64,000 bases of DNA from Thiotrichaceae bacterium. GTDB taxonomy: Bacteria > Pseudomonadota > Gammaproteobacteria > Thiotrichales > Thiotrichaceae. Shown one piece after another: positions 1 to 64,000 of the stretch (position 1 is the first letter of the stretch; every line of letters begins with the position of its first letter). The stretch spans positions 1 through 64,000 of the forward strand of contig WFRR01000098.1 in NCBI GenBank assembly GCA_015486375.1, given 5' to 3'. The position numbers were made by a program, and so were the translations under genes. The notes beneath the pieces are model-generated. The model did not search any database. It saw nothing but the letters and a program-made list of their open reading frames with translations, and was not told the DNA's origin.

Positions 1-20
1 GTTAATTGCAGGGTGAAATA

Positions 21-38
21 ACCTAACGTTGGTTAGGT
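21..38. other. Small palindrome downstream of rluE
   Basis: A 7-bp inverted repeat (ACCTAAC / GTTAGGT) with a 4-nt loop lies about 70 bases beyond the rluE stop codon. It lacks a clear T-tract on either strand, so it is at best a weak terminator. Nothing else is recognisable in bases 1-109. Confidence 0.25.
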
Positions 39-109
39 GATACCAAGAATGGGGGTATTCGTACCAAGGGTTGGGTTATTGGGAATTTACCGTATTTTTT
101 AGTCTGTTG

Positions 110-670
110 TTAATTCAATGACAACTCACGATAACAACCCGAATCAATCCCATCAATCGTCCAAGAACCAATACGATAACGAATTAAACGCAAGGTTGGA
201 AAACCGATGGCAGCGGTCATACGTCGAACTTGTCGATTCTTACCTTCTTTAATCGTAATTGACAACCAAGTATCTGCAATATTTTTTCTTACCCGTATGG
301 GAGGCTGACGTGCCCACAGTTGTACAGGTTCTACCATGCTATTCACTTTGGCAGGTAAGGTTTTACCATCTTTTAAAAGAATACCTTCACGTAATTTTTG
401 TAAATCCTTTTCTTGGGGTTCTCCTTCCACTTGCACCCAATAGGTTTTACTCATTTTATGATCTGGATGAGCAATTTTATGTTGTAACGCGCCATTATCT
501 GTCAATAAAAGTAGACCTTCACTATCACGATCTAATCGTCCCGCTGGGTAAACATTTTTAACAGGAATAAATGCTTTTAAGGTTTTGCGTTGTGCTTGAT
601 GTTGCGAGTCATTATCACTGAATTGACTTAATACATTGTAAGGTTTATTGAATAAAATCAGGCTTGCCAT
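110..670 (-). CDS. rluE: 23S rRNA pseudouridine synthase RluE
   Basis: RsuA/RluB/RluE-family pseudouridine synthase that isomerises a uridine of 23S rRNA (RluE acts on U2457 in E. coli). The 186-residue protein starts directly with the catalytic fold and has no N-terminal S4 domain, as is typical for RluE rather than RsuA or RluB. The start [10 protein letters not shown] and the catalytic loop GRLDRDSEG (residues 44-52, Asp47 the expected catalytic residue) are diagnostic, and [11 protein letters not shown] near residue 142 is the usual conserved C-terminal motif. Transcribed alone on the minus strand. Assignment to RluE over RluB rests on the short length and N-terminal sequence. Confidence 0.93.
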
Positions 671-790
671 GTCTGTATTGCTTCTATGAATTTAGAGAGT
701 GAGCTTCTCATTATAAGCAAAATATTTATAACAATGGCAATTCTCAGTAGTCATATCACAGAGAAATATGTCTACTAAGAATATATAGCA

Positions 791-2824
791 CTATTTCGCA
801 GATGCCTTTTCTTTGGCTTCTTGTTGTGCTTTTTGCTTGGCGAGTCGTTCAGCTTCTTGCTTTTCAATTAATAAATTAGCTTCGAGGCTTTTAAGATTAT
901 CTTGTATTTTTTTAGCATTAGGATGTTGTTCATTTGCTAGTGTTGCGGCTTTACTTAGATGTTTTTTGGATTCTTCACCTTTGCCTAATTTATACAAATC
1001 AATGCCTAAATTATTTTCCTTAATGGCGATGTCTTTAAAATCTTCACCGTGGATAACGGTATCGGCTCGAATGGCTCTTTTTTGAAAACCAACGGATTCT
1101 TCTACTTTTCCTTGACCTTTAAGGTCATGGCTAACTTTGCTTAAGTCACGGGCAGTATTGGGGTGATTGCCACCATTAACCGAACGTCCTAATAAGACCG
1201 CTTGCTTATGTAGTAATTCTGCTTCAGAGAGTTGACCTTGTTTGCCAACTGCAGAGCCTAAATTACTTAAGTCCCGTACCACGGTACTGTGTTTATTACC
1301 ATAGGCTTTTTTATCAATCTGTAAGGCTTGTTGATGGTAGGTTTCTGCACTCTGGCTTTTACCGAGTTGATTTAAGGCGTAACCTAGCTCATCCAAATGA
1401 CGTGTCACCATTGGATGATTATTGCCATATACTTGCCGTTCAATACTTAAGGCTTGTTTATAATAATCCGCTGCCTTTTTAAAGTTACCTTCCATTTGCC
1501 ACGTAATGCCTAAATTTCTCAGTAAACTAGCCACTTCATGATGTTTCTCACCGTAGTTCTTACGAGTAATTGCCAGTGCGGTTTTAAAGTTAGCAAGTGT
1601 CTTGTTTAAATCGCCTTTAAGAGACCATGCATTCGCTAAGTTTGCATATTGTAGTGCCAACATGGGGTGTTGTTTTCCATAAGCTTTATTCTCTAAATCA
1701 ATCGCTTGAGAGAAATACTTAATAGCTTGATCCGCTTGTTTTTTATCTAAATAAGCCCGACCTAGATGAGCATAATCTCTAGCAATGACGATACCTTTAC
1801 TCTGACCTTGATCAATCTGTAAAGCTTGCTGGTGCAATTGAATCGCTTTATCAATTTGCTTAGAGGTACGTAAAATCGCACCAATAGCATTTAAACGTAG
1901 AGCGACAATAGGGTGCGATGCACCATAGGCCGATTTATCAATCGCTAATGCACGATTGAGTGATGCCATTGCCGCTTGTTTTTTGCCTAATACGCGCTGT
2001 GCCGTAGCATAGTTAAATAAAATCTCTGCAATCATCGGATGAGCATTGCCTAAACGCGATTTATTTAATTGTAAGGCTTTTTGATAATATTGTACGGCAA
2101 GTTGATTGTTGCCTAGGCTTTGTACCACATTGGCTAATTGAAAATAGATATGTGCTTGATCACTGGCAGGAGCAGATTGTAAGCTCTTTTGTAAATGCTT
2201 AAGTGCCGTTTTTCCTTGTGCTAAAGCATACCAAGTCATACCTAAATCAAAATGATGTTTAGAGGTTTTCTGTGCTTGACCTGCATCAATTTGTAGGGCT
2301 TTTTTAAGATAAGCTGTTGCAGCACGATATTTTTTTATATTGATATGTAAACGGGCTGCTTGAGATAAGTACAAGCTATTATTGCTCATATAACGTAAGG
2401 CTTTTTTATTATGCGTAATCGCTTGTCTATATTTTAAGCTAAGGGCATTGAGTAAAGCTTGTTGGTAAGAATAAAGAGCTAATTGTTGAGGGTTCGCATT
2501 CTCAGGGAGTTTTAACTGTTTGGATGCGGCTAAAAAATTACCACTACTGAGCAAAGAACGGATGTCTGGGCTAAAGGGCTGTTGCATGAGTTGCTGATAC
2601 TGTTGGATCAGCTGTTTATAGCGTGCTGACTGCTCAATTAAAGGTAATACAGTGAGGGATTTAAGTAGCTTATCAACCACAATCCGATTAACTCCATACT
2701 GTGCATTAACTTGCTGAACCACTTGAGGTGACACACCACTGATAGTGATAGCTTGCAAGTTATTTGCTACGAATAGCAGAAAAAACACGACAGAATAGCT
2801 TACTGATTTCACTCTATTTTTCAT
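791..2824 (-). CDS. Secreted tetratricopeptide-repeat protein (kinesin-light-chain type TPRs)
   Basis: 677-residue protein with a Sec signal peptide (basic MKNR start, hydrophobic core to about residue 23, LQA cleavage region), so it is exported to the periplasm or beyond. From about residue 110 to 640 it is nearly all TPR units. The central ones have a 42-residue period ending in motifs like AYGxxHPxVA, the signature of kinesin-light-chain-type TPR arrays. The C-terminus is a Lys/Glu/Ala-rich charged tail. TPRs are protein-binding scaffolds and no enzymatic domain is visible; the partner is unknown. It is a single gene between rluE and an SH3-domain gene on the same strand. Confidence 0.85.
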   Translation of the reverse strand: MKNRVKSVSYSVVFFLLFVANNLQAITISGVSPQVVQQVNAQYGVNRIVVDKLLKSLTVLPLIEQSARYKQLIQQYQQLMQQPFSPDIRSLLSSGNFLAASKQLKLPENANPQQLALYSYQQALLNALSLKYRQAITHNKKALRYMSNNSLYLSQAARLHINIKKYRAATAYLKKALQIDAGQAQKTSKHHFDLGMTWYALAQGKTALKHLQKSLQSAPASDQAHIYFQLANVVQSLGNNQLAVQYYQKALQLNKSRLGNAHPMIAEILFNYATAQRVLGKKQAAMASLNRALAIDKSAYGASHPIVALRLNAIGAILRTSKQIDKAIQLHQQALQIDQGQSKGIVIARDYAHLGRAYLDKKQADQAIKYFSQAIDLENKAYGKQHPMLALQYANLANAWSLKGDLNKTLANFKTALAITRKNYGEKHHEVASLLRNLGITWQMEGNFKKAADYYKQALSIERQVYGNNHPMVTRHLDELGYALNQLGKSQSAETYHQQALQIDKKAYGNKHSTVVRDLSNLGSAVGKQGQLSEAELLHKQAVLLGRSVNGGNHPNTARDLSKVSHDLKGQGKVEESVGFQKRAIRADTVIHGEDFKDIAIKENNLGIDLYKLGKGEESKKHLSKAATLANEQHPNAKKIQDNLKSLEANLLIEKQEAERLAKQKAQQEAKEKASAK

Positions 2825-2964
2825 AAAAACACTCCTTGTAAAGCAAAGTTAATTCTTAAAAAGGAAGTGTAGTATGAAATGGGTCTTTTACGGGCTTTAT
2901 GCCGATGAAAAAGCAAAAAATAGGGCGATATACAATTTTAATGAAGCGTAATGACCTTGCTTAA

Positions 2965-3717
2965 CTATTTAACATTACAACAACCTGAGTAAAAGCGTTG
3001 TTTGTTCACCAATACCGTAATCGCAAATGGGTATTTAATATCTGACATACCATCACTACACGACATAACCTTTTGTACTGTTGCAGAGACCTCTTTGCCT
3101 CTTGCTTTTGAATAGATCGCAGCAATTGAGGTGTCATTTTCCGAGGTCTTATTAAATGCAACAGGTAAGCTGAATTTTTTACCGCCCATAGGGGAAAATG
3201 TCAAGTTATATTGACTAATTTTCAAGCTCCAAAAAGGCTCACTGCCGCCACAGTTTAAAATTGGTCCCTTGGGTTTAGGGAGCGGCTTAGTTGCAGGCTT
3301 CCATGGCTTACTTTTATGTACTTCTGGAGCAGGTCTCCACGGCTTACTTTTATGTATTTTTGGAGCGGGTCTCCACGGGTTCTTGCTTAATTTCTTCTGG
3401 GCAGATGTTTGTGGAACAATTTTTAATACCTTCAAATAACGCTTGTTCACCCAACCGACTTTACTACCTACCTTAATTTTCCACCAAATACTTTTACCAC
3501 GCTTAATTGTACCCCCTAAGTGTTTAACATTAACCGTATTATGAGGAAGACGCATAACAATACCACTGCGAGATGAAGCCCATTTTCGTACATTTAAATG
3601 ATCATGATTTGCCACCCGTGTAACAGCATACGGTGTATTCACTTTTGCAGAGACAACCGTTGTCGAACATATTGATATCAATACGCTAAGTATTATTAAT
3701 TTTATTAATCTTTGCAT
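2965..3717 (-). CDS. Exported SH3-domain protein with proline-rich linker and COG3650-like C-terminus
   Basis: 250 residues. A Sec signal peptide (about residues 1-24) is followed by a bacterial SH3 domain (about 30-96; LNVRKWAS and the VGWVNKRYLKV end are typical), commonly a cell-wall or peptide-binding module. A linker (about 108-150) carries a 12-residue repeat of the form SKPWRPAPEVHK. The C-terminal domain begins NCGGSEPFWSLKI, which resembles the COG3650 domain of uncharacterised envelope proteins, and contains several cysteines. Likely periplasmic. Its function is unknown; domain identities come from recalled motifs, not a search. Confidence 0.75.
   Translation of the reverse strand: MQRLIKLIILSVLISICSTTVVSAKVNTPYAVTRVANHDHLNVRKWASSRSGIVMRLPHNTVNVKHLGGTIKRGKSIWWKIKVGSKVGWVNKRYLKVLKIVPQTSAQKKLSKNPWRPAPKIHKSKPWRPAPEVHKSKPWKPATKPLPKPKGPILNCGGSEPFWSLKISQYNLTFSPMGGKKFSLPVAFNKTSENDTSIAAIYSKARGKEVSATVQKVMSCSDGMSDIKYPFAITVLVNKQRFYSGCCNVK
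3301..3372. repeat. 36-bp in-frame tandem repeat
   Basis: Two near-identical 36-bp copies (3301-3336 and 3337-3372, each starting CCATGG or CCACGG) are followed by the start of a third degenerate copy. They encode the 12-residue proline/tryptophan-rich linker repeats of the SH3-domain protein on the minus strand. The unit is a multiple of three, so copy-number change would alter linker length without a frameshift. Confidence 0.85.
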
Positions 3718-3914
3718 AGATTCCTTTTATTTTTTTTAGATAAAGTTCATTTGATTAGGATCATACCACGCTTTTATACGCGACAATTGTTACCTAAATT
3801 TAACAAAATTTTTTATATATAGATAAAAGAATAGTAGAAATTGATTTTCCTAGTCGCAATGATTTTGTTTAGCAGGGATAATTACAGGCTCAAAACTTTA
3901 AATAGGGCAATTTA

Positions 3915-4748
3915 ATGAAATATCAACTACCCAATAATATTGTTAGTAGTGTGCAATCTGCGATACAAGAGGATATTGCCACAGGGGATGTTACCGCTAG
4001 TTTAATTGCTGAGGATACTCAAGCACAGGCACGCTTAATTTGTAGGGATAATGCGGTCATTTGTGGAGTTGCATGGGTTAAAGAGGTGTTTAAGCAGGTC
4101 GATTCCTCTATTCATTTGGATTGGTCAGTCGCTGATGGTGATCGTATTGAAGCCAATACTTATCTTTGTACTTTTACGGGCAAAGCTAAATCTATTTTAA
4201 GTGCGGAGCGAGTTGCTTTAAATTTTCTACAAACTTTATCTGCTACCGCAACGCAAACACAGCAGTATGTTAAAGCAATTTCTAACTCAAAAGCACAAAT
4301 TTTAGACACACGTAAAACATTGCCTAATTTACGTTTAGCTCAAAAATATGCAGTTTTATGTGGTGGGGGTAAAAATCATCGTATTGGCTTATACGATATG
4401 GTATTGATTAAAGAAAATCATATTATGGCAGCAGGTTCAATCAGCAATGCAATTAAGACTGCGCGTGAATATTATCCTGATTTAAAGGTGGAAGTCGAAA
4501 CAGAAAATCTAAGTGAATACTATGAAGCTGTGACAGCACAAGCGGATATTATTATGTTAGATAACTTCTCAAATACTGATATGTGCATAGCCGTAGCTCA
4601 TTCGCATGGGGATATATTACTTGAAGCATCAGGGGGTATTCAGTTGGATACGATTGCCACAATTGCGGCAACAGGAGTAGACTATATTTCCATTGGCGAT
4701 ATAACAAAAAATATCTATGCCATTGATTTATCACTACGTTTTTTATAA
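3915..4748 (+). CDS. nadC: Quinolinate phosphoribosyltransferase (decarboxylating)
   Basis: Converts quinolinate and PRPP to nicotinate mononucleotide, CO2 and PPi, the step that joins de novo NAD synthesis to the pyridine nucleotide pool. The 277-residue length fits the family. Key motifs are the early EDIATGDVTA, the SAERVALNFLQ segment, DTRKTLPNLRLAQKYAV with the catalytic Arg/Lys, GGGKNHRIGLYDMVLIKENH, EVETEN, and the C-terminal ASGGI and SIGDIT phosphate-binding loops. It stands alone, with minus-strand genes on both sides. nadA and nadB are not in the window. Confidence 0.97.
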   Translation: MKYQLPNNIVSSVQSAIQEDIATGDVTASLIAEDTQAQARLICRDNAVICGVAWVKEVFKQVDSSIHLDWSVADGDRIEANTYLCTFTGKAKSILSAERVALNFLQTLSATATQTQQYVKAISNSKAQILDTRKTLPNLRLAQKYAVLCGGGKNHRIGLYDMVLIKENHIMAAGSISNAIKTAREYYPDLKVEVETENLSEYYEAVTAQADIIMLDNFSNTDMCIAVAHSHGDILLEASGGIQLDTIATIAATGVDYISIGDITKNIYAIDLSLRFL

Positions 4749-4902
4749 AAATGGCTTTATTGGACTAACTAAAAAAAATATGTAACAAAATTTTAGTTCA
4801 GTTTTTGTTCATGATAGGCGTGTTTCAATACCCAAATCGGGGTACACGAATGTTTTTAGTTTGGGGATGCTTTTATACTTGAATGGGCTTTATTTGAGTA
4901 TA

Positions 4903-4948
4903 TCTAAAAAGAAAGCCTCGGCTAAACAGGGGGGTAAAAACCGAGGCT
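4903..4948 (-). terminator. Rho-independent terminator with C-rich loop
   Basis: Perfect 8-bp stem (AGCCTCGG / CCGAGGCT) with a 19-nt loop, followed on the minus strand by TTTCTTTTT. On the plus strand no T-tract follows the stem, so the orientation is clear. The loop reads ACCCCCC on the minus strand. Confidence 0.75.
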
Positions 4949-5228
4949 AAACAACCAGACTTGGATTGGGGATGCCAAATCTGAAATCCGCTTTAGAACA
5001 AACAAAACACTGGGCTTTAGTGTTTACTTACCTTGTTGCTTCTAAACGCTGCGGAAACTGGTTACAACACATAACAACGTGATGTGTATTTCTAGCAAGA
5101 CGTGAGTCATTGACAACCAATATTTTGAAGTGTAGTCCAGTTCTAATAAAATGGATGTGCAAATAATACACTTCAGGTATGAAGTGCAAATATTGTGTTG
5201 TAATCACTCAATGTTCTGCTGATGTGGC
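4903..5228 (-). ncRNA. Candidate small non-coding RNA gene (unknown family)
   Basis: The 555-bp gap between nadC and bioD has no convincing protein gene but holds a complete minus-strand transcription unit by eye. There is a near-consensus sigma-70 promoter (5234-5261), about 320 nt of transcript, and an intrinsic terminator (stem 4914-4921 / 4941-4948 followed on the minus strand by TTTCTTTTT). Three more hairpins lie inside: 5005-5025 (7 bp), 5067-5087 (6 bp) and 5169-5186 (6 bp). The terminator loop contains a run of six C on the RNA strand. It does not resemble tmRNA, RNase P RNA, 6S or SRP RNA. No conservation data were available. Confidence 0.5.
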
Positions 5229-5233
5229 TTCAA

Positions 5234-5261
5234 TTTATAGTACTCATACAGCTACTGTCAA
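5234..5261 (-). promoter_or_regulatory. Near-consensus sigma-70 promoter for the candidate ncRNA
   Basis: On the minus strand a perfect -35 TTGACA (5261-5256) and a -10 TATAAA (5239-5234) are separated by 16 nt. It points into the 4.9-5.2 kb region where no protein gene is found. Predicted transcription start is near 5227. Confidence 0.6.
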
Positions 5262-5303
5262 TCTATCTAACCCTAGAAAATTTTATAAGGGTAATAAAAT
5301 AAC

Positions 5304-5960
5304 TTATTGATTCTTATAATTGATTACTATTTGCACCAATTCTTTTACATTAAGAATAATAGGAATTTTTGTATATTCCTTTAAATCAGCTAAATTATTT
5401 ATTTTCTGATCAATTAACTGAGTTCGATTTAAAAAAACAGCTAAAACATTAAGCTTTCTATGGGTTGCTGCTTCAATTGTTAGTAAAATTTGACTGATAC
5501 ACCCTAAACGATCTTCGGCAACAATAATAATAGGTAAGGCTAATTTTTCTGCAAAATCAGCATTTAAACCATCCTCTGCCAGTGGTGAATAAAAGCCTCC
5601 TGCCCCTTCAATGTGTAAAAATTGATCATTATTGACATTATTAAAACAATGTTTTTTAAGTTGCTCTAATTTTACTCGTTGATTAACAAGTCGAGCCGCA
5701 CGCACGGGAGAGATAGCGGGTTTAAAGCGATATAAACAGGTTGTCTCAAGCTGTGTCTGTATCGATTTTCCTGCTGCAAGGATTAGTTTGCCACTATCAC
5801 TTTGTTCAACCGAGGCGGCAAAACCTGATTCAATCGGTTTTTTAGGCACAACATTAATATTTTTCTGTACCAAGTGACTAATTAATTGTTCTCCTAGCCA
5901 CGTTTTACCAACATCCGTATCCGTACCCGTAATAAAAACCCCTTTCTGACTCGTTTGCAT
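5304..5960 (-). CDS. bioD: Dethiobiotin synthetase
   Basis: ATP-dependent ligase that closes the ureido ring of dethiobiotin from 7,8-diaminopelargonate and CO2 in biotin synthesis. 218 residues, normal for BioD. The P-loop GTDTDVGKTWL (about 12-22), the KPIESGF substrate segment and HIEGAGGFYSPL (equivalent to the EGAGG motif) are visible. It lies 38 bp downstream of the RND pump gene on the same strand and may be co-transcribed with it by read-through; other bio genes are absent here. Confident by motif. Confidence 0.95.
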   Translation of the reverse strand: MQTSQKGVFITGTDTDVGKTWLGEQLISHLVQKNINVVPKKPIESGFAASVEQSDSGKLILAAGKSIQTQLETTCLYRFKPAISPVRAARLVNQRVKLEQLKKHCFNNVNNDQFLHIEGAGGFYSPLAEDGLNADFAEKLALPIIIVAEDRLGCISQILLTIEAATHRKLNVLAVFLNRTQLIDQKINNLADLKEYTKIPIILNVKELVQIVINYKNQ

Positions 5961-5998
5961 AAATTTATATCCTTAATTGCAAATGTAAAATTAGCTAA

Positions 5999-8900
5999 CT
6001 AACGCATCGAAATACGATATAACGTTGGAATAACAATCAGTGTTAGTACGGTAGAAAAACCAACCCCCCAAACAATCGAGGTTGCAACAGGTCCCCAGAG
6101 TAAGGATTCTCCTCCCATGCCTGTCGCTAGTGAAAATAAGCCTGCGATTGTTGTGAGTGAAGTAATCAGTATGGGAATAACCCGCCGACGAGCTGCATAG
6201 ATCGTGGCGTGATTGACTGACATACCTCGATTACGTCGATCATTAGCTGCGGAAATCAGTACAATCGCTGCATTCACCGCAATTCCCGCTAGTGCTACCA
6301 CACCATATAAAGTGTAAAGGCTCATAGGATTTTGCGTTAATAGCAAACCAAACAGTACCCCTGTAAATGCCATCGGTACGGTGGTTAAAATCATTAACGG
6401 TTGGAAGAAACTTCTAAACTGTGTTCCCATAATTAAATACATTAAGCCTATTCCCATAATAAATAGGCTGCCCATTTGATCAATACTTTCTTTAATATCA
6501 TCTAATTGACCCGAAAACTTTAAGTCAATATTGGGGAATTTATGTTGAATCTTAGCCCATGCAGCGACAAGTTGTTGATTAGCTGTGACAGTATCTAAGT
6601 CACATTGCGAATAATCAACTGGGGTTGAGTAAATCGCAGGCTTTAATTTACATTCCCAAAAACCTGCATTATTAGCCTGTTTTTTTAGATCAGCTGATAG
6701 GGTAATAGCACGTCTAAAATTATAGTGTCGAATTGTCCCTAAGGATAATTTTTGTACCGAGTGAATTAATTCACTTAAAATAATTTGTCCTCCTTCTGGT
6801 GTGGGAATATGCAGTCGAAGTAAATCATCAATACTGTTTAAATCGTTGTGCTGTGCTTTAAGGCGAATATCTATTTTTTCACCTTTATCATAGATATCAG
6901 CAATAACCTCACCATCAACAAGCAAACGTAATAATCGAGTAATTTCATTGGCATTAATGCCTGTACGACGAATGGCATTATGATTTAAGCTTAAACGTAA
7001 TTCTTTACGAGCAGGGGTTGAGTCATCATTAATATTTTGTAATCCCCCGATGTTATTTAAAATATCTCGCAACTTATTACTGGCTGCTAATAAGGTTTCG
7101 TAGTTATCCCCACGTACTTTCACATTAATTGCTTGTTCAGCAGGTGGGCCACCTTTTAATTGTATGAAGAAAATTTTATCTGCGCCTGTAACCTGAGTAA
7201 CTTCCTCTCGCATGGACTCAATAATTTGAGTCACAGGACGAGAACCTAAGGAAGCAGGGCGAAGGCTTACCACAATCTGTCCATATTGCGTGCCATAGCT
7301 AGGTGCTGTTTCTGTAAATGCTAAGCCTGCATAACTTACAATCGAGCGTGCATCTTGAGGTTCTAAGTATTTGCGTACGATGGTTTCCACATCTTGAGTT
7401 TTTCGTAAACTTTTATTCAAAGGTGTACCACTGGGCATTTCAATACTAATATAAAAAATACGCAACGCATCTGAGGCAAAAAAGTCCATTTTGATTAATC
7501 CTGCACTGACAATACCAATGGCTAAAAATAAGGATAACAGCACCATACTCAGCGTCATTTTAGGATAACGCAGAATTTTAATTAACAGACGAACGTAATG
7601 ATGTTGAATCCAGCGTATCATCTTTATTCGCAGTTTTTGCGTGCTTGAAGGCTGGCTAAAACTAATATTCATCATATGAATATGGGAAGGGAGTAACCAA
7701 AAAGCCTCGACTAGGCTCACTGCCAGAGCAATGGTTACTACAATAGGAATGACCTTCATAAACTGCCCAAGAATGCCAGGTAATAACATCAAGGGTAAGA
7801 AAATTGCCATTGTGGTAAGTACAGCGGTCGTTACAGGTACAGCTACTTCTTTTAGGGCTGAAATAGCCGCATCTAAACTATTCATACCGCGTTGTAGACG
7901 ATAATAAATAGCTTCAACAATGACAACAGCATCATCAACTAACATGCCTAAAACAATCACAATGGCCAGTAATACGCTGATATTTAAGGTCTGACCTTGG
8001 TTAGCCAGAATCCAAAAAGTTGCCGCTAAAATAAAAGGAATCGCAATAGCGGTTAGAAAAGCAATGCGTGTGCCCAGAAATACCCATGCCACAACGAGTA
8101 CCATAAACAAACCAATTAATGCATTGGTTTGCATAATGTCAATGGCTTCACGAGTTGGCAACGTTTGATCATCAATAAGTTTTAACTTTACTGCTGTGCT
8201 GGATTGAAAACGGTTTTTAGTCTCAATATAGACATTGAGTCGATCAACCAGTTGTAAAATATTACTCTTGTCTTGCTTTAGAATCGAAAATAAAACCGCC
8301 GCTTGCCCATCAACACGAACATCTTGAGACGCTTTTTCACGTCCACGCTGGATGGTTGCAAGCTGTGCCAAACTAATTTCGGCTTGAGAGATTTGAATCG
8401 GTAGTTGTGCTAATTGATCGGGAGAGGCGGTTTTTCCTGCTAAACGTACTAGCCAACGCTGTCCATTTAAATCAAGCGACCCTGCGGCAATATCTTTATA
8501 CCACGCCCGTAATGAGTCACTTAATGATACAGGGGAAATATTCAGAGATTCTAATTGTTTTAAATCAAATTCAATTTGAATTTCTGGATCATCTAAGCCG
8601 ACGGTATCAACACGATTCACCCCTTTAATTTGTTCTAGGTCTTTACGAATATTCTTAGCATGAATGCGTAAATTTTCATTATCAGAGGACGATGTCACCG
8701 CAATCATTGCGGCTGGAAATGCTGTAGATGAAGTCAGCTCTAAAATTCTCGGGTCAATAACATCTTGCGGTAATTGATCTTTTGCACCTTCAATATTACG
8801 GCGTAAATCTGCGATGCGTTTATCAAATTCTAGTGGATCAATATCATTAAATCGTACCAATAGACTGGAGGTGTTTTCACGACTATTACTGGAGACAAAG

Positions 8901-9127
8901 CGTAAATCTGGAATAGAACGGATAGCTTCTTCTAAGGGTTCAGTCACTTGACGTTCAATATCTTCTGCACTTGCACCTGGAAGGCTGGTGAATACGGCAA
9001 TCCAATTAAAGTTAATGCTTGGGTCTTGTTGTCGAGGTAAATTTTGATAGGATAACCAGCCAAGAATGAGGACTAAGACAAAACTTAAGCTAGCCAGTAC
9101 ATGATTTTCTAATAAACGTTTAAACAT
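5999..9127 (-). CDS. RND-family efflux pump, inner-membrane permease
   Basis: 1042-residue proton-driven RND transporter of the AcrB/MexF (HAE1) type. An N-terminal helix is followed by a large periplasmic loop, a cluster of helices including DDAVVIVEAIYYR (the Asp pair is the proton relay in TM4), a second periplasmic loop, and a final helix cluster ending IPTLYRISMR. The start overlaps the stop of the adaptor gene by one base (9127), so the two are translationally coupled. No TolC-type outer-membrane gene is adjacent, so a channel elsewhere is presumably shared. Substrate cannot be told from sequence; heavy-metal (CusA-type) motifs were not seen. Confidence 0.93.
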   Translation of the reverse strand: MFKRLLENHVLASLSFVLVLILGWLSYQNLPRQQDPSINFNWIAVFTSLPGASAEDIERQVTEPLEEAIRSIPDLRFVSSNSRENTSSLLVRFNDIDPLEFDKRIADLRRNIEGAKDQLPQDVIDPRILELTSSTAFPAAMIAVTSSSDNENLRIHAKNIRKDLEQIKGVNRVDTVGLDDPEIQIEFDLKQLESLNISPVSLSDSLRAWYKDIAAGSLDLNGQRWLVRLAGKTASPDQLAQLPIQISQAEISLAQLATIQRGREKASQDVRVDGQAAVLFSILKQDKSNILQLVDRLNVYIETKNRFQSSTAVKLKLIDDQTLPTREAIDIMQTNALIGLFMVLVVAWVFLGTRIAFLTAIAIPFILAATFWILANQGQTLNISVLLAIVIVLGMLVDDAVVIVEAIYYRLQRGMNSLDAAISALKEVAVPVTTAVLTTMAIFLPLMLLPGILGQFMKVIPIVVTIALAVSLVEAFWLLPSHIHMMNISFSQPSSTQKLRIKMIRWIQHHYVRLLIKILRYPKMTLSMVLLSLFLAIGIVSAGLIKMDFFASDALRIFYISIEMPSGTPLNKSLRKTQDVETIVRKYLEPQDARSIVSYAGLAFTETAPSYGTQYGQIVVSLRPASLGSRPVTQIIESMREEVTQVTGADKIFFIQLKGGPPAEQAINVKVRGDNYETLLAASNKLRDILNNIGGLQNINDDSTPARKELRLSLNHNAIRRTGINANEITRLLRLLVDGEVIADIYDKGEKIDIRLKAQHNDLNSIDDLLRLHIPTPEGGQIILSELIHSVQKLSLGTIRHYNFRRAITLSADLKKQANNAGFWECKLKPAIYSTPVDYSQCDLDTVTANQQLVAAWAKIQHKFPNIDLKFSGQLDDIKESIDQMGSLFIMGIGLMYLIMGTQFRSFFQPLMILTTVPMAFTGVLFGLLLTQNPMSLYTLYGVVALAGIAVNAAIVLISAANDRRNRGMSVNHATIYAARRRVIPILITSLTTIAGLFSLATGMGGESLLWGPVATSIVWGVGFSTVLTLIVIPTLYRISMR

Positions 9128-10263
9128 TATTGCAATTTAACTGCTTGTTGATGTTGTAGGTTTAAGCGACCTTGATCAATAATGGGCGTATCTAAAGGCA
9201 GCTTAATTATACTATCTCGCCCTTCCTGAGCTGCTTTTAACAAGATAAATTTAGCCCGATAAGATTTTCCATGCGAGGCTAATACAAACACCCCTAGCTG
9301 ATTTTTATAATTAGATAAATACTCCGCAGGTAGCTTTTTTTGCGCTGTTATCCAATGTAAGCGTCCTGTTGCACCTGCAATCAATGCTTGATTTGTTTCT
9401 ACATCATCTACTATTGGTGTAAAACGAAATATTTTTGTATGAGTTTTTTTATCAAAAAAAGCAATTTTTTTGCTTAGTTTAACCTCGATATTGACACCAC
9501 TACTATTAGTAAAATGAATTTTACCCGTCGCGGCTTTGATTTCATTGCTTGCATTTTGGGTCAATTTTGCTGAAATTTGTAAATTATTGGATTGGAGTAG
9601 ATTAAATAGGGGAGTGTTATTAGTTACAAATTGTCCTATTTGTACTTGGCGTTGGGTAATTTCACCTGTAAATGGGGCTATAATCTGACAACGTGCTACC
9701 TGCAATTGTGCTAATGACTGTCGAGCCTGTAGCGATTCTAACTCTGCTTGAGCGACTTGATATACTGATATAGCACTGTCAAGACGACTTTGGGAAATAT
9801 TTGATTTTCCCGCTAAACGCTTATCTCGTTGATAATTTTTCTTAAGTAAATCAATATGTACTTGTTTGGCTTTACTATCTGATTTGGCTTGTTGTAAACG
9901 ATAACGATAATCTCGACAGTCTAAACTGATCAATATATCCCCATATTGAACTTGATCACCTATATCAACATGAATTTTCTTAACACGAGCGGTGATTTCT
10001 GCACTTAAGGTAGGATGATTGAGGCTAACAACCGTCGCGGGCGTGCTGTATTGTGATGATAAAACAATATCTTTTAGGTATTTAACACTAATGAGTGGAA
10101 TATTTTGTTCTGTGGAAGCTTGAGTTTTAGAACTTTCTGCCAACACACTATTCCAAATAAGGTAATACACGAGTAATAATTGCCAGATAAAATAAGAAAA
10201 TTTGAATCTTGTTTCAAAAATTAAACATTTGTCTTGCGTGTTACTGTTCATATTTATTATCAT
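9127..10263 (-). CDS. RND efflux periplasmic adaptor (membrane fusion protein)
   Basis: 378-residue HlyD/AcrA-like adaptor that bridges the RND permease to an outer-membrane channel. Residues about 24-42 are a signal/anchor helix. Two lipoyl half-motifs are visible (KKIHVDIGDQVQYGDILISLDCRDY near 95-115, and IIAPFTGEITQRQVQIGQFV near 195-215), separated by a coiled-coil hairpin. The first gene of a two-gene operon with the permease. A second in-frame ATG at 10251 is possible because neither start has a good Shine-Dalgarno. Confidence 0.9.
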   Translation of the reverse strand: MIINMNSNTQDKCLIFETRFKFSYFIWQLLLVYYLIWNSVLAESSKTQASTEQNIPLISVKYLKDIVLSSQYSTPATVVSLNHPTLSAEITARVKKIHVDIGDQVQYGDILISLDCRDYRYRLQQAKSDSKAKQVHIDLLKKNYQRDKRLAGKSNISQSRLDSAISVYQVAQAELESLQARQSLAQLQVARCQIIAPFTGEITQRQVQIGQFVTNNTPLFNLLQSNNLQISAKLTQNASNEIKAATGKIHFTNSSGVNIEVKLSKKIAFFDKKTHTKIFRFTPIVDDVETNQALIAGATGRLHWITAQKKLPAEYLSNYKNQLGVFVLASHGKSYRAKFILLKAAQEGRDSIIKLPLDTPIIDQGRLNLQHQQAVKLQ

Positions 10264-10462
10264 CGATCAAGTTTGATTATTAAAAAATGCAACGAATAGA
10301 TTTGTATTGTACGCAACACAACGCGTATGATAGTCAACAATAATTACGCAATAATATTCTTCACTTTAGAGCATTACTGGCTCTGAATAGGGATCTTATC
10401 CTCCTACTATTGCAGTGAGAGGAGAGTGTTAAATTATAAATACAATTAATTAGGAGTGAAAA

Positions 10463-10867
10463 ATGCCAGAATTATTTTCTGCTGACTGGATGAATGAACT
10501 GAAAGATCATTGGAATGATGACCCTGAGGTTAAGAACAAACTTGCTGAGATCGGTTTTAATTCGATCATTACCTGTGGTATTAAAGGCGATGATAAGCCA
10601 TTAGGTGTGTTTGTGGTTGAAGATGGTGAGTGTATCCGTGCAGGAGCTTATAATGGCGAAGAGCCCGATTGGGATATGCGCGCAGACCGTAAAAACTGGA
10701 TGAAATGGGTCAAAAAACCATTTGGTATGATGGGTATGGGTATGGCTTATGGTTCACGTAAACTGGTATTCGTAAAAGGTGATTATGGTACAATGATGAA
10801 AAATCCAAGTATGGCAGGCCCTTTTGTAAAGAGCTTCTCATTAATGGGTAAAATCAGTACTCAGTAA
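10463..10867 (+). CDS. SCP2-like sterol-carrier domain protein
   Basis: 134 residues without signal peptide or membrane segment, so cytoplasmic. The order (LFSADWMNELKDHWN start, FVVEDGECIRAGAYNGEEPDWDMRAD, KLVFVKGDYGTMMKN, final FVKSF) matches stand-alone SCP2-type lipid-binding proteins of bacteria, which are usually of unknown substrate. A strong Shine-Dalgarno (TAGGAG) lies 8 bp before the ATG. It is followed by its own terminator and then by a DUF302 membrane protein. Role is inferred only at domain level. Confidence 0.75.
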   Translation: MPELFSADWMNELKDHWNDDPEVKNKLAEIGFNSIITCGIKGDDKPLGVFVVEDGECIRAGAYNGEEPDWDMRADRKNWMKWVKKPFGMMGMGMAYGSRKLVFVKGDYGTMMKNPSMAGPFVKSFSLMGKISTQ

Positions 10868-10893
10868 ACTTAGCTACTGCCAAATATCGTAAT

Positions 10894-10930
10894 AAAACGC
10901 ACTAAACCAATCGCTTGGCTAGTGCGTTTT
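10894..10930 (+). terminator. Rho-independent terminator after the SCP2-like gene
   Basis: An 11-bp stem (AAAACGCACTA / TAGTGCGTTTT) ends in a run of six T about 27 bp after the SCP2-like stop codon. The A-tract on the 5' side makes it potentially bidirectional. Confidence 0.85.
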
Positions 10931-10972
10931 TTATAATTTATACTCTAACATTATCACTATAGGAATAAATCC

Positions 10973-11560
10973 ATGAATATGATTCGTAATTTATTAGCCA
11001 TTATTGGTCTAGTTGCACTAATTGGTGGTGGCTATTACTACTCAAAATTTAGTACTGAAATTACTGCTTTTAATGAACTTGATCCACAAGCAAGCACAGT
11101 TTATGCTGAAATGTGGGAAGGTCTGAAAAAACATGGTAATTCTGCTGATGCAACCGTTTGGAAAGTACCACTTGAAGAAGGGGTAAGCTGGAAAGATGCG
11201 GAAGAAGCAATGGCCTCAGTTGCTAATGAACTAAATCTTAAAGGGGTGGGAGAGTTACCTTTATCTGATCAAGTAAAATCAATGACAGGCAAAGATCAAC
11301 GCTTTTTAAAGATTTACCAGTTCTGTGATCCATTGGTTGCAGTACAAATGGTTGACCATAGTGATGCATTTTCAGCCTATCTTCCTTGCCGTATTTCAAT
11401 GGTTGAAGATAAGCAAGGCAAGTTTGCTTTATATGCCTTGAATATGGATATGATGATTTATGGTGGTAGAACTTTACCTGATGAGCTAAATAAATCAGCG
11501 TTGGATGTTAAAGAAAAAATCCAGACTATTATGAAACGGGCTTCTGAAGGTGATTTTTAA
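10973..11560 (+). CDS. DUF302-family membrane-anchored protein
   Basis: 195 residues with one N-terminal transmembrane helix (about 5-23) and a periplasmic-side domain. The segment IYQFCDPLVAVQMVD followed by LPCRISMVEDKQGK and LYALNMDMM matches the C-terminal half of the DUF302 fold, found in many sulfur- and metal-metabolising bacteria but without a settled function. The two cysteines in FCDP and LPCR are family-typical. It follows the SCP2-like gene after a terminator, so it is probably transcribed separately. Confidence 0.75.
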   Translation: MNMIRNLLAIIGLVALIGGGYYYSKFSTEITAFNELDPQASTVYAEMWEGLKKHGNSADATVWKVPLEEGVSWKDAEEAMASVANELNLKGVGELPLSDQVKSMTGKDQRFLKIYQFCDPLVAVQMVDHSDAFSAYLPCRISMVEDKQGKFALYALNMDMMIYGGRTLPDELNKSALDVKEKIQTIMKRASEGDF

Positions 11561-11623
11561 GCATCAAGCTATATCTTATTAAGTTACTAGAATAAGCAGG
11601 AAATCATCAAAAATTACTGCTTT

Positions 11624-11678
11624 AAACCTGTCTTTTTTAATATTCACGCTCTTTCTTTCCTTAAAAAAAGACAGGTTT
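11624..11678. terminator. Long hairpin between DUF302 gene and pyrE: terminator or pyrE attenuator
   Basis: A 17-bp perfect stem (AAACCTGTCTTTTTTAA, 11624-11640, with its complement at 11662-11678) has a pyrimidine-rich loop (CTCTTTCTTTCC). It lies 63 bp after the DUF302 stop and 29 bp before the pyrE ATG. The right arm ends in only four T, so it could terminate the upstream gene on either strand or act as a leader attenuator for pyrE, which is attenuation-controlled in enterobacteria. Confidence 0.55.
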
Positions 11679-11707
11679 TGTAAAAACACTTCAATTTTAA
11701 AATTCCC

Positions 11708-12349
11708 ATGAAAAAATTTCAAAAAGATTTTTTAGATTTCGCCATACAACAAGATGTACTAAAATTTGGTGAATTTACCTTAAAATCAGGGCGTATTAGT
11801 CCCTATTTTTTTAATGCAGGTTTATTCCAAACAGGTTCTGCTCTATCTCAGCTTAGTCACTTTTATGCACAAGCGATTATTGAATCAGAACTCGAATTCG
11901 ATATGTTATTTGGTCCTGCATACAAAGGCATTCCTTTGGTCTCTACCATTGCAATGGCTTTATATGAGCAACACGGCAAAGACTACCCTTACGCTTTTAA
12001 CCGTAAAGAAGCCAAAACACACGGTGAAGGCGGTAATATTGTTGGCGCACCGCTACAAGGACGTGTACTTATTGTTGATGATGTTATTACAGCAGGCACT
12101 GCAATTCGAGAAGCCGCTGATATTGTTGCCGCCCATAATGCCCATTTAGCAGGTGTTGCAATTTCTTTAGATCGGCAAGAAAAGGGTCAAGGTGAATATT
12201 CAGCGGTACAGGAAGTACAGCAAGCTTATTCTATTAATGTCATTAATATCGTTAGTTTACCTGATGTTATCCAACATTTAGGCAATACACTCTGTGATCA
12301 AACGACATTGGATACAGTGCAAGCGTATCGTACTCAATACGGTATCTAA
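11708..12349 (+). CDS. pyrE: Orotate phosphoribosyltransferase
   Basis: Forms orotidine 5'-phosphate from orotate and PRPP in pyrimidine synthesis. 213 residues, the usual size. Visible are [19 protein letters not shown] (substrate loop), [23 protein letters not shown] (the flexible catalytic loop) and the PRPP motif [17 protein letters not shown] at about 119-135. Cytoplasmic homodimer in the family. Single gene; the upstream hairpin suggests attenuation control. Confidence 0.97.
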
Positions 12350-12454
12350 ATTAAATTTTTATTTTTTGGGTTTTAGTTTACATTTTGTACATATTTTCTA
12401 ATCTGGACTTTGTTCACTTGATCCATAAAAATTAGCCTTCCCCTCCCATTTCTC

Positions 12455-12463
12455 TGCTATAAT
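12455..12463 (+). promoter_or_regulatory. Extended -10 element upstream of gyrA
   Basis: TGCTATAAT, a perfect TGnTATAAT extended -10, lies 37 bp before the gyrA ATG. No good -35 is present at the normal distance, which is tolerated by extended -10 promoters. Predicted transcription start is near 12470. Confidence 0.45.
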
Positions 12464-12499
12464 TTTTAGTGTCGTTTTTGCATAAAAAGTCTAAAAATT

Positions 12500-15097
12500 A
12501 TGGCTGAATTCGCCAAAGAAATTATCCCTATTAACTTAGTGGATGAAATGCGTCAATCTTATTTGGATTACGCAATGAGTGTTATTGTAGGTCGTGCTTT
12601 ACCTGATGTGCGAGATGGCTTAAAGCCTGTGCATCGGCGTGTCCTATTTGCAATGGACAAGCTCAGTAATGCTTGGAATAAACCTTATAAAAAGTCTGCT
12701 CGTATTGTCGGTGACGTGATCGGTAAGTATCATCCTCATGGAGATACAGCGGTTTACGATACCATTGTCCGTATGGCACAACCTTTCTCTATGCGTTATA
12801 TGCTAGTGGATGGTCAAGGTAACTTTGGCTCAGTTGATGGTGATGCTCCTGCTGCTATGCGTTACACTGAAATTCGGATGGCTAAAATCGCGCATGAATT
12901 AATGGCGGATTTGGATAAAGAAACGGTTAACTTTTCCGATAACTATGATGGTTCAGAGTCTGAACCCACTGTATTTCCTACCCGTTTGCCGAATTTGCTT
13001 ATCAATGGTTCATCAGGTATTGCAGTCGGTATGGCAACCAATATTCCACCTCATAATCTCAATGAAGTGGTTAATGCCTGTCTTGCACTGATTGATTCAC
13101 CTGATCTCGATATTGATGCCTTAATGGAATATCTTCCTGGTCCTGATTTTCCGACGGCGGGAATAATTAATGGCGCACAGGGTATTCAGGAAGCTTATAA
13201 AACAGGTAAAGGGCGGGTATTAATTCGTGCTAAAGCACATTTTGAAAGCCATGCTAAGGGACGTGAAAAAATTGTTGTCACCGAGCTACCTTATCAAGTT
13301 AACAAAGCGCGTCTGTTAGAAAAAATTGCTAATTTAGTTAAACACAAGAAAATTGAAGGCATATCAGAGTTACGGGATGAATCTGATAAAGATGGTATGC
13401 GAATGGTAGTTGAACTAAAGCGGGGTGAAATCGCTGAAGTCGTTCTCAACAATTTATATAAACAAACCCAAATGCAGAATGTATTTGGTATCAATATGGT
13501 GGCACTGGTTGATGGTCAGCCACGTTTATTAAATCTTAAACAAATTCTGGAATCCTTCATCAAACATCGCCGTGAAGTTGTGACGCGACGTACTATTTAT
13601 ATGTTACGTAAGGCTAGAGAACGCGCCCATATCTTAGAAGGTTTGGCAGTGGCTTTAGAAAATATTGATGAAATGATTACTTTGATCAAATCTTCATTAA
13701 GTCCTAACGATGCTAAAGTTGCTTTATCTGAAAAAGTCTGGACAGCAGGTTTAGTGGTCGATATGTTACGGGAAGCAGGCAGTGATGCCTGTAGACCTGA
13801 ACATCTAGATCAAAAATACGGTTTGCACAAGACTGAATACCGTCTTTCTGAAACGCAAGTATCTGCGATCTTAGAAATGCGCTTAAATCGTCTAACAGGT
13901 CTAGAAAAAGAGAAAATAATTGCTGAATATCAGCGGTTACTTAGTGAAATTGAAGACTTACTGGATATTCTTGCTAATCCTGATCGCTTAATGCAAGTGA
14001 TTCGCGATGAATTAAAACAGATGTTGGCTATTTATGCCGATGAACGTCGTACTGTTATTAATGCCATCGGTGAAGATTTAGGTGATGAAGACTTAATTCC
14101 TGAGGAAGATGTCGTTGTTACGATTTCTCATGCTGGCTATGCTAAGGCACAAACGCTTGATAATTATCGTTCTCAACGACGAGGGGGACGAGGTAAAGCT
14201 GCGACTAAAATGGAAGACGAAGATTTTATTGAAAAGTTATTTGTCGCCAGTACTCATGACACTATTTTGTGCTTTTCCAGTCGTGGTAAACTCTATTGGT
14301 TAAAAGTTTACCAACTACCAATGGGGAGTCGAGCTGCACGGGGTCGCCCTATGATTAATTTATTACCACTTGAAAAAGGTGAGCGTATTAATGCCATTTT
14401 ACCCATTCGGGAATATGAGCAAGATAAGTTTATCTTTATGGCAACTGCGAATGGTGTGGTTAAAAAGACAGCCTTAATGGAATACTCTCGCCCAAGATCA
14501 TCGGGTATTATCGCCTTAACGCTACGAGAAGATGATTATCTGATTGATGTAGCGATTACTGATGGTCAACGCAATGTCATGCTATTTAGCTCAGCAGGTA
14601 AAGCGATTCGTTTTAAAGAATCAGATGTCCGTCCCATGGGGCGTTTAGCCGCAGGTGTTAGAGGTATCAAGTTAGCTAAAGACTATCAGGTTAATGCACT
14701 GATAATCGTTGATGAAGTTCAAGAAGATTCTGATGATAATGAACTGAGTCGATTATTAATTAGTACTGAAAATGGTTATGGTAAACGTACTGAAACAAAT
14801 CAATTCTCAGTGACTAAACGCGGGGGAATGGGGGTTATCTCTATACAAACCAGCGAACGTAATGGTAATGCGATTGGTGCGGTGCAAGTATGCTCAGATG
14901 ATGAAATCATGTTGATTACTGATGGGGGTACTTTGGTAAGAACACCTGTTGAACAGGTTTCCATTACGGGCAGAAATACTCAAGGTGTTACTTTAATTAA
15001 GTTGGGTAAACATGAGTCACTGGTACAATTAGCTCCCATCGTCAATTTAGATGATGACAGTGACGATACAGATACAGACCTTGATACAACAGCCTAG
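12500..15097 (+). CDS. gyrA: DNA gyrase subunit A
   Basis: ATP-dependent negative supercoiling enzyme, breakage-reunion subunit. 865 residues, full length. It has the catalytic Tyr in AAMRYTEIR (near 122), the [13 protein letters not shown], the coiled-coil gate (about 370-500) and a C-terminal beta-pinwheel beginning near 535 with the GyrA-box QRRGGRG. That box marks it as GyrA rather than ParC. The QRDR residue equivalent to E. coli Ser83 is Thr, as in some other gammaproteobacteria, and Asp87 is kept. It ends in an acidic D/T-rich tail, also usual for GyrA. Monocistronic by layout. Confidence 0.98.
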
Positions 15098-15150
15098 ACG
15101 CTTTATTTTTACCTAAAAAGGTTCTCTCAAGTTTTATTCAACCCTCTACT

Positions 15151-15221
15151 GAATTGTGCTTTAAGGTGCTAACACCTAGATATTTAAGGATATTTAATAT
15201 CTAGGCATTAACGCACAGTTC
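15151..15221. repeat. Long imperfect palindrome downstream of gyrA
   Basis: Outer arms GAATTGTGC / GCACAGTTC (one mismatch) enclose inner arms CCTAGATATT / AATATCTAGG, giving a two-tier hairpin of about 71 nt. It begins 54 bp after the gyrA stop and has no T-tract, so it is not a standard intrinsic terminator. It may be a transcript-stabilising 3' hairpin or a REP-like element; no second copy was noticed in the window. Confidence 0.5.
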
Positions 15222-15277
15222 ATGGTCGGCTGATATATTCATGCAAATAAGTCAACAACAAAAAGGGATGTTTGATT

Positions 15278-15856
15278 ATGGCAATTTTATTAATTTTCGT
15301 TGCTCTTCTATTAGTTATTTTTTTAATTTTTCTATTAGTGGGTCATCTCACTCAAGAAGAACAAAGCCTGTCACGTAATATTTTTATTAAAGCACCCCTT
15401 GATGAAATTTGGATGCTGGTTACAGATATTGTTCGGCATATAGAATGGCGTGATAATTTACAAAAAATTGAAATCAAAGATGATAATGAAGAACAAATGG
15501 TGTGGGTTGAGATACCTAAAAAAGGTCAAGCGATTAGTTATAAACTGACCGATTTAAAACACCATAGTCTTTTTGAAGCAGAAGTTATCTCAAAATCTAT
15601 TTATACGGGTTCAGTTAAAATAGACTTTACCAGTAGTCGAGCGGGTGTCACTTTGAGAATCACTGAAAAAATCGCTGTGAAGCGCATTTTACGTCGGCCT
15701 TTCTCTAATATGTGGCAAAAACTAGAATCTCATGCGAATCAATATCAAGATAACTTAAAACGTTACTTTGATACTCCCGTACTGGAAAGACAAAAGCGAC
15801 ATACCTCCCCTTCAAAGGTAGAGGAGATAGAAGAGAAGCCAGTAACCGCTGAGTAA
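15278..15856 (+). CDS. Membrane-anchored SRPBCC (START-like) family protein
   Basis: About 192 residues: one N-terminal transmembrane helix (about 2-23) followed by a helix-grip domain (IFIKAPLDEIWMLVTDIVRHIEWRDNL is the typical SRPBCC start, about 38-65) that binds hydrophobic ligands in this superfamily. The C-terminus is charged. The ATG at 15278 is chosen over the in-frame TTG at 15272 because the Shine-Dalgarno AAAAGGG (15261-15267) lies 10 bp from the ATG but only 4 bp from the TTG. Ligand and role are unknown. It ends one base before the convergent lipoprotein gene. Confidence 0.7.
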   Translation: MAILLIFVALLLVIFLIFLLVGHLTQEEQSLSRNIFIKAPLDEIWMLVTDIVRHIEWRDNLQKIEIKDDNEEQMVWVEIPKKGQAISYKLTDLKHHSLFEAEVISKSIYTGSVKIDFTSSRAGVTLRITEKIAVKRILRRPFSNMWQKLESHANQYQDNLKRYFDTPVLERQKRHTSPSKVEEIEEKPVTAE

Positions 15857-15857
15857 A

Positions 15858-16475
15858 TTATGGTTTTGGCTTCCAAATAATATTTTCTAATTTCCAACCA
15901 TCAAGCGCATCCGCTGGGGGTAGGTTATTTAGAGTGTGTTTATTGCTCATTCGATCACTAAACAGATAGATAATATTATTGGATTGCGGTGCATAACAAA
16001 GTACTTTACTCGCGAGCTCTACTTTACCGATGCTGCATTGTTCCGTATGTCCATAGCTATAAATAGCCCCGTACTCCATACCTAAGGTATGTCCGAGTAT
16101 ATTGCCAATACGTCTATCTTTAATCAAAATAGAAAAGATATTTTCTTGTTTGGCATCGGGGTTAATCAGTAATAAGGTATCTGTATTTTTTGAAATACGG
16201 ATAACAGTATAATTGCGTGCTTCGGTATTTTTCTGAATTTGTTCGACATGATAGCGATTAGGACTTGCTGCGAATGCTTGTGTAATTTTATGAATATTAA
16301 AGGTTGTTTTAGCATTGAGTGGCCCCACACCTGCTGGGGACAAAATTATCTCTGCATCCTTAAGGGCGGGTATTTGACTGTTTCCCGCCACCGTATCCTC
16401 AGGATTATTATCACAGGCTGTCAAAAACGATAGCAAAGTATATAAAAACAGGATACGAATGTGAGGTATTGACAT
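15858..16475 (-). CDS. Hypothetical lipoprotein
   Basis: About 205 residues starting at the internal ATG at 16475, which gives a classical lipoprotein signal peptide (MSIPHIRILFLYTLLSFLTAC, lipobox LTAC) and has a GGA Shine-Dalgarno upstream. The longer reading from 16514 would put 13 extra residues before the signal and has no ribosome site. The mature part is globular without repeats, with two further cysteines (CSIGKV, LCYAP). I do not recognise the family. Convergent with the SRPBCC gene, one base apart. Confidence 0.7.
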   Translation of the reverse strand: MSIPHIRILFLYTLLSFLTACDNNPEDTVAGNSQIPALKDAEIILSPAGVGPLNAKTTFNIHKITQAFAASPNRYHVEQIQKNTEARNYTVIRISKNTDTLLLINPDAKQENIFSILIKDRRIGNILGHTLGMEYGAIYSYGHTEQCSIGKVELASKVLCYAPQSNNIIYLFSDRMSNKHTLNNLPPADALDGWKLENIIWKPKP

Positions 16476-16675
16476 AAATATATTCCGTACAATTTTTAAG
16501 TAGGTTGTAGACATTGGAAAAATAAGAAAATTAAAATGTCTTTACAGTTTAGTTGATTGTCTTTGAGTATCGATACAATGGATAAAAAAGGGACGATCAT
16601 TGCCTACAATCAGAAAGCATTTACTACCTTTAGTTCAGCTTGGCACAAATATTAGACCCGTAAGTCATGCGGGTA

Positions 16676-17461
16676 TTAATTTAAATCATGATCCCAACCC
16701 AATTCTTCTTCTCTCAATGTGAGTATTTCATAACCTGTTGGAGTGACTAAAATTGTGTGTTCCCATTGTGCAGATAAACTATGATCTTTGGTAACTACTG
16801 TCCATTTATCGTTCAACTGTTTCACATAGCGTTTACCAACATTGATCATCGGTTCAATCGTAAAAGTCATTCCTGCTTCTAGAATGTCACGGGTGCCTGC
16901 TTTGCCGTAATGCAAAACTTGAGGGTCTTCATGGAAGCGTTCACCAATCCCATGTCCACAATATTCTCTCACTACGGAACAATAGTTAAATTCTGTATAG
17001 CGTTGAATTGCATGACCAATATCACCTAGATGAACCCCTGGTTTAACCATTTCCATACCGATATACAATGCTTTCTGAGCAATGCGACAAATGCGTTCAC
17101 CGAGTATTGTTGGCTTACCCACTAGAAACATTTTACTGGTATCACCATGGAAACCTTCTTTGATCACCGTAATATCAATATTAATAATATCGCCTTTTTT
17201 TAGGCTTTTACTACTGGGAATACCATGACATACCTGATGATTAACAGAAGTGCAGATTGATTTGGGAAAGCCATGATAATTTAAAGGGGCAGGAATCGCA
17301 TTTTGCTCGTTGACAATATAATCATGGCAAATTTGATTAAGCTGATTAGTGGTCATACCAGGCTTTACATGCGACTCTATCATGACTAGTACATCCGCTG
17401 CTAAACGCCCTGCCACACGCATTTTTTCGATCTGTTCAGGCGTTTTAATTGTAATAGGCAT
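16676..17461 (-). CDS. map: Methionine aminopeptidase type I
   Basis: Removes the initiator Met from nascent proteins; dinuclear metal enzyme of the cytoplasm. 261 residues. Metal-ligand motifs are all present: NIDITVIKEGFHGDTSKMF (two Asp), YCGHGIGERFHEDP (His), FTIEPM (Glu) and QWEHTI (Glu). There is no N-terminal zinc-finger extension, so it is the class Ia bacterial type. It diverges from rpsB across a 247-bp shared regulatory region, the same arrangement as in E. coli. Confidence 0.98.
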   Translation of the reverse strand: MPITIKTPEQIEKMRVAGRLAADVLVMIESHVKPGMTTNQLNQICHDYIVNEQNAIPAPLNYHGFPKSICTSVNHQVCHGIPSSKSLKKGDIINIDITVIKEGFHGDTSKMFLVGKPTILGERICRIAQKALYIGMEMVKPGVHLGDIGHAIQRYTEFNYCSVVREYCGHGIGERFHEDPQVLHYGKAGTRDILEAGMTFTIEPMINVGKRYVKQLNDKWTVVTKDHSLSAQWEHTILVTPTGYEILTLREEELGWDHDLN

Positions 17462-17659
17462 TGTGTGTTCTCGTTTTATTTTGATTCATTAAAAAGGAAT
17501 TTCTCCATATAGCTTAGAAAGCGCAATGGTTTTTGCAAACGAATCATGGTATAAAGCCGCCGCGATTTTCGCAAATTTTATTTTGTTTTATTTGCATCTT
17601 TTGTAAAAAAACAAAAAATTCACACATGTATCGACACAATAGGCAGGGTGCTTTTGTTA

Positions 17660-17708
17660 AAAAGTTGTCAATTGGGGTACATGGAGGCTAAACCCAAGAG
17701 GAAATATT
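17660..17708 (+). promoter_or_regulatory. rpsB leader hairpin next to the ribosome binding site
   Basis: TTGGG (17672-17676) can pair with CCCAA (17693-17697) just before the Shine-Dalgarno AGAGGA of rpsB. The rpsB leader mediates S2 autoregulation in gammaproteobacteria. Placement is consistent with that leader, but I could not check it against the covariance model. Confidence 0.35.
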
Positions 17709-18503
17709 ATGCCTATCGTTACTATGCGCCAAATGTTAGAAGCGGGTGTTCATTTTGGACACCAAACTCGTTACTGGAATCCAAAAATGGCACCGTACAT
17801 TTTTGGTGAAAGAAATAAGATCCATATCATCAACTTAGAAAAATCTTTACCGATGTTCAATGATGCGATGAACTATATTGGCAAAGTTGCTGCAAAAGGC
17901 GGTAAAGTCTTATTTGTTGGCACAAAACGTTCAGCAGGTGATGCAGTGCGTGAAGCGGCTCAAAGTTGTAAAATGCCGTATGTTGATCACCGCTGGTTAG
18001 GTGGTATGTTGACTAACTTTAAAACGATTAAAAAATCAATTATTCGTTTAAAAGAGTTAGAAAAAATGATTGATGATGGTTCAATTGAACGCTTTAGCAA
18101 GAAAGAAGCGCTCATGATGGATCGTGAGCGGATTAAACTTGAAAAGAGTTTAGGCGGTATCAAAGATATGCGCGGTATCCCAGCAGTATTATTTATTGTT
18201 GATGTGGGCTATGAAGCAATTGCTGTTAAAGAAGCCAATAAATTAGGTATTCCTGTTGTCGGTGTTGTTGATACCAATAATGCTCAAGATGGCGTTGATT
18301 ACGTTATTCCAGGTAATGATGATGCGATTCGTTCTATCCAGCTTTATACCGCAGCAATGGCTGATGCGATCAGTGAGGCACAGTTTGCAGCAGCAGCAGG
18401 TGCAGCACAAGCCGTAGCCGATTTAGAAACCATCGCTGAGGCGGGTGTAGAAGAAGTTGAAGAAGTAGAAGTTGCTGAAACGGAAGTGGTTGCAGAAGCA
18501 TAA
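17709..18503 (+). CDS. rpsB: 30S ribosomal protein S2
   Basis: Small-subunit ribosomal protein S2, required for S1 docking. 264 residues, slightly longer than the E. coli protein because of an acidic tail rich in Val, Glu and Ala (last about 30 residues). Conserved segments: [20 protein letters not shown] at the start, [20 protein letters not shown] and the [11 protein letters not shown] motif. First gene of the rpsB-tsf-pyrH-frr-uppS-cdsA-dxr-rseP-bamA series. Confidence 0.99.
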
Positions 18504-18576
18504 ACCAACGTAGGAATTTTATATCAGCTATATCAGCTATATTAGAATTTTTTAGGCAATATAATATCTAAATAGC

Positions 18577-18614
18577 CTGTGTTTAAGAAACAAAATAAAT
18601 TTTCTTAATCACAG
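18577..18614. other. Hairpin between rpsB and tsf
   Basis: Stem CTGTG-T-TTAAGAAA / TTTCTTAA-T-CACAG, 13 base pairs with one T-T mismatch and a 10-nt A/T-rich loop. It sits 48 bp before the tsf start. No T-tract follows. It could be a partial terminator or an RNA processing site that sets the S2 to EF-Ts ratio. Confidence 0.4.
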
Positions 18615-18661
18615 TCTGTTGAGATATAACATTTAAATAAATTTAAAAGGAGTAGTACGTA

Positions 18662-19537
18662 ATGGCAATTACTACTGCAATGATAAAGGAACTTCGTGAA
18701 CGCACTGGTGCGGGCATGATGGATTGTAAAAAAGCACTGGTAGTCTCTGATGGTGATATCGATCTTGCGATTGAGAATATGCGTAAATCAGGTGCAGCAA
18801 AAGCAGACAAAAAATCAGGACGTATTGCGGCTGAAGGCAAAGTGGTTATCGCCATGTCTGATGATGCAAAAAGTGCGGCAATTGTTGAAATTAACTGTGA
18901 AACTGATTTTGCCGCTAAAGATAAGAACTTTGTTGCTTTCGCTGAAGCCGTTGCTCAAGCTGCATTAAATAATCAGCCAAGTGATGTTGCTGCATTATCT
19001 GCTTGTACTTTGGGCAGTGGTATCAGTATTGAAGAAACGCGTACTAATTTAATCGCCAAAATTGGTGAAAATATGCAAGTACGCCGTTTTCAATTAGTCA
19101 GTGCTGATGAGCCAATGGCTTCTTATATGCACGGTGTAAAGATTGCAGTTGTTGTTGCGCTTAAAGGTGGTGATATTACCTTAGGTAAAGATATTGCGAT
19201 GCATATCGCTGCAACCAACCCACTTTGTGCGACTGAAGCCGATGTTCCTGCGGAAACCTTAGCTAAAGAAAAAGAGATTTTAATGGTTCAAGCGCGTGAT
19301 AGTGGCAAGCCTGAAAATATTATCGAAAAAATGATTCAAGGTCGTTTACGTAAATATCTTGCAGACGTTACCTTAGTCGGTCAGCCTTTTGTTAAAGATA
19401 GTGATCAAACAGTGGGTCAATTACTAAAATCAGCAGGTGCTGAATTGGTAAGCTTTACACGCACGGAAGTGGGTGCAGGTATTGAGAAAAAGCAAGAAGA
19501 TTTTGCTAGTGAAGTGATGGCACAAATCAAAAGCTAA
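18662..19537 (+). CDS. tsf: Translation elongation factor Ts
   Basis: Guanine nucleotide exchange factor for EF-Tu. 291 residues with the UBA-like N-terminus [26 protein letters not shown], then [16 protein letters not shown] and the central core domains. The TDFAAK region contacts the EF-Tu nucleotide site. Good Shine-Dalgarno (AAAGGAG) 11 bp before the ATG. Follows rpsB after 158 bp, as in most gammaproteobacteria. Confidence 0.99.
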
Positions 19538-19560
19538 ACTACTTTAGCTTAAATAAGGTT

Positions 19561-19590
19561 CAGGTCTTTATCATAAAGACCTGTTCTGTT
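19561..19590 (+). terminator. Hairpin after tsf (terminator or attenuator)
   Basis: A 10-bp perfect stem (CAGGTCTTTA / TAAAGACCTG) with a 3-nt loop, followed by TTCTGTT. The T-tract is weak, so read-through into pyrH is possible. The 198-bp tsf-pyrH gap also leaves room for a pyrH promoter. Confidence 0.55.
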
Positions 19591-19735
19591 AATGCTTATT
19601 TCTACCCCTTTTCTGTCTATTCATAACATACTTCCCTTCTTTTCAATTATTCAAGCATTACATTAATACAGAATTACTTGTTTATTTGCGTAGAGATATT
19701 TACTATTCAGCCTGCTTAAATCACAAAGGGAAGCG

Positions 19736-20446
19736 ATGATGTTAAAATACAAAAGAATTTTATTAAAGCTCAGTGGTGAGGCACTGATGGGTCAGTATGA
19801 GTTTGGCTATGATCCTAAAGTGTTAACTCAAGTGGCTGAAGAAATTATTGCTGTACAAAAATCAGGAATTGAAATCGCTTTAGTGATTGGTGGTGGTAAC
19901 GTCTTTCGTGGCAAAGGTTTAGAAGAAGCAGGCTTTGACCGTGTACGCGGTGATCAAATGGGCATGTTAGCAACCGTGATGAATGCCTTAGCGATGCAGG
20001 ATGTTATCCAAAAGCGAGGAGTAGCCTGTGATGTATTATCAGCGTTAGCCATCGAACAAGTTGGTGAAAAATATTCTGCCTTAAATGCGAGAGAGAAGCT
20101 TAAACAAGGGCGTATTGTGATTTGTGCCGCAGGTTCAGGTAACCCTTATTTTACTACAGACACTGCAGCTAGCTTACGTGCTATTGAATTACAAGCGAAT
20201 TTATTATTGAAAGCCACCAAGGTTGATGGCATTTATAATGCTGATCCAATGAAAAACTCTGATGCAATTCGTTATGATCAACTACACTATGATGACGCGA
20301 TTGATCAGCGATTAGGCGTAATGGATTTGACGGCGATGGTAATGTGTCACGATAATAATATGCCTTTATGTGTGTTTAATATGTTTGATGAAGGTGCATT
20401 AACGGCTGTATTAACTGGTAAAAAAATAGGAACAATGGTGAGTTAA
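19736..20446 (+). CDS. pyrH: UMP kinase
   Basis: Phosphorylates UMP to UDP; hexameric amino-acid-kinase-family enzyme regulated by GTP and UTP in bacteria. 236 residues. The start KRILLKLSGEALMG, IALVIGGGNVFRG, GDQMGMLATVMNALA and TGNPYFTTDTAA-like segment (SGNPYFTTDTAA here) are typical. Two adjacent ATGs (19736, 19739) are both usable; the AAAGGG ribosome site is 5 or 8 bp away. Followed by frr after 26 bp. Confidence 0.98.
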   Translation: MMLKYKRILLKLSGEALMGQYEFGYDPKVLTQVAEEIIAVQKSGIEIALVIGGGNVFRGKGLEEAGFDRVRGDQMGMLATVMNALAMQDVIQKRGVACDVLSALAIEQVGEKYSALNAREKLKQGRIVICAAGSGNPYFTTDTAASLRAIELQANLLLKATKVDGIYNADPMKNSDAIRYDQLHYDDAIDQRLGVMDLTAMVMCHDNNMPLCVFNMFDEGALTAVLTGKKIGTMVS

Positions 20447-20472
20447 CTCATTAGCTCATTGAAGGTAAAAAC

Positions 20473-21030
20473 ATGATTGATGAAATTTTAGAAGATGCCG
20501 ATTCAAGGATGGAAAAAAGTGTTGAATCACTGCATGCATCATTAACAAAAGTTAGAACAGGGCGAGCTCATCCAAGTTTATTAGCCCATATTACCGTAGA
20601 ATATTACGGTGCATTGACCCCTTTAAATCAAGTTGCTAATGTCTCCGTTGAAGATGCACGCACCCTCAGCATTACACTATGGGAAAAGGACATGGTCAAA
20701 GCGGTTGAAAAAGCCATTATGAATTCTGATTTAGGCTTAAATCCGCTCACAGCAGGGACAGTGATTCGTATTCCGATACCGCCACTGACGGAAGAACGTC
20801 GCCGTGATTTAGTGAAAGTCGTCCGTCAAGAAGGAGAAAAAGCCAAAGTTGCTGTGCGTAATATTCGTCGTGATGCCAATAGTGATTTTAAAGAATTAGA
20901 AAAAGAAAGTGAAATTTCAGAAGATGATAGTCATCGCGCTCAAGATCAGGTACAAGTTTTAACCAATACCTCGGTTAAAAATATCGATAAAGTACTTGCT
21001 GAGAAAGAAGTTGATTTAATGCAGGTTTAA
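20473..21030 (+). CDS. frr: Ribosome recycling factor
   Basis: Splits post-termination ribosomes with EF-G. 185 residues, exactly the family size. Signature segments: [50 protein letters not shown] and the final VDLMQV. Co-oriented with pyrH and uppS in the usual order. Confidence 0.99.
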
Positions 21031-21066
21031 AAAGATTAATTAAGGAAAAATTGGAGGGAGCAAACA

Positions 21067-21804
21067 ATGTCACAACAACAACATGTTCCCCGACATATTG
21101 CTATCGTCATGGATGGAAATGGTCGTTGGGCGAAAAAACGCTTTATGCCACGATTAATTGGACATAAAAAAGGCGTAGAAACGGTACGAAAAATTATTCG
21201 ACGTTGCGATGATATTGGAGTGGAGTGTTTAACTTTATTTGCGTTTAGTAGTGAAAATTGGAAACGCCCTATTGAAGAAGTGAATGGTTTGATGGCGTTG
21301 TTCGTCACAGCATTGGAGCGAGAAGCAAAAGCTCTGTTTCGCCATAATGTGCAATTGCGCTTTATTGGTGATCGTTCTCGTTTTTCAAATAAATTACAAA
21401 GTGTCATTGCGGATGTAGAACAATTGACGCAGACATGTACAGGAATGACCCTATTAATTGCAGCAAATTATGGGGGTCGCTGGGATATTGTGCAAGCCAT
21501 GCAAAAAATGATACAACAGGTAGAAATAGGTCAATTACAAGTTAATGATATTAGTGAAACGACACTACAACCGTTTTTATCCACAGCAGATGTACCTCCC
21601 TTAGATTTATTTATTCGCACGGGAGGAGAAACACGAGTAAGCAACTTTTTATTGTGGCAAATTGCTTACTCCGAATTATATTTCTCAGAATCACTCTGGC
21701 CTGATTTTGATGAAAGCAAATTAATGCAAGCAATTGAAGATTACTCAGGTCGGCAACGTCGCTTTGGTAAAACGGGTGATCAGGTGGTCATGGGAGAGAA
21801 TTAA
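21067..21804 (+). CDS. uppS: Undecaprenyl diphosphate synthase (cis-prenyltransferase)
   Basis: Condenses isopentenyl diphosphate with farnesyl diphosphate to make the lipid carrier for peptidoglycan and O-antigen. 245 residues. Catalytic Asp in HIAIVMDGNGRWAKKR (about residue 17), FSSENWKRP, and the C-terminal DLFIRTGGETRVSNFLLWQ and ELYF motifs with the conserved Arg/Glu. The stop codon abuts the GTG start of cdsA, so the two are translationally linked. Confidence 0.98.
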   Translation: MSQQQHVPRHIAIVMDGNGRWAKKRFMPRLIGHKKGVETVRKIIRRCDDIGVECLTLFAFSSENWKRPIEEVNGLMALFVTALEREAKALFRHNVQLRFIGDRSRFSNKLQSVIADVEQLTQTCTGMTLLIAANYGGRWDIVQAMQKMIQQVEIGQLQVNDISETTLQPFLSTADVPPLDLFIRTGGETRVSNFLLWQIAYSELYFSESLWPDFDESKLMQAIEDYSGRQRRFGKTGDQVVMGEN

Positions 21805-22638
21805 GTGCTTAAACAACGTGTAATAACAGGGGCTGTATTAGTCCTTTTAGTAATGATTAGTATTCTATTATTACCGAATATCGTCTTTGCATTTGTCGCA
21901 GCTGCCGTTGTTCTTGGTATTGGTGGTTGGGAATGGGCAAAATTAGCTGGCTTAAATGATGTTATTCAACAAATATTATTTATTGTCTCGTTATTACTAT
22001 TTGCTTTAGCGATTTATTTATCGCTATACGCCTTTTGGCAAACATTGGTTATCGTCGGCTTGGTCGTGTGGGTGGCTATCTTATATCTATTGATGACCTA
22101 TCACCAAGATAGCTTACTGTATCAAAATACAAAATGGCTACTACCCAGTATGGCTTTCCCTGTATTGTTAACTGCGTGGGCTTCTATCCTTATATTGCAA
22201 GTCCATAATGCAGATATGTTGTTGTATTTAATTTTATTAATTGCTGTTGCGGATAGCTCAGCTTATTTTATGGGCAAACGATTTGGAAAAAATAAATTAG
22301 CACCACAACTCAGTCCAGGCAAAACCTTAGAAGGCATGTTAGGGGCAATTATCGGTGCTAGTATTTGGTCTTTATTGGCCGCCATTTACTTTGACTTAGG
22401 TCAATTGAATTGGCCGTTCTTTATGCTGCTTTCCATTGTTACCGCAATTTTGTCGATTGGCGGTGACCTATTTGAAAGTTTATTAAAACGTGAAGCCTGT
22501 CAAAAAGATAGCGGTACCATTTTACCTGGACATGGTGGTATTTTAGATCGTATTGATAGCCTACTGGCTGCTGCACCCTTTTTTACTATGGGAATCGTCC
22601 TCGGTGGTATTCGTGAATTGTCCTCAGTAACCTATTGA
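21805..22638 (+). CDS. cdsA: Phosphatidate cytidylyltransferase
   Basis: Makes CDP-diacylglycerol from phosphatidate and CTP at the inner membrane. 277 residues with about eight predicted hydrophobic helices. The family signature is at the end: SAYFMGKRFGKNKLAPQLSPGKTLEG, GDLFESLLKREACQKDSG and PGHGGILDRIDSL. Start is GTG at 21805 directly after the uppS stop. Confidence 0.97.
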   Translation: MLKQRVITGAVLVLLVMISILLLPNIVFAFVAAAVVLGIGGWEWAKLAGLNDVIQQILFIVSLLLFALAIYLSLYAFWQTLVIVGLVVWVAILYLLMTYHQDSLLYQNTKWLLPSMAFPVLLTAWASILILQVHNADMLLYLILLIAVADSSAYFMGKRFGKNKLAPQLSPGKTLEGMLGAIIGASIWSLLAAIYFDLGQLNWPFFMLLSIVTAILSIGGDLFESLLKREACQKDSGTILPGHGGILDRIDSLLAAAPFFTMGIVLGGIRELSSVTY

Positions 22639-22664
22639 AATTGTGAAAATCCAGTAGAGCAACT

Positions 22665-23870
22665 ATGAAAAATATAAGTATTTTAGGTGCGACAGGTACG
22701 ATTGGTATTAATACCTTAGATGTGATTGCACGTCATCCTCAGCATTTTAATGTGGTGGCATTGAGTGCCAATATACAAGTCGAAAAGCTGTTTCAACTCT
22801 GTATTAAACATCAACCTAACTATGCGGTCATGGCAGATAGTCATGCCGCTGAACAATTACAGCTTAAATGCCAAACTGCGTGTTTAGATCTAACGGTGTT
22901 AAGTGGCACAGAAGGACTAGAAACTATTGCAAGCTTAGATGAAGTTGATTATGTCATGGCGGCAATTGTTGGAGCAGCAGGTTTATTACCTAATTTAGCT
23001 GCCGCGAGAGCAGGCAAACGAGTCATGCTAGCGAATAAAGAATCGTTGGTGATGTCTGGGCAGTTATTTATGGATACCATTCATCAACATCAAGCAGAAT
23101 TACTGCCTATTGACAGTGAACATAATGCAATTTTTCAATGTTTACCTGATCAGCGTAATCACGATAAAACAGCAAAGATGGCCGTTCGTAAAATTTTACT
23201 CACTGCTTCAGGCGGTCCTTTTCGGACATGGAAAAGGGAACAATTGCACAGCGTAACGCCTGAACAGGCGATTGCTCATCCAAATTGGGAAATGGGTAAG
23301 AAAATTTCTGTAGACTCTGCCACGATGATGAATAAAGGTTTAGAAGTCATTGAGGCATGTTGGTTATTTGATTTAAATGTCGATAATATTCAAGTGGTCA
23401 TTCATCCACAAAGTACCATTCATTCAATGGTCGCCTATAATGATGGCTCAGTATTAGCACAATTAGGAAATCCTGATATGCGTACACCGATTGCTTATGC
23501 ACTCGCATGGCCTGAAAGAATGGAATCAGGGGTCGCTGATTTGGATATATTTTCTGTGGCTCAATTAGATTTTAGTCCCCCTGATTTTAGTCATTACCCT
23601 TGTTTGCAGTTAGCTTATGATGCTCATCGCCAAGGGGGTTACGCCACGATTGCACTGAATGCATCTAATGAAATTGCTGTTGAAGCCTTTTTAAGCAAAC
23701 AAATCGGTTTTACCGATATTCCCCGTTTAATAGAGGCGGTATTAAACGATGCCCCTTCAGGTAGTGCTAATACGGTAGAAACAATTCTACAACAAGATCA
23801 AGCTAGCCGAGAGCAAGCACAGCGTTACCTGCATGATTATCAATACCCTGCTTCAAACACACATCATTAG
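22665..23870 (+). CDS. dxr: 1-deoxy-D-xylulose 5-phosphate reductoisomerase
   Basis: First committed step of the MEP isoprenoid pathway, NADPH-dependent. 401 residues. N-terminal nucleotide-binding GATGTIGINTLDV (about 8-20), LANKESLVMSG, IDSEHNAIFQ (metal ligands), LTASGGPFR, HPNWEMGKKISVDSATMMNKGLE. Sits in the cdsA-dxr-rseP order seen in many proteobacteria and supplies precursor for uppS. Confidence 0.98.
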   Translation: MKNISILGATGTIGINTLDVIARHPQHFNVVALSANIQVEKLFQLCIKHQPNYAVMADSHAAEQLQLKCQTACLDLTVLSGTEGLETIASLDEVDYVMAAIVGAAGLLPNLAAARAGKRVMLANKESLVMSGQLFMDTIHQHQAELLPIDSEHNAIFQCLPDQRNHDKTAKMAVRKILLTASGGPFRTWKREQLHSVTPEQAIAHPNWEMGKKISVDSATMMNKGLEVIEACWLFDLNVDNIQVVIHPQSTIHSMVAYNDGSVLAQLGNPDMRTPIAYALAWPERMESGVADLDIFSVAQLDFSPPDFSHYPCLQLAYDAHRQGGYATIALNASNEIAVEAFLSKQIGFTDIPRLIEAVLNDAPSGSANTVETILQQDQASREQAQRYLHDYQYPASNTHH

Positions 23871-23879
23871 GCATTAATT

Positions 23880-25271
23880 ATGAATATTTTGGTGAGTATC
23901 CCTGCCTTTATCCTCGCTATTGCCATTTTAGTGACGATTCATGAATTTGGACATTACTGGGTTGCTCGAAAAATGGGCGTTAAGGTACTGCGATTTTCTA
24001 TTGGTTTTGGTAAACCTTTATGGTCTAAAGTCGCGGGAGCCGATAAAACTGAATATGTTATTGCTGCAATTCCCTTAGGTGGCTATGTAAAAATGCTGGA
24101 TGAGCGGGAAGGGCAAGTAGAAGAATATGAAAAACATCGGGCTTTTAATCAAAAATCTGTATGGAAACGTATCGCAATTGTTGTTGCGGGACCCTTAGCT
24201 AATTTTTTATTGGCCATTGTGTTATACAGCATCGTATTTGTATTAGGTACCAATGCGATGCAACCGCTGATTGGTGAGATTAGTCCTAATTCACCCGCCG
24301 CCATTGCAAGCATTCCAAGTGATGGAAAAGTAATTGCAATTAATGATGAGCCTGTTGTATCTTGGGATGAAACCCGTATGGATTTTTTAGATGCTTATTT
24401 AAAAAACAGTCAAAAAGTGGTTTTAAAGATTGAATCTGAGCAACAAGGCGTGCAGGATTATGCATTAGACCTTTCATCGCTAGCACTTTTAAAAACATCG
24501 TCAGACTTTTTAGAAAAAGTAGGGATCTTTGCATGGCGACCTAGACAAAGTATTTCTATTAATGAAGTTTTACCCAATTCTGCTGCATCCGCGGCGGGTT
24601 TGCAAAAAAATGATGTACTATTGCGAGTCGATAATCAGGAAATTCATTACTCTCGAAAGTTTATCGAATATATTCAACAACATGCCAATACAAGTATCAA
24701 CCTTATCGTTAAAAGACAGAAAAAAGAAGTCAGCTTAAAAGTACATTTATTAGAAAAGGTACTTCAAGGAAAAGTCATCGGCAGTTTAGGTGCAGGACTG
24801 AAAGCACAATTGGCAAATGACTTAAGTGCGAGTGAAACAGCTAAGTTAGATAAAGCTTATTTTCTCTATCAACATAATCCACTCGATTCTTTTGTCTTAG
24901 GTATCGAAAAAACATGGCAAATGTCTGTACTCACTTTAAAAATGATGGGGCGTTTGATCATCGGGGAAGCCTCGCTAAAAAATATTAGTGGTCCTGTCAC
25001 GATTGCAGAATTTGCAGGCAAAACCGCTTTATTAGGGCTCAGTGTTTATCTGAGTTTTTTAGCTATTATTAGTGTGAGTTTAGGTGTATTAAATTTATTA
25101 CCTATTCCAATGCTGGATGGTGGACACCTCTTGTACTACATTATAGAGCTATTAAGTGGAAAACCTGTGCCTGAGTCGGTACAGGAAATCGGCTTTCGAG
25201 TCGGTATTGCTTTGGTTGGCACGATGATGCTACTCGCCTTGTACAATGATATTGTGCGTTTAATCAATTAA
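23880..25271 (+). CDS. rseP: Site-2 protease RseP
   Basis: Intramembrane zinc metalloprotease that cleaves anti-sigma factor RseA and remnant signal peptides. 463 residues. The zinc motif HEFGH is at residues 21-25 in the first helix, and the second motif NLLPIPMLDGG (LDG) is in the third. Two PDZ domains lie between (about 115-200 and 210-290). Directly upstream of bamA, 1 bp apart, as in enterobacteria. Confidence 0.97.
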   Translation: MNILVSIPAFILAIAILVTIHEFGHYWVARKMGVKVLRFSIGFGKPLWSKVAGADKTEYVIAAIPLGGYVKMLDEREGQVEEYEKHRAFNQKSVWKRIAIVVAGPLANFLLAIVLYSIVFVLGTNAMQPLIGEISPNSPAAIASIPSDGKVIAINDEPVVSWDETRMDFLDAYLKNSQKVVLKIESEQQGVQDYALDLSSLALLKTSSDFLEKVGIFAWRPRQSISINEVLPNSAASAAGLQKNDVLLRVDNQEIHYSRKFIEYIQQHANTSINLIVKRQKKEVSLKVHLLEKVLQGKVIGSLGAGLKAQLANDLSASETAKLDKAYFLYQHNPLDSFVLGIEKTWQMSVLTLKMMGRLIIGEASLKNISGPVTIAEFAGKTALLGLSVYLSFLAIISVSLGVLNLLPIPMLDGGHLLYYIIELLSGKPVPESVQEIGFRVGIALVGTMMLLALYNDIVRLIN

Positions 25272-25272
25272 T

Positions 25273-27573
25273 ATGGAAAATAAAATAATGAATACGCCAT
25301 TGGTAAAAGGCTTATTAGCCACTAGTTTATTGACTGCATCACAATTGTTGTGGTCGGCTAATTTTGTTGTACAAGATATTGAAGTCAATGGTCTAGAACG
25401 TGTGACAGCAGGTACCGTACTTAACTATATTCCAGCCAATGTGGGCGAGGCTTTTGATGATGCTAATTCATCCGATGTGATTCGTTCTTTGTATCAAACA
25501 GGCTTATTTGAAGATGTCGTTATCTCACGGCGTGGTAATATTCTCGTGGTTAATGTGCAAGAACGCCCTGCCATTGGTGAAATCAATTTCAGTGGTAACA
25601 AAGCCTTTAAAACTAAAGAGTTGATCGAAGTATTACGTAAAGCTGATATTGCCAAAGGACGCAGCTTAGATAAATCGGCTGTGCTGCGTATCCAGCGTGA
25701 ATTAAAAGAACAATATTTAGCCCAAGGCAAATATGGGGTGGAAATTGAAACTACATTAGATGTTTTACCGCGTAATCGTCGCGCTGTGAATATTAAAGTG
25801 TATGAAGGCAAAACCTCTCGTATTCAACGCGTTAAAATTATTGGCAATAAAGCTTTTAAAGAAAAACAATTACTAAAACTATTAGACTCAGGTGAAAAAA
25901 AATCATGGGCAGTATTCAGTAAACGAGATCGTTATGCCAAACAAAAATTGGTGGGTGATTTAGATAAGCTGATTTCTTTTTACCAAGATCGTGGCTATCT
26001 AAATTTTGAAGTACTGTCGACTCAAGTTTCTTTAACCCCTGATAAAAAATCGACTTATATCACCTTGAATATCCATGAAGGAGATAAATATCGTATCTCT
26101 TCTGTCGATGTGGTGGGTGATACCAATATTCCTAAAGCCCAGCTAAATTCAATGCTTAAAATTGCTAAAGGGCAAAGCTATTCACAGAAATTATTAGAAG
26201 AAACACGTAAGAATTTAGGCAAGCAACTGGGTAAAAAAGGTTATGCTTTTGCCAAAGTTCAAGTTGATAAACGTGTCGATGAACTCACTAAAACAGTGGC
26301 TTTAAAACTGATTGTCTTATCAGGTAGTCGTGCTTATGTGCGTCGTATTAATATTAAAGGTAACTACCGTACCCGTGATGATGTTTATCGTCGTGAAATG
26401 CGTCAATTAGAAAGTTCATGGTACTCTAAAGAAGCGATTGAACGTTCTAAAGTACGGATTCAACGTTTGCCTTATGTGGAAAGTGTCCGAATTGCTAAAA
26501 CCCCTGTTGCGGGTAGTCGAGATCAAGTTGATTTAGAAGTCACGGTTAAGGAACGCTTATCGAATCAATTTTCGATTGGTGCAGGTTTTTCGCAGAACCA
26601 AGGTTTTTTATTCAATGCTAGCTTAAAACAAGAAAACTTTATGGGAACAGGTAAGCGTTTGTTCCTTGGTATCGAGAATAGTAAATCAGTTAAGAATTAC
26701 AATGTTACTTATACCAATCCTTATTACACTGTTGATGGGATCAGTCGAGGCTTTACCGCTTATTTAAATGAATTTGATGGTGAAGAAGGCCTAGTTTCTG
26801 ACTATATTTCTAATCGCTATGGCGGTGATGTTCATTACACTATTCCCCTCAATGAAACCGATTCCTTCCGTTTCAGTATTGGGGGCGAACACCGTGAAAT
26901 TGAAACAACCTCCGAGACCCCGCAACATGTTCGTGATTTTCTTGCTAAGAATGGAAATACTTACGATCAGTTATTAGGTACAGTCGCTTACACCCGAGAT
27001 ACTCGTGATCGTACTATCTTTCCAACTAAAGGTTTAAAACAAAGCTTATCATTAGAAATGGCATTACCGGGCAGTGACCTTGAATACAATAAAATTCGCT
27101 ATAACGGTGCATTTTATCAAGGTTTCCTAGATCATTTTATCTTTGCGGCTAAAGCAAAAGTAGCTGTGGGTAAAGGTTCGGGTGATTCAGATGGTTTACC
27201 CTTCTATCAAAAGTTCTATGGTGGTGGTTTACGCTCAGTCCGGGGGTTCAAACAAAATAGTTTAGGTCCTAGAGATTCTAACGATAAGCCAAAAGGAGGC
27301 GACTTATCCACTTCAGCCAGTGCTGAACTGCTCTTTCCTGCTCCCTTTATGGTTGATAATAAATCCATTCGTATGAGTGCCTTCGTAGATGCAGGTAATG
27401 TATTCGAGAAAACAGGCGACTTTGACTCCAGTGATTTACGTTATTCAGCTGGTATTGGTATGGTTTGGCTATCACCTGTCGGTCCATTTTCAGTTAGTTA
27501 TGCAAAACCGTTGAATGCTAAAGATGGGGATGAAGAGCAAAAATTCCAATTTAGCCTAGGTGCAGCATTCTAA
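25273..27573 (+). CDS. bamA: Outer membrane protein assembly factor BamA
   Basis: Central Omp85 component of the BAM complex that folds beta-barrels into the outer membrane. 766 residues: signal peptide, five POTRA domains (about 30-425; FVVQDIEVNGLERV opens POTRA1), then a 16-strand barrel with the L6 motif SVRGF (near 657) and a terminal Phe (GAAF) typical of outer-membrane barrels. A second ATG at 25288 is an equally possible start because the signal peptide reads better from it. In operon with rseP and skp. Confidence 0.97.
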   Translation: MENKIMNTPLVKGLLATSLLTASQLLWSANFVVQDIEVNGLERVTAGTVLNYIPANVGEAFDDANSSDVIRSLYQTGLFEDVVISRRGNILVVNVQERPAIGEINFSGNKAFKTKELIEVLRKADIAKGRSLDKSAVLRIQRELKEQYLAQGKYGVEIETTLDVLPRNRRAVNIKVYEGKTSRIQRVKIIGNKAFKEKQLLKLLDSGEKKSWAVFSKRDRYAKQKLVGDLDKLISFYQDRGYLNFEVLSTQVSLTPDKKSTYITLNIHEGDKYRISSVDVVGDTNIPKAQLNSMLKIAKGQSYSQKLLEETRKNLGKQLGKKGYAFAKVQVDKRVDELTKTVALKLIVLSGSRAYVRRINIKGNYRTRDDVYRREMRQLESSWYSKEAIERSKVRIQRLPYVESVRIAKTPVAGSRDQVDLEVTVKERLSNQFSIGAGFSQNQGFLFNASLKQENFMGTGKRLFLGIENSKSVKNYNVTYTNPYYTVDGISRGFTAYLNEFDGEEGLVSDYISNRYGGDVHYTIPLNETDSFRFSIGGEHREIETTSETPQHVRDFLAKNGNTYDQLLGTVAYTRDTRDRTIFPTKGLKQSLSLEMALPGSDLEYNKIRYNGAFYQGFLDHFIFAAKAKVAVGKGSGDSDGLPFYQKFYGGGLRSVRGFKQNSLGPRDSNDKPKGGDLSTSASAELLFPAPFMVDNKSIRMSAFVDAGNVFEKTGDFDSSDLRYSAGIGMVWLSPVGPFSVSYAKPLNAKDGDEEQKFQFSLGAAF

Positions 27574-27578
27574 TTATT

Positions 27579-28211
27579 ATGTTAGCTATTTACTTTTTAT
27601 TTTTTGGCTTAGGTTTGTCAAATTCCGTTAATGCAGAAGAGGCGGAAGGTACAAGTAGTGAGGTATCCATTATTGATACTTTATCTCAAGCAGCAAGTTT
27701 GAAGGATGGTAAAAAATCCTTTAAAGTTGCGACTCGCCTTGCTGTGGTAAAAGTATCCGTATTATTGGATCAATCACCCCGAGCAAAGGCATTAGCCAAA
27801 AGTATAAAAAAACGCTATTTAGAACGAGAGCAAATATTAAAGCGAGAGCATGAAGACCTAAAAAAATTAGAAGCACAACTGGATCGTCGTGCTGATAAAT
27901 TATCGAATGCAGATCGAATTAAAAATAGTCGTGAGTTTCGAACCCGTAAACGTCAATATACGCGTGATTATGAACTCTTTCGGGATCAACTCAATAGCGA
28001 ACGTCAAGAAGCATTGATTCGAGTCCGTCAAGAAGTCTTAGACGCAATTACAGCTGTACGAAAACAGTATGATATTGATATTGTGATTGAAAACTATATC
28101 TCTGCTGATACAACCGTTGATATTACCGCTGATGTGATTCAGTATTTAGAAAAACATTATCAGCAAGAACAAAATCCGTCTCTATCCACTTCAATTAAGA
28201 CGGAATCCTAA
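27579..28211 (+). CDS. skp: OmpH/Skp-family periplasmic chaperone
   Basis: Jellyfish-like trimeric chaperone that carries unfolded outer-membrane proteins to BAM. 210 residues, longer than E. coli Skp (161). Signal peptide to about residue 19, then a long charged coiled-coil segment (about 75-145, rich in Lys/Arg/Glu with LKKLEAQLDRRADKL) which forms the tentacles, and a closing beta-strand region. The bamA-skp-lpxD position supports the call. The N-terminal region (20-50) is longer than usual. Confidence 0.85.
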   Translation: MLAIYFLFFGLGLSNSVNAEEAEGTSSEVSIIDTLSQAASLKDGKKSFKVATRLAVVKVSVLLDQSPRAKALAKSIKKRYLEREQILKREHEDLKKLEAQLDRRADKLSNADRIKNSREFRTRKRQYTRDYELFRDQLNSERQEALIRVRQEVLDAITAVRKQYDIDIVIENYISADTTVDITADVIQYLEKHYQQEQNPSLSTSIKTES

Positions 28212-28215
28212 AGCG

Positions 28216-29244
28216 ATGTTAACACTATCTACCTTAGCAAAAATAAGTAATGCACAGCTACAGGGTGATCCTGACTGTGAAATTATCACCATTGCCCCTA
28301 TTGCTGAAGCACAGCAAGGTGCAATCAGTTTTGTGAGTGAAACACGCTACCAAATACATTTAAAAAATACTCAGGCCAGTGCGATTATTTTATCGCCACA
28401 GATAGCAACACAATTTTCAGGTAATAAACTGTTAAGTGATAATCCCTATCTAAGTTATGCTCAAATAACCGCCGCTTTATTTCCCCCTAAACCCATTGCT
28501 TATCAAATTCATCCCAGTGCAATTATTCACCCGAGTGCCAATATTGCTGATACAGTTTATATTGGTGCTAATGTTGTGATAGAAGCGCATTGTGAAATTC
28601 AAGCCAAATCCGTCATTGGCGCTAACTGTTATTTAGGTGAAGCTTGTACGATCGGCATGGGTAGTGAGTTAAAAGCTCAGGTTAGCCTATATCAAAATAC
28701 AAAGATTGGACAAGAATGTTTAATTCATTCGGGTGCAGTGTTGGGAGCTGATGGTTTTGGTTTCGCACCTCATAAAACAGGTGAATGGTATAAAATACCG
28801 CAAATTGGACAAGTGATTTTAGGTGACCAAGTGGAAGTGGGTGCAAATACTTGTATCGATTGTGCAGCACTGGGGGTAACGTATATTGCTAATGGCGTAA
28901 AATTGGATAACCTTATTCAAATTGCTCATAACGTTAAGATTGGAGAACATACCGCAATTGCAGCTCGAACTGCGATTGCAGGCAGTGTCACCATTGGTAA
29001 ACGCTGCCGTATTGCAGGCGCTGTTGCAATTGCAGGACATCTTACAATTACCGATGATGTTATTATAACAGGCACAACATTAGTCAGTCACAGTCTCAAT
29101 AAAGCAGGTGTCTATTCATCAGGTTTAGTGGTTGATGAGAATAAAAAATGGCGCAGAAATGTTGCTCGTTTTAAAAAGCTGGATGACTTATATAAAAAAG
29201 TCATAAAACTAGAAAAATATTTAATAAAAGGTGCAAAAACGTGA
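28216..29244 (+). CDS. lpxD: UDP-3-O-(3-hydroxyacyl)glucosamine N-acyltransferase
   Basis: Third step of lipid A synthesis. 342 residues. N-terminal uridine-binding domain, then hexapeptide left-handed beta-helix repeats (about 100-320) with GADGFGFAPHKTGEWYKIPQIG and the catalytic-His region IAHNVKIGEHTAIAA, and a C-terminal helix. The last bases overlap the GTG start of fabZ by 4 nt (GTGA). Confidence 0.97.
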   Translation: MLTLSTLAKISNAQLQGDPDCEIITIAPIAEAQQGAISFVSETRYQIHLKNTQASAIILSPQIATQFSGNKLLSDNPYLSYAQITAALFPPKPIAYQIHPSAIIHPSANIADTVYIGANVVIEAHCEIQAKSVIGANCYLGEACTIGMGSELKAQVSLYQNTKIGQECLIHSGAVLGADGFGFAPHKTGEWYKIPQIGQVILGDQVEVGANTCIDCAALGVTYIANGVKLDNLIQIAHNVKIGEHTAIAARTAIAGSVTIGKRCRIAGAVAIAGHLTITDDVIITGTTLVSHSLNKAGVYSSGLVVDENKKWRRNVARFKKLDDLYKKVIKLEKYLIKGAKT

Positions 29245-29690
29245 GCACAATAATGGATGTTACTGAAATCCGCAATTTTTTACCCCATCGTTACCCTTTC
29301 TTATTAGTAGATCGTGTAACCAAACTTGAAACAGGCAAGTCAATTCTTGCTTATAAAAACCTTACAGTGAATGAACCCTTTTTTAATGGACATTTTCCTG
29401 ATCAGCCGATTATGCCAGGGGTATTAATTATTGAAGCCTTGGCGCAAGCAACAGGTTTACTCGGTTTTCGAACCATGGGTAAAGAGCCACAAGATGACAC
29501 CTTATACATGCTGGTATCGATTAATAAAGTACGTTTTAAGCGTCAGGTTGTACCAGGTGATCAATTAATCTTGGAAGCTTCGATTAAAAAACGTCGCGGT
29601 ATGATGTGGGTTTTTGACGCTAAAGCCAGCGTTGATGGTCAATTAGTGACCTCCGCGGAATTAACCTGTGTTGCCAAAAAAGAAGACTAA
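29241..29690 (+). CDS. fabZ: 3-hydroxyacyl-[acyl-carrier-protein] dehydratase FabZ
   Basis: Dehydrates 3-hydroxyacyl-ACP in fatty acid elongation and competes with LpxA/LpxD for substrate. 149 residues. IRNFLPHRYPFLLVDRV, catalytic His in NGHFPDQPIMPGVL and Glu in IEALAQATG. The GTG start overlaps the lpxD stop; the ATG at 29253 is an alternative. Sits between lpxD and lpxA as in most gammaproteobacteria. Confidence 0.97.
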   Translation: MSTIMDVTEIRNFLPHRYPFLLVDRVTKLETGKSILAYKNLTVNEPFFNGHFPDQPIMPGVLIIEALAQATGLLGFRTMGKEPQDDTLYMLVSINKVRFKRQVVPGDQLILEASIKKRRGMMWVFDAKASVDGQLVTSAELTCVAKKED

Positions 29691-29693
29691 CAC

Positions 29694-30464
29694 TTGATTC
29701 ATTCTACTGCGATTATTCATCACTCAGCAGAATTGGCTGATAATGTTGAAATTGGTGCTTATAGTATTATTGGTGCTAAAGTAAAAATTGATTCTGGCAC
29801 ATGGATAGGTCCTCATGTGGTCATTCAAGGCCCTACTCAGATCGGCAAAGATAATCGCATTTTTCAATTCAACTCTTTAGGTGAAATGCCTCAAGATAAA
29901 AAATATCAAGGTGAAGCCACCGAATTGATTATTGGTGATCGTAATATTATTCGTGAATATTGCACCTTTAATCGTGGCACTGTACAAGATATTGGCAAAA
30001 CAGTACTGGGTAATGACAACTGGATTATGGCGTATGTGCATCTTGCCCATGATTGTATCGTGGGAAATAATACTATTTTTGCGAATGGCACAACCTTAGC
30101 AGGACATGTGGTTATTGATGACTATGTGATTTTAGGTGGATTTTCGCTTATTCATCAGTTTTGCCGCATTGGAAAATATGCCTTTACAGGGATGGGAACA
30201 GCCGTGGGTCGTGATATTCCACCTTATGTAATGGTCTATGGTGAACCTGGTATTCCTAGAGGTATTAACCGCGAAGGGCTAAAACGACACGGCTTTAGTA
30301 CTGAACGTATTCACTCCATTAAACAGGCTTACCGTACTTTATACCGTGCAAAACTCGGTTATAAAGAAGCCATTAGCTGTTTAGAGTATAATTTTTCCAA
30401 AAACACTGATATTCAATTGCTAATCGAATTTTGCAAAGAAAGTCAACGAGGCATTATTCGTTAA
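29694..30464 (+). CDS. lpxA: UDP-N-acetylglucosamine O-acyltransferase
   Basis: First step of lipid A synthesis. 256 residues, hexapeptide beta-helix. MIHSTAIIHHSAELADNVEIG start, AHDCIVGNNTIFAN with the catalytic His, GGFSLIHQFCRIG, and the helical C-terminal domain. TTG start at 29694; no ATG fits the conserved N-terminus. Only 3 bp from fabZ. lpxB is not next in this window, a difference from enterobacteria. Confidence 0.96.
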   Translation: MIHSTAIIHHSAELADNVEIGAYSIIGAKVKIDSGTWIGPHVVIQGPTQIGKDNRIFQFNSLGEMPQDKKYQGEATELIIGDRNIIREYCTFNRGTVQDIGKTVLGNDNWIMAYVHLAHDCIVGNNTIFANGTTLAGHVVIDDYVILGGFSLIHQFCRIGKYAFTGMGTAVGRDIPPYVMVYGEPGIPRGINREGLKRHGFSTERIHSIKQAYRTLYRAKLGYKEAISCLEYNFSKNTDIQLLIEFCKESQRGIIR

Positions 30465-30618
30465 AAAACAAGCTATTTAAACTGCTTGCTTTCTATTCAT
30501 TATTAACGTTAGTAATAAAAAAATTACCACTTAGCCTATTAATTTGAATGTTTAGCTATTTCTAACTTGAAACTATTCCATTATTATTTATTTAGAATAT
30601 AAAAATAATAAGGATATT

Positions 30619-31527
30619 ATGTTAGTCGAAGCAACAGGCTCTTTTTATGCCTTACTAGCCATGTTTGGTTTAGTAATCGGTTTAGTTTATTCTGTTGTTG
30701 GTGCGGCAGGAGGAATCCTATCAACTGTCGTTTTAATTTCAATTATTGGCATTACCGATCCCAATATGGTTAAACCAATGGCACAAATTTTAACGATCGC
30801 CTCTCCTCTCATTTCTATCCCCAGTTACTATCAACAAGCCAGAATAGTGTTCATCCTTGGAATATTATTAGGTGTTGGAGGAATTATTGGCGCAATTATT
30901 GGAAGTACTTTCTCTACTTATTATCTTTCTGATCTGAATGATTTTAAATTTCTATTTGGACTATTTACCCTTTATATTGCTTTTTATATGCTTTGGAGTG
31001 TTATAAAAAATAGAATCCAATCTAAAAAACGACATAATATCCAAGAGCGCGCTACGCGTTTTTATAAGAATGCCGTTGCAAAGAATGTGGATGAATATAG
31101 CGTCGGCGTACAAAATCACTCCATGTCATGGTCACTAATTCGCTTTAAATTTGGAAATCAATATTTTCAATTTGCACCTTGGTTAGCTGTATTTGCGGGC
31201 TTTATCATTGCTTTAATCTCTTCTAGTTTGGGCGTAGGTGGTGGTTTCTTATTAGTTCCTTTTATGGCAACGATTATGCGTCTACCGATGTTTGTCATTG
31301 CAGCAACCTCAGCGATGGCTATTATTGTTAGCTCAACTTCATCGGTTGCGAACTACCTATATCTAGGCGCAAGTATTGATATTGCAGTAATAATTTATCT
31401 ATTAATTGGCACTGTTATTGGTTCTTTTATTGGTCCTAAGATTAGCCGTTATTTCAATGAAACCTATCTCAAATATTTTCTTAGTATGATCCTATTTTTA
31501 ATTGGCTTAAAATACCTTTACTTCTAA
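30619..31527 (+). CDS. TauE/SafE-family anion exporter (probable sulfite/organosulfonate)
   Basis: 302-residue inner-membrane protein with about eight helices in two repeats. Each repeat has the family glycine-rich motif: VYSVVGAAGGILSTV (about 23-37) and SSSLGVGGGFLLVPF (about 200-215). A cytoplasmic loop (about 128-185) separates them. Members export sulfite, sulfoacetate or related anions. Given the rhodanese-DsrE2 pair 3 kb away, a role in sulfite export is plausible but inferred. Monocistronic, convergent with lpxL. Confidence 0.88.
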   Translation: MLVEATGSFYALLAMFGLVIGLVYSVVGAAGGILSTVVLISIIGITDPNMVKPMAQILTIASPLISIPSYYQQARIVFILGILLGVGGIIGAIIGSTFSTYYLSDLNDFKFLFGLFTLYIAFYMLWSVIKNRIQSKKRHNIQERATRFYKNAVAKNVDEYSVGVQNHSMSWSLIRFKFGNQYFQFAPWLAVFAGFIIALISSSLGVGGGFLLVPFMATIMRLPMFVIAATSAMAIIVSSTSSVANYLYLGASIDIAVIIYLLIGTVIGSFIGPKISRYFNETYLKYFLSMILFLIGLKYLYF

Positions 31528-31559
31528 TAGGATATCAAATTGTAGTTTAGCCTATCAAA

Positions 31560-32495
31560 TTAATAGTACCGTTTTAATGGGTCATGCTGAGTCTTAAATA
31601 ATTTCAGTAACCACATATATTGACTCGGGTCATGACGAATTAAATCTTCAAAACTCTTATTTATGATTTCAGCATTACGCTGAGCATCTTTAGTCGGATA
31701 ATTAGATAAGGGTGCAGCAATAATAATGCGGTATTTTTTCAATGCTTTATCGTAAAAAGCCATGGTTGGAAAACTTTTAGCTTTGGCTAAACGAGCAATA
31801 CGCGCAGGGGTATTTAAAGTGGCTTTAGGGATATTAAAAAAATTAGCAAATTCTGAATGTTGTGCGCCATGATCTTCATCGGCTAAAAAAATCAATAACT
31901 GTTGTTGTTTGAGTTCACGGACTAAGCGCACCATACCTGCCTCACGTGGAATCACAAATTTAACGTGTTTACAGCGATTACGGGCAATCATCCAATCCAT
32001 GAGCGGGTTTGATAAGGGTTTATAAGAGCCATAAGTATCAAAATATTGGCTTAACATAACAGGAGCAAACTCTAACATTGCACTATGTGCAAGTAAAATC
32101 ATAACAGTATGCCCTTGTGCTAATGCTTGATCAATATGCTGCTTTCCCTCAATTTGCATATGTCGATATAAGCGTTTTTTGCTGGAAAAAAAGAAAAAGC
32201 TATAATCCAATAATGCACAGCCATACCATTGTAAACTAGCTTTCGCTCGGGCAATTTGTACCGTTTTACTGAGTTGAGGAAAACATAATTGAATATTAGT
32301 GTTAACAATCTGGCGACGTTTTTTATTATTACGGTAAATAAACGAGCCTAACTGTCTACCTAAAAAATGCCGTATTGGAAAGGGTAACCATGCTAAACAA
32401 AATAAGATAAATAAGCTTAGCCATGTGAGCCAATAACGGGGGTGAAGAAATTGCCAAGAAAAGGGAGAATATCCACCCATTTTCTTTATTGCCAT
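31560..32495 (-). CDS. Lipid A biosynthesis acyltransferase (LpxL/HtrB family)
   Basis: Adds a secondary acyl chain to the Kdo-lipid A precursor at the inner membrane. 311 residues. One N-terminal hydrophobic helix (about 22-42), the catalytic HX4E motif in LLAHSAMLEFAP (near residue 135), GVLFDEDHG-like segment LIFLADEDHG and the family end QYMWLLKLFKTQ. LpxL versus LpxM or LpxP cannot be settled here. It starts 35 bp after the carbonic anhydrase stop on the same strand. Confidence 0.9.
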   Translation of the reverse strand: MAIKKMGGYSPFSWQFLHPRYWLTWLSLFILFCLAWLPFPIRHFLGRQLGSFIYRNNKKRRQIVNTNIQLCFPQLSKTVQIARAKASLQWYGCALLDYSFFFFSSKKRLYRHMQIEGKQHIDQALAQGHTVMILLAHSAMLEFAPVMLSQYFDTYGSYKPLSNPLMDWMIARNRCKHVKFVIPREAGMVRLVRELKQQQLLIFLADEDHGAQHSEFANFFNIPKATLNTPARIARLAKAKSFPTMAFYDKALKKYRIIIAAPLSNYPTKDAQRNAEIINKSFEDLIRHDPSQYMWLLKLFKTQHDPLKRYY

Positions 32496-32530
32496 TGCTT
32501 TTCTCCCTCGTCATTGAATAAATAGTCAGA

Positions 32531-33406
32531 CTATTTTGACACAATACGGGCATTAAGTGGCTGTACTGGACGACTATTAGGCTGCTTAAGGGCTTTTTGG
32601 AAAGCCAATAATTGACTATCTGAAATTCCCATCGGTTTACGCATAACAATCCAACGTACACCTTCAGTACAAGGAGGTGTAGTTAACGAACCATTAAAGC
32701 GGAAATATTCACTTGACTTAAATTCACCTTCCATATGCTTGAGTACTTTTGAATCCAGCTTATTTGTCTCACCTTTATTATTTGGCATTGATTTAACCAG
32801 TGCGGCTAAGGTTCGATCACTTGCACCTGGTTCAAATAACATGGCAACAACAGCAATATCACCCGCTTTATTTAAATGGACAAAATGCGCTTCTAAAGGT
32901 GCATGTTTACCATTAATGGTATTTTCGCTGGGTGTATGAAAATGAAATTGTTTTAAATCAAAGTTCTGATTATCTACATTAATACTGCCCCCTGACCACA
33001 TATTCACTTGAATAGAATGTCCTGTATTAACAATATTTTTAGGCGTTAACATATTATATTTGAACTTAACAGCAGGCAAATCAGCCTCAATCGCATCACT
33101 ATCAATATTAATCGGTGACTGATTTTTACCTGATTGGCAAGTAGAATATTTTTCAGATAAATCACCCCAATGCGCTGGTCCTGTTTGACCTGTATAAGAC
33201 CATGAATGGCTGCTTTGGGCATGTGCTTTAGTGACTACAGTAGTCGGTTTTTCTATTGGGGTTGTCGCTTTTGCCATATCAATCGTATTAGCGGGGGTGA
33301 CGATAGGCTTAGCAATCTCGGCGACTGGAAGGCTAGTTTCTGCCCATGACAATGCAGCGGTGCTAATAAAAAGGAAAGAGACAATACTTGTACTTATCTT
33401 TTTCAT
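32531..33406 (-). CDS. Alpha-type carbonic anhydrase, periplasmic
   Basis: Interconverts CO2 and bicarbonate with a catalytic zinc. 291 residues: signal peptide (about 1-22), a Thr/Pro/Val-rich linker (about 23-66), then the catalytic domain opening HWGDLSEKYSTCQSGKNQSPINI. Zinc ligands H155 and H157 in FHFHTPSEN and H174 in EAHFVH, the proton-shuttle His H130 and the LTTPPC loop are present, so it should be active. Two cysteines sit at the family disulfide positions. Periplasmic CO2 supply fits an autotroph, but the gene alone does not prove autotrophy. Confidence 0.95.
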   Translation of the reverse strand: MKKISTSIVSFLFISTAALSWAETSLPVAEIAKPIVTPANTIDMAKATTPIEKPTTVVTKAHAQSSHSWSYTGQTGPAHWGDLSEKYSTCQSGKNQSPINIDSDAIEADLPAVKFKYNMLTPKNIVNTGHSIQVNMWSGGSINVDNQNFDLKQFHFHTPSENTINGKHAPLEAHFVHLNKAGDIAVVAMLFEPGASDRTLAALVKSMPNNKGETNKLDSKVLKHMEGEFKSSEYFRFNGSLTTPPCTEGVRWIVMRKPMGISDSQLLAFQKALKQPNSRPVQPLNARIVSK

Positions 33407-33492
33407 TAAAGTGAACTCCTGAAGGGATAGATGATTATTTTATCATTGTAGTGAGACTAATCAATCTGTCAATCTTCCAAGAGGGCTACAAT

Positions 33493-33524
33493 AAAAAAGC
33501 CGAGCTTAATACTCGGCTTTTTTA
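33493..33524. terminator. Bidirectional rho-independent terminator
   Basis: GCCGAG / CTCGGC stem with a 7-nt loop, flanked by six A on the left and six T on the right. It lies between the carbonic anhydrase start side and the dsrE2 3' end, 67 bp past the dsrE2 stop on the minus strand. Confidence 0.85.
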
Positions 33525-33590
33525 TTGTAGAACCAACCGCCTTAAACTGAGGGGCTGTCTATCTTTATTGCAGCAATATGCTGTATATTT

Positions 33591-34055
33591 TTAGATATAC
33601 AAAGAAATATTGGCTTCACCTGCAAACTCGAAGAACATGGCTGCACCTGCAAATTCCAGCCCATCAATAAAGTCAGAGTGTTCAAACTCAAACAATTCAA
33701 CCGTCATTTGACACGCAATCATTCTTACTTCCGCTTCAACGCATAAATCACGTAATTCTTCCAATGGTGCGACTCCTTTACTCGCCATTTTCTTCTTCAT
33801 CATTGTGGTCATCATTGCTTGCATACCAGGGAGTGCTTGCAATAATACAGGCACAGGCATTGGCATTGGCATACCAGGATTACCTAATGAACTAATTTGT
33901 AAATTTAGTTTTTTCTCAACTAATTTTAGACCATAAAATGTGAAGAAAATTTCAACATCATAGCCTAGTGCTGCCGCAGTCGATGCTAAAATATAAGGAG
34001 GATAAGCCCAATCCAATGTTCCCTTTGTTGCAATAATCGCAAGTTTCTTTGTCAT
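33591..34055 (-). CDS. DsrE2-type (DsrE/DsrF-like) sulfur-trafficking protein
   Basis: 154 residues. The start KKLAIIATKGTLDWAYPPYILASTAAALG and the length match the DsrE2 subgroup (COG2210) of the DsrE/DsrF family, which carries sulfur in sulfur-oxidising bacteria, typically beside a rhodanese and TusA. Cys115 in IACQMTVE is the expected sulfur-binding residue; Cys105 is nearby. A Met/Pro repeat (about 61-70) and Met-rich stretch (78-90) are characteristic. The rhodanese gene is 190 bp upstream on the same strand; tusA is absent from between them. Confidence 0.85.
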   Translation of the reverse strand: MTKKLAIIATKGTLDWAYPPYILASTAAALGYDVEIFFTFYGLKLVEKKLNLQISSLGNPGMPMPMPVPVLLQALPGMQAMMTTMMKKKMASKGVAPLEELRDLCVEAEVRMIACQMTVELFEFEHSDFIDGLEFAGAAMFFEFAGEANISLYI

Positions 34056-34246
34056 AATTTATTCCTCAGTTTATGTGTTAGATAGGTTCTCATGATGAGT
34101 TTAGAACCGCATGACATCTTAATTTAATACCGTTGATAATCAACATTTATCAAGGCTATATAATACTATCCTAATATTATCAGAATATTAAATAATAATC
34201 TTCTAATAGACTTGAATCAGGATGTATAGATAATTTACAAGAATGA

Positions 34247-34582
34247 TTAGACATGTGTTTCAGGCTGAGTTATTTCTAAACCTGATTGATACCAGCTAAT
34301 AATTCCTCCCCTTAAGTTGATCGCTTCCCTATCGGTTTGTTGCTTGAGGAACATACAAGCTTGTGCAGAGCGAGCTCCACTTCGACAATAAAAAACGAGG
34401 GTTTTATCTTCAGGTAAATCACTCAAACGTAAAGGTAATGTGTGTAATGGCATAAATACACCATCCTTAATAATACCTTGGTTATATTCTTTCGCTGAAC
34501 GTACATCAATTAAGTGAACATCTTCATCGGAATCGATTAATGCAGATAAGCCCATCGCATCAACTTCTTTAACTCCATACAT
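34247..34582 (-). CDS. Single-domain rhodanese (sulfurtransferase)
   Basis: 111 residues, one rhodanese domain without a signal peptide, so cytoplasmic. The active-site loop is CRSGAR (residues 66-71) with the catalytic Cys66, and the domain opens with VDAMGLSALI / HLIDVRSAKEYNQG. It passes sulfane sulfur to acceptors such as TusA or DsrE proteins in related systems. Same strand as dsrE2 and upstream of it, divergent from bepA. Confidence 0.93.
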   Translation of the reverse strand: MYGVKEVDAMGLSALIDSDEDVHLIDVRSAKEYNQGIIKDGVFMPLHTLPLRLSDLPEDKTLVFYCRSGARSAQACMFLKQQTDREAINLRGGIISWYQSGLEITQPETHV

Positions 34583-34717
34583 TGTTTATAGCCTGATTTT
34601 ATCAAAATAAGTAAATTATAATATTCTGATAATAAATGATAAAAGTCAAGTTTTATGAAGTTTTGCTTACGCTTTCCATCTAAACTCTAAAGATCTTCCA
34701 TCGCTTAAATAGTCATT

Positions 34718-36109
34718 ATGAAAAATATTGTATTGGGATTAATTATTAGTTTTATCTCACATTCTGCATGGGCAGGTTTAGATTTAAGCTTGCCTGATAT
34801 GAATATTCCCGAAATGGGAGATCCATCATCTAGCGTGCTGAGTTATACCGAAGAGCAGGATCTAGGTAAGCAGTTATATCGGCAACTACGTGGCTCACAA
34901 GCCGTGATTGAAGATCCTGAACTCAGTAGCTGGATTCGCGCTTTAGGTAACCGTCTTGTGAGTCACGCTTCAGGAACACGAGGCTCGTTTTATTTCTTAA
35001 TTATTGATAAGCCGACGGTGAATGCGTTTGCGATGCCTGGCGGCGTTATTGCTGTACATACAGGGCTAATTCTGAATACGGAGTCTGAAAGTGAACTAGC
35101 AGCAGTACTCTCACATGAAATAGCCCATGTCTCACAACGTCACATTGCCCGTATGTTTGCTAAAAATAAAGACAATGTTTGGAAAACAGGTCTAGGTGTT
35201 GTTGCTGCGGCGATTGCTGCCAGTCAAGACCCCGCATTGGGACAAGCGGTTATTACCGCAACCTTAGCTTCACAGATGCAAAAACAGCTTAATTTTAGCC
35301 GACAGGCAGAATCTGAGGCAGATCGAGTTGGTATGCGTATTTTAGCTTCAGGGGGTTTTGATCCAGAAGGCATGCCAACTTTTTTAAGTAAGCTTGAGCC
35401 ATCAGAAGCCGCTTATCAAGATATTACCGAATATCTACGTTCACATCCGCTTTCAATTGACCGACTCAGTGATACACGAAACCGTTCTAAAAAATATGGT
35501 TCACGTCCACATAAAGATGATAAGGATTATGCTTATGCCAAAGCAAAATTACAGGCACTGTCTCGAACGCGTTTAAAAGCGCGTGGGCTTAATAAAATCA
35601 CTTTGCAGCATTATCTTAGCGGTTGGAAGAATATAAAAGCTGGGCAGTTTACTTTAGCACTACAACAGGCATTAGGAAGTAATCAAGCGGATAAAATTCT
35701 CAAAGCCCATGCATTAAATGGTTTGGGTAAATATGCTCAAACAATCACTTTATTGAAGCCGTTAATAATAAATTACCCTGATCAAGAGGCTCTACTTGTA
35801 CCTTTATTGCAAGCTTATTTAGCTAAGGGTAAAACTAAAATAGCTTGGCAGCTCGTACAAAAATCTTATATTTCTGAACAAAGTAGTTTGGAATTCTTAG
35901 AAGTGAGACAAGCTGTTGCCAATGCAGAGGGGCAAATTAGTGATGCCTTATTAATAGCCGCAGAACGTTATATTCGCTTAGCAGAATATAAACAGGCGCA
36001 AACATTACTATTGCAAGCAACCCGAAATTCTACAGTAGGAATTGCTAATGAAGCGAAATTACAAAATTTACTGACACAAGTGAATCAAATGCTGAAAAAC
36101 AGCCAGTAA
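34718..36109 (+). CDS. bepA: Periplasmic M48 metalloprotease with TPR domain (BepA type)
   Basis: 463 residues. Signal peptide (1-19), then the zinc protease domain with HEIAH (near residue 133) and the third ligand in EAESEADRVG. The C-terminal third (about 290-460) is TPR-like helices. BepA degrades stalled LptD and BamA and promotes LptD assembly. Domain order and size match BepA (YfgC). Monocistronic with its own terminator. Same-family proteases LoiP and YcaL lack the TPR part. Confidence 0.9.
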   Translation: MKNIVLGLIISFISHSAWAGLDLSLPDMNIPEMGDPSSSVLSYTEEQDLGKQLYRQLRGSQAVIEDPELSSWIRALGNRLVSHASGTRGSFYFLIIDKPTVNAFAMPGGVIAVHTGLILNTESESELAAVLSHEIAHVSQRHIARMFAKNKDNVWKTGLGVVAAAIAASQDPALGQAVITATLASQMQKQLNFSRQAESEADRVGMRILASGGFDPEGMPTFLSKLEPSEAAYQDITEYLRSHPLSIDRLSDTRNRSKKYGSRPHKDDKDYAYAKAKLQALSRTRLKARGLNKITLQHYLSGWKNIKAGQFTLALQQALGSNQADKILKAHALNGLGKYAQTITLLKPLIINYPDQEALLVPLLQAYLAKGKTKIAWQLVQKSYISEQSSLEFLEVRQAVANAEGQISDALLIAAERYIRLAEYKQAQTLLLQATRNSTVGIANEAKLQNLLTQVNQMLKNSQ

Positions 36110-36146
36110 GCTAAACTTAACTAAAGTGATAACAATATTTTTTCCA

Positions 36147-36180
36147 TAAAAAAAGGCAGAGAATCATCTCTGCCTTTTTA
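36147..36180. terminator. Bidirectional rho-independent terminator
   Basis: Stem AAAAAGGCAGAG / CTCTGCCTTTTT with a 6-nt loop, 37 bp beyond the bepA stop. The flanking A and T tracts would terminate both bepA (plus) and the small lipoprotein (minus). Confidence 0.88.
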
Positions 36181-36251
36181 AACTATCAGCAAGCTCCTAA
36201 TTTATAGAGGAAACTTGCTCAATAGAAGTAAATATTAGCAATAAGCTAAAT

Positions 36252-36464
36252 TTACTGTGCTACAGGTGCTGCTGCTTCTGGAGCTGCAGCAGGTGCTGTT
36301 GCTTCTGGTGCCGCTGCAGGTGCTGCTGCTTCTGGTGCTACTGTACCTTCAGCCGTTGGTGCTGTTGCATCAGTTGCGCCGTCAGTTGAAGCAGTATCTT
36401 CATTACAAGCAGTTAAAGCGAAAGCAGCGATTAAGGCGATAAGAGATAAACGTAATTGAGTCAT
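36252..36464 (-). CDS. Small Ala/Pro-rich lipoprotein
   Basis: 70 residues. Signal peptide with lipobox LTAC (cleavage before Cys20), then a low-complexity tail of Ala, Pro, Glu and Thr built from a repeated PEAxAPAAA unit. GTGGAG Shine-Dalgarno 9 bp before the ATG. Such tails are usually extended linkers between membrane and cell wall. No partner gene is adjacent. Family unknown. Confidence 0.65.
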   Translation of the reverse strand: MTQLRLSLIALIAAFALTACNEDTASTDGATDATAPTAEGTVAPEAAAPAAAPEATAPAAAPEAAAPVAQ

Positions 36465-36769
36465 GATGTGTTCTCCACAAAAAGTAAAACACTGATTAAA
36501 AATTATTATTGATCAGTATGGATTAAAAAACCGCATTAACGGTTAGATTTTTAAGAAAATCTGTCGATTATCTATGAAAAGGAAAGTTTTATTTCTATTG
36601 CGATCCCTTTCTCAGTTAATCAGCGTACATTCTATAGATATTTTAATAATGATCCACAAAATTATAGCAATTAACATTGGGTAGGATTCTAGCGTAGATT
36701 ACGAAAAAGTAAATATACCTCATCGAATAAAACCGCCATGCTAAGGTGAATAATAGCTGAATGGTAGAT
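36465..36769. other. Intergenic stretch, no gene seen
   Basis: 305 bp between the small lipoprotein start and the malic enzyme stop. It must hold the lipoprotein promoter but no convincing -35/-10 pair was found. A 7-bp AGATTTT / AAAATCT hairpin is at 36544-36561. No reading frame with a ribosome site stands out. Confidence 0.5.
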
Positions 36770-37996
36770 TTAATCCAGCTTTTTTGCAACACCCGAGTCA
36801 ATCGCAGCTTGTGCAACGGCACTGGATACCCGTTCTCGTAAACGAGGATCAAGCGGTTTGGGAATAATATAATCAACCCCAAATTTCAGTGAATCTACGC
36901 CATAGGCTTCTAAGACTTGTTTAGGCACAACTTCATGGGTTAAATCTGCTAAAGCATTCACACAGGCAATTTGCATAGCCGTATTAATCGTACTTGCGCG
37001 TACATCTAATGCACCCCGAAAAATAAAGGGAAAGCCTAAAACATTATTAACTTGATTAGGATAATCACTACGTCCCGTTGCCATAATTAAATCATCCCGA
37101 GTTTCATGCGCTAATGCAGGATCAATTTCAGGATCTGGATTGGAAAGGGCAAAGACAATCGGCTTAGCTGCCATTGATTTCAGCATATCAGTCGTAAGCA
37201 AGTTAGGTCCTGAAACACCAATAAAAATATCGGCATCTTGACAAGCATCTGCAAGACTACGTTTATCTGTTTCAATCGCAAAAGATTGCTTATGAGGAGT
37301 TAAATCAACTCGTCCTGTATGTATAATACCTTGACGATCAATCATATACAGATTTTTTTTCTTAGCTCCTAATGAAACTAATAACTTCATTGAAGCAACG
37401 CCTGCTGCCCCTGCGCCTAAACAAACAATTTTTGTAGTAGCAAGGTTTTTACCTTGTAGCTTCAAAGCATTGAGCATCGCTGCCGCAATAATAATAGCGG
37501 TGCCATGTTGATCATCATGAAATACAGGAATATCTAAACGTTCTTGTAAACGTTCTTCGATTTCAAAACAACGTGGGGCGGCGATATCTTCTAGATTAAT
37601 GCCACCAAAAGTAGGCGCAATATTCGCAACTGTTTCAATGAAAGCATTGATATCGGTGGTATCCACTTCAATATCAAAGACATCAATATCGGCAAAACGC
37701 TTAAAGAGTACCCCTTTGCCTTCCATTACAGGTTTACCTGCTAAAGCACCGACATTGCCTAAACCTAATACGGCTGTGCCATCAGTAATGACACCGACGA
37801 GATTTCCCTTGGCTGTATATTTATAGGCATTTTCGGCATCTTCGTAAATGGCTTTGACAGGCTCTGCAACGCCAGGGGTATACGCCAATGCGAGATCATG
37901 CTGTGTTTCGGTAGACTTAGTAATCTGGACTTCGATTTTTCCAGGTTTAGGTTCGGCATGGTAACGTAATGCCTCTTGTTTTAATGCATCTTTCAT
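36770..37996 (-). CDS. Malate dehydrogenase (oxaloacetate-decarboxylating), short form
   Basis: Malic enzyme converting malate to pyruvate and CO2 with NAD(P). 408 residues, so only the catalytic malic-enzyme and NAD(P)-binding domains; the phosphotransacetylase-like tail of MaeB is lacking. LAYTPGVAEPVKAIYED, GNLVGVITDGTAVLGLGNVGALAGKPVMEGK, FGGINLEDIAAPRCFEIE, FHDDQHGTAI, GAGAAGVA and ALSNPDPEI are visible. Cofactor preference was not resolved. Confidence 0.96.
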   Translation of the reverse strand: MKDALKQEALRYHAEPKPGKIEVQITKSTETQHDLALAYTPGVAEPVKAIYEDAENAYKYTAKGNLVGVITDGTAVLGLGNVGALAGKPVMEGKGVLFKRFADIDVFDIEVDTTDINAFIETVANIAPTFGGINLEDIAAPRCFEIEERLQERLDIPVFHDDQHGTAIIIAAAMLNALKLQGKNLATTKIVCLGAGAAGVASMKLLVSLGAKKKNLYMIDRQGIIHTGRVDLTPHKQSFAIETDKRSLADACQDADIFIGVSGPNLLTTDMLKSMAAKPIVFALSNPDPEIDPALAHETRDDLIMATGRSDYPNQVNNVLGFPFIFRGALDVRASTINTAMQIACVNALADLTHEVVPKQVLEAYGVDSLKFGVDYIIPKPLDPRLRERVSSAVAQAAIDSGVAKKLD

Positions 37997-38068
37997 AGCT
38001 TAATTCTGGCTCATTGATGTAGGTATATGAAACCTTATTATAGTCAGATAAAAAATAGCCTGCTAACA

Positions 38069-38100
38069 TAAAAAAGCACTCATTGAGAGTGCTTTTTTTA
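38069..38100. terminator. Bidirectional rho-independent terminator
   Basis: AAAAAAGCACTC / GAGTGCTTTTTT stem with a small loop, about 22 bp beyond the L31 stop on the minus strand and before the malic enzyme promoter. Confidence 0.88.
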
Positions 38101-38121
38101 TTGCTTTCATCAAGAAACAGA

Positions 38122-38364
38122 TTATCGCTTATAACGATTCTTGAACTTCTCAATACGTCCTGCTGTCGTATTAAGATTCTGTTTACCTGTATAGAAAGGG
38201 TGAGATTGGCTAGAAATTTCCACTTTATACAGTGGATATTCATTACCATCTTCCCATTGAATGGTTTCTTTTGTACTGACTGTTGAACGCGTCAGGAAAG
38301 CATAATCATTCGTAATGTCCTGAAAAACAACGTCTCTATATTCGGGATGAATATCGGCTCTCAT
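38122..38364 (-). CDS. rpmE2: 50S ribosomal protein L31, type B (zinc-independent)
   Basis: 80 residues beginning [16 protein letters not shown], the normal L31 start. The ATG at 38364 is chosen over the one at 38403 because it matches the family start and has an AAGGG ribosome site 9 bp upstream. There is no cysteine in the protein, so the zinc-binding CxxC motifs of the A type are missing: this is the type B paralogue often expressed on zinc limitation under Zur control. No Zur-like box was evident upstream. Confidence 0.94.
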
Positions 38365-38491
38365 CTGAAGCACCCTTGTAAAATTTATTAAGCTGTATTG
38401 CAAGCGCTATTTATAAAGACTGGCAATAGTAAAGGGCGGCAATCCTAGCAGAATTATTGCCGTATAACAATAACTCTTCGATAGGTATTTT

Positions 38492-39085
38492 CTAATGATG
38501 TAAATGGGTAAACATAATTTGTGACAATTTGTAGATTGCCTCACTTTGTGCCGCCACATAGGCATTGTAACCATTACCTTTAGAACGGACATTAATCGTA
38601 CTGTACTCAGTCTTTAACAGCTTATTTCTCTTTAATAAACTCCAATGCGCTTTGAGTGTAACTGTTTTACCTAAATCACCATCTAAGCGTTCAATTTTTA
38701 CTCGTATATGAAAGTCAGGCTGATTATTGTGTTTCCAAGGATAGGTTTCAATGTGGTTAGAGTTGGCAAGAATCGATAAATTTCGGCTTAGTGTATTGGA
38801 AATATCTTCACGTAATGAGCCACCCCACTGGTGCATTTCGACTAACTCGACTTCGGTAGCATCTTTTCTCAGCACTAATTGAGGACGGCGCAGTAAACGA
38901 GGAATATGAACAGGTCCAACGCCTAAACTTAAGGTCGATAAATAAGCAGATTCCTGCTTTAACTCAGCAACTTCTGCTACGCTACTTAAAGAATAAAAAT
39001 GAGTACGATTTTTACTGGATGAACAAGCAGTCAATAGGCTTAGAGAAATTAGCCACAAAAGTGGAAAATAATAGGATGTTTGCAT
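38492..39085 (-). CDS. PqiC/YmbA-family outer-membrane lipoprotein
   Basis: About 197 residues from the ATG at 39085, preferred over 39109 because AAGGAA lies 8 bp upstream. Lipobox LTAC. LGVGPVHIPRLLRRPQLVLR followed by HQWGGSLREDISNTLSRNL is the DUF330/PqiC fold, normally a partner of MCE-type PqiAB or MlaD lipid transporters (ABC-type transport auxiliary). No mce, pqiA or pqiB gene is next to it here, so it is an orphan copy. Confidence 0.85.
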   Translation of the reverse strand: MQTSYYFPLLWLISLSLLTACSSSKNRTHFYSLSSVAEVAELKQESAYLSTLSLGVGPVHIPRLLRRPQLVLRKDATEVELVEMHQWGGSLREDISNTLSRNLSILANSNHIETYPWKHNNQPDFHIRVKIERLDGDLGKTVTLKAHWSLLKRNKLLKTEYSTINVRSKGNGYNAYVAAQSEAIYKLSQIMFTHLHH

Positions 39086-39234
39086 AAATTTTATTCCTTG
39101 GTTTATCATTTAGCAAAAATGAATCATTCAGTAATTTATAGTGTCAATAATGAATGATCTATTGCTAAGCATAATGATGCAAATTGATGGCTTAAGTGTA
39201 GATATTTTTGCTTATCAAAGGGGAATTTTATTTA

Positions 39235-40227
39235 ATGAAGATTTTATGGATATTGGTTTTTTCTACATTCGTTTCTGCTTGTTTAGCGATGCCTACCGTA
39301 ATGGATTATCTGCTTTCTGATCAGTCAAAAATTGACTCAATCCATATCTTAAGCAGTAAAAAATTACAGTTTAAGGGTTTCAAAGACCTGCCCTTTGACG
39401 GAATTTCTGACTTAGCTTGGGATGAAAAACAACAAATACTGTACGCAATTAGTGACCGTGCGGCATTATTTCACCTTAAATTAAACTATCAAGATAAAAA
39501 GATTCATAATGTTTCTGTCATTGCAGCTTATCCACTTAAAAATAAGCAAGGCGACATTTTAGTCAGCGATAATGCCGATGCTGAGGGATTAGACCTTAGC
39601 TATAATGAGAAAGGTGAAACTATCTTACATGTATCTTTCGAGCAAACGCCGCGTATTGCACAGTACACTCCCACAGGTGAATGGTTAAAAAAAATCTCTT
39701 TACCCAAACCATTAAGTCAAATTAAATATTATCGCAGCTCTAATAAAGCCTTAGAAAGCGTTGTTCACCATCCTCGTCATGGATTGTTAACTGCGACTGA
39801 ATACCCTCTCAAACAGTACGATATGCAGCAGCAGCGTATTTATTCCCGTTCAGGTAAGGAATGGATTATTCCTACCTCCGATGCAAAAAATAGTGCAATT
39901 ACCGCATTAAGTATTTTGCCTAATCAAAATGTGTTAATACTTGAACGGGCATGGGCAGGATTTCTCCATCCTTTAGTCATTACTTTAAGTGAGGTAAATA
40001 TTAATAATTGTGTGCCAAACACAATTTGTTCGGTTAAAAAAATAGCAAAGTTATCCACAGCCGATTCATGGCGATTAGATAACTTTGAAGGCTTAACACA
40101 TTTCAAAAAAGACCTTTATTTTATGGTCTCCGATAACAACGCTCAGCCCATACAGAGTACACTTTTGGTCTTATTTGAGATACAAAAAGAAGCCTATCAA
40201 GATTCAAGCAAAGACGAATTTTACTGA
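39235..40227 (+). CDS. Esterase-like phytase-family exported protein
   Basis: About 330 residues from the ATG at 39235, which follows an AAAGGGGA ribosome site; the in-frame TTG at 39208 has none. The signal region ends in VSAC, so it may be a lipoprotein. The body (about 45-325), with DLPFDGISDLAWD, LYAISDRAALFHL, NADAEGLDL and DNFEGLTHF, matches the esterase-like activity of phytase domain, a beta-propeller of unsettled substrate. Single gene upstream of the nrdA control region. Confidence 0.78.
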   Translation: MKILWILVFSTFVSACLAMPTVMDYLLSDQSKIDSIHILSSKKLQFKGFKDLPFDGISDLAWDEKQQILYAISDRAALFHLKLNYQDKKIHNVSVIAAYPLKNKQGDILVSDNADAEGLDLSYNEKGETILHVSFEQTPRIAQYTPTGEWLKKISLPKPLSQIKYYRSSNKALESVVHHPRHGLLTATEYPLKQYDMQQQRIYSRSGKEWIIPTSDAKNSAITALSILPNQNVLILERAWAGFLHPLVITLSEVNINNCVPNTICSVKKIAKLSTADSWRLDNFEGLTHFKKDLYFMVSDNNAQPIQSTLLVLFEIQKEAYQDSSKDEFY

Positions 40228-40242
40228 GTAATTAAATTCGAG

Positions 40243-40284
40243 TTATCCACAGGATATCCACAACTTCTCCCCAAGTTAACCACA
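40243..40284. promoter_or_regulatory. DnaA-box-like cluster upstream of nrdA
   Basis: Three 9-mers in the same orientation: TTATCCACA (40243-40251, perfect consensus), ATATCCACA (40254-40262, one mismatch) and TTAACCACA (40276-40284, one mismatch). In E. coli DnaA binds and regulates nrdAB through such boxes. The cluster lies just upstream of the predicted nrdA promoter. A replication origin is unlikely because dnaA, gidA and dnaN are not near. Confidence 0.65.
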
Positions 40285-40327
40285 GGATGTAGTGCTTGAC
40301 AGATACTGAAACCACAACCTATAGTGT
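40280..40327. promoter_or_regulatory. Tandem NrdR-box-like operators
   Basis: Two 16-mers resemble the NrdR consensus acaCwAtATaTwGtgt: 40312-40327 matches 13 of 16 positions and 40280-40295 matches 11. Their start-to-start spacing is 32 bp, about three helical turns, the usual NrdR arrangement. The downstream box covers the predicted -10. NrdR represses ribonucleotide reductase genes when dATP is high. Confidence 0.55.
40296..40325 (+). promoter_or_regulatory. nrdA promoter
   Basis: Perfect -35 TTGACA (40296-40301), an 18-bp spacer and -10 TATAGT (40320-40325). The predicted transcript would have a leader of about 180 nt before the nrdA ATG. Confidence 0.6.
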
Positions 40328-40514
40328 TTTTTGTCTTGATGACATTGGACGTTTTATGGATGAGATGACTGTGTAAAAACAAAAAAAATCGGCTAGCAGA
40401 GTTAGACCATCGTTTCAACAACAATGTTAATGTTAAAGAAAAACTGAGAAGATAGACACAATAACCCAAGCTCCTATTTAGCTTAATCAGCAACCACCAG
40501 TTACGAGAAAAAAC

Positions 40515-43500
40515 ATGCAATATCCTGCCGCAGAAAATGGCGCAATAACGAAGGCTGCGCCTAATGGTGCTTATGCAATCCAGAACGCTGTCTCCTACGT
40601 AAATTCCAATGCATTTAAAGTCGTTCGGCGCAATGGACAAGTAACACAATTTAATGCTCAAAAAATTGAAACCGCAATGACAAAAGCCTTTTTTGATGTT
40701 GAAGGTCAAGGGGCAGCAGATTCTGCTCGCATTCATGAGCGCGTTAAAACGCTAACAAAAACCGTTGAAACCTGCTTATTTCGTCGCATTCCTGAAGGTG
40801 GAATTATCCATATTGAGGATATTCAAGATCAGGTTGAATTGGCTTTAATGCGAAAAGGTGAACAGAAAGTCGCCCGTAGTTACGTTATTTATCGAGAAGA
40901 ACGCAGTAAATTACGCCATCAACAAGAAAGCGAACAAGATCAACTCGAACCTAAAATTTATGTCACCGATGTTTTAGGAAAACGTAAACAATTAGATGAA
41001 CTACGTTTAAAAACGATTGTTGCAGAAGCTGTAGAAGGTTTAATAGGCGTTGATGGACAAACGCTGTATCAAAGTGCTGTTCACAATCTTTTCGATGGTG
41101 TACCTGAAACCGATGTCAGTGCTGTCTTTATTATGGCTGCACGGGTCATGATTGAAAAAGATCCTAACTATAGTTTTGTCGCAGCCCGTTTATTACAAGA
41201 TAGTTTACGTCGTGAAGCTCTAAGTTTTCTCAATAACACAGAATCTGAAGCGACCCTTGCAGAAATGCATTCTTTATATTCAACTTACTTAGAAAAGACC
41301 TTAAATAAGGCTGTCGATTTAGAACTGGTTGATCCTGAACTACTCCGTTATGACTTAGTCAAATTAGGCGCAGCACTACAGGCTAACCGAGATCAACAAT
41401 TTACTTATTTAGGCTTACAAACCCTCTATGATCGTTACTTTATTCATTCGGGTAATACTCGTTTTGAATTACCACAAATTTTCTTTATGCGGGTTTCAAT
41501 GGGACTAGCGATTAATGAGGAAAATCGTGAAGAACGTGCCATTGAATTTTACAATCTACTGTCATCTTTCGACTTTATGAGCAGTACCCCAACACTGTTT
41601 AATTCAGGCACATTACGCCCACAACTCTCTTCTTGCTATCTCACCACTATTTCTGATGACCTTGACGGTATTTACAATAGTATTAAAGATAATGCTCTAC
41701 TATCAAAATTTGCAGGTGGCTTAGGCAATGATTGGACACAAGTACGCGGTCTAGGTGCACATATCAAAGGCACAAACGGACAATCACAGGGGGTTGTACC
41801 GTTTCTAAAAGTTGCGAATGATACCGCTGTAGCGGTTAATCAATGTTTTGCACCTGAAACCACTTTACATACTGCAGAAGGCATTAAAGCGATTCGGGAT
41901 GTAAAACAGGGTGATTTAGTCTTAGGTATCAGTGGAACATACCGTGAAGTGACGCAATCGATGGTTTATAACCAACATGATTCAATGGTTGAAGTGGATG
42001 TTAAACATTCGATTAAACCGACTCAAGTTACGTCGGGTCATCCTTTTTATGCTATTACCAATGTTCCATTACAACAAGCCAACAGTCGCACAATGGCATG
42101 GTTAGAAAAAGAAAAAATCAAACCCGATTGGCATGAAGCAGGACAATTACAAAAGGGTGACTATATTGCCCAAGTTATTCCTACAGAAATTGTTCCTGTA
42201 AAAGATTTTAGTGAAGATGATGCACGACTTTATGGTGTATTACTGGGTGATGGTCATTTAAGCAAAAATAAGATGGAATGGGGTGTTTCAGGCAATCCGA
42301 AAAAGGATGAACATCTTGAATTTGTACGTCATTATTTAAATGAACGTAATATTCATTTCTGGGAAACGCCTAGAAATGAGCACTATACCCAAGTTTGTTG
42401 GGCAAGTGGAAAAGGTGTATTACGTGACGCTACGACAGGTTGTTTTGTAAGCCAAGGTGCAGCAACATTACCTTTTACTTATGATGATCTTTATAATACG
42501 CAATCTGAAAAGAGAATCGCACGACGTTTTAATCATTTACCTCAGAGTCAAACGTTAAATTTATTAAAGGGTCTATTAGAAACGGATGGTTGTGTCAGTC
42601 GTGGTACAGAAATTACCTTTACCAGTACTTCACATCATTTAGCGGAAGGATTGCGTTATCAATGTTTGCGTTTAGGTGTACCAACTTCAGGACAGTATCG
42701 AGAACGTAATAATGAACATATAGGTACGCGTGTTGATGGTACAAAAATAGAATTTACAGGTATTACAAAAGCTTTTGACATTCGCATCCCCGCTGTTCAA
42801 AAAATTGCTGAGTTGGTCAACTGTAAAGCGATTGAAAAACAAAATTGGCTTCATTATCAGGGCTGTATTTATAGTCGTATTCGCAGTGTAAAAAATATTC
42901 AAGCATCAACTTTTGTATTCGATTTAAAAGTTGAAGGGGATGAATCTTATATGACCACAGCAGGGCTAGCTCACAATGGGGGTAAGCGTAAGGGAGCTGT
43001 TTGTGCCTATTTAGAAACATGGCATATTGATATTGAAGAGTTTTTAGAGCTACGTAAAAACACAGGTGATGAGCGCCGTCGTACTCATGATATGAATTCG
43101 GCAAATTGGATTCCGGATCTCTTCATGAAGCGAGTAGCAGAGGAAAAAGAGTGGACTTTATTCTCGCCTGATGAAACACCTGAATTACATGAGTTGTATG
43201 GTAAAGCGTTTGAGACGAAGTATAAAGAATACGAAGCCAAAGCTGTACGCGGTGAGATGAAGCTAAGTAAAACGATTGCAGCGCTGGATTTATGGCGAAA
43301 AATGTTAGGTATGCTATTTGAAACGGGGCATCCTTGGATTACTTTTAAAGATCCTTGTAATATACGTTATAGTAATCAACATGTTGGTGTAGTTCATAGC
43401 TCCAATTTATGTACCGAAATAATGTTGCATACAGACTCAGATGAAATAGCCGTTTGCTTTCCTAAAGGTACTCAAATTCTAACTAAACAAGGACAGAAAC

Positions 43501-45605
43501 CGATTGAGCTATGTGATCAGGAAAAAGTCCTTGTTCCTTTTAGTGATGAATTGAATCCCCAACAACGATTTTTAACAGCAACATTAATTCCTCAAGGAAA
43601 AAAACAGGTTTATGAAATAATTACCAAAAATGGTATTAGTATTTGTGCCACAGAAGAGCATCCTTTTTTAATTCAACGTCCTATTGATCATGATAAGCCT
43701 AGAGTATATGAATGGCGTAAGCTTAAAGAGCTGCAAAAAAATGATTTTATTGTTTGTCCTTTGACACCCTCTATTTACCCTGAAATGGGTCAACAAGATT
43801 GTGACTTTACAGCAGCAGGTTGGATGTTAGGTGATGGCTGGATGTCTAGTTCCTATGGTGTTTGTTTTGCTCCCCATGAAATAGTAGCTAAGGAATTCGT
43901 TTTACCTATTGTAGAACGCTGGCATCAAGAATCTCCACTTGGAAAAAATACGCCTCATTCTGCTGCTCCTACACCGTATACACAACCCAATGGGGTTATA
44001 AACTGGCATACCCAACGACAGGGTTTTATTGATTATGTTAAAGAACGTTTTGGTTTTTATCGTGCAATAGGTCCTGATAAATCTATTGCTCCCCAAATAA
44101 AGTACGCCGCATCTAATCAGATTGCTAGTTTCTTGTCGGGACTATTTTCTGCTGATGGTTGTGTGCTGAATGATTCACGCCGTAAAAAAGGGGGAGTAGC
44201 TGTTAATCTATCATCCGCCAGTTTAGTGTTACTCAAAGATGTACAATTATTACTTAAACCTTTTGGTATTCATGGACGTGTACGTGGTTGTTCTGTTAAA
44301 GGAAGAGAGACAAAATGGCAGGGAACCTACGAAATAAAAGATGCGGATTCTATTGTAAATTTTATCCGCTTTATTGGCTTTTCTTTAACACCCAATAAGC
44401 AAGAGAAGTTACAAGCACTACTCCCTAAACTTAGTAGCCGCTCTGCATTTCAACATTCAGAAGTCGTTGAAATTATTGCTAAAGGTGAAGAGGAAGTCTT
44501 TGATTTATCATTAGCTGAAGATCATTCATTTATTGCTAATGGTTTGGTTGTACATAACTGTAACCTCGGTTCAGTCAATATTGCTGCCCATACCACAGAA
44601 GATGGTTTAGATTTAGAAAAAATGCAGCGCACCATTACCACTGCAATGCGAATGCTAGATAATGTGATTGATTACAATTATTACAGTGTGCCTCAAGCGA
44701 AATTATCTAATAGTCGGCATCGCCCTGTTGGCATTGGCATGATGGGTTTTCAGGACGCTTTGTATAAACAAAATATTCCTTATGCTTCAGAAGCGGCTGT
44801 TGAATTTGCCGATAAAAGTATGGAAGCTTTATCTTATTTTGCCATTCAAACCTCTAATCGCTTAGCCGTAGAGCGAGGTACTTATTCCACTTTTGAAGGT
44901 TCACTTTGGTCTCAGGGTATTTTACCGATTGATTCTTTAGATAAATTAATTGAGGAGCGCGGAGAATATATTCAGGTGGATCAGTCCTCAACATTAGATT
45001 GGGGGTCACTGCGTAGTGATATTCAAGCAACAGGTATGCGAAATTCTAATGTCATGGCAATCGCCCCAACAGCGACTATTTCAAATATCTGTGGTGTGAG
45101 TCAATCGATTGAGCCGACCTATCAAAATATGTTTGTTAAGTCCAATTTGTCAGGCGAATTTATGGTGATTAATGCCCATATGGTTAATGATCTTAAAGCT
45201 TTAGGGATTTGGGATGAAGTGATGATCAATGACTTAAAATATGATGATGGTAGCTTACAAAATATTGAGCGAATTCCAACTAATCTTAAAGAAAAATATG
45301 CAACCGCGTTTGAAATGGATGCACGTTGGTTAATTGAAGCAGCGAGTCGTCGGCAGAAATGGATTGATCAAGGACAATCACTCAACCTTTATATGTCAGA
45401 GCCTTCTGGATCAAAGTTAGATAACCTATATAAACTAGCGTGGGTACGAGGTTTAAAAACGACCTATTATTTACGTTCAATGGGGGCGACACATATGGAA
45501 AAAACGACAGAACGTACCACGACAGAAGATACGAGCAATAGTGTAGGTTCTGAGGCACCTCAGGCTTGCTCAATTCTTGATCCTGATTGTGATGCTTGTC
45601 AGTAA
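40515..45605 (+). CDS. nrdA: Class Ia ribonucleotide reductase alpha subunit, precursor with two inteins
   Basis: Reduces ribonucleoside diphosphates to deoxy forms. The 1696-residue precursor leaves about 950 residues after removal of two inteins (444-821 and 981-1348), close to the long Pseudomonas-type NrdA. Two ATP-cone-like regions (about 33-120 and 145-235) precede the barrel. Catalytic elements: SSCYLTT (redox Cys), SNLCTEI (radical Cys with Asn and Glu), AV-CNLGSV (second redox Cys, the intein 2 junction), TTYYLRSMG (Tyr pair), and the C-terminal CxxC-type tail. nrdB is not adjacent: the next gene is convergent gspJ. Cysteine set is complete once both inteins are removed. Confidence 0.97.
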   Translation: MQYPAAENGAITKAAPNGAYAIQNAVSYVNSNAFKVVRRNGQVTQFNAQKIETAMTKAFFDVEGQGAADSARIHERVKTLTKTVETCLFRRIPEGGIIHIEDIQDQVELALMRKGEQKVARSYVIYREERSKLRHQQESEQDQLEPKIYVTDVLGKRKQLDELRLKTIVAEAVEGLIGVDGQTLYQSAVHNLFDGVPETDVSAVFIMAARVMIEKDPNYSFVAARLLQDSLRREALSFLNNTESEATLAEMHSLYSTYLEKTLNKAVDLELVDPELLRYDLVKLGAALQANRDQQFTYLGLQTLYDRYFIHSGNTRFELPQIFFMRVSMGLAINEENREERAIEFYNLLSSFDFMSSTPTLFNSGTLRPQLSSCYLTTISDDLDGIYNSIKDNALLSKFAGGLGNDWTQVRGLGAHIKGTNGQSQGVVPFLKVANDTAVAVNQCFAPETTLHTAEGIKAIRDVKQGDLVLGISGTYREVTQSMVYNQHDSMVEVDVKHSIKPTQVTSGHPFYAITNVPLQQANSRTMAWLEKEKIKPDWHEAGQLQKGDYIAQVIPTEIVPVKDFSEDDARLYGVLLGDGHLSKNKMEWGVSGNPKKDEHLEFVRHYLNERNIHFWETPRNEHYTQVCWASGKGVLRDATTGCFVSQGAATLPFTYDDLYNTQSEKRIARRFNHLPQSQTLNLLKGLLETDGCVSRGTEITFTSTSHHLAEGLRYQCLRLGVPTSGQYRERNNEHIGTRVDGTKIEFTGITKAFDIRIPAVQKIAELVNCKAIEKQNWLHYQGCIYSRIRSVKNIQASTFVFDLKVEGDESYMTTAGLAHNGGKRKGAVCAYLETWHIDIEEFLELRKNTGDERRRTHDMNSANWIPDLFMKRVAEEKEWTLFSPDETPELHELYGKAFETKYKEYEAKAVRGEMKLSKTIAALDLWRKMLGMLFETGHPWITFKDPCNIRYSNQHVGVVHSSNLCTEIMLHTDSDEIAVCFPKGTQILTKQGQKPIELCDQEKVLVPFSDELNPQQRFLTATLIPQGKKQVYEIITKNGISICATEEHPFLIQRPIDHDKPRVYEWRKLKELQKNDFIVCPLTPSIYPEMGQQDCDFTAAGWMLGDGWMSSSYGVCFAPHEIVAKEFVLPIVERWHQESPLGKNTPHSAAPTPYTQPNGVINWHTQRQGFIDYVKERFGFYRAIGPDKSIAPQIKYAASNQIASFLSGLFSADGCVLNDSRRKKGGVAVNLSSASLVLLKDVQLLLKPFGIHGRVRGCSVKGRETKWQGTYEIKDADSIVNFIRFIGFSLTPNKQEKLQALLPKLSSRSAFQHSEVVEIIAKGEEEVFDLSLAEDHSFIANGLVVHNCNLGSVNIAAHTTEDGLDLEKMQRTITTAMRMLDNVIDYNYYSVPQAKLSNSRHRPVGIGMMGFQDALYKQNIPYASEAAVEFADKSMEALSYFAIQTSNRLAVERGTYSTFEGSLWSQGILPIDSLDKLIEERGEYIQVDQSSTLDWGSLRSDIQATGMRNSNVMAIAPTATISNICGVSQSIEPTYQNMFVKSNLSGEFMVINAHMVNDLKALGIWDEVMINDLKYDDGSLQNIERIPTNLKEKYATAFEMDARWLIEAASRRQKWIDQGQSLNLYMSEPSGSKLDNLYKLAWVRGLKTTYYLRSMGATHMEKTTERTTTEDTSNSVGSEAPQACSILDPDCDACQ
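41844..42977 (+). mobile_element. Intein 1 in NrdA, LAGLIDADG endonuclease type, +1 Gly
   Basis: 378 residues (precursor 444-821) between AVNQ and GGKRKGAV. It begins with Cys (CFAPETTL, block A), has TSGHPF (block B, 506-509), two LAGLIDADG motifs (LYGVLLGDGHL and LLKGLLETDGCV) and ends AGLAHN. The residue after the final Asn is Gly, which cannot be the usual Cys/Ser/Thr nucleophile, and the block F His is replaced by Glu810. The insertion falls in the segment equivalent to specificity loop 2 of E. coli NrdA. Resembles the bacterial intein-like (BIL) class; I recall such RIR1 entries but could not check. Confidence 0.9.
43455..44558 (+). mobile_element. Intein 2 in NrdA, LAGLIDADG endonuclease type, canonical
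   Basis: 368 residues (precursor 981-1348) between EIAV and CNLGSV. It starts CFPKGTQIL (block A), has TEEHPF (block B, 1046-1049), LAGLIDADG motifs GWMLGDGWM and FLSGLFSADGCV, block F with His1337 in EDHSF, and ends VVHN followed by Cys (+1). All splice residues are canonical, so it should splice. The +1 Cys is a redox-active cysteine of the enzyme, equivalent to E. coli Cys462, so no active enzyme can form without splicing. Confidence 0.95.
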
Positions 45606-45670
45606 TGGTCATTGGATCGTTAATTAACCATTATTAATCGTTACAATACAGTTCAATGGGGCTTGATGGC

Positions 45671-46285
45671 TTAGGATGAAATTAAGAAAATCCTTTGTAT
45701 CTTGCCCCATTTTTTATGCTCTATATTAATTTCAATCGCTCTTGGTAAAGCAATCACACGTCCAGCAAGGGTCTCGGGTTGCCATGTCTCTTGCCATTGT
45801 TTTTGACTATTCAGAAAGCGTAGATTCAGTGCCAGCATATTATCCAATAATAGTTGCGTTTGAGGTTCTTCGTTTTGAGTATGATCAATATGATTCCAGC
45901 TTAAACGTAACCATTTATCTTCCTCTAACTGATAAACAACCCGTTGCAAACTACTTCTTAAGCTCTCGGCAGGATTGGGATGACCATCTCGACTAAACGT
46001 CAGTACATCATTACCCTCTGTATTATATAAAGCAGCTTGTAATTGTCCGCTACCTTGATTCACAGGTCGAGCCACCATTTGCATCATATCTCGCTGAACG
46101 AACAACATCGCTAGCTGTAATTGTTTAAGATCATCCGCAGATTCTTCAGTTACTTGACTGGTTTGAATCACTGAATTTAGGCCACTATAAGTCAGTACAC
46201 TGACAATCGCAAAGATAGCAATCGCAAGCAGTAATTCTAATAAAGTAAAGCCATTAGCCTGATAAGATCGGGGTGAATGATTCAT
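45671..46285 (-). CDS. gspJ: Type II secretion minor pseudopilin GspJ
   Basis: 204 residues. Prepilin leader cut after Gly in ANGFTLLELLLAIAIFAIVS, with the conserved Glu at +5, then a single hydrophobic stalk helix and a globular head. Caps the pseudopilus tip with GspI and GspK. Its start overlaps gspI by 4 nt. gspK, which usually follows, is absent: the next gene is convergent nrdA. Confidence 0.93.
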   Translation of the reverse strand: MNHSPRSYQANGFTLLELLLAIAIFAIVSVLTYSGLNSVIQTSQVTEESADDLKQLQLAMLFVQRDMMQMVARPVNQGSGQLQAALYNTEGNDVLTFSRDGHPNPAESLRSSLQRVVYQLEEDKWLRLSWNHIDHTQNEEPQTQLLLDNMLALNLRFLNSQKQWQETWQPETLAGRVIALPRAIEINIEHKKWGKIQRIFLISS

Positions 46286-46719
46286 CGTAAAATAGTTTGG
46301 GTTTGAGCAACAGGGGGTCTAGCCATAAAACTAGTAACGGTAATTAAGGAGTCAGAATCATTTTCAGATTTAAATACCGAAATTTCAATTCGCTGCACAT
46401 CTTTATCAGGCGTTTTTTTAACCTTACGTTTCCAATACCAGTCACGATCTAACATCGTTGCATTGCCTGATTTATCACCCTTACTTAACCATTTTGCATC
46501 GATTTTAATTTTAGTCATTTCATTCATGGCGACCCAATTAGCAAAGGTTTTGTCCGCTAAATAAGAGGCATTGCTGGTTGCATTACCCGCAACGCGGACG
46601 GCTGCACCCAAGGCAATGGCAATAATTGCCAGTGCAACCATCACCTCAAGCAAAGTAAAGCCTTGTGAAAGTTGCGAATAAGGGGGGGATTTAACTCTAT
46701 TCATTAGTTTGCTTGTCAA
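46282..46719 (-). CDS. gspI: Type II secretion minor pseudopilin GspI
   Basis: 145 residues. Leader SQGFTLLEVMVALAIIAIALGAAVR with the type IV prepilin cut and hydrophobic helix. The ATG at 46719 overlaps gspH by 23 nt; the alternative at 46704 would overlap by 8. Tip protein of the pseudopilus. Confidence 0.92.
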   Translation of the reverse strand: MTSKLMNRVKSPPYSQLSQGFTLLEVMVALAIIAIALGAAVRVAGNATSNASYLADKTFANWVAMNEMTKIKIDAKWLSKGDKSGNATMLDRDWYWKRKVKKTPDKDVQRIEISVFKSENDSDSLITVTSFMARPPVAQTQTILR

Positions 46720-47329
46720 AATGGTAGCTTACATCAGTTTTTCCAATCGAATCAATTTTGATATTGGCACGACCAATACCACTATAATTTAATTGATATT
46801 CAAATGGCGTATTTTCACCACTGGAAAGTAAAAATACTTGTGGTTTAACCGTGATATTTTGCGGGGGTTTATCCTTATTTTTTTGGTTTTTACGTGCAGA
46901 TAAGGAAACTGAAATAGCTTCAATATACAGTTGGGGGCTTAATAATGTGGAAAGGTGGCGTGGTTTTAAGATTTTATCTTGCAGCAATGTCCACTGCGGC
47001 TTTGAATTTTCAACAGTATCACTCGTTTGTAAAGACGTTTCTTCTACACGAAGTTTCGGTTTCTGATCAAAATGACCCTGCTCTGATTTTTGATAAAATT
47101 GATAACCTTCTTGAAAAAAAACAATACCTAATTGTTGAGATTGCAAAATAGATTCTTGACGAGCCAAATTAAACAAAACACGAAACCGTTTAGTTTCTGT
47201 CTGTAGCAGTTCTCGTTTTTTATCACCGGATGTAATACTGGCTAAACTGGCAATGATCGCAATAATCACAATCACAATGATTAACTCAATCAAGGTAAAG
47301 CCTGATTGAGTTTTGGGGGATATAAACAA
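46697..47329 (-). CDS. gspH: Type II secretion minor pseudopilin GspH
   Basis: 210 residues, somewhat longer than common GspH. Leader QSGFTLIELIIVIVIIAIIASLASI. The C-terminal head includes a Lys/Asn-rich insert (RKNQKNKDKPPQNITV) not typical of the family. Third gene of the gspG-H-I-J operon, 2 bp after gspG. Confidence 0.88.
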   Translation of the reverse strand: MFISPKTQSGFTLIELIIVIVIIAIIASLASITSGDKKRELLQTETKRFRVLFNLARQESILQSQQLGIVFFQEGYQFYQKSEQGHFDQKPKLRVEETSLQTSDTVENSKPQWTLLQDKILKPRHLSTLLSPQLYIEAISVSLSARKNQKNKDKPPQNITVKPQVFLLSSGENTPFEYQLNYSGIGRANIKIDSIGKTDVSYHFDKQTNE

Positions 47330-47331
47330 AA

Positions 47332-47751
47332 CTAATTTAGATCCCAGTTACCAATATCATCTTCACTGGGTTGTTTGTCTGCACCATGAGAATATAGATC
47401 AAAATCACCGTGTGAACCTGGGCTTAAATATTGATAATCATTGCCCCATCCATCTTTAGGTAATTTACCTTTTACATAGCGTCGCCAATTTTTGGCATCC
47501 GCAGGTTTTTCAATTAATGCTTGTAAACCTTGCTCTGTTGTTGGGTAATCATAATTATTTAATTTATACATTTCTAAGGCATTTTGCAGGGTAGAAATAT
47601 CACTTTTTGCTTTGGTAATACGCGCTTCATCCGTCATTCCTGCGGTGTTTTGAATAACAAAACTAGCTAAAATAGCAAGAATAACAATCACAACCATAAT
47701 TTCAATAAGGGTGAAACCTGATTGGACGCTCCTAAAATGGGTCTGCTTCAC
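47332..47751 (-). CDS. gspG: Type II secretion major pseudopilin GspG
   Basis: 139 residues. Leader SGFTLIEIMVVIVILAILASFV, then the GspG head with YPTTEQGLQALIEKP, WGNDYQYLSPGSHGDFDLYSHGADKQP, the calcium loop and disulfide-free structure of the family. Forms the pseudopilus that pushes substrates through GspD. Core ATPase and secretin genes are elsewhere. Confidence 0.96.
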   Translation of the reverse strand: MKQTHFRSVQSGFTLIEIMVVIVILAILASFVIQNTAGMTDEARITKAKSDISTLQNALEMYKLNNYDYPTTEQGLQALIEKPADAKNWRRYVKGKLPKDGWGNDYQYLSPGSHGDFDLYSHGADKQPSEDDIGNWDLN

Positions 47752-47805
47752 AGAACTTCCTCTTTATATTGACACTTGGTAGGCAGTATAAACTACAGCA
47801 TAGAC

Positions 47806-48672
47806 TTACTCATCACTTAACTGCTGTTTACCGATACTGCCATGCTCAGTTTCATGATCGTGATCGTCTGTACATTCATCATCATCTTCCACAATATCTG
47901 AATCATAACTTTCAATCACCGCTGCTTGAATACTACTGGCTGTATCCTTTTTAGCATCGGCTGATTTATCAGCTGATTTTTTGGATTTTTTCTCTGTTTC
48001 TGCTTTAGCAGTTTGACTATCTGATTTTTCACTTTCAGACTTAGAAGCTCTCTTTTTTGTATTATCTGTATTGGCTTTATCTGACTTTTTAACGGTAGAT
48101 TCAGAGGCGACCTTTGTTTCACTCTTGGTTTTAGCGGTTGTTTTTTCTGAATCTATACTTTTCAGAGACTCTTTTTTTACGCTAACGGCTTTTTTGGATG
48201 AAGATACTTCCTTAAATGCTGCTTGAGTTTTAGTGGCTTCAGGTACTTTTTTCTTAGCAGGGGGTGCTTGTAATTTATGATAAGAGACACTTGCCTGTTT
48301 AATAATATTTCCTTGCTCATCCAATACTTTGACTGTCCATGTGCCTTTATTACGCGGTTTTAATGATTTATTAGATGAAACCCGCCAGCGACTTCCCTTA
48401 ACTTCAAATGGGATACTTTGTGCGACCCAACCATTTAATGACCATTGGTGCGTTAAGGTTTGTCCTTGAAAATTACGCATATCAGTAAAAAAGTAAATCT
48501 TGCTTATATTATTATTAAGCTGTTGAACAACATTGAAGGGTTGATGATTCTTAATTGACATTGCAAAGGCTGATTGAACAATTTCAGCCTCTATAGCATA
48601 GAGAGAGTTGGGTAAAATGAGTAATGCTGAAACACAGAGAAGTAAGTGTTTCTGTAAACGTTTAAATAACAT
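47806..48672 (-). CDS. DUF2914-domain exported protein with charged tail
   Basis: 288 residues. Signal peptide (1-26), a DUF2914-like beta domain (about 30-135, with YFFTDMRNFQGQTLTHQW and the KGSRWRVSSNK and GTWTVKVLDEQGN strands), then a Lys/Ser/Glu-rich low-complexity tail ending in D/E/H-rich residues. It lies 54 bp upstream of gspG on the same strand. A paralogue is next. Function unknown. Confidence 0.8.
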   Translation of the reverse strand: MLFKRLQKHLLLCVSALLILPNSLYAIEAEIVQSAFAMSIKNHQPFNVVQQLNNNISKIYFFTDMRNFQGQTLTHQWSLNGWVAQSIPFEVKGSRWRVSSNKSLKPRNKGTWTVKVLDEQGNIIKQASVSYHKLQAPPAKKKVPEATKTQAAFKEVSSSKKAVSVKKESLKSIDSEKTTAKTKSETKVASESTVKKSDKANTDNTKKRASKSESEKSDSQTAKAETEKKSKKSADKSADAKKDTASSIQAAVIESYDSDIVEDDDECTDDHDHETEHGSIGKQQLSDE

Positions 48673-48868
48673 TTATTAGCTCCATTAGAATATTTAATTA
48701 TTATTGAAAATAATCGTTATTATTTATTCAGCAATACTGTAGAGAGTCTTAGCTAGCGTCATTTCTAACGATTATGACAGCCTGAAAATTTAGTCTTGTA
48801 CTTATATAGGCACAAGGAGTTTATTATTAGCGGTCTAAATCCTGTTGTATTCGGTGAAAATAAATACC

Positions 48869-49708
48869 CTATATTTTATCCCAAATTGGACGAGGATCTT
48901 TATTTGGTTGCGAATCCTTACTTTCAGAAGTTTCAGAAGTTTCAGAAGTTTCAGAAGTTTCAGAAGTTTCAGAAGTTTCAGAAGTTTCAGAAGTTTCAGA
49001 AGTTTCAGAAGTTTCAGAAGTTTCAGAAGTTTCAGAAGTTTCAGCAACCTTAGTACGATCGGGTTGAGTTGCTTTGCTTTCTAGTTTCTCTGCTTGTGCT
49101 GAAGTTGATATATTTTCTGTTGTTTGAGATTTTTTGAGTTCTGCTCGTGTACTGGATCGAATATAATTAATACTTGTTTCAAGTAAAATGCTTTGTTTTT
49201 CATCTAAAATCTTTACTGTCCATGTTCCTTCAGGCTGTTTTGCTAAGTTGAATTTTTTAGCTGAATGAACGCGCCAACGCTTACCTGTAATTGGAAAGTT
49301 AACTTGATGAGAAATAATGCCATGATGCAACCATTGATGTGTCAGCGTTTGACCTTCAAATCCTTTAAATTCAGTAAAATAAAACACTTCACTAATTAAA
49401 CTACTTAATACATTAAGCTGATCAATTGGTTCATGATTTTGGACTAAGGACGTAAATAAAGCACGGCTAATTTTTCCCTGTTTCACAACGGGTGTCACCT
49501 TTTCAATAACGTTAGAATCAGATGTGTTACTAGACTCAATAGGTTCAGCAGTTTTTTGACTATCATCGTTGCTTTCTTTCTCAGTAGACTCAGTCAATTT
49601 CTGAGTATTTCCACTAAATTCTGTTGATGTTTCGGTCGCTGCTACTGTCGATATTTGAGTGATTAACAGCAAGGCTATCAATACGCTAGATTGGATTGTA
49701 TTTATCAT
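48869..49708 (-). CDS. DUF2914-domain exported protein with ETS repeat tail
   Basis: 279 residues. Signal peptide (1-24), an acidic linker, the DUF2914-like domain (about 85-190: YFTEFKGFEGQTLTHQW, GKRWRVHSAKKF, GTWTVKILDEK), and a low-complexity tail with about 13 copies of Glu-Thr-Ser encoded by a 9-bp tandem repeat. It shares the domain with the preceding gene, so the pair looks like a tandem duplication with different tails. Function unknown. Confidence 0.8.
   Translation of the reverse strand: MINTIQSSVLIALLLITQISTVAATETSTEFSGNTQKLTESTEKESNDDSQKTAEPIESSNTSDSNVIEKVTPVVKQGKISRALFTSLVQNHEPIDQLNVLSSLISEVFYFTEFKGFEGQTLTHQWLHHGIISHQVNFPITGKRWRVHSAKKFNLAKQPEGTWTVKILDEKQSILLETSINYIRSSTRAELKKSQTTENISTSAQAEKLESKATQPDRTKVAETSETSETSETSETSETSETSETSETSETSETSETSETSESKDSQPNKDPRPIWDKI
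48922..49044. repeat. 9-bp tandem repeat, 13 copies
   Basis: Thirteen perfect copies of TTTCAGAAG (48922-49038) plus a six-base partial copy. It encodes Glu-Thr-Ser on the minus strand and is open in other frames on both strands too. The unit is a multiple of three, so slippage would change repeat number but not the reading frame. Confidence 0.95.
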
Positions 49709-49896
49709 TAATATATAGACCTAAATAAAAATTAATATCAGTATTTTAGCAAAATTAAATGACCCATATCCGTGTTAAACCTATTTTTTCAAGTACAAAA
49801 TATTTCTATCTTTACAAAAATGTTATAAATTAGTGAAACTTGCTCAACGATTTATCGCTATGGTTAAGCACATAAACTAGGTAGGAATAGAAGAGC

Positions 49897-50832
49897 ATGT
49901 TAATCAAACAATCAAGTGATATTAAAGAAAATGAGGTGACAGATCAGCAGGATTATTTATCTCGACGGGCGTTTATTAAAGCAAGCATTGCTCAAGGGCT
50001 AGGGGCATCATTGCTGGGTCTAGGCGTAACAGAATCGGCACAGGCTCTCAGCAAAGATAAAGAATATACCTTGGAGGGTGATGAGGTTACTTCTTATAAG
50101 GATATTACTACTTACAATAATTTTTATGAATTTGGTACAGGTAAGGGTGATCCTGCTAAAAATGCACATCATTTGCCCACTTCACCGTGGTCGATTGTGG
50201 TCGAGGGGGAATGTGAAAAGGCGGGTCGCTATTCTTTAGAGGATATACTCAAGCCGCATGATAGCGAAGATCGTATTTATCGTTTCCGTTGTGTTGAAGG
50301 TTGGTCAATGGTGATTCCTTGGCAGGGATTTCCACTCAGTGATTTAATCAAACGTTTTCAACCCACCTCTAAAGCCAAGTACGTTCGTTTTGAAACCCTA
50401 CATGATCCTGAGTATATGTCTGGGCAACGCCGACCTATTTTAGATTGGCCTTATGTTGAAGGTTTGCGTATGGATGAAGCGATGCACCCATTGGCTATTC
50501 TTGCCACAGGTTTATACGGTAAAACTTTACCAAACCAAAATGGTGCGCCTTTGCGTTTGGTTGTACCGTGGAAATATGGCTTTAAGAATATTAAATCCAT
50601 TGCTAAAATTAGTTTTGTAGAAGAACAACCTGTATCAGCATGGACAAAATCTATCCCTGAAGAATATGGTTTTTATTCCAATGTTAATCCAACTGTTGCT
50701 CATCCACGTTGGAGTCAAAAAAGAGAACGGCGCATTGGTGACTTTTTTAAACGCGATACCTTGATGTTCAATGGTTATGCGGATCAAGTGGCTAGTCTTT
50801 ACAGTGGTATGGACTTAACAAAGCATTTTTAG
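49897..50832 (+). CDS. msrP: Periplasmic methionine sulfoxide reductase catalytic subunit MsrP
   Basis: Molybdopterin enzyme that repairs oxidised Met in periplasmic proteins. 311 residues. Twin-arginine signal SRRAFIKAS (22-30), Mo-coordinating Cys132 in [19 protein letters not shown], and the C-terminal [17 protein letters not shown] typical of YedY. In operon with msrQ 36 bp downstream. Confidence 0.97.
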
Positions 50833-50868
50833 TCTTTCGATAAAATAATAATAATTGAGCCGATTATC

Positions 50869-51462
50869 ATGAAAATAGCCGAACCGTACTTTTCCAAAAT
50901 TATTAAACCCAGCATTTTTATCATGGCATTGCTGCCAGTGTTTTATCTCGTTTGGGGCATGTTTTCGGGTGTATTAGGAGCAAATCCTATTGAAACCGTT
51001 ATTCGTGATTTAGGTGAATGGGCATTACGTTTCTTACTGATTACACTATCAATTTCTCCACTACGTCGATTGACAGGTATGGCACAATTATTACGCTTAC
51101 GCCGCATGTTGGGTTTATATGTATTTTTCTATGCCAGTTTGCATTTAAGTATTTATCTTTGGTTAGAACAGTCTTTCGATTGGTGGGAGATTTGGCTCGA
51201 TATTGTGGAACGTCCATTTATTACCATTGGTATGTTGAGCTTTATTTTATTAATTCCTTTAGCCGTCACTTCAACCCGTGCCGCCATTCGGAAGCTAGGT
51301 AAAAATTGGTTGCGTTTACACCAATTGGTTTATCCCATTGCTATTTTTGTGGTGCTGCATTTTTGGTGGCTAATTAAAGTTGATACACGAGAACCCCTCA
51401 TCTATGCACTTATACTGACACTCTTATTATCCGAGCGACTAATCCGTCGCTATGCTCGTTAA
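50869..51462 (+). CDS. msrQ: MsrQ heme-binding membrane subunit
   Basis: 197 residues, ferric-reductase-like transmembrane protein with about six helices that delivers electrons to MsrP. His-containing helices (YASLHLSIYL, LHQLVYPIAIFVVLHFWW) bind heme. RRMLGLYVFFYASLH and the AIRKLGKNWLRLHQLVY loop are diagnostic. Second gene of msrPQ. Confidence 0.96.
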   Translation: MKIAEPYFSKIIKPSIFIMALLPVFYLVWGMFSGVLGANPIETVIRDLGEWALRFLLITLSISPLRRLTGMAQLLRLRRMLGLYVFFYASLHLSIYLWLEQSFDWWEIWLDIVERPFITIGMLSFILLIPLAVTSTRAAIRKLGKNWLRLHQLVYPIAIFVVLHFWWLIKVDTREPLIYALILTLLLSERLIRRYAR

Positions 51463-51542
51463 TAAATAGTCTATGATTCACATTTTATATAGTAAAATGC
51501 TGCTTAAAAAGTTGGTAGTGCATTAGATCTAAGGAAAAAGTT

Positions 51543-52244
51543 ATGGAACACATTGTTGTTGTAGAAGATGATCATTCAATTGCCGATATGTTGTGCTTAC
51601 ATTTAAGAGAGCAACATTATCAAGTCACTCATATTGATGATGGTTTAAAGGCGCGCGAGTTTTTATTAAAACAAAGCTACGACTTAGTTCTATTAGATAT
51701 TATGTTGCCAAATTACAATGGTTTAGATATTTGTAAAGAGCTACGTCAAGTACAGCCGATTATTCCTATTTTATTGTTAACCTCAATGAGCGGCGAAGCT
51801 GATCGAGTCATTGGGCTAGAATTAGGCGCAGATGATTACCTCACCAAGCCATTTAGTTTACGTGAATGTATTGCGCGAATAAAAGCGTTATTGCGGCGCT
51901 CTCAATACAGTCAAGCTCCGATTAAGGCAGAGGAGCAACAAGAGCAACTATATAAGGAGCTATCTATTCATATTTCACATCGACAGATTAAATTAGCAGG
52001 TAAAAATGTAGATTTAACCGCCCGTGAATTTGATTTATTAGCCCACTTAGCCCAACACAGCGAACAAGTATTTTCACGCAATCAGCTCTTAGATTCCGTC
52101 TGGGGTTATAGCCATGAAGGTTATGAACATACCGTCAATACGCATATTAACCGTTTACGTAACAAGTTAAAACGTAGTGATAATCAGCCCGATTTTATTC
52201 AAACCGTTTGGGGTGTGGGCTATAAATTTAGTTTAGGTGAGTAA
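51543..52244 (+). CDS. OmpR/PhoB-family response regulator
   Basis: 233 residues. Receiver domain with acidic pair D9/D10, phospho-acceptor D52 in LVLLDIMLPNYNG, switch Thr in LLTSM and Lys in LTKPFSL, then a winged-helix DNA-binding domain (about 135-230, ending QTVWGVGYKFSL). Separated from msrQ by 80 bp and from the kinase by 22 bp. Confidence 0.95.
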   Translation: MEHIVVVEDDHSIADMLCLHLREQHYQVTHIDDGLKAREFLLKQSYDLVLLDIMLPNYNGLDICKELRQVQPIIPILLLTSMSGEADRVIGLELGADDYLTKPFSLRECIARIKALLRRSQYSQAPIKAEEQQEQLYKELSIHISHRQIKLAGKNVDLTAREFDLLAHLAQHSEQVFSRNQLLDSVWGYSHEGYEHTVNTHINRLRNKLKRSDNQPDFIQTVWGVGYKFSLGE

Positions 52245-52267
52245 TATTGACTTAAGGTTATAGCATA

Positions 52268-53818
52268 ATGTTTAAAAAATTTTATCAAGGTCTATATCAA
52301 CGTTTAGCAATTACACTCTTAGCGGTATGTATTATTCAAGGGGTTTTATTACTTTGGTTCTTTGATCACTCTTCTAAAATCCAGCATCAGGAAACAGCAC
52401 AAAACTTACATCAACATTTAGCTGAATATGTGGTTAAAGATATGAGTCTTTTTATCCAAGGACATTTTGATGAAGCAACTATCAAAGATGCATTTCGTCG
52501 TATTATGCTAATCGACCCTTTAACCGAATTGTATGTTTTAAATACAGACGGAAAAATACTCACTTATGATGCCCCTGCTGAGAAAATCAAACGCAATCAG
52601 GTTGATCTAGCTCCGATTAAACAGTTTCTGCATGAAAAAGCCTTTCCAATTTTAGGTGATGACCCGCGTTCTTTAAAACAAACTAAAATATTTTCCAGTG
52701 CAAAAATTACTGATCGTAATAAACAGTTAAAAGGCTATCTGTATATTATTATTGGCGGCGAAGATTACGATAGTATTGTGGATGAATTATTCTTTAATAA
52801 ACTATTAAAAGTGAGTGTCTTTTCGATATTAGCGGGTTTTATTTTCTTGCTATCTGCCAGTTTGATTTTGTTCTATACCCTTACTCGACCGATCAATCGA
52901 CTTTGTCGTGAAGTGCGTCGTTTCGAAGCTTCTGATTTTAAAAAAATATCGAGCCACTATAAACCATCGATGTCAACTAAGCGTTTATTAAAAATAAAAT
53001 CGAATAATGAATTAAAGATATTAGAACAACAAGTTTTTTCCATGGAACAGCGTATCGTAACACAGTTGCAGGAAATGAAACAGCAAGATAAGTTACGGCG
53101 TGAGTTTTTTGCTTATGTATCGCATGATTTACGCACACCACTCGCGGGTATGCAAGCGTATTTAGAAACACTTTTAGATGAGAATGTTAAGTTATCAAAT
53201 CAGGATCGGCAACAGTTCATTCAAAATGTACTACTCAATAATAAACGTCTCACCGATATGGTGAATGAACTATTTGAATTAGCACGTCTAGAACACGGTG
53301 AAATTAATATTGATCCTGAAGAATTTGTTTTATCCGATTTGTTAAGTGATTTATATGCAAGTTTATCGGCACTCGCGAATGATAAAGGTATTCATTTAAT
53401 CATGGATTGCCCTAATATGGGCTTGGAAGTGTATGCGGATGTCGGACGCTTAGAGCGTATTTTACAAAACTTAATTAGTAATGCCATTTATTACACCCCA
53501 ACAGGTGGAATAGTTAATACTTTAATTACAGAACTAGATAAAGGACGTGTAGAAATATCGATTCAAGATACAGGTAATGGTATTCCAGAGGAAGAATTAC
53601 CTTATGTATTTGAACCGTATTTTCGAGCCATCGACGGAAAAAAAGTTCGTCAAGATGGTTGTGGCTTAGGTTTAGCCATTACTCAACGTTTATTAGCTTT
53701 ACATCAATCGGAGTTACAGGTTGAAAGCCAAGTGGGAGAGGGTGCACGTTTTTATTTTTGTTTACGAACGCATGGTGTGAGTGCGTCGCAATTTATCCCC
53801 CCATTGGAAACTGATTAA
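52268..53818 (+). CDS. Sensor histidine kinase
   Basis: 516 residues. TM1 about 13-31, a periplasmic sensor of about 150 residues, TM2 about 180-205, a HAMP-like region, then HisKA with phospho-acceptor His286 in YVSHDLRTPLAGM and the ATPase core with N-box LQNLISNAIYYTP, GNGIPEEELPYVF and GCGLGLAI. Partner of the preceding regulator. Its 3' end overlaps the convergent EamA gene by 57 nt. Confidence 0.95.
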   Translation: MFKKFYQGLYQRLAITLLAVCIIQGVLLLWFFDHSSKIQHQETAQNLHQHLAEYVVKDMSLFIQGHFDEATIKDAFRRIMLIDPLTELYVLNTDGKILTYDAPAEKIKRNQVDLAPIKQFLHEKAFPILGDDPRSLKQTKIFSSAKITDRNKQLKGYLYIIIGGEDYDSIVDELFFNKLLKVSVFSILAGFIFLLSASLILFYTLTRPINRLCREVRRFEASDFKKISSHYKPSMSTKRLLKIKSNNELKILEQQVFSMEQRIVTQLQEMKQQDKLRREFFAYVSHDLRTPLAGMQAYLETLLDENVKLSNQDRQQFIQNVLLNNKRLTDMVNELFELARLEHGEINIDPEEFVLSDLLSDLYASLSALANDKGIHLIMDCPNMGLEVYADVGRLERILQNLISNAIYYTPTGGIVNTLITELDKGRVEISIQDTGNGIPEEELPYVFEPYFRAIDGKKVRQDGCGLGLAITQRLLALHQSELQVESQVGEGARFYFCLRTHGVSASQFIPPLETD

Positions 53819-54658
53819 ACCCAGTAAAATACAAGCTGTGCCAATGATAACGTGTGTACTAATGGCTTCATTATTAAACCACATACCGAGTAGAAGAGCC
53901 GTCACAGGCGTGATTAAAGTAATCAATGAGACGGTGGAAGCTTCGAGGGCATGAATCAAAAAATAATATAAGGAGAACCCCAGTAATGAACCGAAAATTG
54001 CTAGGTAAATAATAGCACCCGCGGCTTGTAGTGGAATTTCTTCTAATATCGGGACGGGTTCAGAAAATAGCAGTGCAGTCAATAAAAAGAGGGGAATTGA
54101 AACCCATAGTCCACCGGTTGTCATCACTAAACCATGTTGTTGTGCATTAATTTTTTTAAGCCATACAGCTGTGCTGGTTTGGCTAATAACGCCTAAAATA
54201 ATTAGTGATACTCCTAAAATTGCTGTATCGGTCAGATGGGTACTTTGTAAAAATATAGTGCCCAAACCGAGTAAACCTAGTAGTAAACCGAAGATACGAA
54301 AGTGTGTTAATTTTTCACCCAAAAATAACCATGCCAAGATACCTGTAATAATAGGTGATGTGCCAAAAATAACTGAAATCCAGCCTGAAGAGATATATAA
54401 AGAACCCCAATAGCTAAACAGCATCGCACCGTAAATACCTAAACCTGAAGCAATATAAGTGATTCTTGCTCGTGCATCAAGACGATAAGGAATACGGAGT
54501 AAATACACAATTAATACGGCCAAGATACCCGCTAAAATCATCCGTGTTGTGACACCAAATAGGAAATAACCATTAATACTGCTCCACTTAATTGCGAGCG
54601 GTGTGGTTGACCATATAATAACAACGCTTATAAAGGCTAAAGGTACAGATACTTTCAT
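53762..54658 (-). CDS. EamA/DMT-superfamily transporter
   Basis: 298 residues with about ten hydrophobic helices in two EamA halves (about 5-135 and 148-285). Likely an inner-membrane exporter or importer of small metabolites; substrate unknown. The C-terminal 19 codons lie inside the histidine kinase reading frame on the opposite strand. Confidence 0.85.
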   Translation of the reverse strand: MKVSVPLAFISVVIIWSTTPLAIKWSSINGYFLFGVTTRMILAGILAVLIVYLLRIPYRLDARARITYIASGLGIYGAMLFSYWGSLYISSGWISVIFGTSPIITGILAWLFLGEKLTHFRIFGLLLGLLGLGTIFLQSTHLTDTAILGVSLIILGVISQTSTAVWLKKINAQQHGLVMTTGGLWVSIPLFLLTALLFSEPVPILEEIPLQAAGAIIYLAIFGSLLGFSLYYFLIHALEASTVSLITLITPVTALLLGMWFNNEAISTHVIIGTACILLGLISFQWGDKLRRTHTMRS

Positions 54659-54762
54659 AGAACTGGATTAAATAAAAAACCTTAGTCTATCGAGTATAAA
54701 TAAAAATTGATAGTTTTTATTGATCAGTTATTTGTAACAGATAGTAAATTAAAACTTGTATT

Positions 54763-55113
54763 TCATGTTTTTTTGTATTGAAGTTTATCTAGCCTATCTA
54801 TTTTTTCATATGCCTGTCTTAGCTGTTCATTAATCGTAATATTAACAACAAAAATACAAACCACTGCATAAACTGCAATAATAGAGAAAATCCATGTACC
54901 CCATATAATACTAGGAAAAAACTCATAAACAATCATCGCTAAAAACACATTAATGCCTAAACTCACGGAGTGACGAACTATTTTATCTCGTTTAACCGAT
55001 TTCCAGACACTAACCATTAGCATAATTTCAGAAATAAATTGTTCTATAGGGAGTGTATTTTTATTTTCAAAATTTACACTATGGTTTTTATTAATGTTGT
55101 TTGTTGACTGCAT
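54763..55113 (-). CDS. Small two-helix membrane protein
   Basis: 116 residues with two predicted transmembrane helices (about 50-67 and 72-92), a hydrophilic N-terminus and a charged C-terminal helix (EQLRQAYEKIDRLDKL). Resembles the 2TM-domain style of small bacterial membrane proteins, but I do not recognise a named family. Single gene in an AT-rich stretch. Confidence 0.6.
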   Translation of the reverse strand: MQSTNNINKNHSVNFENKNTLPIEQFISEIMLMVSVWKSVKRDKIVRHSVSLGINVFLAMIVYEFFPSIIWGTWIFSIIAVYAVVCIFVVNITINEQLRQAYEKIDRLDKLQYKKT

Positions 55114-55258
55114 TGATTTTTAAACCTATCGATTATTAAATATGAATAAGCTATATTTTATAAGCTTACATTGTTATAGATTTCAACTTTTTATAAATTA
55201 ACTATAAAAAACTATGTATGGTTTATTAATATCAATGAAATGCTGGATTGTTTGTTTT

Positions 55259-57028
55259 TTATATATTATTTTGTTGCAACCAAAACTCTAATAAAGCTAA
55301 TTGCCATAACTTACTGCCTTTAATTCGAGTTAAATGTGCTTCAGGTTTCGCGAGTAGCTTATTAATATAACTACGTTGATACAGTCCACGTTCACGGCAT
55401 TGTTGGGAATTAAGAATATCCTGCATAAAATCTAGGAATTCACCCCGTACAAATTTGAGTGCAGGCACAGGAAAGTAGCCTTTAGGACGATCAATCACAC
55501 TATCAGGAATTAAACCTCGGGCAATTTCTTTTAGTACATATTTACCATTATCACGTAATTTAAGCTCAGGAGGCATTTTTGCTGCAAGCTCAACTAATTC
55601 ATGATCAAGAAACGGTACGCGCGCTTCTAAGCCCCATGCCATTGTCATATTATCAACCCGTTTTACAGGATCATCGACGATTAAAGTGGTCGTATCCAGT
55701 GCTAAGACACGATCTAAGTAACAATCTGCATTAACTGCATCTAGCTTATCTTTAATTAAGGCCGCGGTGAAATCAGCACTAATATAATCTTCACTCAGCA
55801 TTTTTTGTATTTCATTATGATCACGATCGAAATAATACGGAGCAAAGCGTTCTAAGTTATCACCCTTGGCTTTTGCCATCTGTTGATACCAAAAATAGCC
55901 TGCAAACACCTCATCAGCTCCCTGTCCTGATTGCACCACCTTAACGTGTTGTGATACTTGTTCAGAGAGTAAGTAAAAGCCAATTGCATCTTGCCCAAAC
56001 ATCGGTTCTGACATATTGGCAATGGCTTCAGGTAAACGACTTAAGGTTTGTTCATTCGGAATGTGGAATTTATGATGATTGGGCTTAAGCATTTCTACGA
56101 CGGCATCTGAGAATTCATATTCACTGCCTTTTTCTTCAGGTTGATCATCAAAGCCAATCGTAAAGGTGCGAATATCCTCAATCCCAACTTCATCCAGTAA
56201 GCCAACTAATAAACTGGAATCTAAGCCGCCTGATAGTAAAACACCTACAGGCACATCTGCAATATTATTACGCCGCTTAACCGCTGTTTTCAATGAAGCA
56301 TGAATACGTTCAATCCATTCCTTTTCATCACAGGATTCAGTCGAACGGGTTGCATCTAAATGCCAGTAAGATTTTAAGCGTTGCTCTCCTGTGGCACTAA
56401 TTGTTAGTGTATGAGCGGGTTCTAATTTACGAATACCTTTCAATACCGTACGTGGAGCTGGCACAACGGCATGTAAACTAAATAAATTATGTAAAGCATC
56501 GTTATCTAGTTCAGTATCAATGGGATATTTTAATAAGGCTTGGGTATTGGAAGCAAAACGTAATGTACCTTGATGTTCTGCATAATACAGCGGTTTAATG
56601 CCCATTCGATCACGGGCTAAAAACAAACTTTTCTTTTTCAAATCCCAAATAGCAAATGCGAACATGCCCTTAAAATGTTTAACACAATCTTCTCCCCATT
56701 GTTTATAAGCTTTCAGAATCACTTCTGTATCACCTAAAGAGAAAAATTGATGTCCCTTAATTTTAAGTTGTTCACGCAATTCAGGATGATTATAGATACT
56801 ACCATTAAAGACCAATGCTAAACCCAATTGCGGATCAATCATGGGCTGATTGGCTTTTTCAGATAGATCAATAATGGACAAACGTCGATGACCAAAGGCT
56901 AACCCCCCGTCAGAAAACGTGCCTACGTGATCAGGGCCTCGTTTTTCTAAAGCCTGTAACATATTTTGTATACGAGATAGTTCTACTGGCTGTCCATCCC
57001 AACGATATTCCCCACAAATTCCGCACAT
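55259..57028 (-). CDS. Asparagine-synthase-type amidotransferase (possibly NAGGN synthesis)
   Basis: 589 residues. N-terminal class II glutaminase with catalytic Cys2 (MCGICGEYRWDG), GHRRLSIIDLSEKANQPM, FNGSIYN, then the synthetase domain with pyrophosphate loop SGGLDSS and SGQGADEVFAGY. The length and the GDTEVILKAYKQWGEDCV segment recall the N-acetylglutaminylglutamine amidotransferase subfamily that makes an osmoprotectant dipeptide. Its usual partner, an acetyltransferase-ligase gene, is not adjacent, so plain asparagine synthetase remains possible. Confidence 0.9.
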   Translation of the reverse strand: MCGICGEYRWDGQPVELSRIQNMLQALEKRGPDHVGTFSDGGLAFGHRRLSIIDLSEKANQPMIDPQLGLALVFNGSIYNHPELREQLKIKGHQFFSLGDTEVILKAYKQWGEDCVKHFKGMFAFAIWDLKKKSLFLARDRMGIKPLYYAEHQGTLRFASNTQALLKYPIDTELDNDALHNLFSLHAVVPAPRTVLKGIRKLEPAHTLTISATGEQRLKSYWHLDATRSTESCDEKEWIERIHASLKTAVKRRNNIADVPVGVLLSGGLDSSLLVGLLDEVGIEDIRTFTIGFDDQPEEKGSEYEFSDAVVEMLKPNHHKFHIPNEQTLSRLPEAIANMSEPMFGQDAIGFYLLSEQVSQHVKVVQSGQGADEVFAGYFWYQQMAKAKGDNLERFAPYYFDRDHNEIQKMLSEDYISADFTAALIKDKLDAVNADCYLDRVLALDTTTLIVDDPVKRVDNMTMAWGLEARVPFLDHELVELAAKMPPELKLRDNGKYVLKEIARGLIPDSVIDRPKGYFPVPALKFVRGEFLDFMQDILNSQQCRERGLYQRSYINKLLAKPEAHLTRIKGSKLWQLALLEFWLQQNNI

Positions 57029-57087
57029 GTGCTTTACACTTAGATAATTGAAAGGGTGAGATTAGCATACCGTTCAGAATAAGTAAT

Positions 57088-58053
57088 TTAGGCAATATCC
57101 CATGCAAAGCTCAGCACTTCCCGTATGGATTTTTTATGCAGTGCCGCCATTAAAATTCGATCGATCCCTAAAGCAACACCTGAACAAAAAGGTAAGCCAT
57201 CTTGCATCGCAGCCAAAAACTTTTTATCCTGAGGTACAGAGGCAATCCCCTGTTTTTTTCGATATGCTTGTTCAGTGTGTAATACCGCCGTATTTTTATC
57301 TACATTTTGTAATTCTTGATAACCATTACCCAATTCTAAACTGCCTAAATATACTTCAAAGCGTTCAGCAACAGGAGGATTATCCTCTCGTACATAAGCT
57401 AAGGCACTTTGATTAGCAGGATAGTCGTAAATAAAGCTTAAAGCCTGTTTGGGGAAACTGGCTTCGACACAATGAGTCATTAATATATCCAGTAAAGCCG
57501 AACGATCTAAATCGGTACTAATATGAATATTCTCACTTTGCACACACGCATACAATACTTCACGAGTTGCAATGTGAGGATTAATACCAAGCCGATTCAT
57601 AAACGCTTGTTGATAGCTTAGTTTTTGAGTTTCACGACGCTTTACCTCAGGCATTAGGTCACACAATAAAGTTTCGACTTCCTGCATCAATTGATGATAA
57701 GTAAAATCAAGTCGATACCATTCTAATAAAGTGAATTCAGGATTGTGTTGACGACCCACTTCATTGGCTCGCCACACTTTAGCGAGTTGATAAATATCGC
57801 CACAGCCTGCGGCAAGTAGGCGTTTCATTGGGTATTCGGGTGAGGTATGTAAATAACGCTGTGCTTTGCCTGTATCATCAATGCCTTTGCAATGAAAACT
57901 CTCAATATAAGGATCAGTATTAGCCGTTTGAGATAAGGCAGGGGTTTCTACTTCTAAGACTTGTCGTTGGCTAAAAAAAGCTCGAATAGTGTAATTCATT
58001 CGCGCTCTATCGTGCAGCACATCCTGTGTACAGCTAGGTTTCCATTCTGACAT
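57088..58053 (-). CDS. epmA: EF-P--(R)-beta-lysine ligase EpmA
   Basis: Class II lysyl-tRNA-synthetase paralogue that attaches (R)-beta-lysine to EF-P Lys34. 321 residues with only the catalytic core, no anticodon-binding domain. Motifs: FFSQRQVLEVETPALS, YLHTSPEYPMKRLL, IYQLAKVWRANEVGRQHNPEFTLLEWYR and the end GVALGIDRIL. Stops 59 bp before asnB-like gene start. Next to efp, its substrate. Confidence 0.97.
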   Translation of the reverse strand: MSEWKPSCTQDVLHDRARMNYTIRAFFSQRQVLEVETPALSQTANTDPYIESFHCKGIDDTGKAQRYLHTSPEYPMKRLLAAGCGDIYQLAKVWRANEVGRQHNPEFTLLEWYRLDFTYHQLMQEVETLLCDLMPEVKRRETQKLSYQQAFMNRLGINPHIATREVLYACVQSENIHISTDLDRSALLDILMTHCVEASFPKQALSFIYDYPANQSALAYVREDNPPVAERFEVYLGSLELGNGYQELQNVDKNTAVLHTEQAYRKKQGIASVPQDKKFLAAMQDGLPFCSGVALGIDRILMAALHKKSIREVLSFAWDIA

Positions 58054-58074
58054 ATTATTTATTAATATGGATCT

Positions 58075-58644
58075 CTAGGTTTTAACCCGAGAAACATACT
58101 CTCCTGTACGAGTATCAATTCTTAACGTGTCATTAGCTTCAATAAAGAGAGGGACTTTAATAGTTGCACCTGTCGTCATTGTTGCAGGTTTGGTTGCACC
58201 TTGGGCTGTATCACCTCTTATTCCTGGGTCACATTGGGCAATCTGCAATTCAACAAAATTGGGAGGGATGACACTAATCGGTGTGCCATTCCAAAGGATT
58301 AATTGATAACTCTCTTGCTCTTTTAACCAATATAAACAATCAGCCAGTGCGGTTTCACCCGCAGGTAGTTGCTCATAAGTGCTTGAATCCATAAAATACC
58401 AAAACTCGCCGTCGGTATAGAGGTATTCCATCGCTACGTCGATCACATCTGCGGCTTCAACACTTTCGCCTGACTTCCATGTTTTATCAATAACCCGTCC
58501 TGTTTTAAGGTTTTTTATTTTAGTACGGTTAAATGCTTGTCCTTTCCCTGGCTTTACAAATTCATTTTCAACAATATTAAAAGGATCACCATCAATAATA
58601 ATTTTTAATCCACTTCTAAACATATTGGTATTGTATGTTGCCAT
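58075..58644 (-). CDS. efp: Translation elongation factor P
   Basis: Relieves ribosome stalling at polyproline. 189 residues, three beta-barrel domains. The modified Lys is K34 in KPGKGQAF (GKGQ loop), which matches beta-lysylation by the neighbouring EpmA/EpmB rather than rhamnosylation (Arg). Terminal segment IDTRTGEYVSRV. Followed by epmA. Confidence 0.98.
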   Translation of the reverse strand: MATYNTNMFRSGLKIIIDGDPFNIVENEFVKPGKGQAFNRTKIKNLKTGRVIDKTWKSGESVEAADVIDVAMEYLYTDGEFWYFMDSSTYEQLPAGETALADCLYWLKEQESYQLILWNGTPISVIPPNFVELQIAQCDPGIRGDTAQGATKPATMTTGATIKVPLFIEANDTLRIDTRTGEYVSRVKT

Positions 58645-58680
58645 TCCTACTCCATCATTTTTACATTATTCGGGTACATC

Positions 58681-59724
58681 ATGATAACTGAAATTTCCAC
58701 AGAAATTTCCATAAAAAAACAAACGTTAAGCCATAATGGTTTTGCAACACAGGCAAATTGGCAAAAATTATTAGCCAATGCGATTCGTGACCCTGATGAT
58801 TTATTTAAGGCATTGGGTTTAAATGCTACGGATGCTCCCTTTCCACTGTCCTTAAATCCCAATTTTCGTTTACTTGTTCCGCATGCTTATCTTGCTAAAA
58901 TGCAGAAAGGTAATTGGTATGATCCCCTATTACAGCAAGTCTTGCCCTTAGGTGCAGAGCAACAGCACGTTGCAGGTTTTGTTAATGATCCTGTTGGAGA
59001 TAAAGATTCAATGGTTGCTAAGGGTCTATTGCATAAATACCAAGGTCGAGTGTTACTGGTGACTACTGGTGCTTGTGCGATTCATTGTCGTTATTGTTTT
59101 AGACAGCACTTTCCTTACAGTGAAGCCAACCCCGCGAAACAACAGTGGAACGAGGCAATTGCTTATATTGCAGCTCATTCTGACGTAACTGAAGTCATTT
59201 TAAGTGGGGGTGACCCTTTAGTTTTATCGGATCAACGATTACAAGTTTTATGTGAACGTATTGCAACGATTCCGCACGTCAAACGATTAAGAATCCATAC
59301 GCGTTTACCTGTAGTCTTACCTGAACGCATCGATGCTGCGTTTATCGATTGGTTTAAAAAATTAAACCTGCAAAAAATAATGGTGATTCATGCCAACCAT
59401 GCTCAAGAAATTGGAACGGATGTTAAATACGCATTATCACAATTAAAAGCGGCAAATACACTCCTTTTGAATCAGAGTGTACTATTAAAAGGTGTGAATG
59501 ATTCGATAAACGCATTGTCTACATTGAGTGAGAGTCTAATAGCGCAGCAAGTTTTGCCCTATTATTTGCACCTACTGGATAAAGTACAGGGTGCAGCACA
59601 TTTTGAAGTCACTAGCAAGGAGGCTATGGAACTGATGAAGCAATTACGCGATCATTTATCGGGGTATATGATACCCAAACTGGTACGTGAAGTTGCAGGA
59701 GAAGCATCTAAACAAGCGATTTAA
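58681..59724 (+). CDS. epmB: Lysine 2,3-aminomutase EpmB
   Basis: Radical SAM/PLP enzyme converting lysine to (R)-beta-lysine for EF-P. 347 residues. Iron-sulfur ligands C132, C136, C139 in GACAIHCRYCFR, GGDPL and RIHTRLPVVLPERI are visible. Short form typical of EpmB, without the clostridial C-terminal extension. Diverges from efp with only 36 bp between start codons. Confidence 0.97.
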   Translation: MITEISTEISIKKQTLSHNGFATQANWQKLLANAIRDPDDLFKALGLNATDAPFPLSLNPNFRLLVPHAYLAKMQKGNWYDPLLQQVLPLGAEQQHVAGFVNDPVGDKDSMVAKGLLHKYQGRVLLVTTGACAIHCRYCFRQHFPYSEANPAKQQWNEAIAYIAAHSDVTEVILSGGDPLVLSDQRLQVLCERIATIPHVKRLRIHTRLPVVLPERIDAAFIDWFKKLNLQKIMVIHANHAQEIGTDVKYALSQLKAANTLLLNQSVLLKGVNDSINALSTLSESLIAQQVLPYYLHLLDKVQGAAHFEVTSKEAMELMKQLRDHLSGYMIPKLVREVAGEASKQAI

Positions 59725-59789
59725 TTCGTATAGACATAGGCATAGCAGCCATATTCCCTTATGATTCAGCATCAGTTCACCCAATCAGT

Positions 59790-61514
59790 ATGATTAATTT
59801 AAGAGCAATGACAAAGAAAAATTCTGATGAATACATTCCACGTTCGGCGAATAAAGCCAAGACGTGGGTACGTGAGTTACCTATTACCAATTTAGGCGAA
59901 ACAACTCGCCGTCTTTATATGGGTTTAGTTAATTTTAATCAAAGTCGTATCTCTTCGGTAATCCGCATTGATATTGCCGATACTTTAGGTGAGACTGCCC
60001 GTTTAGTATTGAATAATTTACAGCGTCATTTAGTCAGTCGCGCTTTTCCTTTACCTCCTAAAAGTCAACGTATCTTTGAACTTAAACAGTCCTTATTACT
60101 GGAATTAGCAGGTTCATATCAGCTCGCCGCTGTGGATATGATTACGACGGCATCGGTAATGAAACGTCCCTTGCTCAAAGCGATTTATAATGCGATGTTG
60201 TATTTATCCGAGGTGTTATTGCAACACTATATGGTATATAGCAAAACACGCGATACGCTCTGGCATGATTTACACCATTTATATTTACTGGCCTGTGATA
60301 ATGAGCTGCAAGATACTTCTGTCTTTAGAGATCATGATGGGCTTACGACAATTAATGATGTCTATAAACAGGCAAATTTACTGGCTTTATCTAATCCTTA
60401 TAGTTTGCGCCAAGGCGAGATTGAACGTTTAGATCAGTTATTTCAGGTTTTATTACCCTTAGTCACGATTCATCCTAATGCTGATACAATCACAACCGAA
60501 TTGACTTATATTATTCATCTCAATCGTGATGCTCACGCCGCTTTAGTCCCTGCTAGTGATATTTTAAATTCACCCACGATTCGAGTTTTAGATTTATGTG
60601 AGCTGATCGAGAAAATTGATGATTACATCAGTGCATTAGAAAGTAATGCTAAACCGAGTGAATATTATTTATTTAGAGATATTGGTATTGGGCTGGCTAA
60701 ACGACTGATTTTTCATTTTACTCGGGTACGTAATCGTAGTACCAAACGGGATGTTAAAAATGAAAGTATCAGTGTTGTGACAGGATTATCCCATGTAGTT
60801 AAAGTATTAAATAATCACGCTAAACTTGAATCACTCGATACTGCCTCAAAATCTCATGATCCTTCTATTCTTAGTTCATTTAATAGCAATCCTACCCTGA
60901 GTACTGATCAAGCTATAATGGATCAAAAATCCCTATCTTTTAAACATTCCGAAAATAAGCAAGAGCTTTCCTCCGCATCTATTTTAATGCAAACATGGAT
61001 AGTAATTAACAGTAGTTCAGGGGGTTATGGTTTGCTATGGCATGATGAAGAATCTTCAGCTGCGCGGGTGGGTGCTATTGTTGCACTACGCGCAACGCAT
61101 AATACCGAACTGGAATGGCAAATTGGCACGATTCGTTGGATGGAATTTATTAATGAACGGGGTTTGTGTTTGGGAATTGAGTTTTTAGCCCCTTATGTTG
61201 TCCCCATTGAAGTCAAAGCTGTCAATAGTATGGATAATAATACGACCGTATTGCCTGTGTTGGGTTTAATGTTGCCTGTTATTGATGATGTTCGTCCTGA
61301 ACCTGAATTACTCTTTCCCGCTCAAATGTTTCATACTGGCAATGAATTAAAAATTACCTTTGCTTTACATGAAGAAACGGTACTCCTCAATCATCGTGAT
61401 GAATGTACAGGAAGCTTTAGTATTTTCTCCTACACTGTGGTTAAAAAAGAAAACCTAAAGCTAGAAGATGTGATTGATGAAGAAGACTATTCTACTCTAT
61501 GGGGAAGTTTATAA
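59790..61514 (+). CDS. Large cytoplasmic protein with C-terminal PilZ-like domain
   Basis: 574 residues, no signal or membrane helix. The N-terminal 330 residues are mostly helical. A Ser/Asn-rich linker (about 345-400) leads to a beta-rich segment (about 405-480: WIVINSSSGGYGLLWHD, ARVGAIVALRA, WQIGTIRWMEF, LCLGIEFLAP) that looks like a PilZ domain, so cyclic-di-GMP binding is possible. The classic RxxxR motif was not clearly seen. Family function unknown. Confidence 0.6.
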   Translation: MINLRAMTKKNSDEYIPRSANKAKTWVRELPITNLGETTRRLYMGLVNFNQSRISSVIRIDIADTLGETARLVLNNLQRHLVSRAFPLPPKSQRIFELKQSLLLELAGSYQLAAVDMITTASVMKRPLLKAIYNAMLYLSEVLLQHYMVYSKTRDTLWHDLHHLYLLACDNELQDTSVFRDHDGLTTINDVYKQANLLALSNPYSLRQGEIERLDQLFQVLLPLVTIHPNADTITTELTYIIHLNRDAHAALVPASDILNSPTIRVLDLCELIEKIDDYISALESNAKPSEYYLFRDIGIGLAKRLIFHFTRVRNRSTKRDVKNESISVVTGLSHVVKVLNNHAKLESLDTASKSHDPSILSSFNSNPTLSTDQAIMDQKSLSFKHSENKQELSSASILMQTWIVINSSSGGYGLLWHDEESSAARVGAIVALRATHNTELEWQIGTIRWMEFINERGLCLGIEFLAPYVVPIEVKAVNSMDNNTTVLPVLGLMLPVIDDVRPEPELLFPAQMFHTGNELKITFALHEETVLLNHRDECTGSFSIFSYTVVKKENLKLEDVIDEEDYSTLWGSL

Positions 61515-61518
61515 ACGC

Positions 61519-62319
61519 TTATCGAAGCAGCTTTATCAATAACTGACTGGATAGAAACAATCCTGCCGCACTGACAACAATACTAGGACCAATAGGAATA
61601 TCCCATTGTGATGAAGCAGCCATGCCAATGACTAAAGCAATGAAACCAATCATTGCTGCCATCATTGCCATTTGCTTTGGACTGCGAGCAAAACATCGAG
61701 CGGTTGCCGCAGGGATAATCATCAAAGCGGTAATCAATAAGACTCCAACCACTTTGATAGAAACAGCAATTAAACTGGCCAACATCAATAGATATAAAAA
61801 ACCATATAAACCCACATTAACCCCTTCTACTTGGGCTAGTTCTTTATGGATACTAAGAGAGAGGAGTGGTTTCCAAATCTTAATCAGTAGCAGTAAAATC
61901 GATACACACATTAGCCACATCAATGCAATATCGGATTGACTGACCGCCAAAATATCACCAAATAAATAAGCTTCAACCTTAATACTAGTATTGTTAACTG
62001 AAGCCAAAAGAATCATTCCTAACGCTAAAGCACTATGTGCTAAAATACCTAATAATGTGTCATTACCAAGTTGATTTTGTTTTTGAAATAAAAACATAAG
62101 GGTAGCAGCGGCTAAACACAATAATAAAATACTGAGATTGATATTGATGCCTGCAATCACACCAATTGCAACGCCTAACCAAGCAGAGTGTGACAAGGTA
62201 TCACCAAAATAGGCCATACGTCGCCAAACCATAAATGAGCCTAAAGGCCCCGCTACCAATACAACAGCAAGACCAGCAAGAAAGGTATTAAGAAGGGTTT
62301 TAAGAAAGAAATCATCCAT
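61519..62319 (-). CDS. znuB: Zinc ABC transporter permease ZnuB
   Basis: 266 residues with about eight helices, ABC-3 family. FFLKTLLNTFLAGLAVVLVAGPLGSFMVWRRMAYFGDTLSHSA is the family start and VKVVGVLLITALMIIPAATARC the conserved later helix. Works with ZnuC. Zinc over manganese specificity rests on the pairing with a His-rich ZnuC. Confidence 0.93.
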   Translation of the reverse strand: MDDFFLKTLLNTFLAGLAVVLVAGPLGSFMVWRRMAYFGDTLSHSAWLGVAIGVIAGININLSILLLCLAAATLMFLFQKQNQLGNDTLLGILAHSALALGMILLASVNNTSIKVEAYLFGDILAVSQSDIALMWLMCVSILLLLIKIWKPLLSLSIHKELAQVEGVNVGLYGFLYLLMLASLIAVSIKVVGVLLITALMIIPAATARCFARSPKQMAMMAAMIGFIALVIGMAASSQWDIPIGPSIVVSAAGLFLSSQLLIKLLR

Positions 62320-62385
62320 GATGTTTCCATCACTCCAAATAGTAAAACGGCAATTGTTGCCAATTTCAAAACTTTACTATGCTCC

Positions 62386-63198
62386 TTATTCACAAGTCAA
62401 TTTTGTTTTCCCATCTTTTTTATTCTCCGTTACAGTAATAATATTGCCCCGACTGTCGTGGCAATGATCATGGTGATGTGTGTAGACTGCTAAACCATTA
62501 ACATCATATTGAGTTAACGCATTACCACCAAATAACTGTAAATATTCAGGATGTCGGCTAACATCTTCAGGGTGTCCACTGCAACAAACATGCTTATTAA
62601 GGCACAATACTTTATCACTGGAAGCCATGACTAAATGTAGGTCGTGAGAGACTAATAGCACACTACAAGAACGTGAATGCTTTAATTGTGCCAGTAAACC
62701 GTATAGTTCACTTTGCCCTGTAATATCCACTCCTTGCGCGGGTTCATCCAATACCAATAATTCGGGTTCGCCTAATAAAGCTCGTGCTAATAATACTCGC
62801 TGTAATTCACCGCCTGAAAGCTGCTGTATATCTTGATGCTGTAAGTGACTAATCCCTGTCTCCGCTAAAATATCCAGTAGAGAGAATTGACGTTCAGGTT
62901 TACCCAGACGAATAAAATCTTCTACCGTTAAGGGTAATAAAGGATCAATGCGAAATTTTTGTGGTACATAGCCAATTCTAATATTGGGCTGACGGATAAT
63001 TTTTCCCGTAGTAGCCCGATATAAACCTAAAACAATCTTGAGTAAGGTAGATTTACCTGCCCCATTAGGACCAATAATAGTCAGTACACTTTTAGGTAAT
63101 ACATCTAAACTCACTTTACGGAGAATTTCACGCCCTGAAATATTTAAACCAATATTATCAAGTCGAATTAAGTAGTTTGGACTATTGTGTTGTTTCAT
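62386..63198 (-). CDS. znuC: Zinc ABC transporter ATP-binding protein ZnuC
   Basis: 270 residues. Walker A GPNGAGKST (43-51), signature LSGGELQRV, Walker B LLVLDEPAQGVD, switch His in LLVSHDLH. The C-terminal extension carries a His-rich motif (THHHDHCHD), typical of ZnuC and possibly zinc-binding. Upstream of znuB by 66 bp. znuA (binding protein) is not in the operon. Confidence 0.94.
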   Translation of the reverse strand: MKQHNSPNYLIRLDNIGLNISGREILRKVSLDVLPKSVLTIIGPNGAGKSTLLKIVLGLYRATTGKIIRQPNIRIGYVPQKFRIDPLLPLTVEDFIRLGKPERQFSLLDILAETGISHLQHQDIQQLSGGELQRVLLARALLGEPELLVLDEPAQGVDITGQSELYGLLAQLKHSRSCSVLLVSHDLHLVMASSDKVLCLNKHVCCSGHPEDVSRHPEYLQLFGGNALTQYDVNGLAVYTHHHDHCHDSRGNIITVTENKKDGKTKLTCE

Positions 63199-63233
63199 TA
63201 TTTAGCTTAGGATTGCAAATTAGGTGCAATAGA

Positions 63234-63572
63234 TCACTGTGGATTTTCAAAGAAAATATAAGAGGTAGAATAATCACTAAACTCAAAATAAACCTTTTTT
63301 TCGCCTCGATCTGCAATATTATTAAAATTTGTATCTAATATCCCATAACCAAATCGGTAAGGACGTTCAGATGCACCTTCAGTGGCTTTTGCCGTGGTTA
63401 ATTTATCCACTTTAATAAAACGTCGCACTAGCTTCTCACCTGCATAAATCTCTAAAATTCCATCCGTACCTGTCCAATTATTCAAGGCACGTCCAAAATT
63501 ATTTTGGGATTCTTGCGTACAAGCTGCGAGTAAAAGGCTCATTAGCCCCAATGATAGAATAGATAATTTCAT
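63234..63572 (-). CDS. Small lipoprotein upstream of znuCB
   Basis: 112 residues. Signal peptide with lipobox LAAC (Cys18) and a small globular domain with charged strands (KLVRRFIKVDKL, GEKKVYFEFSDYSTSYIFF). No His cluster. It precedes znuC by 35 bp on the same strand, so it may share the operon. I do not recognise the family. Confidence 0.7.
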   Translation of the reverse strand: MKLSILSLGLMSLLLAACTQESQNNFGRALNNWTGTDGILEIYAGEKLVRRFIKVDKLTTAKATEGASERPYRFGYGILDTNFNNIADRGEKKVYFEFSDYSTSYIFFENPQ

Positions 63573-63844
63573 AGTGTGTTTCCTTTATAAGTTGGCAAGA
63601 GATTAAACTCTTTATACAATAAAAAAATTCAAGTGATTGATTTTTAATTGATTTATTATTAGTCGTCATATTAAGTTCCAGCATTATTATTTTTCAATAT
63701 TGAATGATGGAAAAGGGACATATTAAAGGAACAGTAAATTTTGAACAAGACACATTTTCATGCTTTTAAAAGAAATTTTGTGGAATATATTTCAAAGTGA
63801 ATGCTATTCTTATTAATCATCCCAATCACATAATGCAGACACTG

Positions 63845-64000
63845 ATGAAAGCAAAAAAAATACGTAAAGCCGTTATTCCTGTTGCAGGTTTAGGAACGCG
63901 CATGTTACCTGCCACTAAAGCTATTCCTAAAGAAATGCTGCCCATTGTTGATAAACCTTTAATCCAATATATTGTGGATGAATGTGTTGCCGCAGGGATT
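63845..64000 (+). CDS. galU: UTP--glucose-1-phosphate uridylyltransferase, partial (runs off window)
   Basis: 52 codons visible. [20 protein letters not shown] (nucleotide-binding loop) and [20 protein letters not shown] are diagnostic of GalU, which makes UDP-glucose. The gene continues past the window end. An in-frame ATG at 63833 is an alternative start; neither has a clear ribosome site. Confidence 0.93.

Follow-up and report, generated by a model that had tools for sequence, protein, structure and literature searches.

Comparative sequence analysis confirms the predicted small RNA (sRNA) gene at positions 5261 to 4905 of the minus strand, in the interval between bioD and nadC, as a genuine and previously unannotated one; the window, by which we mean the whole 64,000-nt stretch of DNA analyzed, is taken from contig WFRR01000098.1 of a Thiotrichaceae assembly (GCA_015486375.1). 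The RNA is new and its kind is already known, that of sRNAs with C-rich loops. We consider it quite likely that it is a stand-alone, trans-acting regulator whose C-rich loops act on the G-rich ribosome-binding regions of mRNAs, and the sequence comparisons support its placement as the putative Thiotrichaceae member of a proposed family of engB/polA-linked C-rich-loop sRNAs that includes sX13, ErsA, anti-hemB, and unnamed relatives. This Thiotrichaceae sRNA is covered by no Rfam family and by no paper found in the literature searched.

The TTGACA-N16-TATAAA promoter claimed in the preliminary description is present at 5261 to 5234 (−). Its −35 element (TTGACA, 5256 to 5261) and −10 element (TATAAA, 5234 to 5239), both read from the sequence and separated by 16 nt, match 11 of 12 consensus bases, a score equaled by none of 40 shuffles of the gene's own upstream region; across the region, promoter-like matches occur at background level (14 found versus 15.3 expected). 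Three Thiothrix/Thiolinea homologues (L006, L009, and L010) have identical hexamers and spacer at the homologous place, and three further loci (L011, L012, and L037) have near-identical hexamers and spacing there. Over all 50 loci, promoter conservation is weak (mean score of 9.9 versus 9.4 in shuffles, with 8 loci standing out), so that backing for the promoter is confined to the window and the Thiothrix/Thiolinea-type loci. The spacing between promoter and conserved core varies widely from genus to genus. Taken together, promoter and terminator predict a minus-strand transcript of ~320 nt (5228 to 4905) that would start ~7 nt past the −10 element and end inside the U-tract, both ends being predictions. 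The terminator that had been claimed is likewise there, as a stem at 4948 to 4914 followed by the U-rich tail UUUCUUUUU (4906 to 4914), whose poly-U run is interrupted; an automatic terminator scan did not call it because its loop exceeds the allowed 8 nt.

The whole predicted RNA folds more stably than any of 100 shuffles (z = −3.94), with the strongest value of the whole unit in its core (5060 to 4905; z = −4.67). As a conserved RNA, the unit that had been proposed holds for its 3′ half (~150 nt, 5057 to 4910) and not for its 5′ half, which is a structured, lineage-specific extension: this 5′ domain (5061 to 5228, −) forms a single long interrupted hairpin of ~170 nt (z = −3.39), its sequence is unconserved even in the nearest relatives, and BLAST matches fall nearly all within the 3′ half. 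The conserved core (4910 to 5057, −), which a covariance model trained on Thiotrichaceae only (R2) matches at 109 bits, consists of three hairpins, all on the minus strand. Hairpin 1 (4987 to 5055), supported by covariation, has a UCCGC/GCGGA base, an imperfect middle stem, and an ACACU/AGUGU top, and carries the loop AAAGCCC (5012 to 5018), of which AAGCCC is invariant in 49 aligned sequences. Hairpin 2 (4955 to 4985) has a stem of 9 to 10 bp, with 99.6% of cells paired and 4 of 10 pairs doubly changed, capped by CAUCCCCAAU (4965 to 4974), of which UCCCCAAUCC is invariant in the same alignment. Hairpin 3 (4914 to 4948) is the intrinsic terminator, with the stem GCCUCGG/CCGAGGC (8 of 9 pairs doubly changed family-wide) and a third C-rich loop, ACCCCCCU (4928 to 4935). 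Constant loop sequence on stems that are kept only as pairing is the signature expected of single-stranded contact sites. Few sequences have an altered loop 3: it reads UCUCC in L025 and is lost in L043 and L045, two Thiotrichaceae MAGs that retain loops 1 and 2 and have a terminator without the C5 loop (CCCCGCUUUUGAGCGGGG). Loop 3 may be dispensable in the L043/L045 lineage.

BLAST against 57 relatives matched most of those in the same family once each, the family sample including Thiothrix, Thiolinea, Thiofilum, Leucothrix, and Cocleimonas. Of 63 Thiotrichaceae genomes, 60 have exactly one R2 match, as do 45 of the 46 of good quality, in a search that in part recovers the model's own training sequences and hence gauges prevalence rather than homology; the three misses are two assemblies that are 67 to 85% complete and a third (G028) that is 93% complete. 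With promoter, structured RNA, and terminator in place and one copy per genome, the locus bears out the earlier reading of a complete small RNA gene. Compensatory changes in the stems, named beforehand as a check, are abundant. In an alignment of 49 distinct cores, scored against the structure of a single Thiothrix sequence, 86.3% of cells are paired and 31 of 39 pairs have changed on both sides; doubly changed cells number 208 (versus 82.5 in shuffles), and the covariation score of 0.370 (versus 0.233) was reached by none of 500 shuffles. Sliding the partner column by one halves this score or worse, although a structure taken from one of the aligned sequences is somewhat favored over slid versions, chiefly on cells paired. 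In the first alignment, the two forms of the terminator are offset against each other by one or two columns, so that RNAalifold did not pair it, and a hand-written structure was used for R2 instead; since the terminator pair counts contain misaligned cells, they are conservative. A typical Thiotrichaceae copy of the sRNA also occurs on a contig labeled Aquificaceae MAG 28 (L049; QOAQ01000096.1), which is probably mis-binned.

The sRNA has moved to its present site in the genus of the window. The usual Thiotrichaceae order is an HtrA/Do-type protease gene (named by sequence recognition), the sRNA, and then an opposed engB: the sRNA and engB (the latter by TIGR03598) were both found in 32 of the Thiotrichaceae genomes sampled, and in 28 of these engB is convergent and 58 to 273 nt away, the exceptions being the window genome, G004, G016, and G022. 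In the window, the upstream neighbor is bioD (5304 to 5960, −), on the same strand as the sRNA, and the downstream neighbor is the convergent nadC (3915 to 4748, +), both being ORFs named by sequence recognition, and L003, from the same genus, likewise has the sRNA between bioD and nadC. That the sRNA persists despite changed neighbors argues for a function in trans. In Thiotrichaceae, adjacency to polA has been lost, that gene lying elsewhere; in several other gammaproteobacterial families, it faces engB.

These arrangements bear on whether the locus encodes an element of some other kind. Its terminator and its same-strand position immediately downstream of bioD could suggest a cis-acting leader or 3′ untranslated region (UTR) element, such as a riboswitch, an attenuator, or a processed bioD 3′ UTR. 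We consider this very unlikely: the sRNA has its own promoter; nadC is convergent, so that the sRNA is not a nadC leader; and in other genera, with their different genes on both sides, the RNA is unchanged. An element that outlives its neighbors and has no sense-direction gene downstream is not a leader. A coding function has even less in its favor. Dual-function RNAs occur in other bacteria, and one ORF, of 59 aa from a GTG and the sole minus-strand ORF at the locus, overlaps the sRNA, which might therefore encode a small protein or have a dual function. However, no frame is kept among 52 homologues, in agreement with the earlier statement that the ~320 nt (predicted as 5228 to 4905) contain no convincing protein gene: the three frames are open through the core in 2, 13, and 5 of the 52, indels are not multiples of three, covariation is of the stem type, and the 5′ half is unconserved. 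The preliminary description had held that a conserved reading frame, in place of conserved stems, would count against an RNA gene; no such pattern is seen, and a small protein or dual-function RNA is the most improbable of the alternatives.

The sRNA is also distinct from RNAs with existing covariance models. That it is no standard housekeeping RNA, as had been proposed, agrees with an Rfam scan of the full window, which returned no covariance match to 6S, tmRNA, RNase P, or SRP; the scan at gathering threshold found nothing at the sRNA locus, and at loose E values (E ≤ 5) the window copy drew no match better than chance. The sole Rfam match in the window is a t44 RNA (RF00127; 17603 to 17693, +; 78.5 bits). 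The sRNA falls outside the Rfam families sX13, ErsA, and anti-hemB as those models are drawn, failing the score test for each. For sX13 (RF02232; gathering threshold of 50 bits), the window copy has no match at gathering or at E ≤ 5, and the best remote homologue, L115, which adjoins engB, reaches 36.9 bits. The sX13 RNA of Xanthomonas has three stable hairpins with loops of 4C, 4C, and 5C, lies at the polA locus, and has no clear ORF (PMC3771888). The window RNA resembles it in its three hairpins, the third being the terminator, each with a C-rich apical loop, and differs in its first loop (AAGCCC, with three Cs rather than four, on a long imperfect stem), in its 5′ domain of ~170 nt, and in its site between bioD and nadC. 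Anti-hemB (RF02837, Burkholderia RNA 7; gathering threshold of 49.5 bits) does not match the window copy; it is 81 nt long, and its first hairpin, with a CCUCCCU loop, is absent from the Thiotrichaceae RNA. Spot 42 (spf), which acts together with Hfq, shows positional likeness only and lacks the C-rich-loop architecture; a search with all Rfam families gave no Spot 42 covariance match to the window RNA. It is an independent sRNA encoded beside polA (PMC3771888). ErsA/Pseudomon-1 (RF01719; gathering threshold of 50 bits) scores only 16.6 bits (E = 1.6) on the window core and 26.3 bits on L081; it shares the C-rich terminator loop, yet it has two hairpins and is alignable with the window RNA at the terminator only. 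The site of ErsA is the polA-engB interval (PMC8575079).

Beyond the family, we ran R2, blind to all but its Thiotrichaceae training set, on 274 genomes of the class. It matched 28 gammaproteobacterial genomes outside Thiotrichaceae once each (19 to 39 bits, E values of 2e-7 to 0.06), and in 17 of the 23 of those genomes in which engB was located independently, engB lies 24 to 210 nt from the match, a proximity with a chance probability of roughly one in several thousand for each. When scored against Rfam, these remote loci reach up to 56 bits with anti-hemB, their scores with sX13 (up to 37 bits), ErsA, and ar14 being weaker. Most remote homologues beside engB score with anti-hemB at or just below its threshold (L098 and L103 are above it), and a search with anti-hemB only gave the same coordinates as R2 in 9 of 11 genomes sampled both ways. 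At the remote loci, the hairpins commonly follow one order: AAGCCC (present in some), then CCUCCCU, then UCCCCAA, and last a C-rich terminator. The ordered AAGCCC hairpin, UCCCCAA hairpin, and C-rich terminator are common to the Thiotrichaceae sRNA and the engB-adjacent group. Of five polA-engB intervals read from other families, four showed C-rich-loop hairpins and the fifth none. The pattern GCGCUNAAGCCCRGCGC, searched in 369 genomes, gave 20 matches (versus 3 for a reversed control), of which 10, distant families included, have engB at most 500 nt away and 3 more have the full architecture. The remaining 7, which lack a nearby engB as well as the other parts of the architecture, are likely chance matches.

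Anatomy and position together suggest that the Thiotrichaceae RNA would most likely act as sX13 does. The mRNAs that sX13 represses through its C-rich loops have G-rich (4G) motifs close to their start codons, and Hfq is not required (PMC3771888). In this reading, a sigma-70-type promoter would drive a ~320-nt transcript stopped at its own terminator; its last ~150 nt fold into three hairpins exposing the C-rich loops AAGCCC, UCCCCAA, and CCCCCC; and these loops would pair with G-rich stretches at or near the ribosome-binding sites of several mRNAs, thereby blocking translation. Base pairing to mRNAs is presumed here, as is any use of Hfq, the gene for which is present in the window's genome (G000:C124). 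As a conserved target, hfq itself, a target of sX13, is not favored: no GGGG or G-rich ribosome-binding site precedes it in the Thiotrichaceae examined. Among the window's 56 ORFs of at least 110 aa, one has GGGG at most 22 nt from its start, too few to test; as GGGG near starts is rare in this window of 38% GC, any real target set is expected to be small.

Two further readings concern what the loops contact and where the RNA came from. The loops might bind and titrate a protein, or act as a ligand sensor, in a decoy or stand-alone structured RNA, rather than pair with mRNAs: they are nearly invariant family-wide, as a protein-binding site would be, and three similar loops per RNA suit sequestration. 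A family-wide anti-ribosome-binding-site sequence, however, would be just as invariant, and sX13, the closest characterized RNA by position and form, targets G-rich mRNA motifs (PMC3771888), which leaves a protein or ligand role rather improbable. It is also unlikely, if slightly less so, that the likeness to anti-hemB, sX13, and ErsA is a convergence upon C-rich loops and a terminator by an RNA that arose independently in Thiotrichaceae. Unrelated sRNAs commonly have C-rich loops, the scores of the remote matches are modest, and the anti-hemB model also weakly matches an unrelated contig of the window's genome (G000:C4:10574-10653; 27.8 bits), where it may have found another C-rich hairpin or a chance resemblance; against this, the remote matches adjoin engB far more often than chance allows and present the AAGCCC and UCCCCAA hairpins in an unchanged order.

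The comparisons support homology of the Thiotrichaceae RNA to the engB-adjacent RNAs of other families taken together. For sX13, ErsA, and anti-hemB, the evidence favors, without proving, a single ancestor, a statement that does not extend to Spot 42. The broader proposal, that these three and the Thiotrichaceae RNA (perhaps with Spot 42 and alpha-r7) are one ancient engB/polA-side sRNA of early Proteobacteria, we place just short of an even chance; common descent, if true, would mean that an inherited RNA regulator is currently filed by Rfam as unrelated families. R2 provides a bridge in this respect, detecting, across many gammaproteobacterial families, RNAs beside engB that Rfam either splits (anti-hemB, sX13, ErsA) or misses, and the filamentous sulfur bacteria (Thiothrix, Leucothrix, Cocleimonas, and others) gain a near-universal, single-copy putative regulatory RNA. 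The authors of the sX13 study observed that Spot 42 and alpha-r7 are also at polA and asked whether the same is true of other bacteria (PMC3771888), a question about polA-locus RNAs that is now directly testable. The orientation of the engB-adjacent RNAs varies little, those of L082 (G049) and G127 being on the strand of engB and the other adjacent cases convergent. One genome has a tandem pair of anti-hemB-like matches ~215 nt apart (G140:C1:904217-904516), possibly a duplication.
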